From assembly GCF_003852405.1 (NCBI RefSeq), contig NZ_QAJM01000010.1, positions 204 to 64,203 on the forward strand: a stretch of 64,000 bases of DNA. The letters run 5' to 3'. Below, one piece after another: positions 1 through 64,000 of the stretch. A model generated the notes under the pieces. It worked only from the letters and a program-made list of their open reading frames with translations, ran no database searches and was not told the origin of the DNA. How positions within the stretch are numbered: the first letter of the stretch is position 1; the number at the start of each line of letters is the position of its first letter. The position numbers and the translations under genes are program-made. Source of the DNA: Pseudomonas sp. KBW05 (GTDB lineage Bacteria; Pseudomonadota; Gammaproteobacteria; Pseudomonadales; Pseudomonadaceae).

Positions 1-1203
1 GACCACTGGTTGGTCGGAACCGTTGGAGTTCAGGCCTTCTGGATCAGTAACCGTCAGGTCGATCTTCGGCAGTTGATTGCCGGCGTTAACAAAATCCGCA
101 CCCTTCTGGGTCAGCACAACGTTGTTGCCAACGATGCTGTAGTAGCCGTCGGCGTTGCTGTTGCCAGTGAAGGTGATCGTCAGGCCAGCACGTGGAGTCT
201 CTTCGTCAGTCGCGGTAAAAGTACCGGCGACAGTTCCGACGGCTGCAGAGTTTTCTTCCAGAGTGTTGGCGACAACAGTGATCACCGGCACATCGTTTTG
301 CAGGGTAACCACCGGCTGGTCGGAACCCGTGGAATTAGCGCCCTGAGGGTCGGTAACAGTCAGGTCAATCTTCGGCAGTTGATTGCCGGCATTAACAAAG
401 TCCGCACCCTTCTGGGTCAGCACAACGTTGTTACCAACAATGCTGTAGTAGCCATCGGCGTTGCTGTTGCCCGTAAAGGAAATGGTCAAGCCTTCACGCG
501 GCGTCTCTTCATCGCTAGCAGTGAAAGTACCGGCGACAGTACCCGCAGCAGCAGAGTTCTCTTCCAAGGTGTTCGCAACAACAGTGATCACCGGCACATC
601 GTTTTGCAGGGTGACAACTGGCTGGTCGGAACCCGTGGAGTTCGCGCCCTGAGGGTCTGTAACCGTCAGGTCGATCTTCGGCAATTGATTGCCGGCGTTA
701 ACAAAATCCGCACCCTTCTGGGTCAGCACAACATTGTTGCCAACGATGCTGTAATAGCCGTCTGCGTTGCTGTTACCCGTGAAGGAGATGGTCAGACCTT
801 CACGCGGCGTTTCTTCGTCGGTCGCAGTGAAAGTACCGGCGACGGTGCCCGCTGTAGCAGTGTCTTCAACGATGGTATTGGCAACCACCTCAATCACCGG
901 CACGTCGTTTTGCAGGGTGACGGTCGGCTGGTCCGAACCGGTGGAGTTCAGGCCTTCTGGGTCGGTGACGGTCAGGTCGATCTTCGGCAGTTGATTGCCA
1001 GCATTCACAAAGTCCGCGCCCTTCTGGGTCAGCACAACATTGTTATCGACGATGGCGTAGTAACCGTCTTTGTTGCTGTCGCCCGTAAACGCGATTTTCA
1101 GCTGGTCAGCTGGCGTTTCTGCATCGCGGGCCACAAAGGTGCCCGCCACACTGCCGGCAACGGCGGTGTTTTCGACCAGGGTGTTGCCCGTCACTTCGAT
1201 CAC
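1..1203 (-). repeat. Tandem 306-bp repeats within lapA
   Basis: The sequence starting CCGGCACATCGTTTTGCAGG recurs at 285, 591 and 897, with a more divergent boundary at 1203, giving a period of exactly 306 bp (102 residues). Copies are nearly identical at DNA level and the array continues past the left edge. Each unit encodes a beta-sandwich adhesin repeat containing the words GYYSIV and VVLTQKGADFVNAGNQLPK. This is a coding repeat, not CRISPR. Confidence 0.93.
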
Positions 1204-2625
1204 CGGCGCATCGTTCACCGGCGTCACCGTCACATTCAGCGTGCTGCTGGAGCCGGTGTTGGTGGTGTAGCCAATGGTCGGCACTTCACCGTTGTAATCC
1301 TTGACCGGGGTAAAGGTGTAGGCGCCATCGGCACCAATGGTGATGCTACCTACGCCTTCGATATTTGCAGTTTGACCGGCGTTATAGGTGTTACCGCCCA
1401 CCTGGAAGGTGGCCACGCTCAACACGTTGTCGATGTCGCTGTCGTTGCTCAGTACGTTACCAGTGGCGACGCTATCTTCGGCGATTGTGTTGGTATCCGG
1501 CTTCAATACGCTCGGATCATCAACAGCAACGACGGTGGAAGTTGCTGGCGCCGGGTTGATCGCCAGGTCTTCGTAGTTGCCACCGGTCGCGCCGGTGATC
1601 GTGGCGGTGACGGTAAGGTCTTTGCCATCCGCCAGGTTGGCAGGCGTGTCGACACTGACCGTGCCGGAGGATTTACCGGCTTCGATGGTGATGGTGGTGT
1701 TGTTGGACAGCTTGATGACGACGTCGGTCTGCGCCGGGTTGCTCACGGTCGCGGTGTAGACGATCTGGCCGCCTTCATTCACCGACGGGGTCGCGGTCAG
1801 CGTGACGGTGGTGGTGTCGATGGTGTCGTTGATCTGGGTAACCGCTGGCGCCGGGTCAGTGGTGATGATCAGGTTGCCACCGCCGGCGGTGCCGGTGATG
1901 GTCGCGGAGATCGACGAGGCGTCCAGGTAAGGCGTGTCGTTACCCGCGAACGTGACATTCAGCGCGCCCGAGGTCTGGCCGGCAGCGATCACCACGGAAA
2001 GGCCGTTGGACAAGGTAACGGTCAGGTCGCTGGTTGGAGCCTGGGTGATGAATACGGTGTAGACCACGACGCCACCGGCTTCGGTGATGCTCGGTGTGGC
2101 GGTCAGGGTAATCGTGACGCTGCGCGCATCGGGGCCGTTGGTGTCGGTGGCGCCGGTTTGGGTGGTGCCCACTGCGTCACCGGCATTCAAGCCGGTCGTC
2201 GGGTAGCCGATGGTAGGGTCAACCACACCTGCGGTGGCTTCCAGCACGACAAAGCTGTGGCCGCCGCCAGCAGCGCCGTCGGCGCCGGCAGAGGTCGGGC
2301 CGGCTGCGGTGGCTTCAAGGTCTTGGGTCGGGTCGGCACCGGCAGCGATGGCTTGCTGCAATTCGGCAACGGACGGTGCGGCTTGAGCGGTGGCGGCGCT
2401 GAGGTCGGTAACGGAGTCAGGAGCGTTTGCGCTCCACTGAGTGTCACGGCCCAGATCGATGGTACGGCCATCCGCCAATTCCAGGGACACGGCGCCCGCT
2501 GCGCCCGTATCAACCTGCTCACCGGCGAACAGACGATCCCCTTCTACAAGCAGGCGACGAATCCCTTCCGGGGATACCGCAAACACTTGACCGACAATGC
2601 TTTTGACGACCGCAACGCTGCTCAT
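1..2625 (-). CDS. lapA: LapA-like giant adhesin, N-terminal part (runs off the left edge)
   Basis: N-terminal 875 codons of a large cell-surface adhesin that mediates irreversible attachment and biofilm formation. Translation begins MSSVAVVKSIVGQVFAV, the form of a LapA outer-membrane retention module (about residues 1-105). A TAAG motif follows at residues 106-109; in P. fluorescens LapA the periplasmic protease LapG cuts at a di-alanine in this setting. Two beta-rich (Calx-beta-like) segments follow, then from about residue 475 a run of near-identical 102-residue repeats that continues past the window edge. The ATG at 2625 is preceded by GGAGAG about 7 bases upstream. The gene is divergent from lapEBC, which encode its exporter. 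The C-terminal RTX secretion signal lies outside the window. The regulators lapD and lapG are not in this window. Identification is firm at family level. Confidence 0.9.
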   Translation of the reverse strand, partial: MSSVAVVKSIVGQVFAVSPEGIRRLLVEGDRLFAGEQVDTGAAGAVSLELADGRTIDLGRDTQWSANAPDSVTDLSAATAQAAPSVAELQQAIAAGADPTQDLEATAAGPTSAGADGAAGGGHSFVVLEATAGVVDPTIGYPTTGLNAGDAVGTTQTGATDTNGPDARSVTITLTATPSITEAGGVVVYTVFITQAPTSDLTVTLSNGLSVVIAAGQTSGALNVTFAGNDTPYLDASSISATITGTAGGGNLIITTDPAPAVTQINDTIDTTTVTLTATPSVNEGGQIVYTATVSNPAQTDVVIKLSNNTTITIEAGKSSGTVSVDTPANLADGKDLTVTATITGATGGNYEDLAINPAPATSTVVAVDDPSVLKPDTNTIAEDSVATGNVLSNDSDIDNVLSVATFQVGGNTYNAGQTANIEGVGSITIGADGAYTFTPVKDYNGEVPTIGYTTNTGSSSTLNVTVTPVNDAPVIEVTGNTLVENTAVAGSVAGTFVARDAETPADQLKIAFTGDSNKDGYYAIVDNNVVLTQKGADFVNAGNQLPKIDLTVTDPEGLNSTGSDQPTVTLQNDVPVIEVVANTIVEDTATAGTVAGTFTATDEETPREGLTISFTGNSNADGYYSIVGNNVVLTQKGADFVNAGNQLPKIDLTVTDPQGANSTGSDQPVVTLQNDVPVITVVANTLEENSAAAGTVAGTFTASDEETPREGLTISFTGNSNADGYYSIVGNNVVLTQKGADFVNAGNQLPKIDLTVTDPQGANSTGSDQPVVTLQNDVPVITVVANTLEENSAAVGTVAGTFTATDEETPRAGLTITFTGNSNADGYYSIVGNNVVLTQKGADFVNAGNQLPKIDLTVTDPEGLNSNGSDQPVV

Positions 2626-2966
2626 AAAAGACTCTCCGTGTATTACCGTTCGGGGTATCCATCATGGAGACCGGCCTCATTACCTATGCCGATTCGATAG
2701 CTGGAGTACGTAACTAAGTGTGATAAATTTGGCGTCAATAATTTGTTGTTTAATTCAGCAAATTACTTTTCCGTCAAGGTATTGACCTATTTGGCGCCAT
2801 CCTAAACAATCCGCCCGGTAATGTCACATTGATATTTAATCGGCTCGCGACTTTCTGTTTGGACTACCAGGTTCCTATGACAAGCAGTCATTTCGGTTGC
2901 CAATTCCAATGCAATTTTTCACGTTTGTTGCGTTTTTAAGGCAACCAATCCCGGGGAAACATCAGA
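2626..2966. promoter_or_regulatory. Divergent lapA / lapE intergenic region
   Basis: An AT-rich 341-bp gap separates the divergent starts of lapA and lapE and must hold the promoters of both. I see no strong palindrome in it. A TTGACC at about 2780 followed about 17 bases on by AACAAT is a weak sigma-70-like candidate on the plus strand. lapA in this genus is known to be controlled by c-di-GMP-linked regulators, but no binding site can be assigned by eye. Confidence 0.4.
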
Positions 2967-4319
2967 ATGCGTTTGCACCTCTTTAAAGCCGTGCCGTTTG
3001 CTCTAGCCGCCAGTTTCGTCCAGGCCCAAACCCTGCCTGAAGCGATGCAAGACGCGGTGCAGAACCATCCTGAGATCCAGGCTGCCATCAATGCGCGCAT
3101 TGCCGCTGACTACCAAGTCCGCGAAGCCCAGGGCGGCTACCTGCCTAAAGTGGACCTGTTGGGTGGTTATGGCCGTGAAAGCTCCGACAACACCTCGACC
3201 CGTGCCGCCAGCAACAGCCATGACTGGAAAACCCTGAACCGCGGCGAGTCGACCATCCGCCTGCAACAAAATTTGTTCCAGGGCTTTGGCACCGTCAATG
3301 AAGTCGGCCGCCAACAAGCCACCGCCAACTCCCGCGGCTATGCACTGCTTAATACTTCCGAGCGCACCGCGCTGACCGTCGCCCAGGTGTATCTGGATGT
3401 CTTGACCCGTCGCGAGATGGTGCAACTGGCAGAAGACAACCTGAAAAGCCACGAACGTATTTTTGACCAGATCAAACTGCGCACCAGCCGTGGCGTTGGA
3501 AGAATGGCGGACATGGACCAGGCCGAAGCCCGTCTGGCCCAAGCGCAAAACAACCTGATCACCGAACAGACCAACCTGGCGGACGCCAACACCAACTTCT
3601 TCAGCGTTGTCGGCAAAGAACCGGACCAGCTTGAAAAGCCACAGGGCGTTGTCAGTGGGCTGCCAGCCAGCCTGGATGACGCTCGCCGCCAGATGATTGC
3701 CGACAGCCCAGTGCTGCGCTCGGCCGAATCCGACATCGCCGCCGCCGAAAAGCAGTACGAAGCCGCCAAGTCGACTTTCTACCCGCGTTTTGATGCCGTG
3801 CTGCAACGCTCCGCCAACAACAACGTGGGCGGCGACGAAGGCCATGACAATGGTTATTCCGCGATGCTGAACATGCAGTTCAACCTGTACAACGGCGGTA
3901 GCGACAAGGCCAGCCTGCAATCCAAGGCTTCCCAGGCCACCCAGGCGCTGGACATCCGCAACAACGCCCTGCGCCAGTTGAACGAAGAATTGGGCCTGGC
4001 GTGGAACGCCTACAACAACGCCACCCAACAGGTGCCGATCGCGCAGCAATACGTGGACCGCAGCACCAAAGTTCGCACCTCGTACCAGCAGCAGTTCAGC
4101 CTGGGTGAGCGTACACTGCTCGACTTGCTCGACAGCGAGAACGAACTGTTCACCGCGCAGCAGCGTTTGGCCCAGATCAAAAGCCTGCATATCTACACGC
4201 AGTACCGTATCAAGGCCGACATGGGCCAACTGCTGAAAAGTCAGGGCGTGGTTGCTCCGATGGCATCAGTTGTGCAAAACGATATTAAACCGTCGGTAAA
4301 CCTGCCAGGGATGAACTGA
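2967..4319 (+). CDS. lapE: TolC-family outer-membrane channel of the Lap type I secretion system
   Basis: 450-residue outer-membrane efflux protein with a signal peptide (MRLHLFKAVPFALAASFVQA) and two internally similar halves of long alpha-helical hairpins, as in TolC. Examples are the LPEAMQDAVQNHPEIQAA and VPIAQQYVDRSTKVRTSY segments; the latter leads into FSLGERTLLDLLDSENEL, the second-half TolC signature. It forms the trans-periplasmic exit duct for LapA together with the LapB ATPase and LapC adaptor. The ATG at 2967 has GGGGAA upstream. lapB follows 45 bp downstream, so the three genes form one operon, divergent from their substrate gene. Length is usual for the family. Confidence 0.9.
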   Translation: MRLHLFKAVPFALAASFVQAQTLPEAMQDAVQNHPEIQAAINARIAADYQVREAQGGYLPKVDLLGGYGRESSDNTSTRAASNSHDWKTLNRGESTIRLQQNLFQGFGTVNEVGRQQATANSRGYALLNTSERTALTVAQVYLDVLTRREMVQLAEDNLKSHERIFDQIKLRTSRGVGRMADMDQAEARLAQAQNNLITEQTNLADANTNFFSVVGKEPDQLEKPQGVVSGLPASLDDARRQMIADSPVLRSAESDIAAAEKQYEAAKSTFYPRFDAVLQRSANNNVGGDEGHDNGYSAMLNMQFNLYNGGSDKASLQSKASQATQALDIRNNALRQLNEELGLAWNAYNNATQQVPIAQQYVDRSTKVRTSYQQQFSLGERTLLDLLDSENELFTAQQRLAQIKSLHIYTQYRIKADMGQLLKSQGVVAPMASVVQNDIKPSVNLPGMN

Positions 4320-4364
4320 TTCTTGACGGCGTTGAACCACAAAACCGCTTAAGAGAGAGTCAGC

Positions 4365-6518
4365 TTGGATCCTGAAATTGGTGTGGCGCAACTCAACCAT
4401 GACCCGCGCACTCAGCATGACGACCCATTGCTAGATGGGTTGTTGGCTCTCTGCTCCCTGCATTACAAGCCCGCCAGCCGGGCCATGCTGACCACCGGCT
4501 TGCCGCTGGCAGGCCAGCGCATGAGCGCCGACCTGCTGCCGCGCGCAGCCGCGCGGGCGGGTTTGCAGGGGCGGTTGCTGCAACGCAAGCTGGAACAGAT
4601 CCCCTCCATCGCATTGCCGGCCTTGCTGCTATTAAAGGAAGGGCGCAGTGCGGTGCTGTTGGGCTGGGAGGGTGATACCGCCCGCCTGCTGCTCAGCGAA
4701 AGCGACGGTGGCGAAGTCCACGTCAGCCGTGAAGTGCTGAGTCAAGATTACAGCGGCCGGGTTTTCTTCGCCCAACCGCAGCATAAATTTGACGTGACCA
4801 GCGGCACCCTGATCCCACGCGCTCGCTCGTGGTTCAAAGACACCCTCAAGCGTTCACGCTGGCTGTACGCCGACGCCATCGCCGCGAGCCTGGTGATCAA
4901 CCTGATCGCCCTGGCCGCGCCGTTGTTCGTGATGAACGTGTATGACCGCGTCGTGCCGAACCAGGCCACCGCCACCCTGTGGGTGCTGGCCATCGGTATT
5001 TGCGGCGCCTATCTGTTCGACCTGCTGCTCAAGAGCATGCGCAGCCTGTGCCTGGACCTGGCGGGCAAGAAAACCGACCTGATCATTTCGGCGACGCTGT
5101 TCGAGCGCATCGTCGGCATGTCGATGAAAATGCGCCCGGCGCGCGTCGGCAGCTACGCGTCAAACATCCACGAGTTCCAGGGGATGCGTGACTTCCTCAC
5201 GTCCCTGACCCTCGCCAGCCTGATCGATTTGCCGTTTACCTTGATCATCCTCGGCGTGATCGCGCTGTTGGGCGGCCACCTGGTGTGGATCCCAATCGTC
5301 GCCTTCCCGCTCGCCCTGGGGATCGGCCACTTCCTGCAAAAACCGCTGACCGCGACACTTGAGCGCACCATGGCCCTGGGCGCCGAGCGCCAGTCGAGCC
5401 TGATCGAAACCCTCGCCGGGCTGGATGCGGTGAAGGTCAACAACGCCGAAAGCGAACGCCAATACCAGTGGGAACAAACCATTGGCACCCTCAGCCGCCT
5501 GGAGCTGCGGGTCAAGGTTCTGTCCGGCCTGGCGATGAACATCACGTTGCTGATCCAGCAAGTGGCCGGCGTGGCGATGATCATCTTTGGCGTGTACCAG
5601 ATCATCGACGGCACCCTGAGCATGGGCGGCCTGGTGGCCTGCTACATGCTCAGCGGCCGCGCACTCGGCCCGTTGGCGCAGTTGTCGGGCCTGCTGACGC
5701 GCTACCAGCAAGCCAAGGTGACGATGGTCTCGGTGGACCAGATGATGGAGCTGCCGCAGGAACGCAACTTCGACGAACGCCCCCTCAGCCGCAAGACGCT
5801 GCAAGGCGCGATGACTTTCCGCGAAGTCAATTTCACCTACCCGGACCAGCAGAACCCGGCACTGCGCGGGATCAACCTGAACGTTCGCCCCGGCGAAAAA
5901 ATCGGCATCATCGGCCGCAGCGGCTCGGGCAAAAGCTCGCTGGCCAAGCTGCTGGTGGGCCTGTACCAGCCGGACTCGGGCTCGTTGCTGGTGGACGGTG
6001 TGGATATCCGCCAGATCGACGTCAGCGAGCTGCGCCACAACATCGGCTATGTCGCCCAAGACATCCAACTGCTGGCCGGCACCCTGCGTGACAACCTGGT
6101 CTCGGGTGCGCGCTACGTGGACGATGAAATGGTGCTGCAAGCCGCCGAACTGGCTGGCGTGCATGAATTCGCCAGGCTGCACCCGCAAGGCTACGAGTTG
6201 CAGGTGGGCGAGCGCGGGCAGAACCTCTCCGGCGGCCAACGCCAGAACGTCGCCCTGGCCCGTGCATTGTTGCTCAACCCGCCGATCCTGCTGCTGGACG
6301 AACCGACCAGCGCCATGGACAACACCGGTGAAGAGCGCCTGAAACAGCGCTTGCAAGCCGTCATCGAAAACAAGACGGTGATTCTGGTCACCCACCGCGC
6401 CTCGCTGTTGAGCCTGGTGGATCGCCTGCTGGTGATCGACCGTGGCCAGATACTCGCGGACGGTCCAAAAGCGGCCGTCATGGAAGCGCTGAAAAAGGGG
6501 CAGATCAGTGTTGCTTAA
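4365..6518 (+). CDS. lapB: Type I secretion permease/ATPase LapB
   Basis: 717-residue inner-membrane ABC exporter that powers LapA secretion. The N-terminal ~150 residues resemble a C39-peptidase-like domain of the non-cleaving kind found in RTX exporters; I do not see the catalytic cysteine. A transmembrane domain follows (about 165-450, including VLAIGICGAYLFDLLLKS and LASLIDLPFTLIILGVIALL), then the nucleotide-binding domain. That has a Walker A GRSGSGKSS (about 517-525), the signature LSGGQ (about 620), Walker B ILLLDEPTS (about 640) and a H-loop VTHRASL. The only start fitting the family N-terminus is a TTG at 4365 behind AGAGAGAG, so translation initiation is probably weak. Its end overlaps lapC by 11 bp. 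Confidence 0.92.
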   Translation: MDPEIGVAQLNHDPRTQHDDPLLDGLLALCSLHYKPASRAMLTTGLPLAGQRMSADLLPRAAARAGLQGRLLQRKLEQIPSIALPALLLLKEGRSAVLLGWEGDTARLLLSESDGGEVHVSREVLSQDYSGRVFFAQPQHKFDVTSGTLIPRARSWFKDTLKRSRWLYADAIAASLVINLIALAAPLFVMNVYDRVVPNQATATLWVLAIGICGAYLFDLLLKSMRSLCLDLAGKKTDLIISATLFERIVGMSMKMRPARVGSYASNIHEFQGMRDFLTSLTLASLIDLPFTLIILGVIALLGGHLVWIPIVAFPLALGIGHFLQKPLTATLERTMALGAERQSSLIETLAGLDAVKVNNAESERQYQWEQTIGTLSRLELRVKVLSGLAMNITLLIQQVAGVAMIIFGVYQIIDGTLSMGGLVACYMLSGRALGPLAQLSGLLTRYQQAKVTMVSVDQMMELPQERNFDERPLSRKTLQGAMTFREVNFTYPDQQNPALRGINLNVRPGEKIGIIGRSGSGKSSLAKLLVGLYQPDSGSLLVDGVDIRQIDVSELRHNIGYVAQDIQLLAGTLRDNLVSGARYVDDEMVLQAAELAGVHEFARLHPQGYELQVGERGQNLSGGQRQNVALARALLLNPPILLLDEPTSAMDNTGEERLKQRLQAVIENKTVILVTHRASLLSLVDRLLVIDRGQILADGPKAAVMEALKKGQISVA

Positions 6519-7884
6519 GTCCGGCCCAGGCCGTTGGAAAGATGTGATCTTCCGCTACTTCAAGGGCAGCGACTCGCTGGACGACCAGCCCCTGCCCGAA
6601 GTCGAAAAAGCCCTGATCGACGACGCCCCGCGCATCGTGCGCCTGACCATCTGGGGCGTGATCGGCTTTTTCGTGTTCATGCTGCTGTGGGCCCACTTCG
6701 CGATCATCGACGAAGTGACCAAGGGCGAAGGCAAGGCGATCCCGTCGTCGCGCATCCAGAAGATCCAGAACCTGGAGGGCGGCATCGTCGCCCAGATCTA
6801 TGTGCACGAAGGCCAGATCGTCGAAGCCGGCGCGCCGCTGATCCGCCTGGACGACACGCGTTTTGCCTCCAACGTCGGCGAAACCGAAGCCGAGCGTGTG
6901 TCCATGGAACTGCGTGTGGAGCGCCTCAGCGCGGAAGTCGACGACCGCCCGCTGAAGATCACCGACGCTGCGCGCAAAGCCGTGCCCAATCAGGTCTCCA
7001 ACGAAGAATCGCTGTACGCCAGCCGCCGCCAGCAACTGGCCGACGAAATTGGCGGGCTGCAACAACAGCTGCTGCAACGCCAGCAAGAACTGCGTGAATT
7101 CAGCTCCAAGCAGGACCAGTACCGCAACAGCCTGAACCTGCTGCGCCAGGAGATCGGCATGTCCGAGCCGCTGGTCGCACAGGGCGCCATTTCGCCGGTA
7201 GAAGTCCTGCGCCTCAAGCGCTCGGAAGTTGAAACCCGCGGCATGCTCGACGGCACCACCCTGGCCATCCCCCGCGCCCAGGCGGCGATTAACGAAGTGC
7301 AGCGCAAGGTCGACGAAACCCGCGGCAAGTTCCGCAGCGAAGCCCTCGCCCAGCTGAACGAAGCGCGCACCCTGCTGAGCAAGGCGCAAGCCACCTCCAA
7401 AGGCCTGGAAGACCGCGTCAGCCGCACCATGGTCACCTCGCCCGTACGCGGCATCGTCAAGCAGATGCTGGTCAACACCGTCGGCGGCGTGATCCAGCCC
7501 GGCAGCGACATGGCCGAAGTGGTGCCACTGGACGACACGATCCTGGTCGAAGCCAAGATCCGCCCACAAGACATCGCCTTCCTGCACCCCGGCCAGGAAG
7601 CCATGATCAAATTCACCGCCTACGACTACACCATCTACGGCGGCCTCAAAGGCAAACTCGAACAGATCGGCGCCGACACCGTGATGGATGAAGAGAAGAA
7701 AAACACCTTCTACATCATCAAACTGCGCACCGACCGCAGCCACCTGGGCACGGACGAGAAGCCGCTGCTGATCATCCCGGGCATGGTCGCTTCGGTGGAC
7801 ATCATCACCGGCAAGAAGAGCATCTTGAGCTACCTGCTCAAACCGATCATCAAGTCCCGTGCCGAGGCGATGCACGAGCGTTGA
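6508..7884 (+). CDS. lapC: HlyD-family membrane fusion protein LapC
   Basis: 458-residue periplasmic adaptor of the type I system, linking LapB to LapE. It has a cytoplasmic N-terminus, one membrane span (about residues 48-70, LTIWGVIGFFVFMLLWAHFAI), a lipoyl-like half (GEGKAIPSSRIQKIQNLEGG), a long coiled coil (about 120-290, rich in Q, E, R and L), the second lipoyl half with the HlyD word SPVRGIVKQMLVNTVGGVIQ, and a beta-barrel domain. The start is a GTG at 6508 inside the last codons of lapB, implying translational coupling. It is the last gene of lapEBC. Confidence 0.92.
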   Translation: MLLKSGPGRWKDVIFRYFKGSDSLDDQPLPEVEKALIDDAPRIVRLTIWGVIGFFVFMLLWAHFAIIDEVTKGEGKAIPSSRIQKIQNLEGGIVAQIYVHEGQIVEAGAPLIRLDDTRFASNVGETEAERVSMELRVERLSAEVDDRPLKITDAARKAVPNQVSNEESLYASRRQQLADEIGGLQQQLLQRQQELREFSSKQDQYRNSLNLLRQEIGMSEPLVAQGAISPVEVLRLKRSEVETRGMLDGTTLAIPRAQAAINEVQRKVDETRGKFRSEALAQLNEARTLLSKAQATSKGLEDRVSRTMVTSPVRGIVKQMLVNTVGGVIQPGSDMAEVVPLDDTILVEAKIRPQDIAFLHPGQEAMIKFTAYDYTIYGGLKGKLEQIGADTVMDEEKKNTFYIIKLRTDRSHLGTDEKPLLIIPGMVASVDIITGKKSILSYLLKPIIKSRAEAMHER

Positions 7885-7908
7885 TTGCGGGGAAATAGGG
7901 GGTGGGGA

Positions 7909-7930
7909 TGCGAAAACTTGGGTTTTCGCA
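7909..7930. terminator. Hairpin after lapC
   Basis: TGCGAAAAC (7909-7917) pairs with GTTTTCGCA (7922-7930) around a 4-base loop. There is no T-tract on the plus strand, so it is at best a weak terminator or an mRNA-end stabiliser for lapEBC. Confidence 0.4.
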
Positions 7931-7951
7931 AAAATAGTCAGATTTCAGGGG

Positions 7952-7979
7952 TTTACAGAACCTTGGCAGTCGCTATAAT
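7952..7979 (+). promoter_or_regulatory. Sigma-70 promoter of the tRNA-Thr gene
   Basis: TTTACA (7952-7957) and a perfect TATAAT (7974-7979) are separated by 16 bases. The -10 box ends 13 bases before the tRNA 5' end, as expected for a stable-RNA promoter. Confidence 0.8.
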
Positions 7980-7992
7980 CGTCGCCCAACAC

Positions 7993-8068
<76 letters not shown>

Positions 8069-8078
8069 TATAAGACGA

Positions 8079-8111
8079 AGCCCCTGCAGAAATGCAGGGG
8101 CTTTGTTGTTT
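8079..8111 (+). terminator. Intrinsic terminator after tRNA-Thr
   Basis: AAGCCCCTGCA pairs with TGCAGGGGCTT around a GAAA tetraloop, followed by TGTTGTTTTT. This is a strong factor-independent terminator. Confidence 0.85.
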
Positions 8112-8340
8112 TTGGGGTGTTCATATTCTGTCTGCGCCTGGCGCCCCAGCTGAACAAGCCGGTGAGCCTCTAGAAGTAGCGAAGTCCCGCCTTCAGAGTT
8201 TTATGTAGAATTATGGGTAGCCAATAATTATGGCGTATCGATAAAAGAGCTAATTCATAAGCACATGCCGCTGCGACCCCGAATTTTCGTACACCCATAT
8301 CAGCTTGCCTCCCCATCCTCCGCCCCGCTAACCTCCCCCA
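8112..8340. other. Non-coding stretch at the left end of the island
   Basis: No convincing coding sequence or RNA gene is seen here. It lies between the tRNA terminator and the hairpin-rich element at 8341. Confidence 0.5.
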
Positions 8341-8419
8341 GCCGCTGCAAAATCAGCGGCCGGATGTGGAAGTCCGTACTATGGCTAAAGGCGCTCAAAC
8401 GCCCATGAACACCTGACGG
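8341..8419 (+). ncRNA. Candidate small structured RNA / degenerate leader with terminator
   Basis: Three elements follow one another. A perfect hairpin has GCCGCTG (8341-8347) pairing with CAGCGGC (8354-8360). A copy of TGTGGAAGT and GGCTAAAGG-GCT follows, resembling the leader of the next gene (TGTGGAAGTG and CGCTAAAGGAGCT). A terminator ends it, with AACGCC pairing with GGCGTT followed by eight T. No reading frame sits between them. It may be a stand-alone small RNA or the relic of an earlier copy of the downstream leader. No transcript evidence is available. Confidence 0.35.
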
Positions 8420-8465
8420 CGTTTTTTTTCGCCTGTATTCTTGTGTTATGGCGGCTGTGTGCGGG

Positions 8466-8577
8466 GCACTTCGGTGCGCCGGGTTCCTTTAGCCCCGGTC
8501 TTCCACACCTGCGCACAGCTGCCACCCTCATGTGGAAGTGAGATTGGCAGTTCCTGAATCGCTAAAGGAGCTTCGCC
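8466..8577 (+). promoter_or_regulatory. Structured 5' leader of the DUF6124-like gene
   Basis: Three nested or adjacent helices can be drawn before the start codon: GCAC-TTCG-GTGC (8466-8477), CCGGG (8479-8483) with CCCGG (8494-8498), and CTTCCACA (8500-8507) with TGTGGAAG (8531-8538). The ribosome site AAAGGAGC lies just before the ATG. I recall similar leaders before related Pseudomonas genes, but could not check conservation. Confidence 0.5.
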
Positions 8578-8919
8578 ATGTTCAAGGTCACACCCAACCC
8601 GCCTCAAAACCCAATCGATGCCAAGCTTCATGCTGCAGCGCAGCGAGCGATTGATCATTACTTGCACCCATCAGACGGCGCAGAACCTGCGGCGCATCCA
8701 GGCAGTAATCTGTTCTCCGTTTCGCCCGATGTAGATACCGAAACACTGCTTACTAATGCCGCAGAAACCCTCTCATCAGCCAACGAGATGGTCTCGAATC
8801 TGGCATTTGAGCTGGAAGGATCACAAAGGGCTGTGGCATTGGGGATTCAGCAACTGATCGAGTTGAGTTCAATGCTGGCAGATCGAGCTTTGGAACAAAT
8901 TGCGCCGGCAGCCAGTTAA
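8578..8919 (+). CDS. DUF6124-like (formerly DUF3077-type) small protein
   Basis: 113 residues, no signal peptide or membrane segment. The C-terminal half (about 60-108) is a helical module, ETLLTNAAETLSSANEMVS then SQRAVALGIQQLIELSSML, typical of small Pseudomonas proteins formerly called DUF3077. Function is unknown. The ATG at 8578 follows AAAGGAGCTTCGCC, a good ribosome-binding site. The gene is monocistronic, behind a structured leader and before a strong terminator. Paralogues of this family are commonly scattered in accessory regions of Pseudomonas genomes, which fits its place just inside the island. Confidence 0.75.
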   Translation: MFKVTPNPPQNPIDAKLHAAAQRAIDHYLHPSDGAEPAAHPGSNLFSVSPDVDTETLLTNAAETLSSANEMVSNLAFELEGSQRAVALGIQQLIELSSMLADRALEQIAPAAS

Positions 8920-8932
8920 TTCCGATAGACCA

Positions 8933-8969
8933 AAAAACGCCCCGGACCATCACGGCCTGGGGCGTTTTT
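8933..8969 (+). terminator. Intrinsic terminator
   Basis: AAAAACGCCCC pairs with GGGGCGTTTTT around a loop of about 14 bases. It terminates the DUF6124-like gene and, being symmetrical, could also act on the minus strand for the broken SDR gene. Confidence 0.85.
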
Positions 8970-8985
8970 CATTCAGCTGTATCGC

Positions 8986-9092
8986 TTAGTGACCAGCATT
9001 CTGCCTAGCGTCCACATGCAGAATTTCCCCCGTCACAAACCCGGCCGACTCCAAATGTACAATCGCCTGCGCAATATCCCGCGCTTCCCCCT
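8986..9092 (-). pseudogene. C-terminal remnant of a short-chain dehydrogenase/reductase
   Basis: Only the last 34 or so codons survive: EARDIAQAIVHLESAG then FVTGEILHVDARQNAGH and a stop. This is the C-terminal end of the SDR fold (the 'TGEILHVDGG' region, here with DAR). The reading frame ends abruptly at about 9092, where an unrelated AT-richer sequence with inverted repeats begins, so roughly 200 upstream codons have been lost. It marks an old insertion or deletion junction. Confidence 0.8.
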
Positions 9093-9100
9093 AGGGAATA

Positions 9101-9150
9101 GGGGTCAGATCACTCGTTTAATTCAGTAACGAAAATCGTGGTCTGACCCC
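9101..9150. mobile_element. Small inverted-repeat (MITE-like) element
   Basis: GGGGTCAGATCAC (9101-9113) and GTGGTCTGACCCC (9138-9150) are inverted repeats with one mismatch, flanking 24 bases. The element starts exactly where the SDR remnant is cut. GGGGTCAGA-type ends are familiar from small non-autonomous elements and REP-associated transposase ends in Pseudomonas. No transposase is present, so mobility is an inference. Confidence 0.5.
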
Positions 9151-9234
9151 GTTTTTCCACTCGCCTAAAAGCAAAACGTGGCGCAACCGAGTAAGCGCTC
9201 GGTCTTCAAATTTCAGTGATCCGCTTGTCCACGC

Positions 9235-9279
9235 GGGCCATCCAAGCAGGGCTGCAAAGCCGCCCTGCTTGGATGGCCC
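9235..9279. repeat. Perfect 18-bp inverted repeat
   Basis: GGGCCATCCAAGCAGGGC (9235-9252) and GCCCTGCTTGGATGGCCC (9262-9279) are perfectly complementary around a 9-base loop. There is no T-tract on either side, so it is not a typical terminator. Role unknown; it lies between the SDR relic and the recombinase. Confidence 0.85.
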
Positions 9280-10103
9280 TCACTTGAAAATTCTAAAGCC
9301 CATACAACTGCCTGTGGAAAACCACTGATTTCCACCGGTGGATAATTTCATCCACAGCCGCCGAACTCCCGAAAATTTGAGTCTTGACCCGAATTATCCG
9401 CAGGCGTAGATGAGATCGGGCAAAGCGCTGTCGTCGACAGCAATCCAGGTAGCCAGAACCTTTAAGGCTACGCCACACGGTGGTGGTTCTCCCAAAGTGC
9501 GATTAGCGTCCGGCGGCTCGCACGGTCACAGCGATGTGATGGATGCCTACTTTTACCAGTGTTCCCACTGCGGCAACTCATCCCCTTTCATAGCTGCCCT
9601 GCAGCAACCTATCCGCTTAGACATTTCCTTGCGCCAACCTGCGCCCGTCTCTTTCTTCCGGAAAGAGACGGGCGCTCCTACCGCTGCTGCAGCCCAACTC
9701 GTACAAGGCTTTGCGGCATTACCCCTCGCGACAATCGGCGGGACAAACACCGAAGTCACCAGCAACAGCAATGCAAATGATGGTGCCGCAGCCCACGGAA
9801 TGGACTGCACCTGACTGACAGTCAGGCACGCCCCGGTCATCGCATCACTGCCTTCACCCGACTCAGGATCTCGTGGCATTGGTCTCGTCAGCCAATGCAG
9901 CCTCTACCCGCCCACTTCTTCAGAGGTGCTCAGGAGGTCAGGTAATGAGATGCCCAAGCTCCCAGTCGTAAAGAGCCGCCAGTCCCGCGTTAGTGGACAA
10001 CCCTCACAGGTCGCAGGGGCCTTGACCCCTGATAACACTCAACATTCGTGGCGGGATGACGTGGGGAAAGTTTCAAAGATTTGGCTTCGACAGGAGTTTG
10101 ATC
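9280..10103. other. About 820 bp without a convincing gene, before the recombinase
   Basis: Two overlapping open frames on opposite strands (about 9410-9814 plus, 9553-9879 minus) cover part of this stretch. The minus frame would encode a small protein with one hydrophobic segment (SFALLLLVTSVFVPPIV). Neither has a convincing ribosome site or a family I recognise, so I do not call a gene. A 15-bp perfect hairpin lies at 9641-9675. Confidence 0.4.
9641..9675. repeat. Perfect 15-bp inverted repeat
   Basis: GCGCCCGTCTCTTTC (9641-9655) pairs with GAAAGAGACGGGCGC (9661-9675) around TTCCG. No T-tract follows. It is the second strong hairpin within 450 bp upstream of the recombinase gene. Function unknown. 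Confidence 0.8.
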
Positions 10104-11084
10104 ATGGCATTGGTAGGTAGACGGGATGGGCGGAATTTTGGATATGGACGGCAACTGAGTTATGCCGGGCCACAGGCGTTGCGCGATCTGTTTGGCGGCG
10201 GGCATTACGGCACGGTCAAGGCGCACAGTGATCGCTGGCAGGCGTTTGTGCGCTGGTGTCGCTCAGATGATGGACCAAGACTCAACGATGCGCGGCAGAT
10301 AGATCGCCAGATCTTGTCGGATTACGCGGCGCATCTACGTCACTTAGTCGAGCGCGGCGACCTCGCTATCGCCACCGCACAAAACCGATTGTCCAGCGTC
10401 AACCGAACCATGGCGGCACTTCGCGGTGATCAGTATGTGAAGGTGCCGAGTCCGAGCAAGGCGTTGGAAATGCAGCGCACCACCATCCGCACGACAGTTC
10501 CACAAGGCCAAGACCGCGAACACGTGCAGCGGATCGTCGACGTACTTTACGAACACCAGAAGCCGCGCGCCGCGACCATCGCTCAGTTAGCGCGAGCCAC
10601 CGGCATGCGCTTACGTGAGGCCATTTTGGCGGACCTACCCCGTCTAAAACGTGAAGCCAAGCAATTCGGTAAGATCAACATTCAGGACGGCACCAAAGGT
10701 AGCCGCTCGGGCGCATCAGCTCCTCGTTGGATTACGGTAGATGATCATATTCGTGACGCGCTGAAGTTTGCCGATCAGGTCTCGCCCGACGGCAGCCGCA
10801 ACCTGCTTGCACCGAACGAACGCTACCTCGATTTCCAAAAGCGAATCGTCCGTCCAGCCCGGGACACCCTTCATGCGCACAACCTAAAAGGCTTCCACGA
10901 ACTGCGGGCTGCCTATGCGTGCGAACGCTATCAGCAAATCACCCAGCATCCTGCGCCCATCAACGGTGGCAGTTGCTACCAGCTCGACCGACACCTCGAT
11001 CAGGCGGCCCGAGACCAAATCAGCTATGAACTCGGGCACGGCCGTATCGACGTAGTATCGGCGTATATCGGGGGACGAGCATGA
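10104..11084 (+). CDS. Tyrosine recombinase (integrase) of the island
   Basis: 326-residue tyrosine recombinase. A SAM-like core-binding domain lies at about residues 20-120 (HSDRWQAFVRWCRSD). The catalytic domain follows, with Arg169 in TGMRLREA, the His265-x-x-Arg268 box in FHELRAAYA, and LGHGRIDVVSAYIGG with a probable nucleophile Tyr321 near the C-terminus. It resembles the Phage_int_SAM_2/Integrase_1 type found in genomic islands more than lambda Int. The start at 10104 is chosen because AGGAG lies 8 bases upstream; a longer in-frame start at 10056 lacks one. It ends in an ATGA overlap with the next gene. It is the obvious candidate for integration at the tRNA-Thr site. Confidence 0.85.
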   Translation: MALVGRRDGRNFGYGRQLSYAGPQALRDLFGGGHYGTVKAHSDRWQAFVRWCRSDDGPRLNDARQIDRQILSDYAAHLRHLVERGDLAIATAQNRLSSVNRTMAALRGDQYVKVPSPSKALEMQRTTIRTTVPQGQDREHVQRIVDVLYEHQKPRAATIAQLARATGMRLREAILADLPRLKREAKQFGKINIQDGTKGSRSGASAPRWITVDDHIRDALKFADQVSPDGSRNLLAPNERYLDFQKRIVRPARDTLHAHNLKGFHELRAAYACERYQQITQHPAPINGGSCYQLDRHLDQAARDQISYELGHGRIDVVSAYIGGRA

Positions 11085-11356
11085 GCAAGCCATTCGATAT
11101 GGAGCTGTTTCTGGGGGGTGTTCTGAGCGGGTCGTACTCCACACGCCAGCGTCACCTTCGCCAAGCGAAAGCCATTCAAGTAGCGATCTTTAATCGTTGG
11201 CACAAAGATAATCCATGGGCATGGCAGCAAAAGCATCTCGCATGGTTTCTAAACCACCACGTGAACTCTTACGCGGAATCGACGCGCTATTACTATCTGC
11301 TGACCATACATTTTCTCACTCTTCGCTTAGGAAAACCTTGGCGGTTCGAGGGTTAA
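11081..11356 (+). CDS. Small protein coupled to the recombinase
   Basis: 91 residues, basic, rich in aromatic residues, with STRQRHLRQAKAI and a C-terminal half WQQKHLAWFLNHHVNSYAE, STRYYYLLTIHFLTLRLG. The ATG overlaps the recombinase stop codon by 4 bp, so the two are co-translated. I do not recognise the family. Its size, charge and position suggest a recombinase accessory factor, but this is inference from context only. The second half also resembles an N-terminal core-binding domain of tyrosine recombinases, so it could be a fragment of one. Confidence 0.6.
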   Translation: MSKPFDMELFLGGVLSGSYSTRQRHLRQAKAIQVAIFNRWHKDNPWAWQQKHLAWFLNHHVNSYAESTRYYYLLTIHFLTLRLGKPWRFEG

Positions 11357-11517
11357 GCGGAAGTCCTCAACTGACCAGATTAGGACGACCAGACCCAAAG
11401 GGTCTTGAGTTTTAGTGGCAACTTATCGAAACGCTTCCTCAATCCCACGGCGCATGGCAAATTGACATCGACCTCCAAAAAATCCGAACACGCGCCCCCA
11501 GAGAAAAAGGAGTTTCC

Positions 11518-14166
11518 ATGTCGATATTGCAGGAAATACTGAGCTGGACCCAGGGACTACCTACCTGGCAAAGCGATTGCGTTGCACGACTGTTAGCAAA
11601 ACAGACTCTAACTGCAGAGGATTTGGGTGACTTACTAGCCTTGCTCAAGACTGCTCATGGTATTCCTGACCCGAAAGGCCGCACGCCAAGCCCGCTTGCA
11701 TCCGATCAGATCCCCGCTCCGATAAAGCCATCGATGCATGTCGAATTGCGGGCAATGAAGAACTTACTAAATGTTAATGCCATTGCCGAAAACCAGAACC
11801 TGTCTTTCGCACCTTCCGGCTTGACCGTTATTTACGGCGGTAATGGCTCGGGCAAATCGGGCTACTCCCGTGTGCTCAAGCGCGCATGCCGTGCGCGTGA
11901 TCAAGCTGAAGTCATTTATCCCAACGCCAACCGACCCGTGAACAAAGCTGCCTCGGCTGAAGCCATCTTTGAAATCGGTGTTAACGGTACGGTACAAGAC
12001 GTACGCTGGGTTAATGAGGGAGCTGCACCCGTAGAGCTATCTGCTCTCTCCATTTTCGACTCACGCTGCGCCAATGCTTATCTTGTAAATGAAGACGACT
12101 TTTCGTACGTACCTCAGGGACTCGATGTTTTTGAACGACTGGCAAGTGTCCATCAGCAATTGAAGAGCGCAATTGAGGCGGAGCAGAAACAATACGCAGT
12201 TGACCTGACTGCGTTTGTTCCGTTGCACGGTGACACGATTGTCGGAAGATTAATCACAACGCTGTCTGCCAAGACTACTCCTGCCCAGATTGAAGCACTG
12301 GCCACGTTGTCCCCTGAAGAACTGAGCCTGCACGCAGATTTAGGCAACAGCCTAAAAGAAAACAATCCCAAGGAAAAAGCTAACCAACTGAGGTTACTCG
12401 CGCGCCGAGTTGGCGGCATTGCAACGAATGCTACCCACAAGGCGACGTTGGTGGATCAAGCAATCGTTACCAAGCTGCGCAGTCTGTCGAGTGCCTACCT
12501 AACCGCCAAAGCAGCTGCGGAGCTGGCTGCAAATCAGTTCAAGGAACAAGATGGTTTACTGCCAGGAACAGGAGGCGAAGCTTGGCGCGAGCTATTCGAA
12601 GCCGCACGCAAATTTTCCTCTGAGTCCCACCCGGATGAAACCTTTCCTGCATTGGGAAGCGATGCGTCCTGTCCCCTGTGTCAGCAGCCGCTCATGGAGG
12701 GGGCTAATCGCTTGGCTCGCTTTGAAGCCTTCATTCAACAAGAGGCAGAGAAAACTTCTCAGGCTCGACGCGCTGAATTGGTTGCCCAGTATAAACCGCT
12801 AAGTACACATGATCTGACTCTCGGTCTGGACGACGCTACACTCAGCGAAATTCAAACACTTGACTCTCAACTTGCGGCGGATTCAGCTGCCTTCGAGCAA
12901 GTTCTGACAGCTCGCCGAGAAACCATCAAGACAGCGGTGACTACACAAATATGGGAAGGAGCCGAGCAAGCATTGGTCAATCCAGCCCAAAGGCTACAGG
13001 CCCTCGCAGACAAGCTAAATGCCGAGGCTGTAAATCTGGATAAAGCATCTGATGAACAGGCTCGAGCAAAATTGCAGAAGCAGCTGGATGAGCTTGATGC
13101 AAGAGTAAAACTGAGCCAAGTCAAAGATGCTGTCATTACGGCTGTCTCACGGCTGAATCATCAGGCAAAACTGACAAAGTGCTTGCCTGCGCTCAGGACG
13201 AACGCAATTTCCTTGAAGTCCTCTGAGTTGGCAGAAAGCATCATTTCAAAGGGGCTTGCGGATGCACTTAATGCTGAATTCAAGGCGCTAGGGGTTGGAG
13301 GACTTCGTGTCGCTCTGCAAAGCCGCTCTGGGAAAGGTAAGGTATTGCATAAGCTAAAGCTGGAGTTACCGCAAAGCCGAAGTCCCCGAGACCTATTGAG
13401 CGAAGGTGAACAACGAGCTGTTGCATTAGCTTCATTTTTAGCTGAAGTGGGGCTTAGTGATAGCACTGGCGGTATTATTTTCGACGACCCAGTATCGTCC
13501 TTAGATCACCGACGTCGTGAGCGGGTGGCTGCGCGACTCGTAGATGAAGCTGCTCGGCGCCAAGTGATCGTGTTCACCCATGACATCTACTTCCTTTGCG
13601 TCCTGGCTGAGGAGGCTGAATCCGCAGGGGTCAACGTACTCACACAAAGCCTATCCAGGCGCGTCGAAGGCTTCGGGGTTGCCAATCCAGAGCTACCGTT
13701 CGAAGGGAAAAACACAACGAAACGCATCGGAGCGCTCAAGGTTCAGCAGCAAACCATCGCAAGACTGCATAAAGACGGCGAGGAAGATGCGCACCGTGAA
13801 CAGACAGGTGAAGCGTATTTTTTCCTGCGGATGGCTTGGGAGCGCGCGGTTGAGGAAGTACTGCTACGCCGAGTAGTTCTACGCTTTCGTAAAGGCATCG
13901 AAACCCAGCGATTGTCAGAAGTGATTGTTGATGATAACGACTATGCACAAGTAAATTCTGGGATGAGCAAATGCTCAAATTACGCACACGATAAGGCCAT
14001 AGTAGGAGGAGTCGCTGTGCCAGAGCCAGATGAATTGCTGGCTGACATCATGGCTCTTGAAACTTGGCGCGACCAAATTGAACGCCGCAGCAAGAGTACG
14101 AGCCAAAGCCGTAAATCAGGGTTGCCTACATCTACCCTCCCCACGCCTACCGCAACCGCTCCGTAG
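11518..14166 (+). CDS. RloC/PrrC-like AAA ATPase with zinc-hook motif
   Basis: 882-residue SMC/ABC-type ATPase. An N-terminal helical region (1-75) is followed by Walker A GGNGSGKS (107-114). A central coiled coil is interrupted by CPLC (385-388), a Rad50-like zinc-hook motif. The signature LSEGEQ (627-632) and Walker B IIFDDPVSSLD (653-663) then follow. In the C-terminal domain I see Arg771-x3-Glu775 (LRMAWE) and His824 (NYAHDK). This spacing recalls the Arg-x3-Glu...His triad of PrrC/RloC anticodon nucleases. RloC is defined by that nuclease combined with a zinc hook. No type I restriction genes accompany it here. The ATG is preceded by AAAAAGGAG. Base composition is more AT-rich than the flanks. 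Whether the C-terminus is truly a nuclease is not settled. Confidence 0.65.
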   Translation: MSILQEILSWTQGLPTWQSDCVARLLAKQTLTAEDLGDLLALLKTAHGIPDPKGRTPSPLASDQIPAPIKPSMHVELRAMKNLLNVNAIAENQNLSFAPSGLTVIYGGNGSGKSGYSRVLKRACRARDQAEVIYPNANRPVNKAASAEAIFEIGVNGTVQDVRWVNEGAAPVELSALSIFDSRCANAYLVNEDDFSYVPQGLDVFERLASVHQQLKSAIEAEQKQYAVDLTAFVPLHGDTIVGRLITTLSAKTTPAQIEALATLSPEELSLHADLGNSLKENNPKEKANQLRLLARRVGGIATNATHKATLVDQAIVTKLRSLSSAYLTAKAAAELAANQFKEQDGLLPGTGGEAWRELFEAARKFSSESHPDETFPALGSDASCPLCQQPLMEGANRLARFEAFIQQEAEKTSQARRAELVAQYKPLSTHDLTLGLDDATLSEIQTLDSQLAADSAAFEQVLTARRETIKTAVTTQIWEGAEQALVNPAQRLQALADKLNAEAVNLDKASDEQARAKLQKQLDELDARVKLSQVKDAVITAVSRLNHQAKLTKCLPALRTNAISLKSSELAESIISKGLADALNAEFKALGVGGLRVALQSRSGKGKVLHKLKLELPQSRSPRDLLSEGEQRAVALASFLAEVGLSDSTGGIIFDDPVSSLDHRRRERVAARLVDEAARRQVIVFTHDIYFLCVLAEEAESAGVNVLTQSLSRRVEGFGVANPELPFEGKNTTKRIGALKVQQQTIARLHKDGEEDAHREQTGEAYFFLRMAWERAVEEVLLRRVVLRFRKGIETQRLSEVIVDDNDYAQVNSGMSKCSNYAHDKAIVGGVAVPEPDELLADIMALETWRDQIERRSKSTSQSRKSGLPTSTLPTPTATAP

Positions 14167-14172
14167 ATATGG

Positions 14173-14204
14173 AAAAAGCTCGCCAACATAGGGTGGCGGG
14201 CTTT
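14173..14204 (+). terminator. Terminator-like hairpin after the RloC-like gene
   Basis: AAAGCTCGCCA pairs with TGGCGGGCTTT (one G-U pair) around a short loop, 7 bases after the stop codon. It separates this gene from the HNH module. A second hairpin, GGAGGCG (14239-14245) with CGCCTCC (14256-14262), follows. Confidence 0.6.
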
Positions 14205-14342
14205 AGGACACAAGATGCGTTATGCGCTAACTAACTATGGAGGCGGCGAATCAAGCGCCTCCACGACATGGCGTTTGGACCGGAGCAAGCCTGAGGCATG
14301 TAACTTTTTCAATTCGCTTTTCGCTAAAGAGCAACGCGCCAC

Positions 14343-14528
14343 ATGGTTGAAGTATTTTTAAATCTTTGCACGGCCGTCATCATTGCCAGTTTGTCCACAT
14401 GGCTGAGTAGCGTTTGGAAGGACCGAATCAACTCGAGAGATAACAGGCGTACCGAAACTTTCATAGAGCTGCTCAAAGCCGGACACTCTCGCCTGGCACA
14501 GAACCTTGAGCATGCATTACAAATCTAA
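14343..14528 (+). CDS. Possible small membrane protein or fragment
   Basis: 61 residues: one N-terminal membrane segment (VFLNLCTAVIIASLSTWLSS) and a charged tail (KDRINSRDNRRTETFIELLKAG). The ribosome site is weak (AAAGAG). The pattern resembles the start of longer one-span hypothetical proteins whose membrane helix is followed by a charged helical tail, so it may be a truncated gene. It sits alone in the 470-bp gap between the two ATPase genes. Confidence 0.35.
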   Translation: MVEVFLNLCTAVIIASLSTWLSSVWKDRINSRDNRRTETFIELLKAGHSRLAQNLEHALQI

Positions 14529-14638
14529 CGTCATGCGGTTCAACTGGGGCATGCTACCTCTGATAGGCTTCCCGACAAAGTCTATAGAAACTGTAAGCTC
14601 GAACGAAAGTCCGTCTAGATTAGCTGGAGAAGGGTTCC

Positions 14639-16861
14639 TTGTTAAAAGTTAATAGATCAAATGTTAGCTATCCTGAATGGCTCCGCAGCCCTCAAGCAGC
14701 AAATGCTCAAAGTTTTTTGGCAAAGTTCTATAGCTCCGACCCGGAGTATCGAGCGACTAGACGTGCACCGTTTGAGGAACTTCCTAGGCCTCAAGTGAAA
14801 GAGGCACTTGAAGAGCTTTTTCATGGAAAGTGTGCTTACTGCGAGTCGGACATCCGAGGCTCGGGAAGTGAAATAGATCACTTTAGGCCGAAAGCCGCGG
14901 CAAGTAATTTAAAGGGCGACAAGCAAAATGCAGATCACTATGGCTGGTTTCTTTATGAGTGGAGCAACCATTTTCTGTCATGCCTCTCCTGTAACCGGGC
15001 TAAGCGAAATCTTTTCCCTGTAGATGGCCCTCGCGCTCCGGTTCTTTCGTCTTGGATCGAGGCTTGTCGGAGTGAAACGGCACTGCTGCTGGACCCTTGC
15101 TTGGATACGCCGGAGCGTCATCTTCGTTTTGACCTGAAAGGGGTTGCCTTCGGCAGGACTAAGCGGGGAAAAGCGACTATCGATGTTCTGAACCTGAACC
15201 GAGAAAATCTCGTCGCTGCCAGAAGAGAAAAATTTGAGCACTGTGCGGAACTTTTGGAGGTATTGCGGCAGGGTGGAAAGTACATAGCAGATACTCTGAT
15301 GAAAGAGCTAGATGACGCCTCGGCTTACTCGGGAGCGGCACGGGTTTTCTTGTATCAAACCTACAGTAAATACATGAGAGCAGAAGGGCGTCGATCACCA
15401 GCCTTTAATAGCTTCTTAGCTCAGGAGTTGTGGCGAGACACGCGATTGTTTGGAGAAACTAGAGTTTTAGATGCTCTGGAAGAAAAGGGCATTTCAGCTA
15501 CAGGAATAGTGCAGGTTATACATGACAGAGAAGAACCTGTACTTCCATCTTTAAAGACGGCGGGCGCATTCAAAGATATTCGCGGATCTAGTGCTGTCTC
15601 AATGATCTGCAGAGTGGAGATCTCTGACTTTAAGGATATTCAGAGACTGGATCTCAAGTTTCAAACTTCTGAAAGCGAAAAGGGTCAAGGATGTGCAATG
15701 CTAATCGGAGAAAACTCCGTAGGAAAAAGCAGCGTGCTGCAGGCAATCGCACTATGTCTTATGGGCGAAGAACTCAGAGATATGTTGAAGATCAACGCTG
15801 AAGACTTCATTGCACGGGAAATCGAAGGCTGGAAGCACACGCGAACGAAAGATGCGGTCGTCAAAGTCGAGTTCAAATCAGGCGATATTGTGACGCTGGT
15901 AATCCCTTGCGCCGGTCCTTGGTTCGATGGCAGTGACGAACCGTCAGGTGTAGTTCTAGGTTATGGTGCAAGGCGTTACTTCGATGATAAAAGAAAGCAG
16001 TCGGCAACTCATTTTGGTCTGCGTACTCTGTTCGAGCCCTCCGCCACAATTTCCCACCCTGAGCGGTGGCTGCAAAGGCAGGATGAGAAAACCTTCAACG
16101 CAGTCGCGAGAGCTATGAGGGATATACTGTTGCTTCAACCTGATGACGAAATTCATCGGGATGAAGAGGGACGTATATATGTGACCGCTCATCAACGCAT
16201 GACTCCAATTGACCGGCTGAGTGATGGCTATAAATCGTTGTTCGCCATGGCCGTCGATATAATGCGTGAGATGGTGAGCGTTTGGGGAAATCTTGAGTTC
16301 GCTCGAGGCGTAGTTCTTATTGATGAAGTTGAGACACATCTTCATCCTCGATGGAAGATGCAGGTGATCAATGCTTTACGCAGTGCAATGCCGCAAGTTC
16401 AGTTTATAGCGACCACTCATGACCCCCTATGCCTTCGAGGCATGCGTGATGGCGAAGTAAAGGTATTGTTTCGCGATGAAGACAAGGTGATTCAGACTCT
16501 TGAGGGGTTGCCCAAGCTTTCGTCGCTACGCGCCGAGCAACTGCTTACTTCGGACTATTTCGGACTTGTCAGCACATCGGATCCTGTAGTTGAGGCGGAG
16601 TTAGAGGAATATGCTTTGCTTTCGTCTGGAGCAACTCTAACGCCTGACAGGCAGGCCCGATTGGACGAGCTATCAATATCTACAGCAACCCTTACGGTTA
16701 TCGGCGATACGCCTGGACAGCAGATTGTTTCCGAAGCTTATAGAGAGTATTTAATCGAGCGCGGAACCGTGGATGCAGCAAAACGTAATGAATTGCGGCG
16801 CGATGCGGTGGAAGACGTACTTAGGGCTCTTCGTGCAAGGAAGACCAATGCGCAAGGTTGA
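14639..16861 (+). CDS. HNH nuclease-AAA ATPase fusion protein (Septu/PtuAB-like parts)
   Basis: 740-residue fusion. Residues 1-~200 are an HNH nuclease of the PtuB/TIGR02646 kind: Cys65-A-Y-Cys68, the IDHFRPK motif (79-85, catalytic His81) and Cys115-L-S-Cys118-N. Residues ~325-740 are an OLD/PtuA-like ATPase: Walker A GENSVGKSS (357-365), Walker B VLIDEVETHLHP (Asp562, Glu563) and H-loop ATTHDP (His594). In Septu systems the ATPase and HNH nuclease are separate genes with the ATPase first; here they are fused with the nuclease first. The start is a TTG at 14639 behind GGAGAAGGG. The 3' end overlaps the next HNH gene by 14 bp. AT-rich composition suggests recent transfer. A role in phage or plasmid defence is likely but inferred. 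Confidence 0.8.
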   Translation: MLKVNRSNVSYPEWLRSPQAANAQSFLAKFYSSDPEYRATRRAPFEELPRPQVKEALEELFHGKCAYCESDIRGSGSEIDHFRPKAAASNLKGDKQNADHYGWFLYEWSNHFLSCLSCNRAKRNLFPVDGPRAPVLSSWIEACRSETALLLDPCLDTPERHLRFDLKGVAFGRTKRGKATIDVLNLNRENLVAARREKFEHCAELLEVLRQGGKYIADTLMKELDDASAYSGAARVFLYQTYSKYMRAEGRRSPAFNSFLAQELWRDTRLFGETRVLDALEEKGISATGIVQVIHDREEPVLPSLKTAGAFKDIRGSSAVSMICRVEISDFKDIQRLDLKFQTSESEKGQGCAMLIGENSVGKSSVLQAIALCLMGEELRDMLKINAEDFIAREIEGWKHTRTKDAVVKVEFKSGDIVTLVIPCAGPWFDGSDEPSGVVLGYGARRYFDDKRKQSATHFGLRTLFEPSATISHPERWLQRQDEKTFNAVARAMRDILLLQPDDEIHRDEEGRIYVTAHQRMTPIDRLSDGYKSLFAMAVDIMREMVSVWGNLEFARGVVLIDEVETHLHPRWKMQVINALRSAMPQVQFIATTHDPLCLRGMRDGEVKVLFRDEDKVIQTLEGLPKLSSLRAEQLLTSDYFGLVSTSDPVVEAELEEYALLSSGATLTPDRQARLDELSISTATLTVIGDTPGQQIVSEAYREYLIERGTVDAAKRNELRRDAVEDVLRALRARKTNAQG

Positions 16862-17804
16862 CAGAACGACCGTAACTGCACCTACTTCATTGATATCGGC
16901 TACAGGTGCAGGAGCTAATGAGCGTCCGCTAGCATTAACCTACTTTAGTGCTCCCCCTTTAGCTGACGGCGAAAAGCCGAGAAAAAAATTTAAGTTCGCT
17001 GCATACAAGGGCGACGATGTTGTGGATGCATTAAAGGAGCTTTTTCATGAAAAGTGCGCCTATTGTGAATCAGAATTTATTGCCACCGGCCCAGCTGATA
17101 TTGAACACTACCGTCCTAAAGGGGGAGTTCAGGAAGATCCAACTCACGTTGGCTACTGGTGGCTAGCGAGCGAGTGGACGAACCTTCTATATAGTTGCAT
17201 TGACTGTAACCGAAGACGACGTCATAAGCTCTTTGTACCAGGCATGGCACTGAAAGCAATCAATGCCATAAAAAACAAGTCAATTGGCAAGAAAAACTCA
17301 TTCGCTATCAATAAGGTTCGAGCAGTTAAGCTCGGTGACTGCCTTAATGCTGAGGATGCTCTGCTAATAGACCCTACTCGACGTGATCCAACTCAGCACT
17401 TGCAATGGCTCTTTGACTTTTCTGTCACTCCAGATCAATGTCCTGCCCTAGTTTTACCGACCAACAATAATAATACAGCGGATATGTATGGCGCTGAGAC
17501 CATCGTGGCCCTCGCCCTAAACCGACAGGGATTGGTGCAGCAGCGAACGAAGCACTTGCTAAACCTCAGGGTAATGCTTCGATATATTCAGGATGATATC
17601 GAAGCAGCGATGTCAGAGACAGGCGCAGACAGATCTCGCAGCATTCAGAGAGCGATAGGAAAATTGAGTGATTTAGAAGGCAAGAGTGCTGCGACTGAAT
17701 GCTATTCAGAGATGACCAAGGCTTGGTTCGAAGAGGCGGCGCGTTGGCTGGAGGATCACTACCAGCGGCGTCTAGAGGAAATCCTTGTTGAGGAGCAGCC
17801 CTAG
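16848..17804 (+). CDS. Second HNH nuclease, paralogous to the fusion's N-terminus
   Basis: 318-residue HNH protein with Cys70-A-Y-Cys73, IEHYRPK (85-91, catalytic His87) and Cys117-I-D-Cys120-N-R. It shares the words ELFH-KCAYCES, H-RPK and EW-N---SC--CNR with the N-terminal domain of the preceding fusion, so the two HNH domains are related by duplication or common recruitment. The middle and C-terminal part (about 130-318) is helical and has no motif I recognise. The ATG at 16848 lies inside the end of the upstream gene, behind AAGGAAG, so the two are translationally coupled. It probably forms a complex with, or is loaded by, the fusion ATPase. Confidence 0.8.
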   Translation: MRKVDRTTVTAPTSLISATGAGANERPLALTYFSAPPLADGEKPRKKFKFAAYKGDDVVDALKELFHEKCAYCESEFIATGPADIEHYRPKGGVQEDPTHVGYWWLASEWTNLLYSCIDCNRRRRHKLFVPGMALKAINAIKNKSIGKKNSFAINKVRAVKLGDCLNAEDALLIDPTRRDPTQHLQWLFDFSVTPDQCPALVLPTNNNNTADMYGAETIVALALNRQGLVQQRTKHLLNLRVMLRYIQDDIEAAMSETGADRSRSIQRAIGKLSDLEGKSAATECYSEMTKAWFEEAARWLEDHYQRRLEEILVEEQP

Positions 17805-18031
17805 ATTAAATTGTTCGTCTCACCAGATTGAATCCCAGCTGGTTTCATAGACACGTCTGAATGACTTACGTGCAGGTCGACAACGTGCTGATACCTTATA
17901 AATCCCGGATTCGACTCCACAGAAATCCATAACTAGCTGATTTATTTATAGTTACCGGTTGGGGGACGACAAGTTTTCCAGCGAATTCCAGACCTGCAAA
18001 AAACCTAGCCTCGCCGACCACTACCGTTCGT
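17805..18031. other. Gap before attR with a T-arm-like tRNA scrap
   Basis: No gene is seen. AATCCCGGATTCGACTCC at about 17901-17918 resembles the T-arm of the tRNA-Thr gene (CCCGGGTTCGACTCC) and may be a degenerate integration footprint. Confidence 0.45.
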
Positions 18032-18049
18032 CTGGTGCCGGCACCATAT
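18032..18049 (+). other. attR-like site: duplicate of the tRNA-Thr 3' end
   Basis: CTGGTGCCGGCACCATAT is identical to 8054-8071. GTTCG just upstream (18026-18030) also matches the T-loop of the tRNA, but the bases between are altered, so this copy does not encode a tRNA. It bounds a 10-kb element with the recombinase at 10104. Confidence 0.8.
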
Positions 18050-18054
18050 CTCGA

Positions 18055-18071
18055 AGCCCCGCAATGCGGGG
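18055..18071 (+). terminator. Hairpin just right of attR
   Basis: GCCCCGC pairs with GCGGGGC around AAT, followed by CTTGTGGTTT. It resembles the tRNA-Thr terminator and may be its displaced counterpart. A third similar hairpin is at 19594-19615. Confidence 0.6.
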
Positions 18072-18573
18072 CCTTGTGGTTTCTGGGGTTTGGGCAACTT
18101 CAAAAACTTGCACTGCGTTTTCGGCAAGAATGCCCAAAAAGTGTCCACACTTGAAAACCAGGGCTGCTTGCCTCAACCCCACTTCGTCTTCTACGACGCC
18201 TCACTCCGCTCGACACCCGCCTCGCTAGCCACACCAGCCAAATCTGCCGACTCACGAAAGTGATCAGCATTGACGCTCTCCGAAGCGCGATCCAACTCTC
18301 CCCGCCTCGCCATCCTGCCTATTCCCATTTTCGCCGGATCAGTAACACGCCCTCACGATTTCCCATCCCCCATTCGTGAGTGCCAGCATTGAGTAAAACT
18401 GAGCTTGCAGACAGGCTACCGCCTCCCCGGTTAGTGCTTTCATTGCCAATGAGCGCCCCTTCGACGCTTGACGGTAGCGATAGCCCAACAGTTGACATCA
18501 ATGATGACTCTGTCATCATCGGTCCACTACTCAGCCCCGTACGCAGTGATTAAATTCTCTGGCCGTTGGGGTG
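18072..18573. other. About 500 bp without a recognisable gene
   Basis: No reading frame here has codon use or a ribosome site I trust. It lies between attR and a strong terminator and looks like decayed island DNA. Confidence 0.5.
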
Positions 18574-18599
18574 AAAAACCGGCCCTTGTGCCGGTTTTT
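18574..18599 (+). terminator. Intrinsic terminator
   Basis: AAAAACCGG (18574-18582) pairs with CCGGTTTTT (18591-18599) around CCCTTGTG, with further T residues. No intact gene precedes it on the plus strand, so it probably belonged to a deleted gene. Confidence 0.8.
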
Positions 18600-18619
18600 T
18601 CGTTTCTGAGGGTTGAGTC

Positions 18620-18817
18620 TTGCGTACAGCTTGCTTTGTCGACGGTTACAACCTGTTTTACGGCCTCCTGGCGGGTACTCCGTACAAATGGCTCGATCTT
18701 CCTTCTCTGCTCTCCCACATCGTTCGTGTTGAACACCCCGACAGTACGGTCAACGGCATCAGCTTCTTCACCTCAGGCGTCACCTCGAATACCTACGCAC
18801 AAAAAACCAGCCCTTAA
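18620..18817 (+). pseudogene. Truncated NYN-domain (LabA/DUF88-type) gene
   Basis: The frame opens with the typical NYN start RTACFVDGYNLFYGLL, then YKWLDLPSLLSHIVRVEHP and a strand ending FFTSGV (about 52 residues). It then reads into unrelated residues (SNTYAQKTSP) and stops. Intact NYN proteins of this type are several times longer and carry further acidic catalytic residues, so this is a 5' fragment. Members are predicted RNases. The break near 18780 is another rearrangement point in the island. Confidence 0.75.
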
Positions 18818-18965
18818 ACCTGCCTATTGGTAGATCTGCGCGTTGCAAGTGCCCGGCATTCAAAATCACGGGAAAGCGCGGGCAAGGGGTCCATCCCCAT
18901 TTCACCCGCCCAACCGACAAAGCGCTATTGACCACCTCCCCCCCAAAGCCTAACGTTTGCATACC

Positions 18966-18996
18966 GTGTACACAGCGTATACAGATATGTATGGAG
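18966..18996 (+). promoter_or_regulatory. Operator-like repeats before the toxin-antitoxin pair
   Basis: TGTACA (18967-18972), TATACA (18978-18983) and TGTATG (18988-18993) recur within 27 bp just before the antitoxin start and overlap its GGAG ribosome site. Ribbon-helix-helix antitoxins usually bind such short repeats to repress their own operon. Assignment is by position and pattern. Confidence 0.5.
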
Positions 18997-19003
18997 CAAC
19001 GTT

Positions 19004-19270
19004 ATGGCAGCCTCTCCCGTTCTGTCTTTCCGAGTAAAGCCCGAGCTTGCCAACGAGTTGGATCAACTGGCACACGCAACTGACCGAGATCGTCAATACC
19101 ATCTGCAGCGAGCTTTGAGCCGCTATATGGCCGATGAGTCCTGGCATTTCAAAGCCGTGCAAGAAGGCATCGAGGATGCTGCAGCCGGCAACGTCACTGA
19201 TCTGGATGCCGTAAAGGCTAAGTGGGTAAAACGTGCCGAAGATCGCATTAAGCAGCAAAGCGGAAAGTGA
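19004..19270 (+). CDS. Ribbon-helix-helix (CopG/ParD-type) antitoxin
   Basis: 88 residues. The N-terminal beta strand VLSFRVKPELANELDQLA followed by a helix-turn-helix pair is the ribbon-helix-helix DNA-binding fold, and the acidic C-terminal half (GIEDAAAGNVTDLDAVKA) is the usual toxin-binding tail. The ATG is preceded by GGAG. It overlaps the toxin gene by 38 bp, so both are made from one mRNA. It is expected to neutralise the toxin and repress the operon. Confidence 0.85.
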   Translation: MAASPVLSFRVKPELANELDQLAHATDRDRQYHLQRALSRYMADESWHFKAVQEGIEDAAAGNVTDLDAVKAKWVKRAEDRIKQQSGK

Positions 19271-19523
19271 CCTGGATGGAATTTACGAGCACTACGAAGC
19301 ATTAGTTGGCGCTGAGCTGGGGGAGGCTGCCGTCTTTCATATTCTCAGCAGTCTGGAGATGCTGGAGCGCTTCCCTAACGCGGGTAAAGCGTCTCCAAGC
19401 CCCGATTGCCGGGAGCTCATCATCACCACCTACCCGTATCGGGCTACGTACAGCCTGCAAGGTGATCGAGTGATAGTGTTTCGAATTCTTCATCAGCATT
19501 CAGCGCGTCGTGAAGATTGGTGA
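19233..19523 (+). CDS. RelE/ParE-family toxin
   Basis: 96 residues with the ParE/RelE fold: SSKAESDLDGIYEHY (first helix), FPNAGKASP (loop), CRELIITTYPYRATYSL and VIVFRILHQHSARR (C-terminal strands with the conserved R-x-L-H-x-x-R pattern). The start is a GTG at 19233 within the antitoxin gene. The family acts on DNA gyrase (ParE) or ribosome-bound mRNA (RelE); sequence closeness to ParE is my impression only. The pair may stabilise the island. Confidence 0.85.
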   Translation: MPKIALSSKAESDLDGIYEHYEALVGAELGEAAVFHILSSLEMLERFPNAGKASPSPDCRELIITTYPYRATYSLQGDRVIVFRILHQHSARREDW

Positions 19524-19546
19524 TACATAAAACGTTCCAGCAAGAG

Positions 19547-19590
19547 GACCTACTGATTACAAGTCAGTAGGTCACGATTCAGCGCCACAG
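19547..19590. other. Vestigial tRNA-Thr-like end with palindrome
   Basis: GACCTACTGA-TTACAAG-TCAGTAGGTC (19547-19573) is a perfect 10-bp palindrome with a 7-base loop. Its first 22 bases are the reverse complement of tRNA-Thr positions 8019-8040 (anticodon arm), and its last 10 match that tRNA in the forward sense. A degenerate T-arm-like ACGATTC and CGCCACA follow, then a terminator like that of the tRNA. It looks like the far-right scar of an older integration. Confidence 0.55.
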
Positions 19591-19593
19591 TAC

Positions 19594-19615
19594 AAAGCCC
19601 CGCACGCGGGGCTTT
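19594..19615 (+). terminator. Intrinsic terminator after the vestigial tRNA end
   Basis: AAAGCCCCG pairs with CGGGGCTTT around CACG, followed by GTGGTTTCT. The same GTGGTTTCT follows the hairpin at 18055, so these two ends share a common origin. Confidence 0.75.
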
Positions 19616-19709
19616 GTGGTTTCTGATGTATGAAGAAAGGCAATTTTAATTTGACTCGACACCGCTCATCCAGCATCGAAAGCCCCTTGCCTAAATACCC
19701 CACCATCAC

Positions 19710-19730
19710 AATAATGAGAGCCATTACCAT
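19710..19730 (+). promoter_or_regulatory. Fur-box-like site upstream of fecI
   Basis: ATAATGAGAGCCATTACC matches most positions of the Fur consensus GATAATGATAATCATTATC. It lies about 25-40 bases before the sigma-factor start, where Fur would repress under iron-replete conditions. Confidence 0.65.
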
Positions 19731-19751
19731 TTACTCCCCAATGGCCCGCTC

Positions 19752-20252
19752 ATGTCGTCCCTCGATCATTCCGCGCTTCATCAGCTCTACAGCGAACACA
19801 ACAGTTGGCTAAAAGGCTGGTTGCGCGTGCGTCTGGGCAATGCGGCGGATGCGTCCGACCTGGCGCAGGACACTTTCATACGCGTCATGACCGCCCGCAA
19901 CGCGGCACCTATCCGTGAACCTCGCGGCTACCTGAGTGCCATTGCCCGCTCGTTGCTGATCGACAAATCCCGCCGCCGGGCGATCGAGCAGGCGTACCTG
20001 TTCGCGCTGGCACAACAGCCGGAACCGGTGGCGGTGTCGCCGGAGGTGCGGTTGTCGATCATTGAGATGTTGCTGGCGATCGACAGCCTGCTCGATGAGT
20101 TGGGTACACGTACCCGGGAGATTTTCCTCGCGGTGCAGTTGGAGGGCTTGAGTTATGTGGCGGTCGCAGAGCGGTTTGGGGTGTCGGTGACGACGGTGAA
20201 GAATCATTTGATTCGCGCCATGACCCAGTGCCTGTTGCTGGTCGAGCCCTGA
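19752..20252 (+). CDS. FecI-type ECF sigma factor
   Basis: 166-residue extracytoplasmic-function sigma factor. Region 2 (about 10-75) contains DASDLAQDTFIRVM, the core-binding and -10 recognition signature. Region 4 (about 105-160) contains LDELGTRTREIFLAVQLEGLSY ending in a helix-turn-helix (VSVTTVKNHLIRAM). It would direct RNA polymerase to the downstream receptor gene when the receptor is occupied. Its stop overlaps the fecR start (TGATG). A Fur-box-like site precedes it. The three genes make a classical cell-surface signalling unit. Confidence 0.92.
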   Translation: MSSLDHSALHQLYSEHNSWLKGWLRVRLGNAADASDLAQDTFIRVMTARNAAPIREPRGYLSAIARSLLIDKSRRRAIEQAYLFALAQQPEPVAVSPEVRLSIIEMLLAIDSLLDELGTRTREIFLAVQLEGLSYVAVAERFGVSVTTVKNHLIRAMTQCLLLVEP

Positions 20253-21199
20253 TGAGCGCACCGCTGGATCTGCAGACGCTGGAAGCCGCCGCCACCTGGT
20301 ATGTGCAACTGAACGACGGCGCTGCCGACGAGGCGCGCACCCTCGCCTGGCAGGCGTGGTTGCAGGCCAGCCCGCAGCATGCGGCGGCCTGGGCGCGGGT
20401 GGAGGCGCTGCAACAGCAGTGGGCGCGAATGCCGCAGCGGGCGGCGCTTTCCGGGTTGGGGGCGGCGCAGCGGCAGCGGCGTGATGTGTTGAAGATCCTG
20501 GGGATGCTGATGGCCGTTGGCGCAGGCTCATGGCTGGCGGTGGAGCAGGTGCCCTATCGCTCGATGCTCGCCGGGCAACGCACGCACTCCGGTGAGCGGC
20601 GTTCACTGCAACTGGACGATGGCACGCGGTTGGAGATGAATGTCGATACGTCGCTGGATATCCAGTTCGACGGCCAGCAACGGCTGATCCAGCTGTACCA
20701 GGGCGAGATTCTCGTGCAGACCGCCAAGGACCCGGCCCAGCGGCCGTTCAGCGTGACCACCAGCGATGGCAACGTGCGCGCACTCGGCACCCAATTCAGC
20801 GTGCGCCAATGGGGCGATCACACCGAAGTGGGCGTCGAACAGGCCGCTGTCGAAGTCCGCCCACGCCGCAATGACACGCAACGACTCACCCTGGAAGCCG
20901 GCCAACAAGTCAGCTTCGACCGCGATGCCATTGGCCGCCCTCACCCGTTGCCCCAAGGCTCAACCACCTGGGTCCAGGGCATGCTGAGCGTGGACGACTG
21001 GCGCCTGGGGGATTTCATCAGCCAATTGAGCCGCTACCGCCCCGGCGTGTTGCGCTGTGCGCCGGCGGTACAAAACCTGAGCATCTCCGGCGCGTTTCGG
21101 ATTGATGACACTGACACCGTCCTACAAAACCTGGGCAAATCCCTACCGGTGAAAGTGACTTACCTCACGCGCTACTGGGTCAGCGTCGAAGCCCTGTAA
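20252..21199 (+). CDS. FecR-type anti-sigma regulator
   Basis: 315 residues. The N-terminal cytoplasmic part (1-80, with AATWYVQLNDG and ARTLAWQAWLQ) is the DUF4880 anti-sigma segment. One membrane span (about 82-100, ILGMLMAVGAGSWLAVE) is followed by the periplasmic FecR domain (RRSLQLDDGTRLEMN, PFSVTTSDGNVRALGTQFSVR) and a C-terminal STN-like domain that contacts the receptor. The ATG at 20252 overlaps the sigma-factor stop; a longer frame from 20228 would overlap more and lacks a better ribosome site. It relays receptor occupancy to the sigma factor. Confidence 0.9.
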   Translation: MSAPLDLQTLEAAATWYVQLNDGAADEARTLAWQAWLQASPQHAAAWARVEALQQQWARMPQRAALSGLGAAQRQRRDVLKILGMLMAVGAGSWLAVEQVPYRSMLAGQRTHSGERRSLQLDDGTRLEMNVDTSLDIQFDGQQRLIQLYQGEILVQTAKDPAQRPFSVTTSDGNVRALGTQFSVRQWGDHTEVGVEQAAVEVRPRRNDTQRLTLEAGQQVSFDRDAIGRPHPLPQGSTTWVQGMLSVDDWRLGDFISQLSRYRPGVLRCAPAVQNLSISGAFRIDDTDTVLQNLGKSLPVKVTYLTRYWVSVEAL

Positions 21200-21299
21200 A
21201 TAAAACCGCAGGAAACCTTGCTGATTTCGATTCTCATCCGTCAATGACACAAGCCGCGCACACAGCGGCTCTCTGCCAAGACTACGCAAGGACAATCGA

Positions 21300-23729
21300 A
21301 TGCTCCCGCTTCCTCTTACCGCCAAGACGGCCATGGCCCGTGCCGTGCGTCTGGCGCTGTTTGGTTTGACCCTTGCCAGCCTGCCCGCGCTGGCGCTGCA
21401 AGCCACTCCCGCACACGCCCAGAGCCAAGCTGCGTACGAGATTGCGCCGGGCTCACTAGGAAACGCCCTGACCCAATTCGGCGTGCAGGCGGGCGTGACG
21501 ATTTCGTTCGATACCCAGCAGACGCGCAACCTCACCAGCGAAGGGCTCAAGGGCTCGTACACGGTTGAAGAGGGTCTGGCGCGACTGCTGGCCAACAGCG
21601 GCCTGGCAGCGCAACGCCAGAGCAACGGCGGCTACGTATTGGTCGCGAACACCAGCGAAGGGCCCTTGCAGCTGCGCGCCACCGAAGTCACCACCAACCA
21701 GTTGGGCACCGTGACCGAAGGCAGCGGCTCCTACACCCCGGGCACCATCGCCACTGCGACCAAACTGGTGCTGACCCCACGGGAGACGCCGCAGTCGATC
21801 TCCGTGGTGACCCGCCAGGCCATGGACGACTTCAGCCTCAAGTCCCTCGACGACGTGATGCGCCACACACCGGGCATCACCGTCGCGGCTTACGACAGTG
21901 AGCGCACGTCCTACTACTCCCGTGGCTTTGCCATTCGCAACTTCCAGTACGACGGCATCCCGATCCTGCAGGACGCGCAATATTCATCCGGCCACACCCT
22001 CACCGACACGGTGATCTACGACCGTGTCGAGATCCTCAAGGGCGCCACCGGCCTGCTCACCGGCGCCGGCGGCCTGGGGGGCACGATCAATATGGTGCGC
22101 AAGAAACCCACCTCGGAATTCAAGGGCTACATCGACCTGGGCGCGGGTTCCTGGGACAACTATCGCTCGGAAGTCGACGTCAGCGGCCCGCTGACCGAGT
22201 CGGGCAACGTGCGTGGGCGCGCCGTCGCGGCCTATCAGGACAAGCACTCGTTCCTCGACCACTACCAGCGCCAGACCGCCGTGTACTACGGCATTCTGGA
22301 ATTCGACCTGTCCCCCGACACGCTGCTGACCGTCGGCGCCGACTACCAGGACAGCGACCCGCAGGGCTCCAGTTGGTCCGGCTCGGCAGCGCTGTATGAT
22401 TTGTCCGGCAACCGTATCAGCACACCGCGTTCGTTCAACAACGGCGCCAAGTTCAGCTCATGGGCGCAGTACACACGCACCGGCTTCGCCACCCTCGAAC
22501 ACGAATTCGCCAACGGCTGGGTGGGCAAGGCGCAGTACAACCACCAGATCAACGGCTATGACGCACCGCTGTCTGCCCTGCTAAGCCCGAACGCGACCAC
22601 CGGCAAAGCCATGATGCTGACCCGCGCCTACTACGGTGAAACCACCAGCGACACCGGCGACCTGTACGCCACCGGCCCGTTCAGCCTGTTTGGCCGCGAA
22701 CATGAACTGGTGGTCGGCACCTCGGTGTCGCGCTCGCGCTGGACCGGCAAAGACTACACCGCCGCTGTCCACGTCAACGGCAACAGCCACGACTACTTCC
22801 CCTGGGATGGCGACGCCGCAGAACCAGGCCGTGGCCCGATGACCAATTACAACGACGAAACCACCCGCCAGAGCGCCGGTTATGTCACCGCCCGCTTCAA
22901 CGTGACGGACGCCATGCACCTGATGCTCGGCACCCGGGTCAACAACTTCGAAGTCACCGGCACCAGCCAGGTCAAAGACACCGGCAAGGTCGTGCCCTAT
23001 GCCGGCCTCACCTACGACCTCAACGACAACTTCTCGGCATACGCCAGCTACACCGAGATCTACCTGCCGCAGCGTGAATACCGCGACCTCAATAACAAAC
23101 CGGTGGAGCCGGATGAAGGCCAGAACTACGAGATAGGGCTCAAGGGCGAATTCTTCGATGGCCGCCTGAACGCCAGCCTCGCCTACTTTGAAATCCACGA
23201 GGACAACCGTGCGGTCAGCGACGACAGCTATGTCTCCGAAACCATCCCCGGGCTGTACGGCGCCTATAAAGGCGTGGAATCCAAGACCAAGGGCTACGAA
23301 GCGGAAATCTCCGGCGAGCTGGCACCCGGCTGGCAATTGCAGGCGGGCTACACCCACAAGATCATGCGCGACAAGCAGGGCGAGAAGCTGTCCACCTGGG
23401 AACCGGAAGACCAGTTCAACCTCTACACCAGCTACAAGCTGACCGGCCCGCTGGACAAACTCACCCTGGGCAGCGGCGTGCGCTGGCAAGGCACGGGCTG
23501 GAAGCTGTTGACCAACAACTACACCACCGGCAGCCAGGACAACTTCTCCCAGGAACCGCTGTGGCTGCTGGACCTGATGGCCCGCTACCAGATCACCGAC
23601 AACGTCTCGGCCACGCTCAACGTCAACAACGTCTTCGACAAGACCTACTACACCAACATCGGCTTCTATAACTCGGCCTACTACGGCGACCCGCGCAACG
23701 TGATGCTCAGCACGCGCTGGAATTTCTGA
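21300..23729 (+). CDS. TonB-dependent siderophore receptor with signalling (STN) domain
   Basis: 809 residues. After a signal peptide (about 1-41, ending AHAQS) comes an STN domain (about 45-110, YEIAPGSLGNALTQFGVQAG). This domain signals to FecR. The plug follows (about 140-270, TPRETPQSISVVTRQAMDD, RVEILKGATGLLTGAGGLGG), then the 22-strand barrel ending in a C-terminal phenylalanine (STRWNF). The layout is that of FpvA/FhuE/FoxA-like ferric-siderophore transducers. The ligand cannot be told from sequence; hydroxamate or mixed-type siderophores are typical for this subfamily. It lies 100 bp after fecR, where the FecI-dependent promoter should be. Confidence 0.92.
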   Translation: MLPLPLTAKTAMARAVRLALFGLTLASLPALALQATPAHAQSQAAYEIAPGSLGNALTQFGVQAGVTISFDTQQTRNLTSEGLKGSYTVEEGLARLLANSGLAAQRQSNGGYVLVANTSEGPLQLRATEVTTNQLGTVTEGSGSYTPGTIATATKLVLTPRETPQSISVVTRQAMDDFSLKSLDDVMRHTPGITVAAYDSERTSYYSRGFAIRNFQYDGIPILQDAQYSSGHTLTDTVIYDRVEILKGATGLLTGAGGLGGTINMVRKKPTSEFKGYIDLGAGSWDNYRSEVDVSGPLTESGNVRGRAVAAYQDKHSFLDHYQRQTAVYYGILEFDLSPDTLLTVGADYQDSDPQGSSWSGSAALYDLSGNRISTPRSFNNGAKFSSWAQYTRTGFATLEHEFANGWVGKAQYNHQINGYDAPLSALLSPNATTGKAMMLTRAYYGETTSDTGDLYATGPFSLFGREHELVVGTSVSRSRWTGKDYTAAVHVNGNSHDYFPWDGDAAEPGRGPMTNYNDETTRQSAGYVTARFNVTDAMHLMLGTRVNNFEVTGTSQVKDTGKVVPYAGLTYDLNDNFSAYASYTEIYLPQREYRDLNNKPVEPDEGQNYEIGLKGEFFDGRLNASLAYFEIHEDNRAVSDDSYVSETIPGLYGAYKGVESKTKGYEAEISGELAPGWQLQAGYTHKIMRDKQGEKLSTWEPEDQFNLYTSYKLTGPLDKLTLGSGVRWQGTGWKLLTNNYTTGSQDNFSQEPLWLLDLMARYQITDNVSATLNVNNVFDKTYYTNIGFYNSAYYGDPRNVMLSTRWNF

Positions 23730-23736
23730 CCGCTAC

Positions 23737-23765
23737 ACCCCTCGGCCGCAGGCTGGCCGAGGGGT
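23737..23765 (+). terminator. Intrinsic terminator-like hairpin
   Basis: ACCCCTCGGCC (23737-23747) pairs with GGCCGAGGGGT (23755-23765) around a 7-base loop, followed by TTGGATTT. It ends the receptor transcript. Confidence 0.8.
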
Positions 23766-23869
23766 TTGGATTTGCCCAGCGCAATGGCACTTAGCCACTT
23801 TTCCAATTGACACCCCCTCCCCGCTCCGCTAAAAACCCTGTCTTGCTTGTGCTTTCTATCGAGACACGG

Positions 23870-25213
23870 ATGTTGTCGAACCCCCCGCTGTTCAAATACC
23901 GCCGCTATTGGCTGGCCGCATTTATCGTGCTGCTGGCGATTCTCGACCCGTTCGGCCTGGCCAGTTCCAGTGACAAAGCCTCCTCGCAGTGGCTCAACCG
24001 TCTGTTCGCCAGCAATTACCCCAGCACCGGCCAGCAACAGGTGGCCGTGATCCTGATCGACGACGCCTACCTGATGCGCAACCAGACCTCCTGGCCGATG
24101 CCCTATGGCGAACAGAGCAAGCTGTTCAAGCGCTTGCTCGCGTACAAGCCCAAGGCGGTGTTTGTGGACCTGCTCTACAGCCACGACCACTCGTTCGGCG
24201 ATCCGGCGCGGGGCAGCCAATTATTGGCGAACGTGTTCGAGCGTTATCAACGCCAAGGCATCCCGTTGTGGTTGGCCAATACCGGTGTGGTGCGCGGCGA
24301 AGCGGGCCAGGCCAATACGCTGGCGCCGTTTGTCGAGGTCAGCCGGCCGGGCCTGGTGGCGTGGGAAGGCGTGGACGACAAGTACCCGCTGGCGGTGAAA
24401 ACCCCGACCGGGCTGATGGAAACGCCGGCCCTGGCGATGTATCGATACTTCTGCTCCACCCAACCGTGCCAACAGCCGCCGGTGGATGCGCAGGTCGCCG
24501 CACAGATGCAACCCATCGCCGTGCAATGGGGGCTGAAACTCGCACCGGAACAAGCGCGCATCGCCGACATCGGTCATTGCGCGCCAGCGCGGCATTTTTT
24601 ACTGGAAGCGGTGGTGCAGTTGTTCCAGGCCGTGTTCTGGAAACTCGATGATTCGGCCCAGGCGCGCTGCCCCTACACGCTGACATTAGCGGCCAGCGAC
24701 CTGGAAGTCAGCGACCCGCAAGACCAGGCACTGATCGCCGAATTACTGCACGACCGCCTGGTGCTGGTCGGCGCCAACATCACCTCCACCGGCGACCTGG
24801 TGGAGTCGCCGGTCCACGGCCAGCTCCCCGGCGTTTACCTGCATGCCATGGCCCTCGACAACCTGATCAATGACGGCATGGCCTACGACCACGAGCCCGC
24901 CAACCTGCCCGGCCTGCCCTTCCATTGGCTGGATTTTGTCGAGATCGGCCTGCTCGCCCTGATCGCCCTGCTCAAGGCCCTGCATGCGCGGCGGCTGGCG
25001 GGCTATCGCACCTGGAGCCGTTGGCGGCGCCAGGAAATCTGGTTTTTCACGTCGCCGTGCCCGTCGTGGCTGTTGGTGATGTCGGTGCTCATCGCGCTGA
25101 GTGTGCTGCTGAGCCTGAACCACATCACCCCGGTCAACGTGCTGGGCATTGTGTTGCTGTCGTTGGTGCTGTTCAGCGAACGGATCGAAGCCTGGTTCGA
25201 CCGCGATCGCTGA
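23870..25213 (+). CDS. CHASE2-domain membrane protein without an output domain
   Basis: 447 residues from the ATG at 23870. An N-terminal membrane span (YWLAAFIVLLAILDPFGLA) is followed by a large extracytoplasmic CHASE2 sensor (about 35-335, with VAVILIDDAYL, KAVFVDLLYSHDH, RLVLVGANITSTGDLVESPVHGQLPG). Two C-terminal spans follow (FVEIGLLALIALLKAL and SWLLVMSVLIALSVLLSL). CHASE2 normally sits on a kinase, cyclase or GGDEF protein; here the frame ends after the last span with no output domain. It is first in a cluster with an SH3-like protein and two M48 proteases, suggesting it senses something for proteolysis. An upstream in-frame start at 23807 exists but adds no signal-like sequence. Confidence 0.8.
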   Translation: MLSNPPLFKYRRYWLAAFIVLLAILDPFGLASSSDKASSQWLNRLFASNYPSTGQQQVAVILIDDAYLMRNQTSWPMPYGEQSKLFKRLLAYKPKAVFVDLLYSHDHSFGDPARGSQLLANVFERYQRQGIPLWLANTGVVRGEAGQANTLAPFVEVSRPGLVAWEGVDDKYPLAVKTPTGLMETPALAMYRYFCSTQPCQQPPVDAQVAAQMQPIAVQWGLKLAPEQARIADIGHCAPARHFLLEAVVQLFQAVFWKLDDSAQARCPYTLTLAASDLEVSDPQDQALIAELLHDRLVLVGANITSTGDLVESPVHGQLPGVYLHAMALDNLINDGMAYDHEPANLPGLPFHWLDFVEIGLLALIALLKALHARRLAGYRTWSRWRRQEIWFFTSPCPSWLLVMSVLIALSVLLSLNHITPVNVLGIVLLSLVLFSERIEAWFDRDR

Positions 25214-25251
25214 CGGCACCGCTGTGTTTTTTTGACTCAAGGAACCCAAGG

Positions 25252-25617
25252 ATGAACAAACACCTGATCGTATTGCTCGCCGCCCTGTTCACTCAAGGCG
25301 CCTGGGCCGAAACCCACAACGTCATGGCGTTCCTCGCCGACCCAGTGGCGGTGTTGGATGAGCAAGGCAAACAGCAGCGCGAGCTGCCGAAAAAAGACAC
25401 GCCCAGCCAGCCGGTGCCGGTGTTGCAGTACAACAAAGGGTTGGACCTGGTGCAGGTGGAACTGGCCGGCCAGAAGGTGTGGCTGGACACCATGGACCTG
25501 CGCATCGTGCCGCCGCTCAATATCGTCGAGCTACCGTGCCAGGGCCTGACCAAGAGCCAGACCAAAGACAGCCGCAATGCCTCGACCATCGGTTTTGGTG
25601 CGGGCTGCAATCAATAA
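25252..25617 (+). CDS. Secreted SH3-like small protein
   Basis: 121 residues with a clear signal peptide (MNKHLIVLLAALFTQGAWA). The body VAVLDEQGKQQRELPKK then LDLVQVELAGQKVWLDTMDLR looks like a bacterial SH3-like barrel of the kind that follows signal peptides in periplasmic proteins. Two cysteines (in LPCQGL and GAGCNQ) could form a disulphide. The ATG has AAGGA close upstream. It lies 38 bp after the CHASE2 gene and 12 bp before the M48 lipoprotein gene, so it is part of the same operon. Function is not known. Confidence 0.75.
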   Translation: MNKHLIVLLAALFTQGAWAETHNVMAFLADPVAVLDEQGKQQRELPKKDTPSQPVPVLQYNKGLDLVQVELAGQKVWLDTMDLRIVPPLNIVELPCQGLTKSQTKDSRNASTIGFGAGCNQ

Positions 25618-25629
25618 AGGAGCGTGGCG

Positions 25630-27195
25630 GTGAAGGGATATCTATTGCTGGCCAGCGCACTGCTGAGCGGTTGCGCGACATTGAAAGGTGCGGACCAGGC
25701 ATTCATGAACCTGGTGGGCCCTTCGACCCAATCCAGGGTGCAAGGCCACTACGTGGACAACACCGACGTGCGCCAGTACTACAAGCTCGACCCGCAACGC
25801 CAGAGCCAGCAACGCTTGAGCTACGACGGCCGCGCGGTGCCGGCGGCTGAAGCGCGCCAGCAGAACCTGGTGGATATCCCGATGTTGCAGGTGTACTTGC
25901 AGGGCATCGTCACGCGCCTGTCCAAGGGCTGGCCGGGTGAGTTGCCGACGTTGCAGGTGAAGATCACCGACAGCTACGGCTTCGGTCCTTCGGCAGACCC
26001 GTACGGCAATCTGTTCGTGCCGCTGGGCATGCTCGATAACGTCGGCAGCGAAGATGAAATCGCCGCGATGCTTGGCCACGAGATGAGCCACGTGCTGCTG
26101 CATCACCATGACCGCATGGCTGCGTTCCAGCAGCAAAAAGAGATGTTCACCACCGTCGCCTCCACGGTCGCCCTGGCCACCATGGCTGCCGACACCGGCA
26201 TCGACCGCAGCTCCGGCACCATGAAAGTGTTCAGCAAAGACCCGGCCGGCACCCAGAAAACCATCGGCAACACGGTGCTGTACACCACGCTGGCCAACAC
26301 TTTTTCCGATCACGTGTGGAGCACCGCCTGGGGCCGCAGCCAGGAAGACCAGGCCGATTTGCTCGGCACCGACCTGATGATCCGCGCCGGCTACGCGCCC
26401 CGCGCCGCGACCCATAGCCTGGAGCGTTTGAATGACTTCCAGGGCAAGCAAAAACCCTTGCTCACCGGCTTTCTCACCGCGCGCAAGAACGCCATGCAGG
26501 ACTCGTTGCAGCAGTTCAACCTCAACCAGTTCACCAAAGAGCTGGACGTGCTGGTCAAGGACGGTCTGACCACCGGCATCACCGCGACCACCCAATACTT
26601 CAACCGCTCGCACATGTCGGCGATGGACCGCGACACCGAGCTGCGCCAGTACTTGCAGCGCGAATACCGCCAGGAACGCCGTGCCCGGGTCAGCCCACAA
26701 AGCTGGACAACAATGAAGAACACGCCGCAAGTGGCAAAGGCCATGCAGGGCTACAAGGACGCGTATTTCGCCATCGACGCCCTGGAGAAAAACAAGGTGT
26801 CCGACGCCGATGGTTTTGTCCGCAAGGCGCTCGCTTCGCCGGTCAAGGACCAACCGGGCATCCGCCGCACTGCCTACACCGTGCGCCTGGCCCAGGGCAG
26901 AAGCAGTGAGGCGATCAAAGAGTTGCAGGCGATCAAAGACTGGTCGCTGGCCGGCCCTTCGACCTATGACCTGATGATCAGCTACCACCTCAAACGCGGC
27001 GATGGGCAATCGGCGTTGGCGATGATCGACAAGGCCGAGCGTCACCTCGGCTCGGAAGAGCTGTTCATCACCGAGAAGCTGCTGGCCAACCAGCAAATGC
27101 AGAACGCGCAACAGGTGCAAAGCGTGCTGCGCAAGTGCGAGCAGTACCCGACGCGCAAGGAGAACTGCAAGAAACTGGCGCCGGTGAAGGCCTGA
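25630..27195 (+). CDS. M48-family metalloprotease, lipoprotein
   Basis: 521 residues with a lipoprotein signal, MKGYLLLASALLSGC (lipobox LSGC, Cys15). The zinc site is HEMSH (His150, Glu151, His154), with a downstream glutamate probably in SQEDQADLLG. The C-terminal part (about 370-520) is TPR-like helical (KAMQGYKDAYFAIDALEK). The overall plan is like BepA/LoiP-type periplasmic proteases that edit outer-membrane proteins. I prefer the GTG at 25630 because AAAGGAG lies 7 bases upstream; a GTG at 25624 is too close. It lies directly upstream of a second M48 protease. Confidence 0.85.
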   Translation: MKGYLLLASALLSGCATLKGADQAFMNLVGPSTQSRVQGHYVDNTDVRQYYKLDPQRQSQQRLSYDGRAVPAAEARQQNLVDIPMLQVYLQGIVTRLSKGWPGELPTLQVKITDSYGFGPSADPYGNLFVPLGMLDNVGSEDEIAAMLGHEMSHVLLHHHDRMAAFQQQKEMFTTVASTVALATMAADTGIDRSSGTMKVFSKDPAGTQKTIGNTVLYTTLANTFSDHVWSTAWGRSQEDQADLLGTDLMIRAGYAPRAATHSLERLNDFQGKQKPLLTGFLTARKNAMQDSLQQFNLNQFTKELDVLVKDGLTTGITATTQYFNRSHMSAMDRDTELRQYLQREYRQERRARVSPQSWTTMKNTPQVAKAMQGYKDAYFAIDALEKNKVSDADGFVRKALASPVKDQPGIRRTAYTVRLAQGRSSEAIKELQAIKDWSLAGPSTYDLMISYHLKRGDGQSALAMIDKAERHLGSEELFITEKLLANQQMQNAQQVQSVLRKCEQYPTRKENCKKLAPVKA

Positions 27196-27247
27196 CGCGG
27201 GATTTTTCGGTATAACCGGGTTTTTCCCGCGTTGTGAACGGACTCCC

Positions 27248-29377
27248 ATGAACGCCCTGAAGCTGATCTGCCTGCTGGTTGTTTTCCCGTTGCTCCTGGC
27301 CGCCCTTGGTGGCTGGGAGTACCAGCGGGGCATGCATGCCACCCTCAAGGATATCGACCACAACATCCATGTCGCCCTCGCTAAAGACCACCTGCAAAAG
27401 CTGGAGGCGCTAGACCCGGCGGCCATGGTCGAGCTGTACGGCGAGAAGATCGACCTGCCGACCGCCCTCACGCGGCTGGACATAATCGAGCCCGAACTGC
27501 ACACCGCCCACCGCATCAACCGCGTCTTGCGCGCACTGGCTTCCTGGGTGATCGGCCTCGGGTCGTTGTCAGCCTTCATCGGCCTGGCTGCACTCGCCGG
27601 CATACACTGGGCCGGGCGCCGCGCACAGCAGTCGCGGCAGAAGTTGCTGCAGGTGTTCTCCCTCGGCAGCCGACTGTTGCCCTATGTGCTGGTGAGCCAT
27701 GTGGTGGCGATGGCCGCGACGGTGGCGCTGGTGCTGGTGTTCGAGGGCCTGGCGTTGTGGCATATCGGCCGGCTGGGCAGCGGCGAGATGAAGCTGATGG
27801 GCATGCTCGGGGTCGTCGCTGCGTTTTGCCTGTATTCGATCTGGCTGTTGCTCAAGCAACTGCGGCCCATGCTGGCGATGTTCGAGCCCACGCCGCTGGA
27901 GATGTTCGGGCTGCCCGTGACGCCTGAACAGGCGCCGGGCCTGTGGCGCCATGTCGAGGAACTGGCGGCCAAGCTGGGCGCCTTGCCACCGGAGCATATC
28001 GTGGTGAGCCTGACCCAGGGCTTCTACGTCACGTCGAGCGACGCCCTGGTGATGCCGGCCGAAACACTGTTGCGCGGGCGCACCCTGCATATCCCATTGC
28101 TGTACCTGGGGCTGCTGGACCGAGAGGAAATCGGTGCGGTGATCGGTCATGAACTGGCGCACTTTGCCGGCGACGATACCGCGTACAGCCTGCGCTTCTT
28201 GCCGATCTACGACGGGGTCCACCGCAGCCTCTGTGGGTTGCTCGAAACAATGGCGGCCAGCGACCCGATCCAGGGCCGCTTGATGCGCCCATCGTTTATG
28301 CTCGGCATGTTTTTCATGCAGCGCTTTGATCATGCGGTGAACCATTGGAGCCGCGAGCGCGAATTGCTCGCGGATGCCGCCGGCGCACGGTTGGTGGGCA
28401 ATGCGGCTGCCGCTTCGGCGTTGTTGCGGGTCTCGGTGTTGCAGGCGCCTCTCGACGATGCATTGATCGCCAAGTGCGAAAACGCCGCTGAACGCGACCT
28501 TCCCGCTGCCGTGCTCAACACGCTGCAAGGCGCTGAGTTGCACCTGCCAGCCGAGGCGCTGGACATTCATCAGCCACACCCCACCGACTCCCATCCGTCC
28601 CATGGCGAGCGCTTGCAGGCCCTGCAGGTGCCTCTGGAAACCGCGATGTACAGCGCAACCCGCGCCGTCGACGCCGAAGCAGCGAACGCGCAAATCGACG
28701 CCTGCTTCAGCGCGCCGCACACACTGCGCGAGCAATTGACGCAGGACTTGATCGCGGTGGCGGCATGCGAAGAGTCTGCGCAGACCCACCTGCTGGAAAC
28801 CCTGGCGGCTTCGGCCAACGGCGAGCGCTTCTTCCATGAAGGCGGCGCATGGCGCGGCGCGCTGATGGCCGTGTCGGGCCTGCCCTTTGCACTGGCCGGC
28901 CTGTTTATCGTGAGCCGCGTCTGGCTGGCGCCAGAACGCTTGAAAAGCACGCCGCTGTCAGCCCTCGGCGCAGGCGCAAGCCTCGGCGTTATCGGCCTGG
29001 CCCTGCTGTGGCTGGGCATCCGCCGCTTCAAGCGCGCGCCGCAGACCGCCTTGCGCCTGACGCCAGAGCATTTTGTGTTCAACAACCTGGCGCAGCCGCT
29101 GCCCATCGAACATATCGACGAGATCACCTTGCAGTTCGTCCAGGGGATCTGGGTGACGCTACAGCTGACACCCGAGGCGCCGCTGCCCGAAACGCGCAAG
29201 ACCGCATTCGGCGTGCCCGCCGTGCGCATCAACAAGAAGAAGCGCCAGGTGCTGCTGCTGATGGCGCAACTGTGCATCGACGGTAAAAAAATCGAACCCT
29301 ATGAGGGACTGTCGATGATGCTCGACTACAAGAACGCCGCACTGGCCCGCAGCATTTTGCAGCACCGCGAAGACTGA
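27248..29377 (+). CDS. M48-family membrane metalloprotease
   Basis: 709 residues. There is an N-terminal span (LICLLVVFPLLLAALGGW), then spans near 95-120 (VIGLGSLSAFIGLAALAGI), 130-165 and 170-195. The catalytic domain has IGHELAHF (His301, Glu302, His305) and a second-site ERELLADAAGARLVG. Two late spans (LPFALAGLFIVSRVWL and ALGAGASLGVIGLALLWLG) precede a C-terminal cytoplasmic-like domain. It is larger than HtpX and resembles a fusion of a peptidase domain with a membrane scaffold. It closes the CHASE2/SH3/M48/M48 cluster and is followed by a strong terminator. Confidence 0.85.
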   Translation: MNALKLICLLVVFPLLLAALGGWEYQRGMHATLKDIDHNIHVALAKDHLQKLEALDPAAMVELYGEKIDLPTALTRLDIIEPELHTAHRINRVLRALASWVIGLGSLSAFIGLAALAGIHWAGRRAQQSRQKLLQVFSLGSRLLPYVLVSHVVAMAATVALVLVFEGLALWHIGRLGSGEMKLMGMLGVVAAFCLYSIWLLLKQLRPMLAMFEPTPLEMFGLPVTPEQAPGLWRHVEELAAKLGALPPEHIVVSLTQGFYVTSSDALVMPAETLLRGRTLHIPLLYLGLLDREEIGAVIGHELAHFAGDDTAYSLRFLPIYDGVHRSLCGLLETMAASDPIQGRLMRPSFMLGMFFMQRFDHAVNHWSRERELLADAAGARLVGNAAAASALLRVSVLQAPLDDALIAKCENAAERDLPAAVLNTLQGAELHLPAEALDIHQPHPTDSHPSHGERLQALQVPLETAMYSATRAVDAEAANAQIDACFSAPHTLREQLTQDLIAVAACEESAQTHLLETLAASANGERFFHEGGAWRGALMAVSGLPFALAGLFIVSRVWLAPERLKSTPLSALGAGASLGVIGLALLWLGIRRFKRAPQTALRLTPEHFVFNNLAQPLPIEHIDEITLQFVQGIWVTLQLTPEAPLPETRKTAFGVPAVRINKKKRQVLLLMAQLCIDGKKIEPYEGLSMMLDYKNAALARSILQHRED

Positions 29378-29390
29378 TCCCGCGGCATAA

Positions 29391-29417
29391 AAAAACCCCG
29401 AACCAGTCGGGGTTTTT
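29391..29417. terminator. Bidirectional intrinsic terminator
   Basis: AAAAACCCCG (29391-29400) pairs with CGGGGTTTTT (29408-29417). It serves the M48 gene on the plus strand and the convergent oprD-family gene on the minus strand. Confidence 0.9.
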
Positions 29418-29450
29418 TATCGCCTGACATCAGGCGCTACAAGCGATCAC

Positions 29451-30746
29451 TTAGAAAACGTTGATCGGGTAGTCAGCGAACAGACGCAGTTCGTTACCAC
29501 CAATGTTGTAGTTGCTGGCGTTGTTCGAAACGCGCAACCACGAGGCACGAGCACGCAGGCTCAGGTCTTTGGCTGGGCCGCTCTGAACCACGTATTTGAA
29601 CTGGTTGAAGATTTCACGCTCGGTGCCATTGCCACGGTTGGTACCGTCGTCAATGTTGGTACCGCGCACGTAAGCCACGTTGTAGCTCAGGCCAGGCACG
29701 CCGTAGGCGCTGAAGTCCAGGCCGTAGCCAACCTGCCAGGAACGCTCGTCCTTGCCGTTGAAGTCAGACCAGTAGGAGTTGGCCAACAGGATGGTGTTGC
29801 CACCGTCGCCGATGCCGCTGTTCTTGTTGTCCTGGTGGTAGCCGCTGTACAGGTAGCCGGTGTCACCGGTGCTGCGCTGGTGAGCGACGGTGAAGCTGTG
29901 TGCGCCAACAGCCCAAGTAGCCGCCAGGCTCCAGATTTTGTTGTCGCGGGCGTCTTGATCGCCTTGGGTCAGCTGGGCGAAATCTTTGTCCAGCTTGGTT
30001 TTGTAGCCGTTGAAGTCAAAGGTCAGCGACTGCTTTTCTGGCAGGGCCAGCACGTAGTTCACGTTGACGTATTGCTTCTTCAGCACGTCCTGCATATCGG
30101 AAGCGTAGAGCGCGGCCGACAAGCTTTCGGTGAACTTGTAGCTACCGCCGACGTAGTCGATGCTCTTCAGGTGGCCGCTGTCGCTGCCTTCGGCGCTTTT
30201 ACGGCCTTGCTTGGTGAAATGACCAGCGTCCAGTTGCAGGCCGGCGATTTCTTTGGAAACGATCGAGGTGCCCTCGTAGGTTTCCGCCAGCAGACGGCCG
30301 CTGTCGTAGGCCAGGACCGGTACGTTCGGCAGTTGCTGACCGTATTTCAGTACGGTGTTGGAGATACGCGCCTTCACGGCTGCGCCGCCCTTGGCCAGGT
30401 CGTTGGCTGCCGCGCCGCTGTCGCCTTGCTTGAAGAAGTCGATGCCGCCGCCGCCGCTGCGACCTTTACCACCGTCCAGACGGATAGCGTATTGGCCCAG
30501 TACGTCCACACCCACACCCACGGTGCCTTGGGTGAAACCGGACTCGAACTTGCCGATGAAGCCTTGGCCCCATTCAGCTTTGTCCTGGTTGTGGTTTTTG
30601 TAGTCACGGCTAATGTAAGCGTTACGTGCCGCGATGTTCAGGTGGCTGTCTTCAACGAAACCCTTGGATTGTTCCTGGTCGTTGGCCATTGCTGTCGATG
30701 CGCTCAAAATCCCCAGAGCGATCAGACTCATCCGTTGCTTCAACAT
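29451..30746 (-). CDS. OprD-family outer-membrane porin
   Basis: 431 residues: signal peptide (MLKQRMSLIALGILSASTAMA), the family opening GFVEDSHLNIAARNAYISRDY, the barrel with repeated aromatic girdles (e.g. SIDYVGGSYKFTESLSAALY) and the C-terminal phenylalanine (DYPINVF). OprD-type channels take up amino acids, dicarboxylates or aromatic acids through an 18-strand monomer with a basic ladder; the substrate cannot be told here. The start has GGAATATAAGA upstream, a modest ribosome site. A long leader containing a hairpin lies before it. Confidence 0.9.
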   Translation of the reverse strand: MLKQRMSLIALGILSASTAMANDQEQSKGFVEDSHLNIAARNAYISRDYKNHNQDKAEWGQGFIGKFESGFTQGTVGVGVDVLGQYAIRLDGGKGRSGGGGIDFFKQGDSGAAANDLAKGGAAVKARISNTVLKYGQQLPNVPVLAYDSGRLLAETYEGTSIVSKEIAGLQLDAGHFTKQGRKSAEGSDSGHLKSIDYVGGSYKFTESLSAALYASDMQDVLKKQYVNVNYVLALPEKQSLTFDFNGYKTKLDKDFAQLTQGDQDARDNKIWSLAATWAVGAHSFTVAHQRSTGDTGYLYSGYHQDNKNSGIGDGGNTILLANSYWSDFNGKDERSWQVGYGLDFSAYGVPGLSYNVAYVRGTNIDDGTNRGNGTEREIFNQFKYVVQSGPAKDLSLRARASWLRVSNNASNYNIGGNELRLFADYPINVF

Positions 30747-30833
30747 TTCTTATATTCCTTATTACTGGTTGAGTACGCGCTATGACACCAGGCTCCGTAT
30801 TGCTTTCTGGTATCGACTTTTCCCGGAAAAAAG

Positions 30834-30867
30834 AAGGCCCGCGGACGACTGAACTGCCGCAGGCCTT
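30834..30867. terminator. Terminator-like hairpin in the porin leader
   Basis: AAGGCCCGCGG (30834-30844) pairs with CCGCAGGCCTT (30857-30867) with one mismatch and a 12-base loop. It is flanked by an A-rich run on the left and a T-run on the right, so it can terminate in both directions. On the minus strand it lies 88-121 bases upstream of the porin start and could be an attenuator. Confidence 0.6.
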
Positions 30868-31089
30868 TTTTTATTGGATGAGTCATGGCTGTTAGCCACA
30901 GGCGTTGGGCGCAATCCTAGTCGCGCCCGGAACTATGTGTCAATTTCGCGAATCGTCTGTATTTAGGCGAAATAATTCTAAGCAACGGCCTACAGCGCTT
31001 CTGAAAACGACAAAAACCCCGATCAAACGACCCTCGAAACATATTCTGTAACACATTTCAAAGCCGATACATTTGGGAATACATCACGA

Positions 31090-31118
31090 GCGTTAATGCA
31101 AAGCATTACCATTAACGC
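31090..31118 (+). promoter_or_regulatory. Fur-box-like palindrome upstream of a TonB receptor
   Basis: GCGTTAATG (31090-31098) and CATTAACGC (31110-31118) are perfect inverted repeats, with CAAAGCATTAC between them containing a further ATT-type half site. Position and A/T-rich spacing fit a Fur operator about 40 bases before the start. Confidence 0.6.
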
Positions 31119-31155
31119 GCAATTCTCCTCCCAAATAATTCGGATACATTTCCCC

Positions 31156-33225
31156 ATGCCTGCCCCACGCCTGACGCCCATCACCCTTGGGCTCTCCGTT
31201 CTGCTGTCCGCTGGTTTTGCCTGTGCTGCCACCACCTTGCCCGCCACCTCGATCAGCGCCGAAGCTGACGAAGACGACCCGCGCATCAAGGAAACCAGCA
31301 CGGCCACCCGCACCGCCACCCCGGTGCGCTATGTGCCCCAGGCCATCGACTCGGTGAAGACGGAAAGCCTGCGGTCCTACGGCACCAATGACCTGGGCCA
31401 GGCGTTAAGCGGTATTCCCAACGTCAGCAGCGGCGCCGACACGCGTTTCGACAGCCTGCGCATTCGCGGTTTCGACGCGAGCAACGACTTCTACCTCGAC
31501 GGCATCCGCGACGACAGCCAATACATCCGCGACCTGCACAACATCGAGCGCATCGAAGTGCTCAAGGGCCCAGCCGCAGTACTCTACGGGCGAGGCGGTC
31601 AGGGAGGGATCGTCAACCGCGTGAGCAAACTGCCCACCGCCGGGCATAAATCCAGTATCGAAGCCCAAGGCGGCAGCAATGATTTGCGCAGCCTGTACGC
31701 CGACTTGAGCACCGACCCCAGCGACACCATCAGCCTGCGCCTGAACATGGGCAACCAGGACAACAACAGCTTCCGTCATGGCGTCAGCGGCAATCGCCAA
31801 CTGTTCGCTCCGTCCATGAGCTGGCAGCTCACGCCCGACCTGAACTGGCTGGTGCAATACGAATACAGCCGCTACAACCGCACGCCCGACCGTGGCATCC
31901 CCGGCGTCAATGGCCGCCCGGCCGATGTGAGCCGCAGCACCACCTACGGCGACAGCCGCGACTACATCGACGACAAGTCCCAGTCGCTGCGCTCCAAGCT
32001 CGCCTACGAGCTCAACGACAACTGGCAACTGCGCCAGACGCTCGGCCTGTTCAAGCTCGACAGCGACTTCGACAACACGTATCAAGTCGGTTACGTGCCG
32101 GCGAGCAACCGCGTCACGCGCCAGCGCTGGCAGCAGGACCTGCGCACCTTCAACATCACCAACAACGTCGAGCTGGAAGGCAGCTTCAGCACCTTCGGCC
32201 TGGAACACCGCCTGCTCACCGGCGTCGAACTGGGCAGCCAACGCCGCGATCCGAAGCTCTACAACGGCGGCGCGAGCGTGCCGAGCCTCGACCTCAACCA
32301 GCCCAACCGCCACTTGAGCCACACCGGGCGCATGAACGTATCGAGCAACAACCACACCGAAGTCGAAAGCCGTGCCGTTTACGTGCAGGACCAACTGCGC
32401 CTGAACGATCAATGGCAAATCCTCGCCGGCCTGCGCTACGACCGCTTTGAAGTGGACACCAAGAACAAACTCAACAACCTCCAGCAAGACGTCGACAGCC
32501 ATAACGCCAGCCCACGCATCGGGCTGGTGTGGACGCCCCTGGAAAACCACTCGTTCTACGCCTCGTGGAGCAAGACGTTCTCCCCGGCGGGCGGCGGCCT
32601 GATCGGCATCACCCCGAGCACCACCAGCGGCGCCAACGACCTGAGCCCCGAGTTGACCAAGCAAAAGGAAATCGGCGTCAAAAGCGACTGGCTCGACGAC
32701 CGCCTGAGCACCACCCTGGCCGTGTACGAACTGGAACTCTACAACCGCCGCACCGCCGACCCGCTGGACCGCACCATTACGCTGCTCAGCGGCCTGCAAC
32801 GTTCACGCGGCGTCGAGTTGACCGCCACCGGCAAGATCGTCGGCAACTGGTATGTACGCGGGGGTATCGGCCTGCAAGACGCCACCGTGGTGAAGGACAA
32901 CAACGGCTTTGAAGGCAAGCGCGTCAACGACGTGGCCAAGCGCAATGGCAGCCTGTTTATCACCTGGAAACCAGAGATGGGTTGGTACGCGGAAACCGGC
33001 TTGACCCTGGTGGGCGACCGTTACGCCGACAGCCTCAACACCGTAGTGCTGCCGGGCTACGGCCGTTGGGATGCGTTGGCCGGGTTCCGTCAGAAAGAAT
33101 GGGATGTGCGTGCGGCGCTGAACAATATTGCCGACAAAAACTACTACGCGTCGGCGACCAGTGTGGCGCAGATTCAGCCGGGCGAGCCGCGTAGCCTCGT
33201 AGTGACCGGCACCTACAGTTTCTAA
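31156..33225 (+). CDS. TonB-dependent siderophore receptor (no STN domain)
   Basis: 689 residues from the ATG at 31156; upstream in-frame starts would put non-signal residues before the signal peptide (PITLGLSVLLSAGFACAAT). The plug domain spans about 55-180 (RYVPQAIDSVKTESLRSYG, IERIEVLKGPAAVLYGRGGQGG). The barrel follows and ends in VVTGTYSF with a terminal phenylalanine. There is no signalling domain, so it is probably Fur-controlled only, consistent with the palindrome upstream. It resembles catecholate/Fiu- or PiuA-like receptors, but the ligand is uncertain. Confidence 0.9.
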   Translation: MPAPRLTPITLGLSVLLSAGFACAATTLPATSISAEADEDDPRIKETSTATRTATPVRYVPQAIDSVKTESLRSYGTNDLGQALSGIPNVSSGADTRFDSLRIRGFDASNDFYLDGIRDDSQYIRDLHNIERIEVLKGPAAVLYGRGGQGGIVNRVSKLPTAGHKSSIEAQGGSNDLRSLYADLSTDPSDTISLRLNMGNQDNNSFRHGVSGNRQLFAPSMSWQLTPDLNWLVQYEYSRYNRTPDRGIPGVNGRPADVSRSTTYGDSRDYIDDKSQSLRSKLAYELNDNWQLRQTLGLFKLDSDFDNTYQVGYVPASNRVTRQRWQQDLRTFNITNNVELEGSFSTFGLEHRLLTGVELGSQRRDPKLYNGGASVPSLDLNQPNRHLSHTGRMNVSSNNHTEVESRAVYVQDQLRLNDQWQILAGLRYDRFEVDTKNKLNNLQQDVDSHNASPRIGLVWTPLENHSFYASWSKTFSPAGGGLIGITPSTTSGANDLSPELTKQKEIGVKSDWLDDRLSTTLAVYELELYNRRTADPLDRTITLLSGLQRSRGVELTATGKIVGNWYVRGGIGLQDATVVKDNNGFEGKRVNDVAKRNGSLFITWKPEMGWYAETGLTLVGDRYADSLNTVVLPGYGRWDALAGFRQKEWDVRAALNNIADKNYYASATSVAQIQPGEPRSLVVTGTYSF

Positions 33226-33243
33226 GACAGAACACAATTCAAA

Positions 33244-33332
33244 TGTGGGAGCGGGCTTGCTCGCGAATGCGGTACATCAGTCACTTATTGGGTGAATGAC
33301 ACACCGCTTTCGCGAGCAAGCCCGCTCCCACA
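33244..33332. repeat. REPIN-type inverted repeat 1
   Basis: TGTGGGAGCGGGCTTGCTCG at the left and its complement at the right end flank a variable centre. The same arms recur at 45131, 47395 and 52957. It lies just after the TonB receptor gene and could form a long mRNA-end hairpin. Confidence 0.9.
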
Positions 33333-33349
33333 TTGTTTTGCAGTGTTCT

Positions 33350-33562
33350 TTAGTTTTTCAGCAGATCGCACAACACGTGCACTTCATCCTCACTGAACAG
33401 CCCCACCGGATACCGCTCGCTCATCACGCTGCGCAAATCAGGCAGCCTGCTCTTGCGTGAGCCGTTTTCCTTCAACCAGAGCCCCAGTGCTTGGATCGCG
33501 TCGCCGTTAACCCGCATCGGGTGAAACGTGCGCGTGTACATCAGGTTGATTTGAGGACTCAT
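33350..33562 (-). CDS. Small conserved-looking hypothetical protein
   Basis: 70 residues from the ATG at 33562, which follows AGGAGAGAG. An earlier in-frame start lacks a ribosome site. The body includes MRVNGDAIQALGLWLKEN and ERYPVGLFSEDEVHVLCDLL, a compact alpha-rich cytoplasmic protein with no known motif. Function is unknown. It lies between a REPIN and the aguA terminator and appears monocistronic. Confidence 0.65.
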   Translation of the reverse strand: MSPQINLMYTRTFHPMRVNGDAIQALGLWLKENGSRKSRLPDLRSVMSERYPVGLFSEDEVHVLCDLLKN

Positions 33563-33706
33563 TTCAGCGCTCTCTCCTACTGCTTGAGCGGCTAACTTAC
33601 TCAAGGTTTATGACAGAACCGCTTAGTCATAAACCTCGATCACTGTCGCCACAGCGATACAAGAGCTATGCCAACGCCCGGTTTTTGTAGGCATTTACCC
33701 ACAAAA

Positions 33707-33736
33707 AAGCCCGCGACCTTGCCAGGCCGCGGGCTT
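33707..33736 (-). terminator. Intrinsic terminator of aguA
   Basis: AAGCCCGCG (33707-33715) pairs with CGCGGGCTT (33728-33736). On the minus strand a T-run follows, 60-90 bases after the aguA stop. Confidence 0.85.
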
Positions 33737-33796
33737 GCCATGACTGCCGGAACGGCTTAGCGTCCGGTCACCGTCATGCTGCTGTTACAACTGCAC

Positions 33797-34903
33797 TCAC
33801 TTTTTCTGCGGCGCCGGCTGTTGTTGGGTCAGGCAATGGATATTGCCGCCACCCAGTAACAGTTCGCGGCCCGGCACCATCACCACTTCGTGCTGCGGGA
33901 ACAGGTCCTGCAGGATCTTCTTCGCCGGGCCGTCCATCGGGTCATCAAAGCTTGGCGCGATGATGCCGCCGTTGACGATCAGGAAGTTCACGTAGGAACC
34001 CGCCAAACGTACGGTCGGATTGCGCTCCTGCGAACCGTCCACCGGATCGACACCGGCGCATTCTTCTTCAGTGGCATACAGCGGCCCCGGGATCGGCATT
34101 TTATGCACGATGAACGCGCGGCCCTGGGCGTCGGTGCTGCTTTGCAGAACATCCATGGCCGCGTGGCAGCGGGCGTAGTTCGGGTCTTGCGCGTCATCGG
34201 TCCAGGCCAGCAGCACTTCGCCGGGGCGCACGTAGCAGCAGAAGTTATCCACATGGCCGTCGGTTTCGTCGTTGAACAGGCCGTCCGGCAGCCAGATGAT
34301 CTTATCCACAGCCAGGTTGGCGCTGAGTACCGCCTCGATTGCCGCGCGGTCCAGGTGCGGGTTGCGATTGCGGTTGAGCAGGCATTCTTCGGTGGTGATC
34401 AGCGTGCCTTCGCCGTCAACGTGGATCGAGCCGCCTTCCAGCACGAAACCTTCGGTGCGGTAGCGCGGCGCGCGTTCGATTTCGAGGATCTTGCCGCCCA
34501 CCTGCGAGTCGCGGTTCCACGGCGCGTACAGGCCGCCGTCAAAGCCGCCCCAGGCGTTGAAATCCCAGTTCACGCCGCGCACTTCGCCGCTGTTGTTGAT
34601 CACGAAGGTCGGCCCAGTGTCGCGCACCCAGGCGTCGTCGCTGGACATTTCCACCACGCGGATATTCGGCACATCCAGGCGCGCACGCGCATTTTCGTAC
34701 TGGCCAGCAGATACCGCCACGGTCACCGGTTCAAAACGCGCAATGGCCTTGGCCACCGCCACATGCGCTGCCTGCGCCGGCTTGCCGCCCAGGCGCCAGT
34801 TGTCCGGGCGCTCGGGCCAGATCATCCAGGTTTGGGTCTGTGGCGCCCATTCGGCAGGCATATGGAAGCCATCGGCGCGGGGGGTGCTGTGCAGGGTGGT
34901 CAT
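33797..34903 (-). CDS. aguA: Agmatine deiminase
   Basis: 368-residue enzyme hydrolysing agmatine to N-carbamoylputrescine and ammonia, in arginine-to-putrescine catabolism. Key motifs: [20 protein letters not shown] (N-terminus), [15 protein letters not shown] (substrate Asp/Arg loop), NETDGHVDN-type segment ([13 protein letters not shown], catalytic His) and the C-terminal GGGNIHC whose Cys357 is the expected nucleophile. I prefer the ATG at 34903, giving the usual family length, over a TTG at 34912. The partner aguB is not next to it. It is followed by a good terminator. Confidence 0.95.
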
Positions 34904-35025
34904 GGCGATCAAGACTCCGAATGGGGGTAAAGGCCGACTTTATAACGGATAAAAATCGGCTTTAAAAGCGCTCAAAGATCATCGGCGATAAATATGACAA
35001 TAAATAGCCGATAAGAATCGATTAA

Positions 35026-37926
35026 CTACAATTGCTCACCGAGCACCTTTGACAGCATGTCGACGAAGAAATCCACACTGCGTTTAGAGGTAACCATCGG
35101 CGGCTTGATCTTGAGGATGTTCAGATAATCCCCCGTCGGCTGCATGAAAATGCCCAGCTCGCGCAGGCGATCACACAGCAACGCGGTTTCTTCGCTGGCC
35201 GGCTCCAGCGTCTGCCGGTCGCGGACCAACTCCAGGCCCAGATAGAAGCCGGAACCATGGACCGCGCCCACCAATGGATGCAGGTCGATCAATTCTTCCA
35301 ACCGCGCCTTGAAATGCCCGCCAACCACCTGGGCGTTTTCCCACAGCTTTTCTTCGGCCATCACGTCCAGCACCGCCATGCCGATCCGGCAACTGACCGG
35401 GCTGCCCCCCGACGACGAGAAGAAATACCCCTCGGCCTCCAGCGCCTCGGCGATTTCGCGACGGGTAATCACCGCGCCCAGCGGCTGGCCGTTACCCATG
35501 CCCTTGGCCATGGTGATGATGTCCGGTACCACGCCCTGTTCTTCAAAGCCCCAGAAGAAGTGGCCCATACGCCCGTAGCCGACCTGCACCTCGTCGGCGA
35601 TGCACACACCGCCCCGGGCACGCACCAGCTCATACACCTGCTGTAAATAGCCCGGCGGCAACGAGATACCCCCGGCATTGCCGTACACCGGTTCGCAGAT
35701 GAAACCGGCCAGCTGGCGCTTGCTCGCGGCGATTTTCGCCAAGTTGTGTTCCACACTTCGTACGTAGTCCGGCGCACTGTTTGGCCCCCGGAACTCGCCG
35801 CGATAGGTATTCGGCGCAGTCACCGGATGCACCCAGTCCGGGCGGCTGCTCAGCGCCTGCGGGTTGTCGGCAATCGAGGTGGACACCGCATCCGCCGCCA
35901 CCGACCAGCCGTGATACGCCTCCAACACACTGAGCATGTCGCGCCCGCCGCTGTAGGCCCAGGCCAGGCGGATCGCCAGGTCATTGGCCTCGGTGCCGCT
36001 GTTGACCAGGAACACCCGGTCCATGCCTTGCGGCGCCAGCGCCAGCAAACGCTCGGAAAACTCCGCAATCGCCGCGTAGTGGAAACGCGAATTGGTATTG
36101 AGCAGCGACCATTGCCGCGCCGCCACCGCCGCCATGCGCGGGTGACCGTGGCCGAGCACCGCGACGTTGTTGAGCATGTCCAGGTAGGAACGGCCCTGCA
36201 TGTCGATCAAATGGTTGCGCCAGCCGCGCTCGATGCGCGGCGGGTCGACGTAATAGTGCTTTTGCGAGCGGGCGAAACTGGCATCGCGGCGTGCCAGCAG
36301 GGCCTCGGGGTCCAGCTCGGGTTCGGCGTCGCAGGCCAACCCCAGCAAGGTCGCGGGCGATGGGCACAAGGCTTGCCACGCCAACGCGCGGGATGGCGTG
36401 CAGAACAGCGGCGGGTCCAGCTCGGCGCGGCACAGTTGCACGGTCAACGGCCCATGCACCTCGCCCAGCACTTGGCCCTCGACCAGCAGCGCGCCAGCGT
36501 TCAAAACGGTGTTCACGCCCCACAAGCGCAGGCTCAACTCGACGCCCTGCACGCTGACCAAGCCGTCCGCGCCGTGCTGCAACGTTCCGGCGAAGGGCAC
36601 TTCCAACCGCGTGCCGTGGGGCAAGTGCAGCTCGACATGCAGCGGGAACGTCGCCGGTTCAACCGCACTGTCCGGGCAAGTGCGCGACAACCGATACTGG
36701 CCATAACGACTGGCCGCCAACCCATGCACCGCCGCCGCGTCATCCAGCAAGCGGCGATCAATCCCCGGTTGCTCCCAGTTGCCCGCCTCGAAATGCGGGC
36801 TGAGTACGCCGAGGTCGATCAAGGCAAATTCGCGCCCCACCAACCCCGGCAGCAACGGCGCGAAATCCTCACTGGCCACCGCCGGCAGGTCTTCGCCAAC
36901 ACTGCGCAGAATCGCCGCCTCCATCAACTCGAACGGCACCGACGTGGCGACGTGGAAGATTTCCCACTCGTGCTCGGCGTTTTTCAACAGGTAAGCGTTA
37001 TCCGGGTCCAGGCGTTGCTGTTGCTCGCTGCTCAACACCAGCACCGCCGCCCGCGCCACGATCAGCGGCCACAGCGCCTGTAGCTCGGCACGCTGCAACG
37101 GCGTCACCGCGTGGCACGCCTGGATCGCCGGCAAGATCGCAAAGGGATCGCCCTCGGCGTGATGCAGCAACGCGGCACACGTCACCGACAGGTCGGCAAT
37201 GCGCCAGGTGTGCACCAGGTCGCCGAAATCAATCACGCCCTCGACCTGCCACTGCCGCGCGACATCGCGTTGCCACACCACATTGTCATCGGTGATGTCC
37301 ATGTGCACGGCTTGCCACGGCAATTGCTCCGCCAGCGGCCGGACGCGCACTTCAACCTGCGCGGCGACCTGTTCCAGCTCGGCGCGGTGAGGCAGCTCTG
37401 GCAAGGTCGCCAGCAAATGCGCGATCAGTTCACGCGCGTGGCGCGGGTCCCACTGCAACGTGCGCTCCAGGCCCGGATGGGCGAAATCCGCCAGGGCCAG
37501 GCTCATGCGCCCGCACAGCTCACCAAAGCCTGCGATCACCCTGCGCCCCAGGTGCGGCAGATGGGTCAGCGGCTGGCCGTCGATGTAATCGAGCAGGCGC
37601 AGGTGCAGGGTTTGCCCGTCGAGGGTGACGGTCAGCAGTTCTTCGCCGTTGAGCGCCTTGATCACCTTGGGCACACGCACGCCTTGCAGGCGATTGAGCG
37701 CAGCGTGCTGGGCCTGCAATTCCACGGCGGCGTAATCGCCCCGGCAGATTTTCAGAACAAATCGGCCGCGAGGGCTGTCCACCCTGTAATTGAGGTCTTG
37801 CTGGCTACCCAGTGATTGCAAGGTGCCAGCCAGCCCATAATGCTGCGCCAATAATTGCGCAGCCTGCTCGGGGCCCACTTGCGGGCAGGGTAGACTGGCG
37901 CGGTGAATCAACGTGGCGAGCAGCAT
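35026..37926 (-). CDS. Kinase-aminotransferase class III fusion protein
   Basis: 966 residues in three parts. First is an APH/choline-kinase-like domain (about 20-330, with catalytic [11 protein letters not shown] and VIDFGD). The middle domain (about 400-560, [17 protein letters not shown]) resembles a degenerate M23-peptidase-like or carbohydrate-binding fold. Last is a class III PLP aminotransferase (about 575-966, [27 protein letters not shown], and the PLP lysine in [10 protein letters not shown]). Similar three-part proteins are annotated as aminotransferases in many Pseudomonas; the reaction is unproven, possibly acting on a phosphorylated amino alcohol. The start at 37926 is chosen for its GAGG upstream and family N-terminus. 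Confidence 0.85.
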
Positions 37927-38077
37927 CGGGGGCAACCTCGGTATTTTTATCAGGCGCTTAGTTCGCCATTGTTCAGGGGGCTTGTGCAACCCCCCGACAC
38001 ATCCTGGCCTACCCCGCGCGGCAACACAGGCTATGCTCCATTCGCTAAATGTCCGTCAAAAGGAAAAGGGCCCCGAC

Positions 38078-39160
38078 ATGCGCATTCTCATTACCGGTGG
38101 CGCCGGTTTTATCGGTTCTGCTCTGGTACGTCACCTTATCCAGCACACCGAGCATGAAGTGCTCAACCTCGACAAACTCACCTACGCCGGCAACCTCGAA
38201 TCGCTGACGTCCATCGCGTCCAATAGCCGCTACGAGTTCGTCCAGGCCGACATCATCGACCAGGCCACCGTCAGCGCCGTACTCGCGCGCTTCGAGCCAC
38301 AGTCGATCATGCACCTGGCAGCCGAGTCCCACGTGGACCGCTCCATCGACGGCCCGTCGGATTTTATCCAGACCAATATCGTCGGCACCTACAGCCTGCT
38401 GGAAGCCGCCCGGGGTTATTGGCAGACCCTCGCTCCGGCGGCGAAAAACGCGTTCCGCTTCCACCACATCTCCACCGACGAGGTGTACGGCGACCTGCAC
38501 GGCGTGGACGACCTGTTCACCGAAACCACGCCCTACGCCCCCAGCTCGCCCTACTCCGCGAGCAAGGCCGCATCCGACCACCTGGTGCGCGCCTGGCAGC
38601 GCACGTATGGGCTGCCGGTGCTGCTGACCAACTGTTCAAACAACTACGGGCCGTTCCACTTCCCCGAAAAACTCATCCCGCTGGTGATCCTCAACGCCCT
38701 CGCGGGCAAGCCGTTGCCGGTCTATGGTGATGGTTTGCAAGTGCGCGACTGGCTGTTTGTCGAAGACCACGCGCGGGCGTTGCTCAAGGTGGTGACGCAA
38801 GGCGTGGTGGGCGAGACCTACAACATTGGCGGCCACAACGAGCAAAAGAACATCAATGTGGTGCGCAGTATCTGCGCCCTGCTGGAAGAACTGGCGCCGC
38901 AGCATCCGGCCGGCGTGGCGCACTACGCCGACCTGATCACCTTCGTCAAGGATCGCCCCGGCCACGATCAGCGCTATGCCATCGATGCCGGCAAGATCCA
39001 GCGCGAACTGGGCTGGGTGCCGCAGGAAACCTTTGAAACCGGTCTACGCAAAACCGTGCAGTGGTACCTGGATAACCTGGACTGGTGCCGCAGGGTCCAG
39101 GACGGCAGTTATCAGGGTCAACGATTGGGCAACACCGACATGAAGGATCTGATCGCATGA
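38078..39160 (+). CDS. rfbB: dTDP-glucose 4,6-dehydratase
   Basis: 360-residue extended SDR enzyme forming dTDP-4-keto-6-deoxy-glucose, the second step to dTDP-L-rhamnose for lipopolysaccharide. It has the NAD-binding GGAGFIGS at the N-terminus, [13 protein letters not shown], the catalytic STDEVYG (Thr-Asp-Glu) and YSASKAASD (Tyr-x3-Lys). AGGAAAAGG precedes the ATG at 38078. It overlaps rfbA by 4 bp, starting an rfbBACD operon with all junctions overlapping. Confidence 0.96.
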
Positions 39161-40032
39161 TGAAAGGAATCGTACTGGCCGGTGGCTCCGGCACGCGTCT
39201 GCACCCCATCACCCTGGGCGTGTCCAAACAGCTGTTGCCGGTGTATGACAAGCCGATGATCTACTACCCGATCTCGGTGCTGATGCTGGCCGGCATCAAG
39301 GAGATCCTGGTGATTTCCACCCCGGCCGACCTGCCGCAATACCGCAACCTGTTGGGCGACGGCAGCCAGTTCGGCGTGACGTTCAGCTACGCCGAACAAC
39401 CGACGCCGGACGGCCTGGCGCAAGCCTTCCTGATTGGCGAGCAGTTCATTGGCAGCGACCCGGTGTGCCTGATCCTCGGCGATAACATCTTCCACGGCCA
39501 AAGCTTCAGCGCGCAGTTGCACGCCGCAGTGAACCGCGGCAAAGGCGCCACAGTGTTCGGCTACTGGGTCAAAGACCCGGAACGCTTCGGCGTGATCGAC
39601 TTCGACAGCGAAGGCCGCGCCCTGTCCATCGAGGAAAAGCCGGCGGTGCCCAAGTCCAGCTATGCGGTCACCGGCCTGTATTTCTACGACAACGACGTGA
39701 TCGAGATCGCCAAGGCGGTCAAGCCATCGGCCCGCGGCGAGCTGGAAATCACCGACGTCAACAACGCCTACCTGCGTCGCGGCGACTTGCAGGTGGAACG
39801 CTTTGGCCGTGGCTTCGCCTGGCTAGACACCGGCACCCACGACAGCCTGCTGGACGCCTCGCAGTACGTGCAGACCATCGAGCGCCGCCAGGGCTTGAAG
39901 GTCGCGTGCCTTGAAGAAATCGCCTTCGCCAGCGGCTGGATCGAACGCCCGCATCTACTCGAACGCGCCAAGTATTTCGGCAAGACCAGTTATGGCCAGT
40001 ACCTCTACTCGCTGGCGGGAGACCACCCGTGA
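39157..40032 (+). CDS. rfbA: Glucose-1-phosphate thymidylyltransferase
   Basis: 291-residue nucleotidyltransferase making dTDP-glucose from dTTP and glucose-1-phosphate, the first step to dTDP-rhamnose. The signature [22 protein letters not shown] begins at residue 3, followed by [18 protein letters not shown] and [10 protein letters not shown]. The ATG at 39157 overlaps the rfbB stop, and a second ATG follows immediately. It ends in an overlap with the GTG of rfbC. Confidence 0.96.
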
Positions 40033-40574
40033 ACGTGGTTGAAACCGCGCTGCCCGGCGTGCTGATCCTTGAGCCCAAGGTGTTCGGTGACGAGCGCGGG
40101 TTTTTCTACGAAAGCTTCAACGCCCGGGGCTTTGCCGAAGCCACCGGGCTGCAGCGCGATTTTGTGCAGGACAACCACTCACGCTCGCAAAAAGGTGTGT
40201 TGCGCGGCCTGCACTATCAGCTCGAACACACCCAGGGAAAACTGGTGCGCGTCACGGCCGGCGAGGTGCTGGACGTGGCCGTGGACATCCGCCGCAGCTC
40301 GCCGAACTTCGGCCAGTGGGTCGGTGTGCGGCTGTCGGCGCAGAACCATCGCCAACTGTGGGTGCCGGAAGGCTTTGCCCATGGTTTTGTGGTGCTGAGC
40401 GATTACGCCGAGTTCCTGTACAAGACCACCGACTATTACCAGCCGAGTGCCGAGCGCAGCATCCTGTGGAATGACCCGACGCTGGCCATCGACTGGGGGC
40501 TGAGCGAGGCGCCGCTACTGTCGGCCAAGGACCAGGCGGGCAAGCCTCTGATGGAGGCCGACCTGTTCCCATGA
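40029..40574 (+). CDS. rfbC: dTDP-4-dehydrorhamnose 3,5-epimerase
   Basis: 181-residue cupin-fold epimerase, third step of dTDP-L-rhamnose synthesis. Motifs: [29 protein letters not shown] (with the catalytic His) and [15 protein letters not shown]. The start is a GTG within the end of rfbA. It overlaps rfbD by 4 bp. Confidence 0.96.
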
Positions 40575-41440
40575 GAATTCTGATCACGGGCCAGCACGGC
40601 CAAGTCTCCCAGGCACTGCAACAGCGACTCCAGGGCTTGGGCGAACTCATCGTGCTCGGCCGCGACCGACTGGACCTGGCCAACCCCGAGCACATTCGCC
40701 AGCAAGTCCGCGCCCAGCGCCCCGACCTGATCATCAACGCCGCCGCCCACACCGCCGTGGACCTGGCCGAAAGCGAGCCGGATGCCGCGTTCGCGATCAA
40801 CGCCATAGCGCCCGGCATCCTTGCCGAAGAAGCCAAGGTCCTGGGCGTGCCGTTGATCCACTATTCCACCGACTATGTGTTCGATGGCACTAAAGCGGCG
40901 CCCTATACCGAGTCTGACACGCCGAACCCGCTGAGCGTCTACGGCCAAAGCAAACTGGCCGGTGAGCGGGCGATTGCGGAGGTGGGCGGCGAATACCTGA
41001 TCCTGCGCACCAGCTGGGTGTATTCCAACCACGGCAAGAACTTCCTGCTGACCATGCAGCACCTGCTGCAAGAGAAGCCGCAGATGCGCATCGTCGCCGA
41101 CCAGATCGGCGCGCCGACCTGGGCCGGCAGCATCGCCCGCAGCACACGCGCCTTGATCGAGCGCTGGCAGGGCGGCGCGGCGGGAGAATGGGGTATTTAT
41201 CACCTGACCGCCGAGGGCGAAACCTCATGGTTCGGCTTCGCCCAAGCCATCGCCCAACAGCTGCGCGCCGAGGGCAAGGCCTGCGCAGAACTGGAGGCGA
41301 TCCCCTCCAGCGCCTACCCCACACCCGCCCAGCGCCCGCTGAACTCGCGCCTCGATTGCAGCCGCCTGCAACAGCAGTGGCACGTCAGCCAACCCCACTG
41401 GCAAGACGCATTGCGCGAGTGTCTTGCCGCGCAGCACTAG
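40571..41440 (+). CDS. rfbD: dTDP-4-dehydrorhamnose reductase
   Basis: 289-residue SDR-like reductase, last step to dTDP-L-rhamnose. N-terminal [16 protein letters not shown] replaces the typical Rossmann glycine motif found in this family. NAAAHTAVDLAESEP, STDYVFDG and YGQSKLAGE (Tyr-x3-Lys) are the family words. It is the last gene of rfbBACD; the dctB start lies 36 bp downstream. Confidence 0.96.
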   Translation: MRILITGQHGQVSQALQQRLQGLGELIVLGRDRLDLANPEHIRQQVRAQRPDLIINAAAHTAVDLAESEPDAAFAINAIAPGILAEEAKVLGVPLIHYSTDYVFDGTKAAPYTESDTPNPLSVYGQSKLAGERAIAEVGGEYLILRTSWVYSNHGKNFLLTMQHLLQEKPQMRIVADQIGAPTWAGSIARSTRALIERWQGGAAGEWGIYHLTAEGETSWFGFAQAIAQQLRAEGKACAELEAIPSSAYPTPAQRPLNSRLDCSRLQQQWHVSQPHWQDALRECLAAQH

Positions 41441-41476
41441 GCATAATGCGCCTGTACCCACAGGCGCCCGACTCCC

Positions 41477-43285
41477 ATGACTCCAACCCTCCCGCGAAGA
41501 CCCCGTTGGCGCAGCCTCGCCCTGTTGGCGTTGTGCCTGGCGCCGCTGTTGTGGCCGCTGGAGCATCTGGCCGAGCGTTATTACCGCAACGAGCTGGCCG
41601 GACAGAACCGCCAGACCCTCGACCTGTACGTCGCCAACCTGCTCGGCACCCTGCACCGCTTTGAGGTGCTGCCGCAGATCCTCGGCGACCTACCGGCCCT
41701 GCGCACGGCGCTGGACGCGCCGCAGGTCAGCACCAACCTGACCAACGCCAACCAGTTGCTCAAGGACGTCGCCGCCCAGGCCGGGGTAGAGGTGATGTAC
41801 CTGATGGACACCCACGGCAAGACCCTGGCCGCGTCGAACTGGGATAAACAGGACAGTTTCGTCGGGCGCAATTTTTCCTTCCGGCCGTATTTCAGCGAAG
41901 CCATGGCCGGGCGCCTGGGACGGTTTTTCGGCCTTGGCACCACCTCGGCCAAGCGCGGCTACTTCTTCGCCGCCGCCGTGCGCGATGGCGATAACATCAT
42001 CGGCGTGCTGGTGGTCAAGGTCGACCTGGACCACACCGAAAGCCTGTGGGGCAACACCCCGGAACAACTGCTGGTGACCGACCACAACGGCGTGGTGATC
42101 CTCACCTCACGCCCGCAATGGCGCTTCCGTGCCACCCGCCCGCTGACCGCCGAAGAGCGCCAGGCGATCATCGCCATCCAGCCCTACCCGACGCGCGACC
42201 CGCAGCCGCTGACCCTCAGTTCCACGGCCTGGCTGCGCCAATCCACGGCGATTGCCGAGACCGGATGGAACGTGGAAATCCTCGCGCCGCAATCCTTGAT
42301 CAACCGCCCGGTGCGCACCGTGGTCGCCGTCGGCGGCGCGACGTTGCTGGTGTTGATGCTGTTGCTCGGCTTGATGATGCAGCGACGCCGCCACTACCTG
42401 GAACGCATCGCCTTCGAAGCCAAGGCGCGTCGCGAGCTGGAAGCGCGGGTGGTCGAACGGACCAGCGACCTCGAAGGCCTGAACCGGCGCCTGAAACAGG
42501 AAGTGCTGGAACGCGAACAGGCGCAGCAGGAACTGGTGCGCGCCCAGGATGACCTGGTGCAGGCGGGCAAACTGTCAGCGCTGGGCACCATGTCGGCAAG
42601 TATCAGCCACGAGCTCAACCAGCCGTTGGCGGCAATCCGCAGCTATGCGGAAAACGCCGAGATCCTCCTCGACCACCAGCGCACCGACGATGCGCGCGGC
42701 AACCTCAAGCTGATCAGCGAACTGACCGGGCGCATGGCCTCGATTATCGCCCACCTGCGCGCCTTTGCCCGCCGCGACCGGCATGCCCCCGAAAGCGTCG
42801 GCCTGCAACCGGCGCTGGACGATGCCTTGGCCTTGCTGGCCAAGCGGCGGCGCTCGATGGAAGTCGAGCTGATCCGCGACATGCCCGAGGCGACGTTGTG
42901 GGTACAGGCCGGCGAAACCCGCCTGCGCCAGGTGCTCGGCAACCTGCTGGCCAACGCCCTCGACGCCCTCACCGAAAAAGGCCCGCCGCGCAAGCTCTGG
43001 CTGAGTGCCGAAACCACCGAACAGGGCGTCAACCTGTACATTCGCGACAACGGCCCGGGCTTTTGCATGGAAGCCCTGGGCCGCGCCAGCGAGCCGTTCT
43101 ACACCACCAAGACGCGTACCCAGGGCCTTGGCCTCGGCCTGGCGATCTGCGACACCTTGATGCGTGCCTTTGGCGGCGAACTGCTGTTCGCCAACCACAA
43201 GGAAGGCGGCGCGCTGTTAACCCTGAAATTGCGTGCCGGCTCGCCGGGCGTCAGTCTGCAACCGTCCGAGGACCGCAGCGTATGA
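41477..43285 (+). CDS. dctB: DctB-type sensor histidine kinase
   Basis: 602-residue membrane kinase. An N-terminal span (SLALLALCLAPLLWPLEHL) is followed by a periplasmic double-PAS (dCache) sensor (about 35-290, GVEVMYLMDTHGKTLAASNW, NFSFRPYFSEAMAG). A second span follows (TVVAVGGATLLVLMLLLGLMM), then a coiled coil, HisKA with His378 in SHELNQPLAAIRSY, and an ATPase domain (NLLANALDAL, DNGPGF, GLGLGLAI). The family senses C4-dicarboxylates. The stop overlaps dctD. No dctA or dctPQM transporter gene is in this window. Confidence 0.9.
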   Translation: MTPTLPRRPRWRSLALLALCLAPLLWPLEHLAERYYRNELAGQNRQTLDLYVANLLGTLHRFEVLPQILGDLPALRTALDAPQVSTNLTNANQLLKDVAAQAGVEVMYLMDTHGKTLAASNWDKQDSFVGRNFSFRPYFSEAMAGRLGRFFGLGTTSAKRGYFFAAAVRDGDNIIGVLVVKVDLDHTESLWGNTPEQLLVTDHNGVVILTSRPQWRFRATRPLTAEERQAIIAIQPYPTRDPQPLTLSSTAWLRQSTAIAETGWNVEILAPQSLINRPVRTVVAVGGATLLVLMLLLGLMMQRRRHYLERIAFEAKARRELEARVVERTSDLEGLNRRLKQEVLEREQAQQELVRAQDDLVQAGKLSALGTMSASISHELNQPLAAIRSYAENAEILLDHQRTDDARGNLKLISELTGRMASIIAHLRAFARRDRHAPESVGLQPALDDALALLAKRRRSMEVELIRDMPEATLWVQAGETRLRQVLGNLLANALDALTEKGPPRKLWLSAETTEQGVNLYIRDNGPGFCMEALGRASEPFYTTKTRTQGLGLGLAICDTLMRAFGGELLFANHKEGGALLTLKLRAGSPGVSLQPSEDRSV

Positions 43286-44658
43286 GTATCGACAACGGGA
43301 TTCAGGTGGTGTTGATCGACGACGATCCACACCTGCGTCAGGCCCTGTGCCAGACCCTGGACCTGGCCGGACTGAAGGTCCTGCCCCTGGGCGAAGCCAG
43401 CGGCCTCACCGCGCGCCTGTCGCGGGATTGGCCGGGGGTGGTGGTCAGTGACATCCGCATGCCCGGCATGGACGGCCTGGAGCTGCTCGCCGAACTGCAC
43501 GGCCAAGACCCGGACCTGCCGGTGCTGCTGATCACCGGCCATGGCGACGTGCCCCTGGCGGTGCAGGCCATGCGTGCGGGCGCCTATGATTTCCTCGAAA
43601 AACCCTTCGCCAGCGATGCCCTGCTCGACAGCGTGCGCCGCGCCCTGGCCCTGCGCCGCCTGGTGCTGGACAACCGCAGCCTGCGCCTGGCCCTCAGCGA
43701 CCGCCAGCAACTGAGCACGCGCCTGGTGGGCCACTCGCCGCAAATGCTGCGCTTGCGCGAGCAGATCGGCGCGCTGGCGGCGACCAAAGCCGACGTGCTG
43801 ATCCTCGGCGAGACCGGCGCCGGCAAAGAAGTGGTCGCGCGGGCGCTGCACGATCTGTCCAGCCGACGCAGCGGGCCGTTTGTGGCGATAAACGCCGGCG
43901 CCCTCGCCGAGTCGGTGGTCGAAAGCGAGCTGTTCGGCCACGAGCCTGGCGCGTTTACCGGCGCGCAGAAACGCCGGATCGGCAAGTTCGAATTCGCCAA
44001 CGGCGGCACGCTGTTCCTCGATGAAATCGAAAGCATGAGCCTGGATGTGCAGGTCAAGTTGCTGCGCCTGCTGCAAGAGCGCGTGGTGGAACGCCTGGGT
44101 GGCAATCAACTGATCCCGCTGGATATCCGCATCATCGCCGCCACCAAGGAAGACTTGCGCCAGTCTGCCGACCAGGGCCGCTTCCGCGCCGACTTGTATT
44201 ACCGCCTCAACGTCGCCTCGCTGCGCATCCCGCCCCTGCGCGAGCGCGGTGAAGATGCGTTGATGCTGTTCCAGCACTTTGCCGATGAAGCCAGCAGCCG
44301 CCACGGCCTGACCCTGCACGAACTGCAACCGGGCCAGCGTGCGCTGCTGCTGCGCCACAGCTGGCCGGGCAATGTGCGTGAGTTGCAGAACGCCGCCGAA
44401 CGCTTTGCCCTCGGGCTGGAGTTGGCGCTGGACGCCACGCCGGACAATCCCTTTGCCAGCGTTTTGACCTCCACGTCGGGCGGCTTGAGCGAGCAGGTCG
44501 AGCAGTTCGAAAAGAGCCTGATCGCCGCCGAACTGACCCGCCCCCACAGCTCCATGCGCAGCCTCGCCGAAGCCTTGGGCGTGCCACGCAAAACCTTGCA
44601 CGACAAACTGCGCAAGCACGGCCTGAACTTTGCCAACCAAAGTGGTGACGACGAATGA
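43282..44658 (+). CDS. dctD: DctD-type sigma-54-dependent response regulator
   Basis: 458 residues. The receiver domain (about 5-120) has acceptor Asp57 in VVSDIRMPGMDG. The AAA+ domain (about 150-385) has Walker A GETGAGKE (176-183), the sigma-54-contact loop GAFTGA (223-228) and Walker B GGTLFLDEIE. A Fis-type helix-turn-helix closes it (SMRSLAEALGVPRKTLHDKL). It activates sigma-54 promoters of C4-dicarboxylate transport genes on phosphorylation by DctB. The ATG overlaps dctB and the stop overlaps the next gene. Confidence 0.92.
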   Translation: MSIDNGIQVVLIDDDPHLRQALCQTLDLAGLKVLPLGEASGLTARLSRDWPGVVVSDIRMPGMDGLELLAELHGQDPDLPVLLITGHGDVPLAVQAMRAGAYDFLEKPFASDALLDSVRRALALRRLVLDNRSLRLALSDRQQLSTRLVGHSPQMLRLREQIGALAATKADVLILGETGAGKEVVARALHDLSSRRSGPFVAINAGALAESVVESELFGHEPGAFTGAQKRRIGKFEFANGGTLFLDEIESMSLDVQVKLLRLLQERVVERLGGNQLIPLDIRIIAATKEDLRQSADQGRFRADLYYRLNVASLRIPPLRERGEDALMLFQHFADEASSRHGLTLHELQPGQRALLLRHSWPGNVRELQNAAERFALGLELALDATPDNPFASVLTSTSGGLSEQVEQFEKSLIAAELTRPHSSMRSLAEALGVPRKTLHDKLRKHGLNFANQSGDDE

Positions 44659-45110
44659 CCCACGCCAGAGATTACCTGGAATCCGTGCTGCACCACGACA
44701 TCCCCCTGACCCGGGAGATGGGCCTCACAGTGCGCGACTGGCAGCACGGGCAGCTGCAATTGCACCTGCCGTTGCAGGCCAATATCAACCACAAGAGCAC
44801 CATGTTTGGCGGCAGCCTGTATTGCGGCGCGGTGCTGGCGGGTTGGGGCTGGCTGCATTTGCAGCTACGCGAAGAAGGGATTGAAGACGGGCATATCGTG
44901 ATTCAGGAGGGGCAGATCAGTTATCCGTTGCCCGTCACCCGGGATGCGACGGTGGTGTGCCAGGCGCCGGAAGATAAGGTGTGGAAGCGGTTTTTAGCGA
45001 CCTACAAACGCTATGGTCGCGCGCGGTTGACGCTGGAAACGTGGATTTTGAATGAGGGCAGTGAGGACCGCGCCGTCGCTTTCACTGGCCAGTACGTCCT
45101 GCACCGATAA
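44655..45110 (+). CDS. YiiD C-terminal-type thioesterase
   Basis: 151 residues with a hot-dog fold, recognisable from HDIPLTREMGLTVRDW, NINHKSTMFGGSLYCGAVLAGWGWL and FTGQYVLH. It corresponds to the thioesterase-like domain at the C-terminus of YiiD, here without the acetyltransferase part. The substrate is unknown. It overlaps dctD by 4 bp, an unexplained coupling to a transport regulator. Confidence 0.85.
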   Translation: MTHARDYLESVLHHDIPLTREMGLTVRDWQHGQLQLHLPLQANINHKSTMFGGSLYCGAVLAGWGWLHLQLREEGIEDGHIVIQEGQISYPLPVTRDATVVCQAPEDKVWKRFLATYKRYGRARLTLETWILNEGSEDRAVAFTGQYVLHR

Positions 45111-45130
45111 CCGCCACAACACGAAACCAA

Positions 45131-45220
45131 TGTGGGAGCGGGCTTGCTCGCGAATGCGGTGGATCAGTCAATAAATTCAGCGACTGACACTCCGCATTCG
45201 CGAGCAAGCCCGCTCCCACA
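45131..45220. repeat. REPIN-type inverted repeat 2
   Basis: Same arms as the copy at 33244 (TGTGGGAGCGGGCTTGCTCG and complement), with a 30-base centre. It lies between convergent thioesterase and cysQ genes. Confidence 0.92.
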
Positions 45221-45239
45221 TTTTTGATCTGCTGTGGTT

Positions 45240-46076
45240 TTAAGACCTCGCCAGGCTCAACAGGCGGTCGCGCCATGCCGCTTTCGCCGGCAACGCCAAA
45301 AAGAACGGATTCAACAATGATTCCCGCGCCGGATAACTGAACGGCACACCGCTCAACTCCAACACCTCACCCCCCGCACCTTCCAGCACACCCTGAGCCG
45401 CGGCAGTGTCCCACTGCGACGTCGGCGCCAGGCGTGGATAGCAATCGGCGCTGCCCTCCGCCAACAGGCAGAACTTCAACGAGCTGCCGATATTAGCCAG
45501 TTTCAGCTCGCCCAACCCTTCGCTCAAACCTGCCAGCAAACGCTCCTGCTCCGGGCTGCTGTGGCGCCGGCTGGCAACCACGGTGAACGCTTCACCCGCC
45601 GCCGGGACCGTGCGCACCTGGATCTGCTTCGGCGCTTCCTTCACGTCCGAACGCCACGCCCCCAGGCCCGCACCGCCGAAATAACACCGCCCGCTGGTGG
45701 GCATCGACACCACGCCAAACACCACGCGGCCCTGTTCGATCAAGGCGATATTGACGGTAAATTCTTCGCTGCCGGCGATAAATTCCTTGGTGCCATCCAG
45801 CGGATCAACCAGCCACCAACGCTGCCAACCGGCGCGGATGTTCTGGTCGATATCGGCATCTTCTTCGGACAGCACCGGGATACTTGGGTCCAGCGCGGTC
45901 AGCCCGGCAAGGATCAGATGGTGCGCCGCCAGGTCGGCCGCCGTCACCGGCGAGTCATCGGCCTTGGCTGTCACGGCCACATCGGCGCGCCAGTACGGCA
46001 GGATCACTTCGCCGGCTTGACGCGCCAGCTCGATCACCGGGGCGATAAACGGGTGGCCTAAAAACAATTCGCTCAT
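45240..46076 (-). CDS. cysQ: 3'(2'),5'-bisphosphate nucleotidase CysQ
   Basis: 278-residue member of the lithium-sensitive phosphatase family that hydrolyses PAP from sulfate assimilation to AMP. Metal-site motifs: SEEDADI (Glu-Glu), WWLVDPLDGTKEFI (the DPLDGT signature) and WDTAAAQGVLEGAGG. The start lies in a 4-bp overlap with the end of nudE, so both are transcribed together. Confidence 0.95.
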   Translation of the reverse strand: MSELFLGHPFIAPVIELARQAGEVILPYWRADVAVTAKADDSPVTAADLAAHHLILAGLTALDPSIPVLSEEDADIDQNIRAGWQRWWLVDPLDGTKEFIAGSEEFTVNIALIEQGRVVFGVVSMPTSGRCYFGGAGLGAWRSDVKEAPKQIQVRTVPAAGEAFTVVASRRHSSPEQERLLAGLSEGLGELKLANIGSSLKFCLLAEGSADCYPRLAPTSQWDTAAAQGVLEGAGGEVLELSGVPFSYPARESLLNPFFLALPAKAAWRDRLLSLARS

Positions 46077-46639
46077 GCGTCAAACGCTCCACGCTGGGTC
46101 AACAGGTCTCGTACCAGATACAACGCGGCCAGGGCACGGCCTTCGCTGAATTGCTCGTTTTGCGCAAGCTGCGACAGCTCGCGCAGGTTGACCTTGTCCA
46201 CGCGCATCGGCTCAGGTTCATCGCCTTCCAGGCGTTCTTCGTAGAGATCGGTGGCCAGCACCACCTGGATTTTCTGGCTCATGTATCCCGGCGACAATGA
46301 CAGCTCGGTAATCAGCTCCAGTTGGCGTGCACCGTAGCCCGCTTCTTCCTTGAGCTCCCGCTCGGCCGCCGCCAGGACGTCTTCACCGGGCTCGATCAGG
46401 CCCTTGGGCAGGGACAGTTCATATTCATCGGTGCCGCCGCAGTACTCTTCCACCAGCACCGCATGCTCGTCATCGAGCATCGCCACGATCATCACTGCGC
46501 CGTAGCCGGCACCGCGGCCCACCAGGCGTTCGTAGGTCCGCTCAACGCCATTGGAGAAACGCAATTGCACGGCCTCCACGCGGAACAAACGGCTACTGGC
46601 GACTATTTCGCGGGCGAGGACGGTGGGTTTCTGGCGCAT
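46073..46639 (-). CDS. nudE: ADP compounds hydrolase NudE
   Basis: 188-residue Nudix hydrolase acting on ADP-ribose, Ap3A and NADH. The Nudix box reads GLIEPGEDVLAAAERELKEE followed by AGYG. The N-terminal ASSRLFRVEAVQLRFSNG and the pyrophosphatase-like TYERLVGRGAGYGAVMIV are typical of NudE. The ATG has GGAGCCGCTT upstream. It is divergent from yrfG. Confidence 0.93.
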   Translation of the reverse strand: MRQKPTVLAREIVASSRLFRVEAVQLRFSNGVERTYERLVGRGAGYGAVMIVAMLDDEHAVLVEEYCGGTDEYELSLPKGLIEPGEDVLAAAERELKEEAGYGARQLELITELSLSPGYMSQKIQVVLATDLYEERLEGDEPEPMRVDKVNLRELSQLAQNEQFSEGRALAALYLVRDLLTQRGAFDA

Positions 46640-46726
46640 AAGCGGCTCCTTGGCGTGATCGGGTTACTATACCGTGGCTTTTCCGATTGTTTGTGTCGGA
46701 TATTTTTACTTACATGAGACCGCCCC

Positions 46727-47389
46727 ATGCCCTCTTTGCCCTGGCACGCCATCGACACCGTCCTGCTGGACATGGACGGCACCTTGCTCGACCTGCACTA
46801 CGACAACCATTTCTGGATGGAACACCTGCCGCAACGCTACGCCGAGTTGCACGGGGTAAGCCGGGCCATGGCCGAGATGGAATTGCAGCCGCTGTTCGAG
46901 CGTAACGCCGGACAGTTGCAATGGTATTGCCTGGATTTCTGGAGCGCCGAGCTCAAGCTCCCGGTGCGCGAACTCAAGCTGGAAACCGCCCACCTCATCG
47001 CCCTGCGCCCGGATGCCGATACCTTTCTGGCGGCGATCAAGCAGGCCGGCAAACGCGTGATCATGATCACCAACGCGCATCGCGATTCGCTGTCATTGAA
47101 GTTGGAACGCATTGAACTGGCGCCGTATTTCGAGCGGTTGATCAGCTCCCACGACTACGGTTTCGCCAAGGAAAACCCGCAATTCTGGGATGCCCTGCAA
47201 GCCGATATCGGCTTCGACCCGGCGCGCAGCCTGTTTATCGACGACACCTTGCCGATTTTGCGCAGTGCGCGGGCGTTTGGGGTGGGGCATTTGTTGGCGG
47301 TGAAAGAGCCGGATAGCAAAAAAGGGCCAAAGGACACCGCAGAATTCGAAGCAGTTGAAGACTACCGAGAACTCCTTGCCGGACTCTGA
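46727..47389 (+). CDS. yrfG: GMP/IMP nucleotidase YrfG
   Basis: 220-residue HAD-superfamily phosphatase. Motif I is LLDMDGTLLD, motif II VIMITNAHRDS, and motifs III/IV K---FAKENPQFWDAL with LFIDDTLPIL. In E. coli YrfG dephosphorylates GMP and IMP. It is divergent from nudE-cysQ, a conserved neighbourhood in gammaproteobacteria. Confidence 0.92.
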   Translation: MPSLPWHAIDTVLLDMDGTLLDLHYDNHFWMEHLPQRYAELHGVSRAMAEMELQPLFERNAGQLQWYCLDFWSAELKLPVRELKLETAHLIALRPDADTFLAAIKQAGKRVIMITNAHRDSLSLKLERIELAPYFERLISSHDYGFAKENPQFWDALQADIGFDPARSLFIDDTLPILRSARAFGVGHLLAVKEPDSKKGPKDTAEFEAVEDYRELLAGL

Positions 47390-47394
47390 CCCAA

Positions 47395-47484
47395 TGTGGG
47401 AGCGGGCTTGCTCGCGAATGCGGTGGATCAGTCAATTGATCTGGTGACTGACACTCCGCCTTCGCGAGCAAACCCGCTCCCACA
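47395..47484. repeat. REPIN-type inverted repeat 3
   Basis: Same arms as 33244 and 45131, with one substitution in the right arm (AAACCC). It starts 5 bases after the yrfG stop and lies between convergent yrfG and the LysM gene. Confidence 0.92.
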
Positions 47485-47498
47485 TTTTGGTCCGTGTA

Positions 47499-47939
47499 TT
47501 ACTCAGGAATGCGCAGCGTCTGCCCTGGGTAAATTTTATCCGGGTGTGACAACAGCGGCTTGTTCGCCTCGAAAATCTTGTTGTACAGATTGGCGTTGCC
47601 ATACACCGCCAGGGAAATCGCACTCAGCGTGTCGCCCTTCTTCACCACGACAAAACGCGCGGCAGCCACCGCTGGGCCCGACACTGTGATCTGATCATCC
47701 ACACTGGCCACACCGGCAATATTGCCCAACGCCAGCAGGATCTTCTCTTTCTCTTCCTGGGTGGCGACTTCACCGGTCACGGTCACCTTGTCGCCATCCA
47801 CCGTGGTCTGCACATTCGGATTCCCCAGACCGACCTTGGACACGTGGTCCTTCAACTGCTCGCTGGCGTTGGCATTACCCGGCGTCAACAGGTCGACAAT
47901 CTTTTCGCCGGCTTCCTTGATAAAGCTGAAAATGCTCAT
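47499..47939 (-). CDS. BON-LysM protein (Kbp/YgaU-like)
   Basis: 146 residues: N-terminal MSIFSFIKEAGEKIVDLL, a BON domain (about 28-88, LKDHVSKVGLGNPNVQTTVDGDK split by turns) and a C-terminal LysM domain (about 95-146, FVVVKKGDTLSAISLAVYGN, HPDKIYPGQTLRIP). The E. coli counterpart Kbp is a cytoplasmic potassium-binding protein. There is no signal peptide. The ATG at 47939 follows AAGGAGAACGCACT, a good ribosome site. Confidence 0.9.
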   Translation of the reverse strand: MSIFSFIKEAGEKIVDLLTPGNANASEQLKDHVSKVGLGNPNVQTTVDGDKVTVTGEVATQEEKEKILLALGNIAGVASVDDQITVSGPAVAAARFVVVKKGDTLSAISLAVYGNANLYNKIFEANKPLLSHPDKIYPGQTLRIPE

Positions 47940-48071
47940 AGTGCGTTCTCCTTGGGATTTGAGTTCCAGATGCCCAAGACTAGACCAGTCCCACGGATTT
48001 GGGTTCCAGCCCGGCCAAAGACCCAAACGCGCTAGAATCCCCCCGCCATTGGAATAAGCCCCGGAGCGAAG

Positions 48072-48959
48072 ATGGACATCAAACAGCTGAAATTCCTCAT
48101 CGCCCTCGACGAAACCCGTCACTTCGGCCAGGCCGCGGCACGTTGCCACATTACCCAACCGACGCTGTCGATGCGCCTGCGCAGCCTCGAAGAAGAACTG
48201 GACCTGCCGTTGGTCAATCGCGGCCAGCGCTTCGAAGGCTTTACCGCCCCCGGTGAACGCGTGCTGGCCTGGGCGCGCACCGTGCTGGCCGCCTACGACG
48301 GCTTGCAGGCCGAAGCCGCCGCCTGTCGCGGCAACCTGGTCGGTACGTTGCGCCTGGGTGTGGTGCCGCTGTCGAGCTTTGATCCGCTGGCCCTGATGCA
48401 ACAACTGCATAAAGAGCACCCCAGCCTGCGCTTTGAGTTGTCGGCGCTCAGCTCCGAGCAAATCCTTGAACAGCTAGCGAGCAATCGCCTGGACCTGGGC
48501 GTGTCCTATCTGGAGCGCCTGGACAATGAACGCTTCGATTCGCTGGCCCTGGGCGAAACCCGCATGGGCCTGCTCTACGACCAGCGCTTCTTCAGCTTTG
48601 GCGATAAACCGCTGAGTTGGGAGGCTCTGACGGAATTGCCTTTGGGCATGCTCACCAGCGGCATGCACTTTCGCCAATCCATCGACCACAACTTCCACAG
48701 CCGGGGGCTCAACCCGCAACCGCTGCTGCAAACCGATGCCGTCCATCAATTGTTACAAGCTGTGCACGGCGGCCTGTGTTGCGCGGTGATGCCACTGGAC
48801 GGCGGCCTGGACGCGCTGACCGAGCATCTGCGCCTGCAACCGATCGAAGACGCCCACACCCTGGCGCGCCTCGGGCTGATCATGCGCCGCAGCGCGCCGC
48901 GCTCGGCGTTGGCCGAGGCGTGTTTCGCGCTGTTTCAGAAATCGCAAAACCCGTCTTGA
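48072..48959 (+). CDS. LysR-family transcriptional regulator
   Basis: 295 residues. The N-terminal winged helix (MDIKQLKFLIALDETRHFGQ, then ITQPTLSMRLRSLEEEL) and the effector domain (about 90-290, GTLRLGVVPLSSFDPL) are clear. The ligand is unknown. It is divergent from the LysM gene and precedes fdhD on the same strand with a 97-bp gap; regulation of the formate-dehydrogenase-like pair is plausible but inferred. Confidence 0.9.
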   Translation: MDIKQLKFLIALDETRHFGQAAARCHITQPTLSMRLRSLEEELDLPLVNRGQRFEGFTAPGERVLAWARTVLAAYDGLQAEAAACRGNLVGTLRLGVVPLSSFDPLALMQQLHKEHPSLRFELSALSSEQILEQLASNRLDLGVSYLERLDNERFDSLALGETRMGLLYDQRFFSFGDKPLSWEALTELPLGMLTSGMHFRQSIDHNFHSRGLNPQPLLQTDAVHQLLQAVHGGLCCAVMPLDGGLDALTEHLRLQPIEDAHTLARLGLIMRRSAPRSALAEACFALFQKSQNPS

Positions 48960-49056
48960 TCGACGTCATCTATCGGTAGATCAGTACTGGCAATTAGACG
49001 CGACGCTTTGTCGCGCCTAGTCTAAACACTGATCAATCCGCCGGTGGTATTGCCCC

Positions 49057-49896
49057 ATGAACGCCAAGCGTCCAGTCTGCGCGGCGCCCGCCCTTGATAC
49101 ACCCGCGCCGGCCGCCAGCCAGAGCTATCATTTTTGCAACCTCGAACACACCGAAGTCGCCAGCACTGCACTGGCGGAAGAAGTGGCGTTGGCGATTGCC
49201 TATAACGACATCAGCCAGGCGGTGATGCTGGTGACGCCCACCGACCTGGAAGATTTTATCGTCGGTTTCAGCCTCGGCAGCGGCATTATCGCCGACGTTA
49301 GCGATATTTATGACCTGAAGCTCAGTGGTTCAGGCTCAGCCCAATACGCCCAGGTGCAGATTTCCAGCCGTGCGTTCTGGAACCTCAAGCAGCAGCGCCG
49401 CCAGTTGGCCGGTACCAGCGGCTGCGGCCTGTGCGGTGTGGAAGCGGTGGAACAAGCCCTGCCTGACCTGCAAATACTGCCCGGCGCGCCATTGCCGCCT
49501 GCGGAGTGGCTCGACGGCCTGCGCCAGCGTATCAGCGCGTTTCAACCCCTGGGCCAGCACAGCGGCGCCGTGCATGCCGCCGTGTTTATGAACCATCAGG
49601 GCGAATTGCTGCTGGGCCGCGAAGACATCGGCCGGCATAACGCCCTGGATAAGTTGATCGGTGCCCTGATCCGCCAAAAGATTCCGACCGACGGCGGCCT
49701 GGCGATTGTCACCAGCCGTTGCAGCCTCGAGCTGATCCAGAAAGTCCTGCGCGCGGGCATCCAGACCCTGGTCAGCCTGTCGTCGCCCACCGGCCTGGCC
49801 CTGCAATGGGCGCGCCGGCATAACCTCAATCTCATCCACCTGCCGCAGAAAAGTGCGCCGCGGGTCTACAGCCCTGCGATGGAGAACCAGCCGTGA
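49057..49896 (+). CDS. fdhD: Sulfurtransferase FdhD
   Basis: 279-residue factor that transfers sulfur from a cysteine desulfurase to the molybdenum cofactor of formate dehydrogenase. The conserved redox loop is GTSGCGLCG (Cys123-G-L-Cys126). Other family words are EEVALAIAYNDISQAVMLVTP and REDIGRHNALDKLIG. It overlaps the next gene by 4 bp, which encodes its likely client. Confidence 0.94.
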   Translation: MNAKRPVCAAPALDTPAPAASQSYHFCNLEHTEVASTALAEEVALAIAYNDISQAVMLVTPTDLEDFIVGFSLGSGIIADVSDIYDLKLSGSGSAQYAQVQISSRAFWNLKQQRRQLAGTSGCGLCGVEAVEQALPDLQILPGAPLPPAEWLDGLRQRISAFQPLGQHSGAVHAAVFMNHQGELLLGREDIGRHNALDKLIGALIRQKIPTDGGLAIVTSRCSLELIQKVLRAGIQTLVSLSSPTGLALQWARRHNLNLIHLPQKSAPRVYSPAMENQP

Positions 49897-52241
49897 GCAA
49901 TCATAACCAAGCCGACCAAACCCCAACCCCACGCTACAAACCCTACAAAGGTGCGGCTGGCGGCTGGGGCGCGCTGATCAGCGTGGCGCAGGCCTGGCTA
50001 ACCAGCGACAACGCCCTGAAAAACCTGCGCATGATGCTCAAGACCAACCAGAACGGCGGCTTCGACTGCCCGGGCTGCGCCTGGGGCGACTCGCCGGAAA
50101 GCGGCATGGTCAAGTTCTGCGAAAACGGCGCCAAGGCGGTCAACTGGGAAGCCACCAAACGCCGTGTGGATGCGGCGTTTTTCGCCAAGCACAGCGTCAC
50201 TTCGCTGATTGCACAAAGCGACTATTGGCTGGAATACCAGGGCCGTCTCACCGAGCCGATGCGCTACGACGCCGAAACCGACCGCTACCAGCCCATCAGC
50301 TGGGAAGCCGCGTTCGACCTGGTGGGCAAGCACCTCAACGCCCTGCCCAGCCCGGACATGGCCGAGTTCTACACCTCGGGCCGCGCCAGCAACGAAGCGG
50401 CGTATCTGTATCAGCTGTTTGTGCGTTCGTTTGGCACCAACAACTTCCCGGATTGCTCGAACATGTGCCACGAAGCCAGCGGCGTCGCCCTGGCGCAAAG
50501 CGTGGGCGTGGGTAAAGGCACCGTGACCTTTGACGACTTCGAACATGCCGACGCCATTTTCGTCTGGGGGCAGAACCCCGGCACCAACCACCCGCGCATG
50601 CTGGAACCGCTGCGCGAAGCGGTCACACGCGGCGCCCAGGTGGTGTGCATCAACCCGTTGAAAGAGCGCGGCCTGGAACGCTTCCAGCACCCGCAGCACC
50701 CGCTGGAAATGCTCACCAACGGCGACAAACCAACCAACACCGCGTACTTCCGCCCGGCCCTGGGTGGCGACATGGCCATCCTGCGCGGCATGGCCAAATT
50801 CCTGCTGCTGTGGGAACGCCAGGCCCAGGCCGAAGGCAAGGAAGCCGTGTTTGACCACGACTTCCTCAACGAACACACGGTCAACGTGCTGGATTACCTG
50901 GCCAAGATCGACGACACCTCGTGGGATGAAATCGTCGAGCAGTCCGGCCTGACCCTGGTTGAGATCGAGCAAGCGGCGCGCATGTACGCCAAAGGAAAGA
51001 ACGTGATCATGTGCTGGGCCATGGGCATCACCCAGCACCGCCACTCGGTGCCGACCATCCAGGAAATCGCCAACCTGATGCTGCTGCGCGGCAACATCGG
51101 CCGCCCTGGCGCCGGCCTGTGCCCGGTGCGTGGCCACAGCAACGTGCAGGGCGACCGCACCATGGGCATCAACGAACGGCCACCGGTGGCGTTCCTCGAT
51201 TCCCTGGAGCGTCGCTTCCAATTCCAGGTGCCGCGCGAAAACGGCCACAACGTGGTGGAAGCGATCCACGCCATGCTCGAAGGCCGCTCCAAGGTGTTTA
51301 TCGGTTTGGGCGGCAACTTCGCCCAAGCCACACCGGACAGCCCGCGCACCTTTCAAGCACTGCGCAACTGCGACCTGACCGTACAGATCAGCACCAAGCT
51401 CAACCGTAGCCATCTGATGCACGGCAAAGACGCGCTGATCCTGCCGTGCCTGGGCCGTACCGACATCGACATCCAGGCCGATGGCCCGCAAGCGGTGACG
51501 GTGGAAGACTCGTTCAGCATGGTCCACGGTTCCAATGGCCAGTTGCAGCCGCTGTCGAAGCTGATGAAATCCGAACCCGCCATCCTCGCCGGCATCGCCG
51601 CCGCCACCCTGGGCAGCAAGCCGGTGGACTGGAACTGGCTGGTCGCCGACTACGGGCGCATTCGCGACCTGATCGCCGATACCATCCCGGGCTTCAAGGA
51701 CTTCAACGAGAAGATCAAAAACCCGGGCGGTTTCTACCTGGGCAACGCCGCCGGTGCCCGGCGCTGGAACACGCCTTCGGGCCGCGCCAATTTCCGCGCA
51801 AACATCCTGCCCAAGGACCTGATTCACGAACGCACCCACGCCACGGGCCGCGTGCCGGACCTGATCATGCAGTCAATGCGCTCCCACGATCAGTACAACA
51901 CCACGATTTATGGCCTGGACGACCGCTACCGTGGGGTCAAGGGCCAGCGTGACGTGTTGTTCGTCAACGAAGCCGACATCATCCGCCTGGGCTTCAAGCC
52001 GGGGCAGAAGGCGGACATCGTGTCGCTGTGGGAAGACGGCCGTGAGCGCCGGGTGAAAGGCTTCACCTTGCTGGCGTTTGATATTCCGGCGGGGCAGGCA
52101 GCCGCTTACTACCCAGAAGTGAACCCACTGGTGCCGCTGGAAAGCACGGGGGATGGCAGCCATACGCCAACGTCGAAGTTCGTCGCGATCCGTTTGGAAG
52201 CTGCAAGTGACAACGGCTTGATCATGGCGCGCACGGCGTAG
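49893..52241 (+). CDS. FdhF/YdeP-family molybdopterin oxidoreductase
   Basis: 782-residue oxidoreductase of the FdhF/YdeP group, homologous to formate dehydrogenase alpha subunits. There is a cysteine pair CPGC at residues 59-62 but not the full four-cysteine cluster of FdhF. The bis-MGD folds follow (DCSNMCHEASGVALAQSVGVG, WGQNPGTNHPRM, RPGAGLCPVRGHSNVQGDRT) and the C-terminal molybdopterin-binding domain (HDQYNTTIYGLDDRYRG). The true substrate is unproven; YdeP is linked to acid resistance in E. coli. The GTG start overlaps fdhD. A terminator follows. Confidence 0.9.
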   Translation: MSNHNQADQTPTPRYKPYKGAAGGWGALISVAQAWLTSDNALKNLRMMLKTNQNGGFDCPGCAWGDSPESGMVKFCENGAKAVNWEATKRRVDAAFFAKHSVTSLIAQSDYWLEYQGRLTEPMRYDAETDRYQPISWEAAFDLVGKHLNALPSPDMAEFYTSGRASNEAAYLYQLFVRSFGTNNFPDCSNMCHEASGVALAQSVGVGKGTVTFDDFEHADAIFVWGQNPGTNHPRMLEPLREAVTRGAQVVCINPLKERGLERFQHPQHPLEMLTNGDKPTNTAYFRPALGGDMAILRGMAKFLLLWERQAQAEGKEAVFDHDFLNEHTVNVLDYLAKIDDTSWDEIVEQSGLTLVEIEQAARMYAKGKNVIMCWAMGITQHRHSVPTIQEIANLMLLRGNIGRPGAGLCPVRGHSNVQGDRTMGINERPPVAFLDSLERRFQFQVPRENGHNVVEAIHAMLEGRSKVFIGLGGNFAQATPDSPRTFQALRNCDLTVQISTKLNRSHLMHGKDALILPCLGRTDIDIQADGPQAVTVEDSFSMVHGSNGQLQPLSKLMKSEPAILAGIAAATLGSKPVDWNWLVADYGRIRDLIADTIPGFKDFNEKIKNPGGFYLGNAAGARRWNTPSGRANFRANILPKDLIHERTHATGRVPDLIMQSMRSHDQYNTTIYGLDDRYRGVKGQRDVLFVNEADIIRLGFKPGQKADIVSLWEDGRERRVKGFTLLAFDIPAGQAAAYYPEVNPLVPLESTGDGSHTPTSKFVAIRLEAASDNGLIMARTA

Positions 52242-52259
52242 ATCTGCGGGCACAAAAAA

Positions 52260-52283
52260 GGCCGCTTTTGCATAAAAGCGGCC
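52260..52283 (+). terminator. Intrinsic terminator
   Basis: GGCCGCTTTT (52260-52269) pairs with AAAAGCGGCC (52274-52283) around GCAT, 18 bases after the oxidoreductase stop. It is preceded by an A-run and lacks a T-run on the plus strand. Confidence 0.75.
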
Positions 52284-52442
52284 GTTCCGAAGAGCTAAAG
52301 ACCCACCAAATCAACTTAAGTTCCCCAGTTAAAACAATAACTTAGCTAATTGTGCACAACTCGTGTTACTGGTCGGATTTCGATTGTCACAATGCCGATA
52401 CAGCCTCAGGATCGCGCCGTCATCCCCTTGAGGTTTCCCTGA

Positions 52443-52916
52443 ATGAAGTTCTCCTCGATTCTCTTGTTGTCCCTTGGCCTGGTCAGTGGCGCAGCCATGG
52501 CCGGTGGCACCACCGAAGCCGGTGTAGGCGGCGCATTGGGCGGGGTTCTAGGTTCGGTTGTTGGCCAGCAGCTTGGCGGCAACACCGGCTCGACCATCGG
52601 CGCAGCCCTGGGCGGCGCAGGCGGTAGTGCGGTCGGTGCCGACAAGCGTAGCCGTGGCGAAGCGGCCATTGGCGGCGCATTGGGCGCGGCGGGCGGCAAC
52701 GTGGTTGGCCGCAGTGTCGGCGGCAGCACCGGCAGCCTGATCGGCGCAGCCGCCGGCGGCGGCGCGGGTGGCGCGCTGGGCAACTACATGGGCAACAAGA
52801 GCGACGACGATGATCGCCGTTCGCGCGACAACCGTCGTTACGATCGTGATGACCATCGTGGCCGTGGGCATGCCTATGGGCATCGCAAGAACAAGCATCA
52901 CTACCGTCACCGGTAA
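52443..52916 (+). CDS. Glycine-zipper outer-membrane-type protein
   Basis: 157 residues: signal peptide (MKFSSILLLSLGLVSGAAMA), then a long Gly/Ala-rich glycine-zipper region (about 22-115, GALGGVLGSVVGQQLGG, GAALGGAGGSAVG) and a very basic, Asp/Arg/His-rich tail (DDDDRRSRDNRRYDRDDHRG). Glycine zippers of this kind form membrane-embedded helices in SlyB/Rcp-like envelope proteins. Function is not known. AGGTTTCCCTGA lies before the ATG. Confidence 0.75.
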   Translation: MKFSSILLLSLGLVSGAAMAGGTTEAGVGGALGGVLGSVVGQQLGGNTGSTIGAALGGAGGSAVGADKRSRGEAAIGGALGAAGGNVVGRSVGGSTGSLIGAAAGGGAGGALGNYMGNKSDDDDRRSRDNRRYDRDDHRGRGHAYGHRKNKHHYRHR

Positions 52917-52956
52917 GATCTAAAGCACACCACAGACCCAATGTGGAATGGGCTTG

Positions 52957-53046
52957 TGTGGGAGCGGGCTTGCTCGCGAATGCGGTGGGTCAGTCAATCC
53001 ATCTAGTGACTGACACTCCGCCTTCGCGAGCAAGCCCGCTCCCACA
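52957..53046. repeat. REPIN-type inverted repeat 4
   Basis: Same arms as the copies at 33244, 45131 and 47395. A partial second copy of the left arm, TGTGGAATGGGCTTG (52942-52956), abuts it, indicating a small local duplication. It lies between convergent genes. Confidence 0.92.
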
Positions 53047-53075
53047 TTTAGTTCTGCGGTGTTTATAGAGTCGGG

Positions 53076-53516
53076 TCAAACCACCAACCGCTGCAACGCC
53101 TCGCGCAACACCCCCGCAATCGCCACCGGCTGGTTCGACCCGCGCTCCACAAACACATGCACAAAGCGCCCCGCCGCGCAGGCGTCGTCTTCGCCCGCCT
53201 TGAACACCGCCAACTCGTATTGCACCGAACTATTGCCCAACTTGCCCACCCGCAGGCCGATCTCAATGCGCTCGGGAAAGGCGATCGACGCAAAGTAGTC
53301 GCACGCCGAGCTCACCACAAAGCCCACCACCTTGCCGTCGTGAATATCCAAACCACCCTGTTCGATCAAGTAGGTGTTCACCGCCGTGTCGAAGAAACTG
53401 TAGTAGGTGACGTTGTTCACATGCCCATAGACATCATTGTCGTGCCAGCGCGTGATGATCGGCTGGAAGTGAAGGTAGTCGGCACGTTGGGGCACTGAGT
53501 CGGGCATCGGGCACAT
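53076..53516 (-). CDS. Hot-dog acyl-CoA thioesterase (4-hydroxybenzoyl-CoA type)
   Basis: 146 residues. HDNDVYGHVNNVTYYSFFDTA is the catalytic loop with Asp in the 'DxxGHVNN' motif of 4HBT thioesterases, followed by VVSSACDYFASIAFPERIEIG. The physiological acyl-CoA is unknown. Either ATG at 53516 or the in-frame ATG at 53507 could be the start. It lies just downstream of recQ on the same strand. Confidence 0.88.
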   Translation of the reverse strand: MCPMPDSVPQRADYLHFQPIITRWHDNDVYGHVNNVTYYSFFDTAVNTYLIEQGGLDIHDGKVVGFVVSSACDYFASIAFPERIEIGLRVGKLGNSSVQYELAVFKAGEDDACAAGRFVHVFVERGSNQPVAIAGVLREALQRLVV

Positions 53517-53531
53517 CTCGTGTAGGTGGGG

Positions 53532-55469
53532 TTAAAGGTCCTGCAAATGGGCTTCGGCCCACTCGCGTACCTCGGCATACGGATAGTCTTCCAGCACAGC
53601 AAAACCCGGAATACCCCGCGCCTTCAACTTGGTAAACAACGGCACGCTGATCCCGCCGAGGAACCGCGTTAGGCGTTCCGCTTCGGGCAGTTGCCCGGTG
53701 TGCTGATGATGCCTGTGGATAAAATCACCGCACAGTCCCATGAAGTTTTTATCCACAAGCGGCGGCAAAGCGGGCGGCGCCGGCAAGTGCGCGACATGGC
53801 CATGGCAGACCGAGCAATGCCCGCAGCGCTGCGGCGCGTTTTCATCGCCAAAATACTGCGCCAGGCGCTGCCCCAGACAGTGCTCGGTGGCGAACAGGTC
53901 GAGCATGGCGTGAATCCGCGCCACCTCGCCGACCTCGTGCTGCTTGAAGCCTGTGTATAACTCGGCGCTCAACGCCTGTGGATCAAAATCCGTGTCCAGC
54001 AGGCTGTAGACCTCGGTCATCTGCTTGCTTTCCAACTCGATCAGGCCCTGTTCCTGGAAGTAATCCAGGGCTTTCACCACGCGGTCGCGCCCGGCGTTGT
54101 GCTGTTGATACAACGCCTCGAAATCCACCGTGGCCCAGGTCCTGGCACGCTTGCACACCTCGACGATCGCCGCGACAAACTGCTGCCGCTCGCCGCTAAA
54201 CCTTGCCAACAACGCATCGGGCTCGATCAGGTACTTGAAGCGGTATTCCGCATAAAACGCGTAGCGCGGCGCAATCACGCCCTTGAGCTCCAACTGCACC
54301 AACAGCGTCTTCAGCGGCAGCTCGCGGATGTTGCTGTGGTCCGACAGCGACCGCAGCAGAAACTCCCACTGCCCATCGCCCCGCGCTGCCTGCAACTCCT
54401 CCAGCACACGGCGAATGCCGTCCTGCTCCGGCGTATCGCCATACACGAAGTTTTCCAGCACGTTGAGGCTGTCGCGGTTGGCCAGCACCAGGCAATCGGA
54501 CGGCTGCCCATCACGCCCCGCGCGGCCGATCTCCTGGCTGTAGTTCTCGATGGATTTGGGCAGGTCGAAGTGCACCACATTGCGGATATCACTCTTGTCG
54601 ATGCCCATGCCAAACGCGATGGTGGCGACGATGCAATTGGAACGCCCACCCATGAAGCGCTGCTGGATACTCTCGCGTTTATCGTGAGGCAGACCCGCGT
54701 GATAGGCCTCAGCCTGGAGGCCATTGCGATTGAGGTGCTCGGCAATCTGCTCGGCGGTTTTTTGCAGGGTCACGTAGACGATGCTCGGCTGGTTCGCCCG
54801 CTCGCTCATCCACTGCACCAGGCGTCGGCGCTTGTCCGCCCCACTGACTGGCTCCACCAGCAAGTTGAGATTGGGCCTGTAGAAGCCTGTGGTGACCACA
54901 TCGCCTGGCGCTATGGCGAACTTCGCCTGCATGTCGGCAATCACCTTGGGCGTTGCTGTAGCCGTCAACAGCAGGGCCTGTGGGATATTGAACTGACGCT
55001 GGTAGTCCGGCAGCTTCAAATAGTCCGGCCGGAAGTTGTGGCCCCATTCGGAAATACAGTGCGCCTCGTCCACCACCAACAGCGAAATCTGCACGCTTTG
55101 CAGGAAGTTGCGAAAGCGCTCGTTCTTCAAGCGCTCCACGGAAATCATCAGAATCTTCAACTCACCCGAACGCGCACGGGCCATCACATCATTGGCCTGT
55201 TCGCGGCTCTGCGCCGAATCGATGCTGCCCGCCGAAATGCCATGGCGTTGCAAAAAACCCAACTGGTCCTGCATCAACGCCAACAACGGCGACACCACCA
55301 GTGTCAGGTGTGGCAACAGCACTGCCGACAGCTGGTAGCACAGGGACTTGCCTGAGCCAGTGGGGAAAATCGCGGCGGCAGAACGGCCGGCCAGCACGGC
55401 GCTGACCGTCTGTTCCTGGCCCAAACGAAACTGTGGATAACCAAAGACCTGCTGGAGGGTGTCGTGCAT
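53532..55469 (-). CDS. recQ: RecQ-type ATP-dependent DNA helicase
   Basis: 645 residues from the ATG at 55469, chosen because CGGAG lies upstream and FGYPQFRLGQEQ, the normal RecQ N-terminus, follows. Helicase motifs: IFPTGSGKSLCYQ (Walker A), VVDEAHCISEWGH (DExH), LTATATP, and ENYSQEIGRAGRDGQPSD (motif VI). A zinc-binding segment with cysteines (HCLGQRLAQYFGDE, RCGHCSVCHGH) follows. The C-terminal region (about 590-645, TRFLGGISVPLFTKLKARGI) looks HRDC-like. It unwinds DNA in recombination repair. It is divergent from a subtilase gene. Confidence 0.93.
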   Translation of the reverse strand: MHDTLQQVFGYPQFRLGQEQTVSAVLAGRSAAAIFPTGSGKSLCYQLSAVLLPHLTLVVSPLLALMQDQLGFLQRHGISAGSIDSAQSREQANDVMARARSGELKILMISVERLKNERFRNFLQSVQISLLVVDEAHCISEWGHNFRPDYLKLPDYQRQFNIPQALLLTATATPKVIADMQAKFAIAPGDVVTTGFYRPNLNLLVEPVSGADKRRRLVQWMSERANQPSIVYVTLQKTAEQIAEHLNRNGLQAEAYHAGLPHDKRESIQQRFMGGRSNCIVATIAFGMGIDKSDIRNVVHFDLPKSIENYSQEIGRAGRDGQPSDCLVLANRDSLNVLENFVYGDTPEQDGIRRVLEELQAARGDGQWEFLLRSLSDHSNIRELPLKTLLVQLELKGVIAPRYAFYAEYRFKYLIEPDALLARFSGERQQFVAAIVEVCKRARTWATVDFEALYQQHNAGRDRVVKALDYFQEQGLIELESKQMTEVYSLLDTDFDPQALSAELYTGFKQHEVGEVARIHAMLDLFATEHCLGQRLAQYFGDENAPQRCGHCSVCHGHVAHLPAPPALPPLVDKNFMGLCGDFIHRHHQHTGQLPEAERLTRFLGGISVPLFTKLKARGIPGFAVLEDYPYAEVREWAEAHLQDL

Positions 55470-55634
55470 GAAACTGTCACTCCGTTGACCGCTGAACATG
55501 TCAAAAACATAGACCAGCGGCCTGGAAAAAGTCGGGGATATAACGCTACAAACTGATACAGAGAAAACCAGCAGGCCCGCGCAAAAACGCAGACAGTAGC
55601 ACGCTTGATCACCTACCCCGACAAGGAGTCGTGA

Positions 55635-56696
55635 ATGCCTCAATGCCACCACCCCAAGCTCATGCTGTCACTGCAACGCCTCGGCCTGCTCGCGCTGCCT
55701 ATGATTCTGCTCGGTTGCACTACACCGTCCAAACCCCTGCCCGCCGAGCCGGACACCCACACCTTCGAAACCCACGAATACCTCGCGGAAACAGCCCTGC
55801 CCATCGTCAAGGCCTCGGCCCTCTACGCACGGGGCGGCACCGGCCAGGGCGTGAAAGTGGCGCTGATCGACTCGGGCCTCAACCAGGGGTTGCCCGAATT
55901 CCGCGGGCGAGTGGCCGACCCAGGCTACGATTTTGTCCGCCAACAACCTGGCACGATTGATATCAAGGGCCATGGCACCCAGATGGCCGGCATCCTCGCC
56001 GCCAACAAGGATGACCAGGGCATGCATGGGATTGCCTTCAACGCACAGCTCATTCCCATGCGCTTCGGCGATGACAAGGAGCCGTTCTACTTCGACAGTG
56101 AAATCGCCCAGGCCTGGTCCCTCTCATACGCCAAAGGCGCACGCATTTTCAGCAACTCATGGGCAAACCCCATCGAAGCCAACACCAATGAAATCCCCGT
56201 GTATGAACGCTTGATGGGTGACTCGCTGAGCGTGGCGAAAAAGCTGGTGGCAGAGGGTGCAGTGTTTGTCTTCTCCACGGGCAATGAAATCAAGCGTGAG
56301 CCCCTGGCCGAGCCTGGCCTGCCAACGCTGGTACCCGAACTGGAAAAAGGCTGGATTGCCGTGATGGCGCTCAAGAATGACGGCACGGCCATCAATCTCA
56401 AATCCAATTATTGCGGCCTGGCTGCACGCTGGTGCATCGCCGTGCCGGGTGGCGATGGTGGCGCAGGGTTGTTGACCACTCACAAAGACGGCAGCTATGG
56501 ACCAACCGCCGGCACCTCGCCAGCCGCTGCATTGGTCAGCGGCGCACTGGCCGCGTTACAGAGCCGCTTTCCTGAAATGACGCCACAACAGGTTCGCGAG
56601 CGCTTGCTCAACACCGCCAATCGAACAGGCATCTACGCCAACAGCGAAGCCTATGGGCGCGGGTTGATGGACCTGGAAGCGGCCTCACGCCTGTAA
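55635..56696 (+). CDS. S8 (subtilisin-like) serine protease, lipoprotein
   Basis: 353 residues. The N-terminus has a lipoprotein signal (MILLGC, Cys28). The S8 triad is visible: Asp79 in VALIDSGL, His113 in GHGTQMAGILA and Ser295 in AGTSPAAALVSG. It lacks long pro- or C-terminal extensions, so it is short for a secreted subtilase, and is probably anchored to the outer membrane. The ATG at 55635 follows AAGGAG. It is divergent from recQ with 165 bp between. Substrate unknown. Confidence 0.88.
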   Translation: MPQCHHPKLMLSLQRLGLLALPMILLGCTTPSKPLPAEPDTHTFETHEYLAETALPIVKASALYARGGTGQGVKVALIDSGLNQGLPEFRGRVADPGYDFVRQQPGTIDIKGHGTQMAGILAANKDDQGMHGIAFNAQLIPMRFGDDKEPFYFDSEIAQAWSLSYAKGARIFSNSWANPIEANTNEIPVYERLMGDSLSVAKKLVAEGAVFVFSTGNEIKREPLAEPGLPTLVPELEKGWIAVMALKNDGTAINLKSNYCGLAARWCIAVPGGDGGAGLLTTHKDGSYGPTAGTSPAAALVSGALAALQSRFPEMTPQQVRERLLNTANRTGIYANSEAYGRGLMDLEAASRL

Positions 56697-56712
56697 CCGC
56701 CGCCCAAACAAA

Positions 56713-56735
56713 CAACGCGCCACCAGGGCGCGTTG
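56713..56735. terminator. Hairpin between convergent genes
   Basis: CAACGCGCC (56713-56721) pairs with GGCGCGTTG (56727-56735). There is no strong T-tract; it is probably a weak bidirectional terminator. Confidence 0.5.
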
Positions 56736-56760
56736 TCGATAAAGCGTAGGGCGTTGACGA

Positions 56761-57936
56761 TCAGCGGTTTTTCACACGCTCAATCGCCGTGTCATACACC
56801 GGATTGGCCTTCTGCTCCTTGGCCAACTGGTAGTGGCGCAACGCATCCTGGAACTGCCCGGCCGCTTCATAGATCCGCGCAATGTTGTAGTAAGACCCGG
56901 CACGCACGGTCGCCGCATTGGCACCCGACGCCAACGCGATGGCCTTGCGGTTGGCCCAGATCGACTCGGCTGTGTTGCCGGCCTTCTGATACGCCAGACC
57001 GAGGTTGCCGTAAGCCTTGCCGAAGCTGTTATCCAGATCGATGGCCTGGCGGAAGTAATCGATCGCCTGGTCCAGGTTACCCGCCTGGTAGGCCGCTTCG
57101 CCTTTCAGGTTCAGCTTCTTCGCATCAGCCTGTACGGACGAACTGACAACCACTTCAGTGACGGCCACGCTGTCATCCAGCAACGGTTTGACTTCGTTCA
57201 GCACATTTGCCGCATCCACGGTGACGCCGGTGAAGCTGTTGATGTCCTGGAAGTCGCCGCTGCCGGTCATGCGGAACACGGTCCACAGGTTGCCGGTGCG
57301 GTTTTTCGGCACGTAGTAGGTGCGTACCAGGGATTGCCCCATGTACACGAACACCTTGGCCTCGCTGTCGGACAGCTGGCTCGAATTCGGGTAGGACTGG
57401 TTGGAGTAGTCATGCACGGCATACACGTAGCTTTCGCCGTAGTGTTTTTTCTGCAGGGTGATGGTTTCCGGGCCGTAGCTGTCGGTGTCATCGACGTCCA
57501 GCTCGGCATCAGTGCCCTTTTTGCTGGCGTAGTAGATGTTGTTGCCCGGGAAAATCATGTGGGAGTCGAGGTCTGACGGGTTGCGGCCCCAGGTCAGCAC
57601 GACGCGCAGGCCGTCGAGGTTTTCCATCACCGGGCTGATCGCGTAGGTCATGCCCTTGCATGGGCACTTCACCACCAGGTTGGAATAGCCGGGCTTCTTG
57701 ATGATCAGCAGGCTGCTGCCATCATCGGCGGCCGCGCTGGTGAGGACCACCTGGCCTTGGGCGTTGGTGCGGCCCACGACGTTTTGCGCGCCGTTGCGTT
57801 GCAGCAGCACTTCGGCGTCGGCGATTTTCTGGTCCTTGACCACTGCGCTGAGCACTTCAATCGGCAACTGTTCGGCCTGGACTGAAAACGCTACCGCACA
57901 CAATGACATCGCCGAGGCGACACGAAGCAAACCCAT
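56761..57936 (-). CDS. Periplasmic TPR protein with DUF2135/YfaP-like domain
   Basis: 391 residues: signal peptide (MGLLRVASAMSLCAVAFSVQA), a carboxypeptidase-regulatory-like beta domain (about 25-95, VLLQRNGAQNVVGRTNAQGQ), then a DUF2135/YfaP-like domain (about 105-240, VVLTWGRNPSDLDSHMIFPG, GPETITLQKKHYGESYVYAV). The C-terminus has three or four TPR repeats (about 265-391, AAYQAGNLDQAIDYFRQAID, SYYNIARIYEAAGQFQDALR). TPRs usually scaffold protein complexes. Function is unknown. Confidence 0.8.
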   Translation of the reverse strand: MGLLRVASAMSLCAVAFSVQAEQLPIEVLSAVVKDQKIADAEVLLQRNGAQNVVGRTNAQGQVVLTSAAADDGSSLLIIKKPGYSNLVVKCPCKGMTYAISPVMENLDGLRVVLTWGRNPSDLDSHMIFPGNNIYYASKKGTDAELDVDDTDSYGPETITLQKKHYGESYVYAVHDYSNQSYPNSSQLSDSEAKVFVYMGQSLVRTYYVPKNRTGNLWTVFRMTGSGDFQDINSFTGVTVDAANVLNEVKPLLDDSVAVTEVVVSSSVQADAKKLNLKGEAAYQAGNLDQAIDYFRQAIDLDNSFGKAYGNLGLAYQKAGNTAESIWANRKAIALASGANAATVRAGSYYNIARIYEAAGQFQDALRHYQLAKEQKANPVYDTAIERVKNR

Positions 57937-58111
57937 GCTTAACTCCCTTTAAGTAGTGGGCGGAATCGCCCTACAAGATTTTGCGCTGCAACATACGCTG
58001 AATTCAGCGAGCTGGCAGTTTTTTTGTACAAAATGTGACGTGGTTTTTATCGCGCCAGCCCTCAGAAGCATTGCGCTACAATCAAGGCTTGCTACCCAGG
58101 AGTACGCTGCG

Positions 58112-58282
58112 ATGAGCGAACCGACGTTTGAGCAAAAACAGGATCATTACCACAAGATCCGCCGGTCCAATTACCTGGCCAGCCTGCGCCTGGAGGGGTT
58201 CGACACCCAACCGGCCGATGTCGACAAGCCCCTGCCGACCCGCGAAGCCGTCCTTGCCAAGTACCGCGACACCCCACGCTGA
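58112..58282 (+). CDS. Fic antitoxin (FicA/YhfG-like)
   Basis: 56 residues. The inhibitory helix carries SLRLEG (Ser24-x3-Glu28-Gly29), the [S/T]xxxE[G/N] motif whose glutamate blocks ATP binding in class I Fic proteins. Context: the last base of its TGA is the first base of the Fic ATG. A longer in-frame start at 57956 has no support. It should keep the adjacent Fic protein inactive. Confidence 0.85.
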   Translation: MSEPTFEQKQDHYHKIRRSNYLASLRLEGFDTQPADVDKPLPTREAVLAKYRDTPR

Positions 58283-58881
58283 TGCTCGACAAATATGGCG
58301 TGGGCCAGGACCCGTACTGCTATCCCGGTAGCAGCGTCCTGCGCAACCGCCTCGATTTGCACGACGAAGCCCGCCTGCACCAGGCTGAGCGGGAACTCTC
58401 CGAAATCGCCGTAGGCAACCTCCCGCTCTTCCCACCGCCCTACGACCTCGATCGCCTGCAGCACATCCACCGCATCCTGTTCGGCGACCTCTACGACTGG
58501 GCCGGCGAACTGCGCAGCGTCAACATCCAGAAAGGCGACACCCTGTTCTGCACCCCGGAACGCATCCCACCGGAAGCGGCGAAAATCATCGGGCATATGG
58601 AAGCGGCCAACTGGTACGTCGGCGCGACCCAGGCCGAGTTGGTGACGCAGATTGCCGAGGCGTACGGCGACCTCAACGTCATCCATCCCTTCCGCGAAGG
58701 CAACGGCCGGGCACAGCGGATTTTGTTTGAACAAATCATTGTGAATGCGGGGTTTTCGGTGAACTGGTGGCTGGTGAAACACGCCGCGTGGGTACCGGCG
58801 AATATTGATGCAGTGGCGTGTGATTATCGGGGGTTGGAGGCGATTTTTGAGCGGTGTATCAGCAGGCCTGCCAGCAATTAA
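58282..58881 (+). CDS. Fic-family AMP-transferase (FicT-like)
   Basis: 199 residues with the Fic core HPFREGNGR (His135-Arg143), the flap around SVNIQKGDTLFC and the 'RIPPEAAKIIGHME' segment. Class I Fic proteins with a separate antitoxin adenylylate targets such as DNA gyrase and topoisomerase IV. The target here is unknown. It is translationally coupled to the antitoxin gene. A different type of REP-like repeat follows 24 bp downstream. Confidence 0.9.
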   Translation: MLDKYGVGQDPYCYPGSSVLRNRLDLHDEARLHQAERELSEIAVGNLPLFPPPYDLDRLQHIHRILFGDLYDWAGELRSVNIQKGDTLFCTPERIPPEAAKIIGHMEAANWYVGATQAELVTQIAEAYGDLNVIHPFREGNGRAQRILFEQIIVNAGFSVNWWLVKHAAWVPANIDAVACDYRGLEAIFERCISRPASN

Positions 58882-59192
58882 TCGCTCCCAGCCACACCGC
58901 TGAACCTGTGGGAGCTGGCTTGTCGAGTCGTCGCACCGCTGCGATGGCGGTGTATCAGCCGATAATTCCCTACCTGACCCACCGCCATCGCGGGCAAGCC
59001 CGGCTCCCACAGTTGGCGCGATTTTCCTGTGAAATCACTGCCAAGCTGCCAACGCCGGACGCCGCTGTAAGAAACCTCCAAACACCGTGACATCCGCGTC
59101 TGAAACTGCTTAAAACACTCACGCGCCCCTCTACAAAACCCATATTCGCCTGTCCGAAACTAGCGCCCTTTCCACGGCCTGGACAACACCCT
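58882..59192. other. 311-bp gap with a repeat, before an unrecognised operon
   Basis: It contains the inverted repeat at 58906-59012. Right of it I see no gene; the promoter of the 59193 operon must lie here. Confidence 0.6.
58906..59012. repeat. REPIN-like inverted repeat, divergent class
   Basis: CTGTGGGAGCTGGCTTG on the left pairs with CAAGCCCGGCTCCCACAG on the right. The arms differ from the four main copies (AGCTGGCTTG rather than AGCGGGCTTGCTCG), so this is a second subfamily. Confidence 0.85.
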
Positions 59193-59684
59193 ATGAACAT
59201 CGAAAGGACTCAATACATCGGCCACTACGGCGTCACTTTCACCGTGCTGCGCGTTGCTGTTTTACCTGCCGATCGGAACGCGCTGGCAAACCTCTGCCTA
59301 CTAGACGCTGGCGCGTCCGCAAATAAGGTCCGCCAACAACTGGTGGATCTCTACGGAAAAATGCTTGCTCGCGATTTGCCTTGCAGGATGACTATCGCGA
59401 TCACCAAACCGCTAACCCGACAGCAGGCGGATCTGTTCAATGAGCGCGGGACCATCATCGCTGTGTTGCTAGCGGGGGCTTTCAGTGCGCCAATTCATCC
59501 ATTTTCGAAACCCGTGGCACGCGTCGCGGCCACAACTGTGGGCGTAATCACCAAAAGCTTCATTCGCACCTATCACGCAGGCGATGTGGTTATTGGAATT
59601 GAAGCGCAGGTCGAAGGTGGGATAGGCCCCCAGCGCTCCATGTCTGCAATGGTTATTCCATTCATGGGGGGCATCACCCGATGA
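59193..59684 (+). CDS. Unrecognised protein, first gene of a membrane-protein cluster
   Basis: 163 residues. I do not recognise a family. It has a hydrophobic, Gly/Ala-rich middle (TIIAVLLAGAFSAPIHPF) and a C-terminal VVIGIEAQVEGGIGPQRSMSAMV segment. A weak similarity in size and position to small effectors encoded before membrane partners is only an impression. It overlaps the next gene by 4 bp, so it is co-expressed with the two DUF1493-like genes. Its composition is more AT-rich than the neighbourhood. Confidence 0.6.
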   Translation: MNIERTQYIGHYGVTFTVLRVAVLPADRNALANLCLLDAGASANKVRQQLVDLYGKMLARDLPCRMTIAITKPLTRQQADLFNERGTIIAVLLAGAFSAPIHPFSKPVARVAATTVGVITKSFIRTYHAGDVVIGIEAQVEGGIGPQRSMSAMVIPFMGGITR

Positions 59685-60316
59685 TGGAGTACCTGCAATG
59701 GCTGATTTTTATTGTGTTGAACGTTTTCATCGACAACAAAATACGCGCGCAAAACCTAAGGAAGTATGTCGGTTTGTCTCTGCTAGCCACAGGGCTGGCC
59801 TGTGCAATATGGCTCCCTTACTGGGCGCACGAAGCCCAGTTGCCCAGCGTGCCGATAGGCGCAATCCTATTAGGTTCGGGACTGTTCCTGGACCGACACC
59901 GCTACAATCGAACCCAATCCGCTCACCCACTGCTTGTGGCACCCACGCTTAACTTGGCCGCCGATTTCCCAGACGACCCCCTCATGCTTCATCTTCTGCA
60001 ACTCATACATGAAGATGTGGGCCTGCCCAAGCACCAGGCCATTAACCTCAATACCTCAATCAACCACGACCTCGGCTGTAGCAGTAGCGAGGCCAGACGA
60101 TTGATGGCAGCGCTGAAACAAGATTTCGGTTTGAAACTCGGTGACTATAAAAGCAACCGCTACTTCAAGCGCCGAGGTTTCGACGTCTATTTGCGATATG
60201 TAGAAAGAGGGTGCGAAGGCAAGACGCCACTCACCATCAACATGCTCTACCAAGCCATCAAAGCCAAACGCTGGGACTCTGAGACGCTCGAAGCAATCGG
60301 TTACCCGTCGTCATGA
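59681..60316 (+). CDS. DUF1493-like protein with two N-terminal membrane spans, copy A
   Basis: 211 residues. Two membrane segments (about 4-20 and 30-50, VGLSLLATGLACAIWLPYW) plus a third weaker one (VPIGAILLGSGLFL) are followed by a soluble C-terminal half (about 95-205). That half reads LLQLIHEDVGLPKHQAINL, SINHDLGCSSSEARRLMAAL, DYKSNRYFKRRGFDVYL, a pattern I associate with DUF1493. The next gene is a clear paralogue. It overlaps both neighbours by 4 bp. Confidence 0.75.
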   Translation: MMEYLQWLIFIVLNVFIDNKIRAQNLRKYVGLSLLATGLACAIWLPYWAHEAQLPSVPIGAILLGSGLFLDRHRYNRTQSAHPLLVAPTLNLAADFPDDPLMLHLLQLIHEDVGLPKHQAINLNTSINHDLGCSSSEARRLMAALKQDFGLKLGDYKSNRYFKRRGFDVYLRYVERGCEGKTPLTINMLYQAIKAKRWDSETLEAIGYPSS

Positions 60317-60942
60317 GTATCTATCTGCAAACAGCCTTTTTCCTCGGCCTTTACTTGCTGCTGCATCTACAAATCACAGACCCCACCCTCAGAAAGCGTT
60401 TCGCACTCACATTTCTCGTGGCCGGGCTCACTTTGATGTTCCTACTACCCTACGTAGCGGTGATTCTCAGAATGCCCTTCCTACCTGTCTTCGTATTCTT
60501 GATAGGCTTGGCACTCTTCATCACCCGAAACCAATACCGCCTGCAACGCGACCATCCCCCTCACCCACTCCTGCGTGCCCCCACCATGAACCTCGCCGCC
60601 GACTTCCCCGAAGACCTCGCCATGCAGCAACTCCTGCAACTGCTGCACGAAGAAATCGGCCTGCCGAAACACAAGACCCTGCGCCTGCAAACCTCGATCA
60701 ACTTCGACCTCGGTTGCGACGGCGCGGAGGCCAAGCAGTTCATGGAAGCCGTGGAGGAGGAGTTTGCCCTCGATATGGGCGACTACGACGCCTATCGTTA
60801 CTTCAACCCGCCGGTGTTCGATGTCTTCCTGAAGCACCGCGCCAAGGGCCGCGGCGACAAAATCCCACTGACCATCGGCATGCTGTACCTGGCGATCAAG
60901 ACCCACAGCTGGGACACGCAAACCCTGGAAAACCTCAGCTGA
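60313..60942 (+). CDS. DUF1493-like protein with N-terminal membrane spans, copy B
   Basis: 209 residues, paralogue of the preceding gene: LLQLLHEEIGLPKHKTLRL, SINFDLGCDGAEAKQFMEAV, DYDAYRYFNPPVFDVFL align with copy A across the C-terminal half. The N-terminal spans (TAFFLGLYLLLHLQI, FALTFLVAGLTLMFLLPYV, VFVFLIGLALFITR) are less alike. The DNA of its second half is noticeably more GC-rich than its first half or copy A, as if the two halves had different histories. Function unknown. Confidence 0.75.
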   Translation: MSIYLQTAFFLGLYLLLHLQITDPTLRKRFALTFLVAGLTLMFLLPYVAVILRMPFLPVFVFLIGLALFITRNQYRLQRDHPPHPLLRAPTMNLAADFPEDLAMQQLLQLLHEEIGLPKHKTLRLQTSINFDLGCDGAEAKQFMEAVEEEFALDMGDYDAYRYFNPPVFDVFLKHRAKGRGDKIPLTIGMLYLAIKTHSWDTQTLENLS

Positions 60943-60968
60943 CCCCATCAGAGGGAAGGAACAAGTGA

Positions 60969-61076
60969 CCTGTGGCGAGGGAGCTTGCTCCCGCTGGACT
61001 GCGCAGCAGTCCCAGCTTTTTCAACAAAGACGGGGCCGCTTCGCGACCCAACGGGAGCAAGCTCCCTCGCCACAGG
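60969..61076. repeat. REP-like inverted repeat, third class
   Basis: CCTGTGGCGAGGGAGCTTGC on the left and its complement GCAAGCTCCCTCGCCACAGG on the right are perfect inverted repeats around a central part with further pairing. The arms are unrelated to the other REPIN classes in the window. Confidence 0.85.
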
Positions 61077-61155
61077 TAGGATGTTCGCTCTCGACCCCCC
61101 TGCATTCGATCTGCGCTAATCTGGCGAGCCACGCACGAAACAACAAGGACCTTAC

Positions 61156-62019
61156 ATGGACGTAACAATGGGCCTGCTGGCCGCCTTGCTCTGGGGCGGC
61201 ACGGACTTCCTCGTGGGCCTCAACGCCCGCGCCGTCGGCGTTAAACGCGCGGTGTACTTCGGCCAAGCCCTCGGCTTTTTGATCATGACCCTGTTACTCG
61301 TTATCTTCCCGGCCTTCCTCTTCAAGTCCCTTGATGCCCCGCTGAGCGTCTGGCTCCTCGGCATCGCCGCCGCACTGTTCACCGTCTCCGGCGCCCTCGC
61401 ACTGTCCAAGGCGTTCGCCCTGGGCAAAGCCGCCATCGTCGCGCCACTGGTGACGTCCTACGGCGTAGTCACCACGCTGCTGTCCTGGGCCAGCGGTGAG
61501 CACATCAGCCTGCTTCAACTGGGCTGCATCGCCCTGTGCGTGATCGGCGTGATCCTCTCCAGCCTCCACAAGGACAACGGCGTCCCCCACAACAACCCAC
61601 GGCTGTCCATCGCCTACGCCATGCTCGCCGCAACGCTGTACGGCACCAGCTTCTGGCTGCAAGGCCGATACACGCTGCCGGCGCTGGGGCCGATCAGCAT
61701 GTTGTGGCTGGGTTATCTGGTGGGCCTGTGCGTGCTGGTGATGATGGTGCTGAGGATCAAGGATGGCCTGAAAATCCCGCCGCTGAAAAACTGCGCGACG
61801 TTGACCGGGGCGAGCTTGATGAACCTGGGTGGGTTCTCGGCGTTTTCGTGGGGGGCGATGGCGGGGTCAGTGTCGGTGGTGACGGTGATCAGTACGTTGT
61901 CGGGGGGGATTGCGGCGATTCTGGGGTTTGTGTTTTTCAAGGAGCGGTTGTCGGCGGTGCAGGTGTTGGGGGTTGTACTCGTACTCGTCGGCGCCGTGGT
62001 CCTGCACATCGCCAACTAA
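61156..62019 (+). CDS. EamA-family (DMT) transporter
   Basis: 287 residues with ten predicted membrane segments in two five-helix EamA repeats, e.g. GLLAALLWGGTDFLVGLNA at the start of the first and ISIAYAMLAATLYGTSFWLQ-like sequence at the start of the second. DMT exporters move small metabolites or amino acids; the substrate is unknown. The ATG at 61156 follows AAGGACC. It is convergent with pckA, with a strong shared terminator between. Confidence 0.9.
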   Translation: MDVTMGLLAALLWGGTDFLVGLNARAVGVKRAVYFGQALGFLIMTLLLVIFPAFLFKSLDAPLSVWLLGIAAALFTVSGALALSKAFALGKAAIVAPLVTSYGVVTTLLSWASGEHISLLQLGCIALCVIGVILSSLHKDNGVPHNNPRLSIAYAMLAATLYGTSFWLQGRYTLPALGPISMLWLGYLVGLCVLVMMVLRIKDGLKIPPLKNCATLTGASLMNLGGFSAFSWGAMAGSVSVVTVISTLSGGIAAILGFVFFKERLSAVQVLGVVLVLVGAVVLHIAN

Positions 62020-62032
62020 CCTCCCGCGCACA

Positions 62033-62061
62033 AAAAAGCCGCCTACAAGAGGCGGCTTTTT
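62033..62061. terminator. Bidirectional intrinsic terminator
   Basis: AAAAAGCCGCCT (62033-62044) pairs with AGGCGGCTTTTT (62050-62061) around ACAAG. It serves the EamA gene and, in reverse, pckA. Confidence 0.92.
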
Positions 62062-62076
62062 CACAACGATCGAATC

Positions 62077-63618
62077 TTACAACTTAGGACCTGCAGCCTT
62101 GATCGCATCGCTCACTTCAAACTTCTTGAAGTTCTCGATGAACAAGCCAGCCAGCGCCTTCGCGGCTTCATCGTAGGCAGCCTTGTCGGCCCAGGTGTTG
62201 CGTGGGTTCAACAGGCCAGTTTCAACGCCCGGTACGGCCAGTGGCACGTCGAGGTTGATGGTGTCGAGGTGTTCAGTTTCAGCACCGATCAACGCGCCGC
62301 TCTGGATCGCTGCGATCACGCCGCGAGTGGTCGGGATGTTGAAGCGGTTGCCGACGCCGTAGCCGCCGCCGGTCCAGCCGGTGTTGACCAGGTAGACCTT
62401 GGAGCCGAAGCCGCGGATGCGCTTGATCAGCAGCTCTGCGTATTCGCCAGCCGGACGCGGGAAGAACGGTGCGCCGAAACAGGTGGAGAAGGTCGACTTG
62501 ATGCCGCCGCCGGAACCCATTTCGGTCGAGCCCACCAGTGCGGTGTAGCCGGACAGGAAGTGGTAGGCCGCTTGTTCTTCGCTGAGGATCGACACCGGTG
62601 GCAGTACGCCAGTCAGGTCGCAGGTCAGGAAGATCACCGCGTTTGGCTCGCCGCCCAGGTTCTTCTCGGAACGCTTGGCAACGTGCTCCAGCGGGTAGGC
62701 AGCGCGGCTGTTCTGGGTCAGGCTGACGTCGGTGTAGTCGGCGTGCTTGGCGTCGTCGATGACGACGTTTTCCAGCACGGCGCCGTGCTTGATGGCTTTC
62801 CAGATGACCGGCTCGTTCTTCTCGGAGAGGTCGATGCACTTGGCATAGCAACCGCCTTCGATGTTGAACACCACGCCTTCGCCCCAGCCGTGTTCGTCGT
62901 CACCGATCAGGTAACGGCTTTCGTCGGCGGACAGGGTGGTTTTACCAGTGCCCGACAGACCGAAGAACAGGGTCACGTCGCCTGCTTCGCCGATGTTGGC
63001 GGCGCAGTGCATTGGCAGCACGTCAGAAGCCGGCAGCAGGAAGTTCTGCACCGAGAACATGGCTTTTTTCATTTCACCGGCGTAACGCATGCCAGCAATC
63101 AGCACTTTCTTCTGGGCGAAGTTGAGGATCACGCAACCGTCGGAGTTGGTGCCATCACGCTCTGGCACGCACTCGAAGTTGGCCACGTTGAGCACTTGCC
63201 ATTCATCACGGCCGGCCGGGTTGTACTGGGCCGGGTTGATGAACAGGCAACGACCGAACAGGTTCTGCCAGGCAGTCTGAGTGGTCATTTTCACGGCGAG
63301 GTAGTGGTCTTCGGCCGCACCTACGTGAACGTGGGAAACGAAATGCTCTTGCGCGTTGTTGAACGCCTCGACGCGAGCCCACAGGGCATCGAACTTGTCG
63401 GCCGGGAACTTGCGGTTGATCGGGCCCCAGGCGATGGCGTCCTGGGTAGTAGGCTCTTCAACGATGAAACGATCGACTGGCGAACGACCGGTACGGTGAC
63501 CGGTTTCTACGACCAGCGCGCCAGTATCGGCAAGCACGCCTTCACCGCGCTGCAGGGCTTCTTTGACCAGATCGTCAACACTCAGATCGGTGTATACGGC
63601 GTTATTGGCTTGCGTCAT
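62077..63618 (-). CDS. pckA: Phosphoenolpyruvate carboxykinase (ATP)
   Basis: 513 residues converting oxaloacetate and ATP to phosphoenolpyruvate in gluconeogenesis. Motifs: [14 protein letters not shown] (P-loop, kinase-1a), [22 protein letters not shown], and [15 protein letters not shown] near the N-terminus. Length matches the ATP-dependent family. It is monocistronic and lies downstream of hslO, the usual order in Pseudomonas. Confidence 0.97.
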
Positions 63619-63797
63619 GAGGTTCCCCGTCGGCCTATGGCCGAGTGCTCCAAACGTTTTGTAGTAGAAAGTTGCGCACTACTACCGCGAAAAAAGTGGG
63701 CCGGATTATGCCAGAAAAGCCCAAAAAGAGTAGGGCCCTCCCGTCAGAACTGCGCTAATCCGGCGTTTGTCAGGTGATTTACCTGTGCTTAAACGTT

Positions 63798-64000
63798 TTA
63801 GTGGCGGGTATCGGAAGGGGTGTCGATGCCTGCGCCGGCGAACAATTGCACTACATCGGCGGCATCGAACAGGTAACGCTCATTGCAGAACTGGCAGTCG
63901 ATCTCGATGTTGCCGCCGTGTTCCACCACCAGGTTCTGCGCGTCTTCCAGGCCCAGGCTGACCAGGGCGTTGGCCGAGCGCTCGCGTGAGCAGCTGCAAT
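63798..64000 (-). CDS. hslO: Hsp33 chaperone, C-terminal end (partial)
   Basis: Only the last 67 or so codons are in the window. They contain [19 protein letters not shown] and [15 protein letters not shown], the CxC and CxxC redox-switch zinc site of Hsp33, and end DTPSDTRH. The cysteines bind zinc when reduced; oxidation releases it and activates the chaperone. The gene continues past the right edge, upstream of pckA on the same strand. Confidence 0.93.

Follow-up and report, generated by a model that had tools for sequence, protein, structure and literature searches.

The window analysed here, a 64,000-nucleotide stretch of DNA from Pseudomonas sp. KBW05, contains a gene for an HNH nuclease domain fused to an ATPase, overlapped by a gene for a second HNH protein. 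An earlier sequence-only reading took the pair for a candidate unnamed defence system with an extra nuclease. The locus raises the question of whether the pair is a new system or a form of a known one, and what the additional HNH domain does. The anatomy of the pair is as follows.

14639..16861, forward strand: HNH–PtuA fusion gene, an open reading frame with a TTG start, 740 aa
14639..15388, forward strand: fused N-terminal HNH domain, aa 1 to ~250 of the fusion
aa 251–319 of the fusion: linker, pLDDT under 50 in the AF2 model
15602..16861, forward strand: PtuA-type ABC ATPase part, aa ~320–740 of the fusion
16848..17804, forward strand: second HNH gene, PtuB type, ATG start, 318 aa, beginning within the 3' end of the fusion gene
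16848..16861, forward strand: 14 bp overlap between the fusion gene and the second HNH gene

The motifs and the 14 bp overlap described from the sequence were found as claimed. In the fusion, the PtuB-like HNH motifs CAYC (from residue 65), IDHFRPK (from 79, with His81) and CLSCN (from 115) are followed by the OLD/PtuA-like ATPase motifs GENSVGKSS (from 357, with Lys363), LIDEVE (from 560) and THD (from 593), while the HNH residues of the second protein are C70/C73, E86-H87, N112 and C117/C120-N121. The two HNH domains had also been called paralogous; they are 30% identical by BLASTP (E=2e-23) and aligned over 242 columns in a profile–profile comparison (probability 100%, E=2.8e-44), which rules out chance as the source of the shared motifs. 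Scans for promoters gave fewer matches than shuffled sequences, and scans for terminators gave roughly equal numbers.

Both proteins matched existing Septu models in PADLOC, the fusion over its full length to PtuA1 (PDLC00288, 1–735, 835 bits) and the second HNH protein to PtuB1 (PDLC00328, 1–304, 284 bits). The sequence-only reading had itself named an existing catalogue entry as a Septu variant as the point that would decide the matter, and its proposal of an unnamed defence system therefore fails and is ruled out by these two models. The HNH part is included in three of the PtuA1 models (PDLC00288, 00291 and 00292, of 726–773 positions), as shown by the match of the second protein, which is HNH only, to their N-termini. 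TIGR02646 recognized the HNH domain of the fusion at aa 50–195 (54.7 bits, passing the cut-off of 52.15) and scored 41.4 bits, under the same cut-off, in the second protein. The AF2 model of the fusion was of moderate quality (mean pLDDT 74, pTM 0.49), with low confidence in the linker (block pLDDT 27–46). With this model the top Foldseek match was 8eea, the E. coli Septu PtuAB (E=1.8e-18), and the best 50 matches listed were all Septu or retron PtuA/PtuAB entries. The model of the second protein gave nothing significant against the PDB by Foldseek, PtuB chains included (best E 0.74), unlike the sequence profiles, by which this protein does match PtuB chains.

The features of Septu type I were compared individually. 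The pair has a PtuA-type ABC ATPase whose Walker A/B motifs and switch histidine are intact (K363, D562, E563 and H594), an adjoining PtuB-type HNH gene with its catalytic histidine (H87), and the gene order ptuA then ptuB, with the 14-bp overlap. The PtuA of the E. coli systems has no nuclease domain of its own, and this feature is absent here. However, PADLOC PtuA1 takes in HNH fusions, and a built-in HNH therefore marks a variant rather than exclusion from Septu. The architecture had been described as different from known Septu; this holds for the extra N-terminal HNH on the ATPase protein but not for the gene order, which is that of canonical Septu. Judged by these homologies, the gene pair is a rare Septu variant whose ATPase itself bears a copy of the nuclease domain. 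Neither an HNH–PtuA fusion nor a dead HNH in Septu was found in the titles or abstract openings of the open-licence literature, although either may have been described elsewhere, and no report on the activity of a two-HNH Septu subtype was found in print at title and abstract level. Among 50,697 phage records there were 7 partial matches, none spanning 80% of the query, and at least 16 viral loci matched, each to parts of the ATPase only.

The surroundings of the pair were equally as had been read from the sequence, an AT-rich tRNA island with a defence-type ATPase adjoining. GC content is 0.485–0.489 at 14–18 kb vs 0.575–0.673 outside 8–20 kb, and the pair lies near a tRNA-Thr (7993–8068), between two perfect 18-bp repeats, in an island with an integrase.

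8054..8071, forward strand: att-like 18-bp repeat at the 3' end of tRNA-Thr (repeat family D12, 100% identical to 18032–18049)
10056..11084, forward strand: tyrosine-recombinase integrase of the island (PF12835, E=1.7e-8; phrog_1 integrase, E=1.2e-8)
11518..14166, forward strand: AAA_13-type ATPase, PADLOC candidate PDC-S06 (744 bits, 1-858)
18032..18049, forward strand: att-like 18-bp repeat at the distal island end (repeat family D12)

In one related genome (G668), sequence resembling 18032–18151 follows directly after the tRNA region, without the island.

The pair could instead be the effector part of a retron, whose reverse transcriptase and msr-msd RNA are located elsewhere or have been lost. 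TIGR02646 and the NCBIfam PtuA and PtuB models are retron-associated families, a relative on a Priestia plasmid (L096) has a retron-type reverse transcriptase adjoining the pair on the opposite strand, and a further relative (L146) has a reverse-transcriptase gene nearby. Against this, no reverse transcriptase was detected among the seven island proteins scanned with Pfam, PADLOC and NCBIfam, and no retron RNA was matched in Rfam up to E=1 in 7900–19700, a weaker point given that Rfam lacks some retron RNAs. Retron identity is disfavoured by the missing reverse transcriptase and weakly by the missing RNA, and is regarded as very improbable.

To assess how widely the two-HNH layout occurs, 59 distinct fusions were collected after the removal of 7 duplicate loci. 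Of the 100 matching plasmid records, 16 were picked manually with an eye to coverage and a range of hosts, and the genome counts are lower bounds, as scoring was limited to a few top candidates in each genome. Several loci stand outside the 59: the criteria of length and match excluded L141 and L148, whose ATPase frame is broken or short, and L006, whose fusion is split; G975, G728 and G839 each gave a single long match with a second HNH match adjoining; and G947 is in pieces, as is a second copy found in G750. Pseudomonas accounted for 28 of the 59 fusions, the others coming from further Pseudomonadota, Bacteroidota and Bacillota. The second HNH gene lies directly downstream in 58 of the 59 loci, at −274 to +140 bp (open reading frames taken from the first start codon), and the sole fusion without it, L009, has a truncated ATPase. 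Conservation of the pair across genomes was thus confirmed, and the second gene is far from absent in most loci. The two-HNH layout is, on this co-occurrence and the profile matches, a real and conserved variant, already filed under PtuA1/PtuB1.

The two HNH domains differ in their catalytic residues. The histidine corresponding to H81 is present in 14 of the 59 fused HNHs and absent in 45, whereas it is retained in all 58 downstream HNHs, the window's own counted, and in 25/25 distinct canonical PtuB proteins. These canonical rows (27 at first, two being duplicates of the same genes) were chosen by a profile built on His-bearing sequences, which may favour intact copies. The downstream proteins also share C, C, E, H, R, P, K, C, C and N, together with the central Asn, in 58/58. 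In the fused domains the four zinc cysteines (C65/C68/C115/C118), N110 and F126 are each found in 59/59, and the ATPase residues are similarly preserved (K363 in 59/59; D562, E563 and H594 in 58/59, the exception being a gap in the truncated L009). Loss of the last Asn, of CxxCN, was discarded as a sign of a dead HNH; it is also missing from 9 of the 25 distinct canonical PtuB proteins, and the histidine alone is therefore the sound mark. In Septu EcB88, immunity is reported to be abolished by changing PtuB H75 or N91, or PtuA K43 or D316 (PMC13096335). The spacing of 16 between H75 and N91 would fit the histidine and central Asn counted here. The new observation is, at the level of aligned residues, this asymmetry of the catalytic histidine, with an apparently intact downstream HNH beside a mostly His-less fused one. 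The fused HNH in most members looks like a maintained pseudo-nuclease, and loss of the histidine with preservation of the fold-forming residues suggests that a dead nuclease has been reused as a control part of a defence system.

The window copy is different from most of its relatives. D80, H81, N110, N119 and the four zinc cysteines are all present, and H81 and N119 occur together in 5 of the 59 fused HNHs, this one among them. With both the catalytic histidine and the last Asn, the window fused HNH may still cut, and the pseudo-nuclease reading therefore rests on the relatives rather than on the window copy. The description of an extra paralogous nuclease, made from this locus, agrees with the intact appearance of its own domain but, as the histidine is lost in 45/59, probably does not hold for most family members.

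If both HNH domains cut, the proteins would form a nuclease with two blades, one for each strand or each with a separate target, of which the window system would be a working example. The full motif in both window domains is in keeping with this, and canonical Septu is reported to be a 6:2 PtuA:PtuB complex (PMC12948488), from which a fusion would be expected to add HNH domains to each assembly. However, with the histidine lost from most fused domains and from none of the downstream ones, such a mechanism is impossible for most of the family, and as an explanation it is judged unlikely.

The fused HNH might alternatively be a vestige of an old duplication, kept only because a fusion is hard to lose. 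Loss of the histidine has been repeated: a single clade accounts for 30 of the 45 His-less copies, and loss events are therefore fewer than sequences, but a quick tree calls for no fewer than 5 changes when both directions are allowed, or 9 losses if the residue was never regained. The nearest rows to the window fusion, L113 and L123, have the histidine. A vestige would also accord with the fast-evolving linker and with the weaker conservation of the HNH, which was 51% identical in 33 pairs at an ATPase identity of 60–70%, vs 66% for PtuB. The invariant cysteines, N110 and F126 argue against it, as does the substitution pattern. Sixteen pairs were picked by eye, of which 3 yielded no usable HNH-domain dS and 12 were usable His-less pairs, several of the pairs having a common locus or dS above 1. 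In 9 of the 12, dN/dS for the fused HNH was 0.08–0.21, and in the other 3, one with nearly no synonymous change, it was 0.32–0.38, which would suit a vestige; the His-bearing pair L091–L142, outside the 12, gave 0.11. Purifying selection thus acts on the fused HNH in most usable close His-less pairs. Every fusion seen that had an intact ATPase also had the HNH domain, a weak point since detection of fusions required the HNH. Taken together, a vestige is judged improbable, even more so than two cutting domains, and a retained non-catalytic role in most members is preferred.

The origin of the fusion was examined in quick trees of the HNH and the ATPase, both containing the 27 canonical rows, duplicates included. 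The 58 full-length fused ATPases split from unfused PtuA rows (SH-aLRT 99). One clean duplication would be expected to leave the fused and downstream domains as sister clades. In the HNH tree the fused domains of L005, L143, L144 and L146 adjoin the downstream clade (support 96), and 3 changes are needed for the fused state, but a single fused clade was not rejected by the AU test (p 0.81), the constrained tree scoring higher. One pair of loci, L007 and L118, is 94–99% identical in the upstream flank and HNH and differs in the ATPase and PtuB (51–80%), and here the HNH and the ATPase-plus-PtuB have different histories. Co-variation between the two HNH domains, with the ATPase controlled, gave a partial correlation of 0.18; strong co-variation was dropped as evidence for a dimer, and tight HNH–HNH contact is therefore not favoured.

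These data appear to fit best, with moderate probability, a Septu pair of a two-HNH subtype, in which the ATPase would gate a live PtuB and the fused HNH would be mostly non-catalytic. For the window pair we infer an anti-phage function as follows. The PtuA ATPase bears its N-terminal PtuB-like HNH copy on a probably flexible linker, and a PtuB that was intact wherever it was present among the sampled loci is made separately, from the overlapping next gene. The ATPase would assemble and keep PtuB inactive until some trigger, such as a change in ATP brought about by the phage, frees it to cut nucleic acid and halt infection. The target may be phage DNA or host tRNA; both have been reported as targets, for different effectors among the Septu and retron-Septu systems. 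The fused HNH, with its zinc site and mostly without the histidine, more likely serves to hold, position or gate the live PtuB, or to bind the trigger or the target; the window copy, with its catalytic residues, may cut as well.

More tentatively, and with rather less confidence than in the reading of the pair itself, a widespread Septu subtype may be envisaged in which a duplicated HNH became fused to the ATPase and repeatedly lost its histidine, to become a zinc-bound domain that serves its live paralogue PtuB in control, anchoring or recognition. If true, the window copy, with both domains apparently active, would give a natural before-and-after of a nuclease becoming a regulator. We know of no settled account of how Septu ATPases restrain and release their nuclease, and a mostly dead nuclease copy tethered to the ATPase beside a live copy in trans would be evolution's own experiment. 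Comparison of the window copy with His-less relatives could separate the parts of PtuB for docking from those for cutting. For defence annotation, caution is advised, as the label PtuA1 covers both ATPases that have an HNH built in and ATPases that lack one.

Among known systems, PADLOC PDC-S06 shares with the pair a defence-type AAA ATPase and the same island, but is a separate upstream candidate outside the HNH–PtuA/PtuB pair. The retron type I-A effectors (Ec78/Eco7 and Ec83/Eco4; Septu type II in PADLOC) have a homologous ATPase and HNH, and differ in that no reverse transcriptase was found on the window island; to our knowledge retron PtuA has no fused HNH. The cut-offs of the retron Ec78 PtuA and PtuB equivalogs (NF041760 and NF041761) were missed, at 115.5 of 500 bits for PtuA and 53.1 and 45.9 of 150 bits for PtuB. 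In PARIS, the ABC ATPase AriA restrains the nuclease AriB until triggered, which resembles, by description only, the restraint proposed for the window pair. The PARIS nuclease is reported to be of the TOPRIM type, vs HNH here (PMC12409363). The closest likeness is to Septu type I, in which an HNH gene likewise comes after the gene for an ABC-type ATPase; both window proteins match its PADLOC models over nearly their full length, and the PtuA fold is shared. The window pair differs in the additional N-terminal PtuB-like HNH of its PtuA, a domain that is His-less in most members of the family.

The gene for the HNH–PtuA ATPase fusion and the separate PtuB-type HNH gene that overlaps its 3' end lie between two copies of a perfect 18-bp repeat, at the following window positions.

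8054–8071: perfect 18-bp repeat, copy 1, at the 3' end of tRNA-Thr
14639–16861, + strand: fusion ORF, TTG start, 740 aa
16848–17804, + strand: second HNH gene, ATG start, 318 aa
18032–18049: perfect 18-bp repeat, copy 2, the distal att repeat

The ORF coordinates confirmed the 14-bp overlap described in the sequence-only reading. Both start codons match in position those of several relatives, and GGAG and AGGA were read from the sequence 6–9 bases upstream of them. The two HNH domains were also paralogous, as had been noted (30% identity, E=2e-23; profile–profile E=2.8e-44). The accompanying proposal of an unnamed system was not borne out, as the architecture is already catalogued by the PtuA1 and PtuB1 models of PADLOC. 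The whole fusion matched PtuA1 model PDLC00288 (residues 1–735, 835 bits). For the second protein the match was to PtuB1 model PDLC00328 (residues 1–304, 284 bits), which in the KBW05 genome had no match beyond the two HNH regions at this locus. The HNH-only second protein matched PtuA1 models PDLC00288, 00291 and 00292 as well, at their N-termini, and these models therefore include the fused HNH; all six of the first-collected fusions, the window's own among them, matched them. In NCBIfam the N-terminal domain of the fusion is TIGR02646 (54.7 bits, cut-off 52.15), for which the second protein scored 41.4, under the cut-off, and both proteins fell far under the NCBIfam cut-offs for retron Ec78 PtuA and PtuB.

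An integrase is encoded between the repeats. In one relative, genome G668, the tRNA region was 89% identical to the window up to 8118 and then continued directly into sequence resembling 18032–18151 (85%); this genome is without the island at the same tRNA site. Just inside the tRNA end, at 8328–8529, Rfam identified a C4 antisense RNA (74 bits) together with its a1/b1 target region, as well as isrK; these are immunity RNAs of phage or satellite type and suggest that the island may be satellite-derived. A radC-motif RNA (9413–9546, 73 bits) covers the start of the ORF at 9410–9814, which may for this reason not be a gene. An AAA_13 ATPase at 11518–14166 belongs to PADLOC candidate family PDC-S06, with weak resemblance to PrrC and LmuB. 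Just beyond the distal att repeat is a pair resembling a CopG-like antitoxin and a toxin (19004–19523). The sequence at 19546–19632 resembles the tRNA-Thr anticodon arm and the terminator after it, and is possibly the relic of an older attachment site.

A single match across most of the profile (E <=3.1e-152) revealed the fusion in 28 of the 399 genomes sampled from the genus, KBW05 included, and the second HNH adjoined all 28 (25 by collected loci, three by match listing). The fusion was rare in broader samples: one of 369 genomes at class level, which was KBW05 itself, and KBW05 plus three among 398 at phylum level, where one further match, G054, was truncated. Among 72,556 plasmid records, 26 had >=80% query coverage in one place, some of these being near-copies. 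For comparison, all ORFs >550 aa with both HNH and ATPase matches were taken from the collected loci (L-numbers; L001 is that of the window), leaving 59 fusions after removal of seven duplicates and with the broken loci L006, L141 and L148 left out. Twenty-eight were from Pseudomonas, a genus in which two loci duplicated named records, of P. fluorescens H24 and P. gingeri; other loci include Ensifer, Rhizobium, Sinorhizobium, Rhodobacteraceae, Sphingomonas, Gluconobacter, Janthinobacterium, Klebsiella, Flavobacterium, Kordia, Pedobacter, Neobacillus and Priestia. Co-occurrence of the pair held, a PtuB-type HNH gene lying directly 3' on the same strand in 58/59; the sole exception, L009, has a truncated ATPase. 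In L096 (3815–7968), from a Priestia megaterium plasmid, a retron St85-type reverse transcriptase lies beside the fusion and second HNH gene on the opposite strand, and the fused HNH has DR where DH is expected.

All downstream HNHs (58/58) retained both Cys pairs, the Glu, His, Arg, Pro and Lys, and both Asn, central and last. The fused HNH kept its four Cys, N110 (the central Asn) and F126 without exception (59/59), but its catalytic His (H81 in the window) survived in only 14 copies; elsewhere the position was taken by Arg (32), Gln (7), Leu (4), Met (1) or Asn (1). Fifteen copies had the last Asn, and five had both residues: the window's own L001, L031, L034, L036 and L113. Canonical, unfused PtuB (25 distinct) had the His and central Asn in all 25 and the last Asn in just 16, making the His the sound marker. 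Passages of PMC13096335 report that changing H75 or N91 of PtuB in Septu EcB88 abolished immunity; these two are 16 apart, as are the catalytic His and the central Asn of short canonical PtuBs (that of L008, for example), and we map them to the residues counted here. The ATPase of the fusions is intact, with K363 in 59/59 and D562, E563 and H594 each in 58/59, the exception being an alignment gap in L009.

Among the 45 His-less fused HNHs, 30 formed one clade of the ATPase tree (including L003, L007, L045 and L103), in which Arg occupied the former His position in 28 and Tyr or His preceded it in all 30. This [YH]RFRP would be a conserved new motif, not random decay. Fourteen more, with Arg, Gln, Leu, Met or Asn, were scattered on the tree, from which His-less L009 was absent. 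The His state required at least five changes in either direction, or nine losses if regain was barred; with 30 of 45 copies in one clade, there are fewer loss events than His-less sequences. Selection was estimated from 12 usable, hand-picked His-less pairs, a rough measure because some loci recur among the pairs and dS exceeds 1 in several. The dN/dS of the fused HNH was 0.08–0.21 in nine pairs and 0.32–0.38 in three (L103–L105, where synonymous change was almost nil, L103–L107 and L107–L108), compared with 0.07–0.20 for the ATPase, 0.08–0.22 for the downstream gene and up to 1.02 for the linker. At 60–70% ATPase identity (33 pairs) fused HNHs were 51% and PtuBs 66% identical. These data suggest that the fused HNH evolves somewhat faster and that the His-less domain is mostly not decaying.

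In a quick ATPase tree, the 58 full-length fused ATPases were separated from 27 rows of unfused PtuA (25 distinct) by a branch with SH-aLRT 99. Fused copies with intact residues were dispersed over the tree, a pattern consistent with an active ancestor and repeated His losses, although deep branches were weakly supported. In the HNH tree the downstream HNHs fell on one side of a branch (support 89) and the fused HNHs needed three changes, a single fused-HNH clade not being rejected (p 0.81). The fused HNHs of L005, L143, L144 and L146, without the catalytic His (M, Q, L and Q respectively), clustered with the downstream type (support 96), as though they had been copied from it a second time. 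Identities correlated at 0.91 (ATPase–downstream), 0.87 (HNH–ATPase) and 0.83 (HNH–downstream), each with 0/999 permutations as high; with the third part controlled, these became 0.68, 0.51 and 0.18. Between L007 and L118 the upstream flank and HNH were 94–99% identical, the linker 89%, the ATPase and PtuB 51–80% and the downstream flank 89–95%; it appears that the ATPase and PtuB were swapped as one unit and that the HNH stayed in place. Among 1653 pairs this alone had an HNH >50% identical and clearly closer than its ATPase, so such exchange is rarely seen. Between L103 and L110, identity was 89–98% over most of the upstream flank, 56–78% over the HNH and linker, 75–81% over the beginning of the ATPase and 79–95% over its remainder and PtuB. 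On our reading, the ATPase and PtuB make up the core, to which the fused HNH is a separable addition.

AlphaFold2 modelled the fusion from 16 sequences (mean pLDDT 74, pTM 0.49). Confidence was good over most of the N-terminal domain and fell below 50 pLDDT at residues 251–319, ahead of the ATPase; the best PDB matches of this model by Foldseek were PtuA chains, those of E. coli Septu (8eea, E=1.8e-18) and of retrons. The model of the second protein (pLDDT 90) gave no significant match in a Foldseek search of the PDB, and solved PtuB chains were found for it by sequence profile (9vh1_F, E=3.5e-12).

The separate PtuB is most likely gated by the ATPase. The fused HNH is preserved although most members lack the His, and the best explanation for it is a non-catalytic role in control, anchoring or recognition; in the window copy, where the residues are intact, catalysis by both HNH domains is possible. 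Targets of Septu-type effectors differ, passages of PMC11555353, PMC13096335 and PMC12948488 naming nicked phage DNA (E. coli ATCC25922 Septu), tRNA-Tyr (retron Eco7 and Septu EcB88) and ssDNA (Ec83). In passages of the PADLOC paper (PMC8565338), a reverse transcriptase is what defines Septu type II, and HNH-fused PtuA is not mentioned. Searches of open-licence papers, a scope outside which the founding papers fall, showed nothing on it in titles or abstract openings. Within that scope, no description was found of a fused HNH that is retained while repeatedly losing its catalytic His; the HNH-fused PtuA architecture is already catalogued by model.
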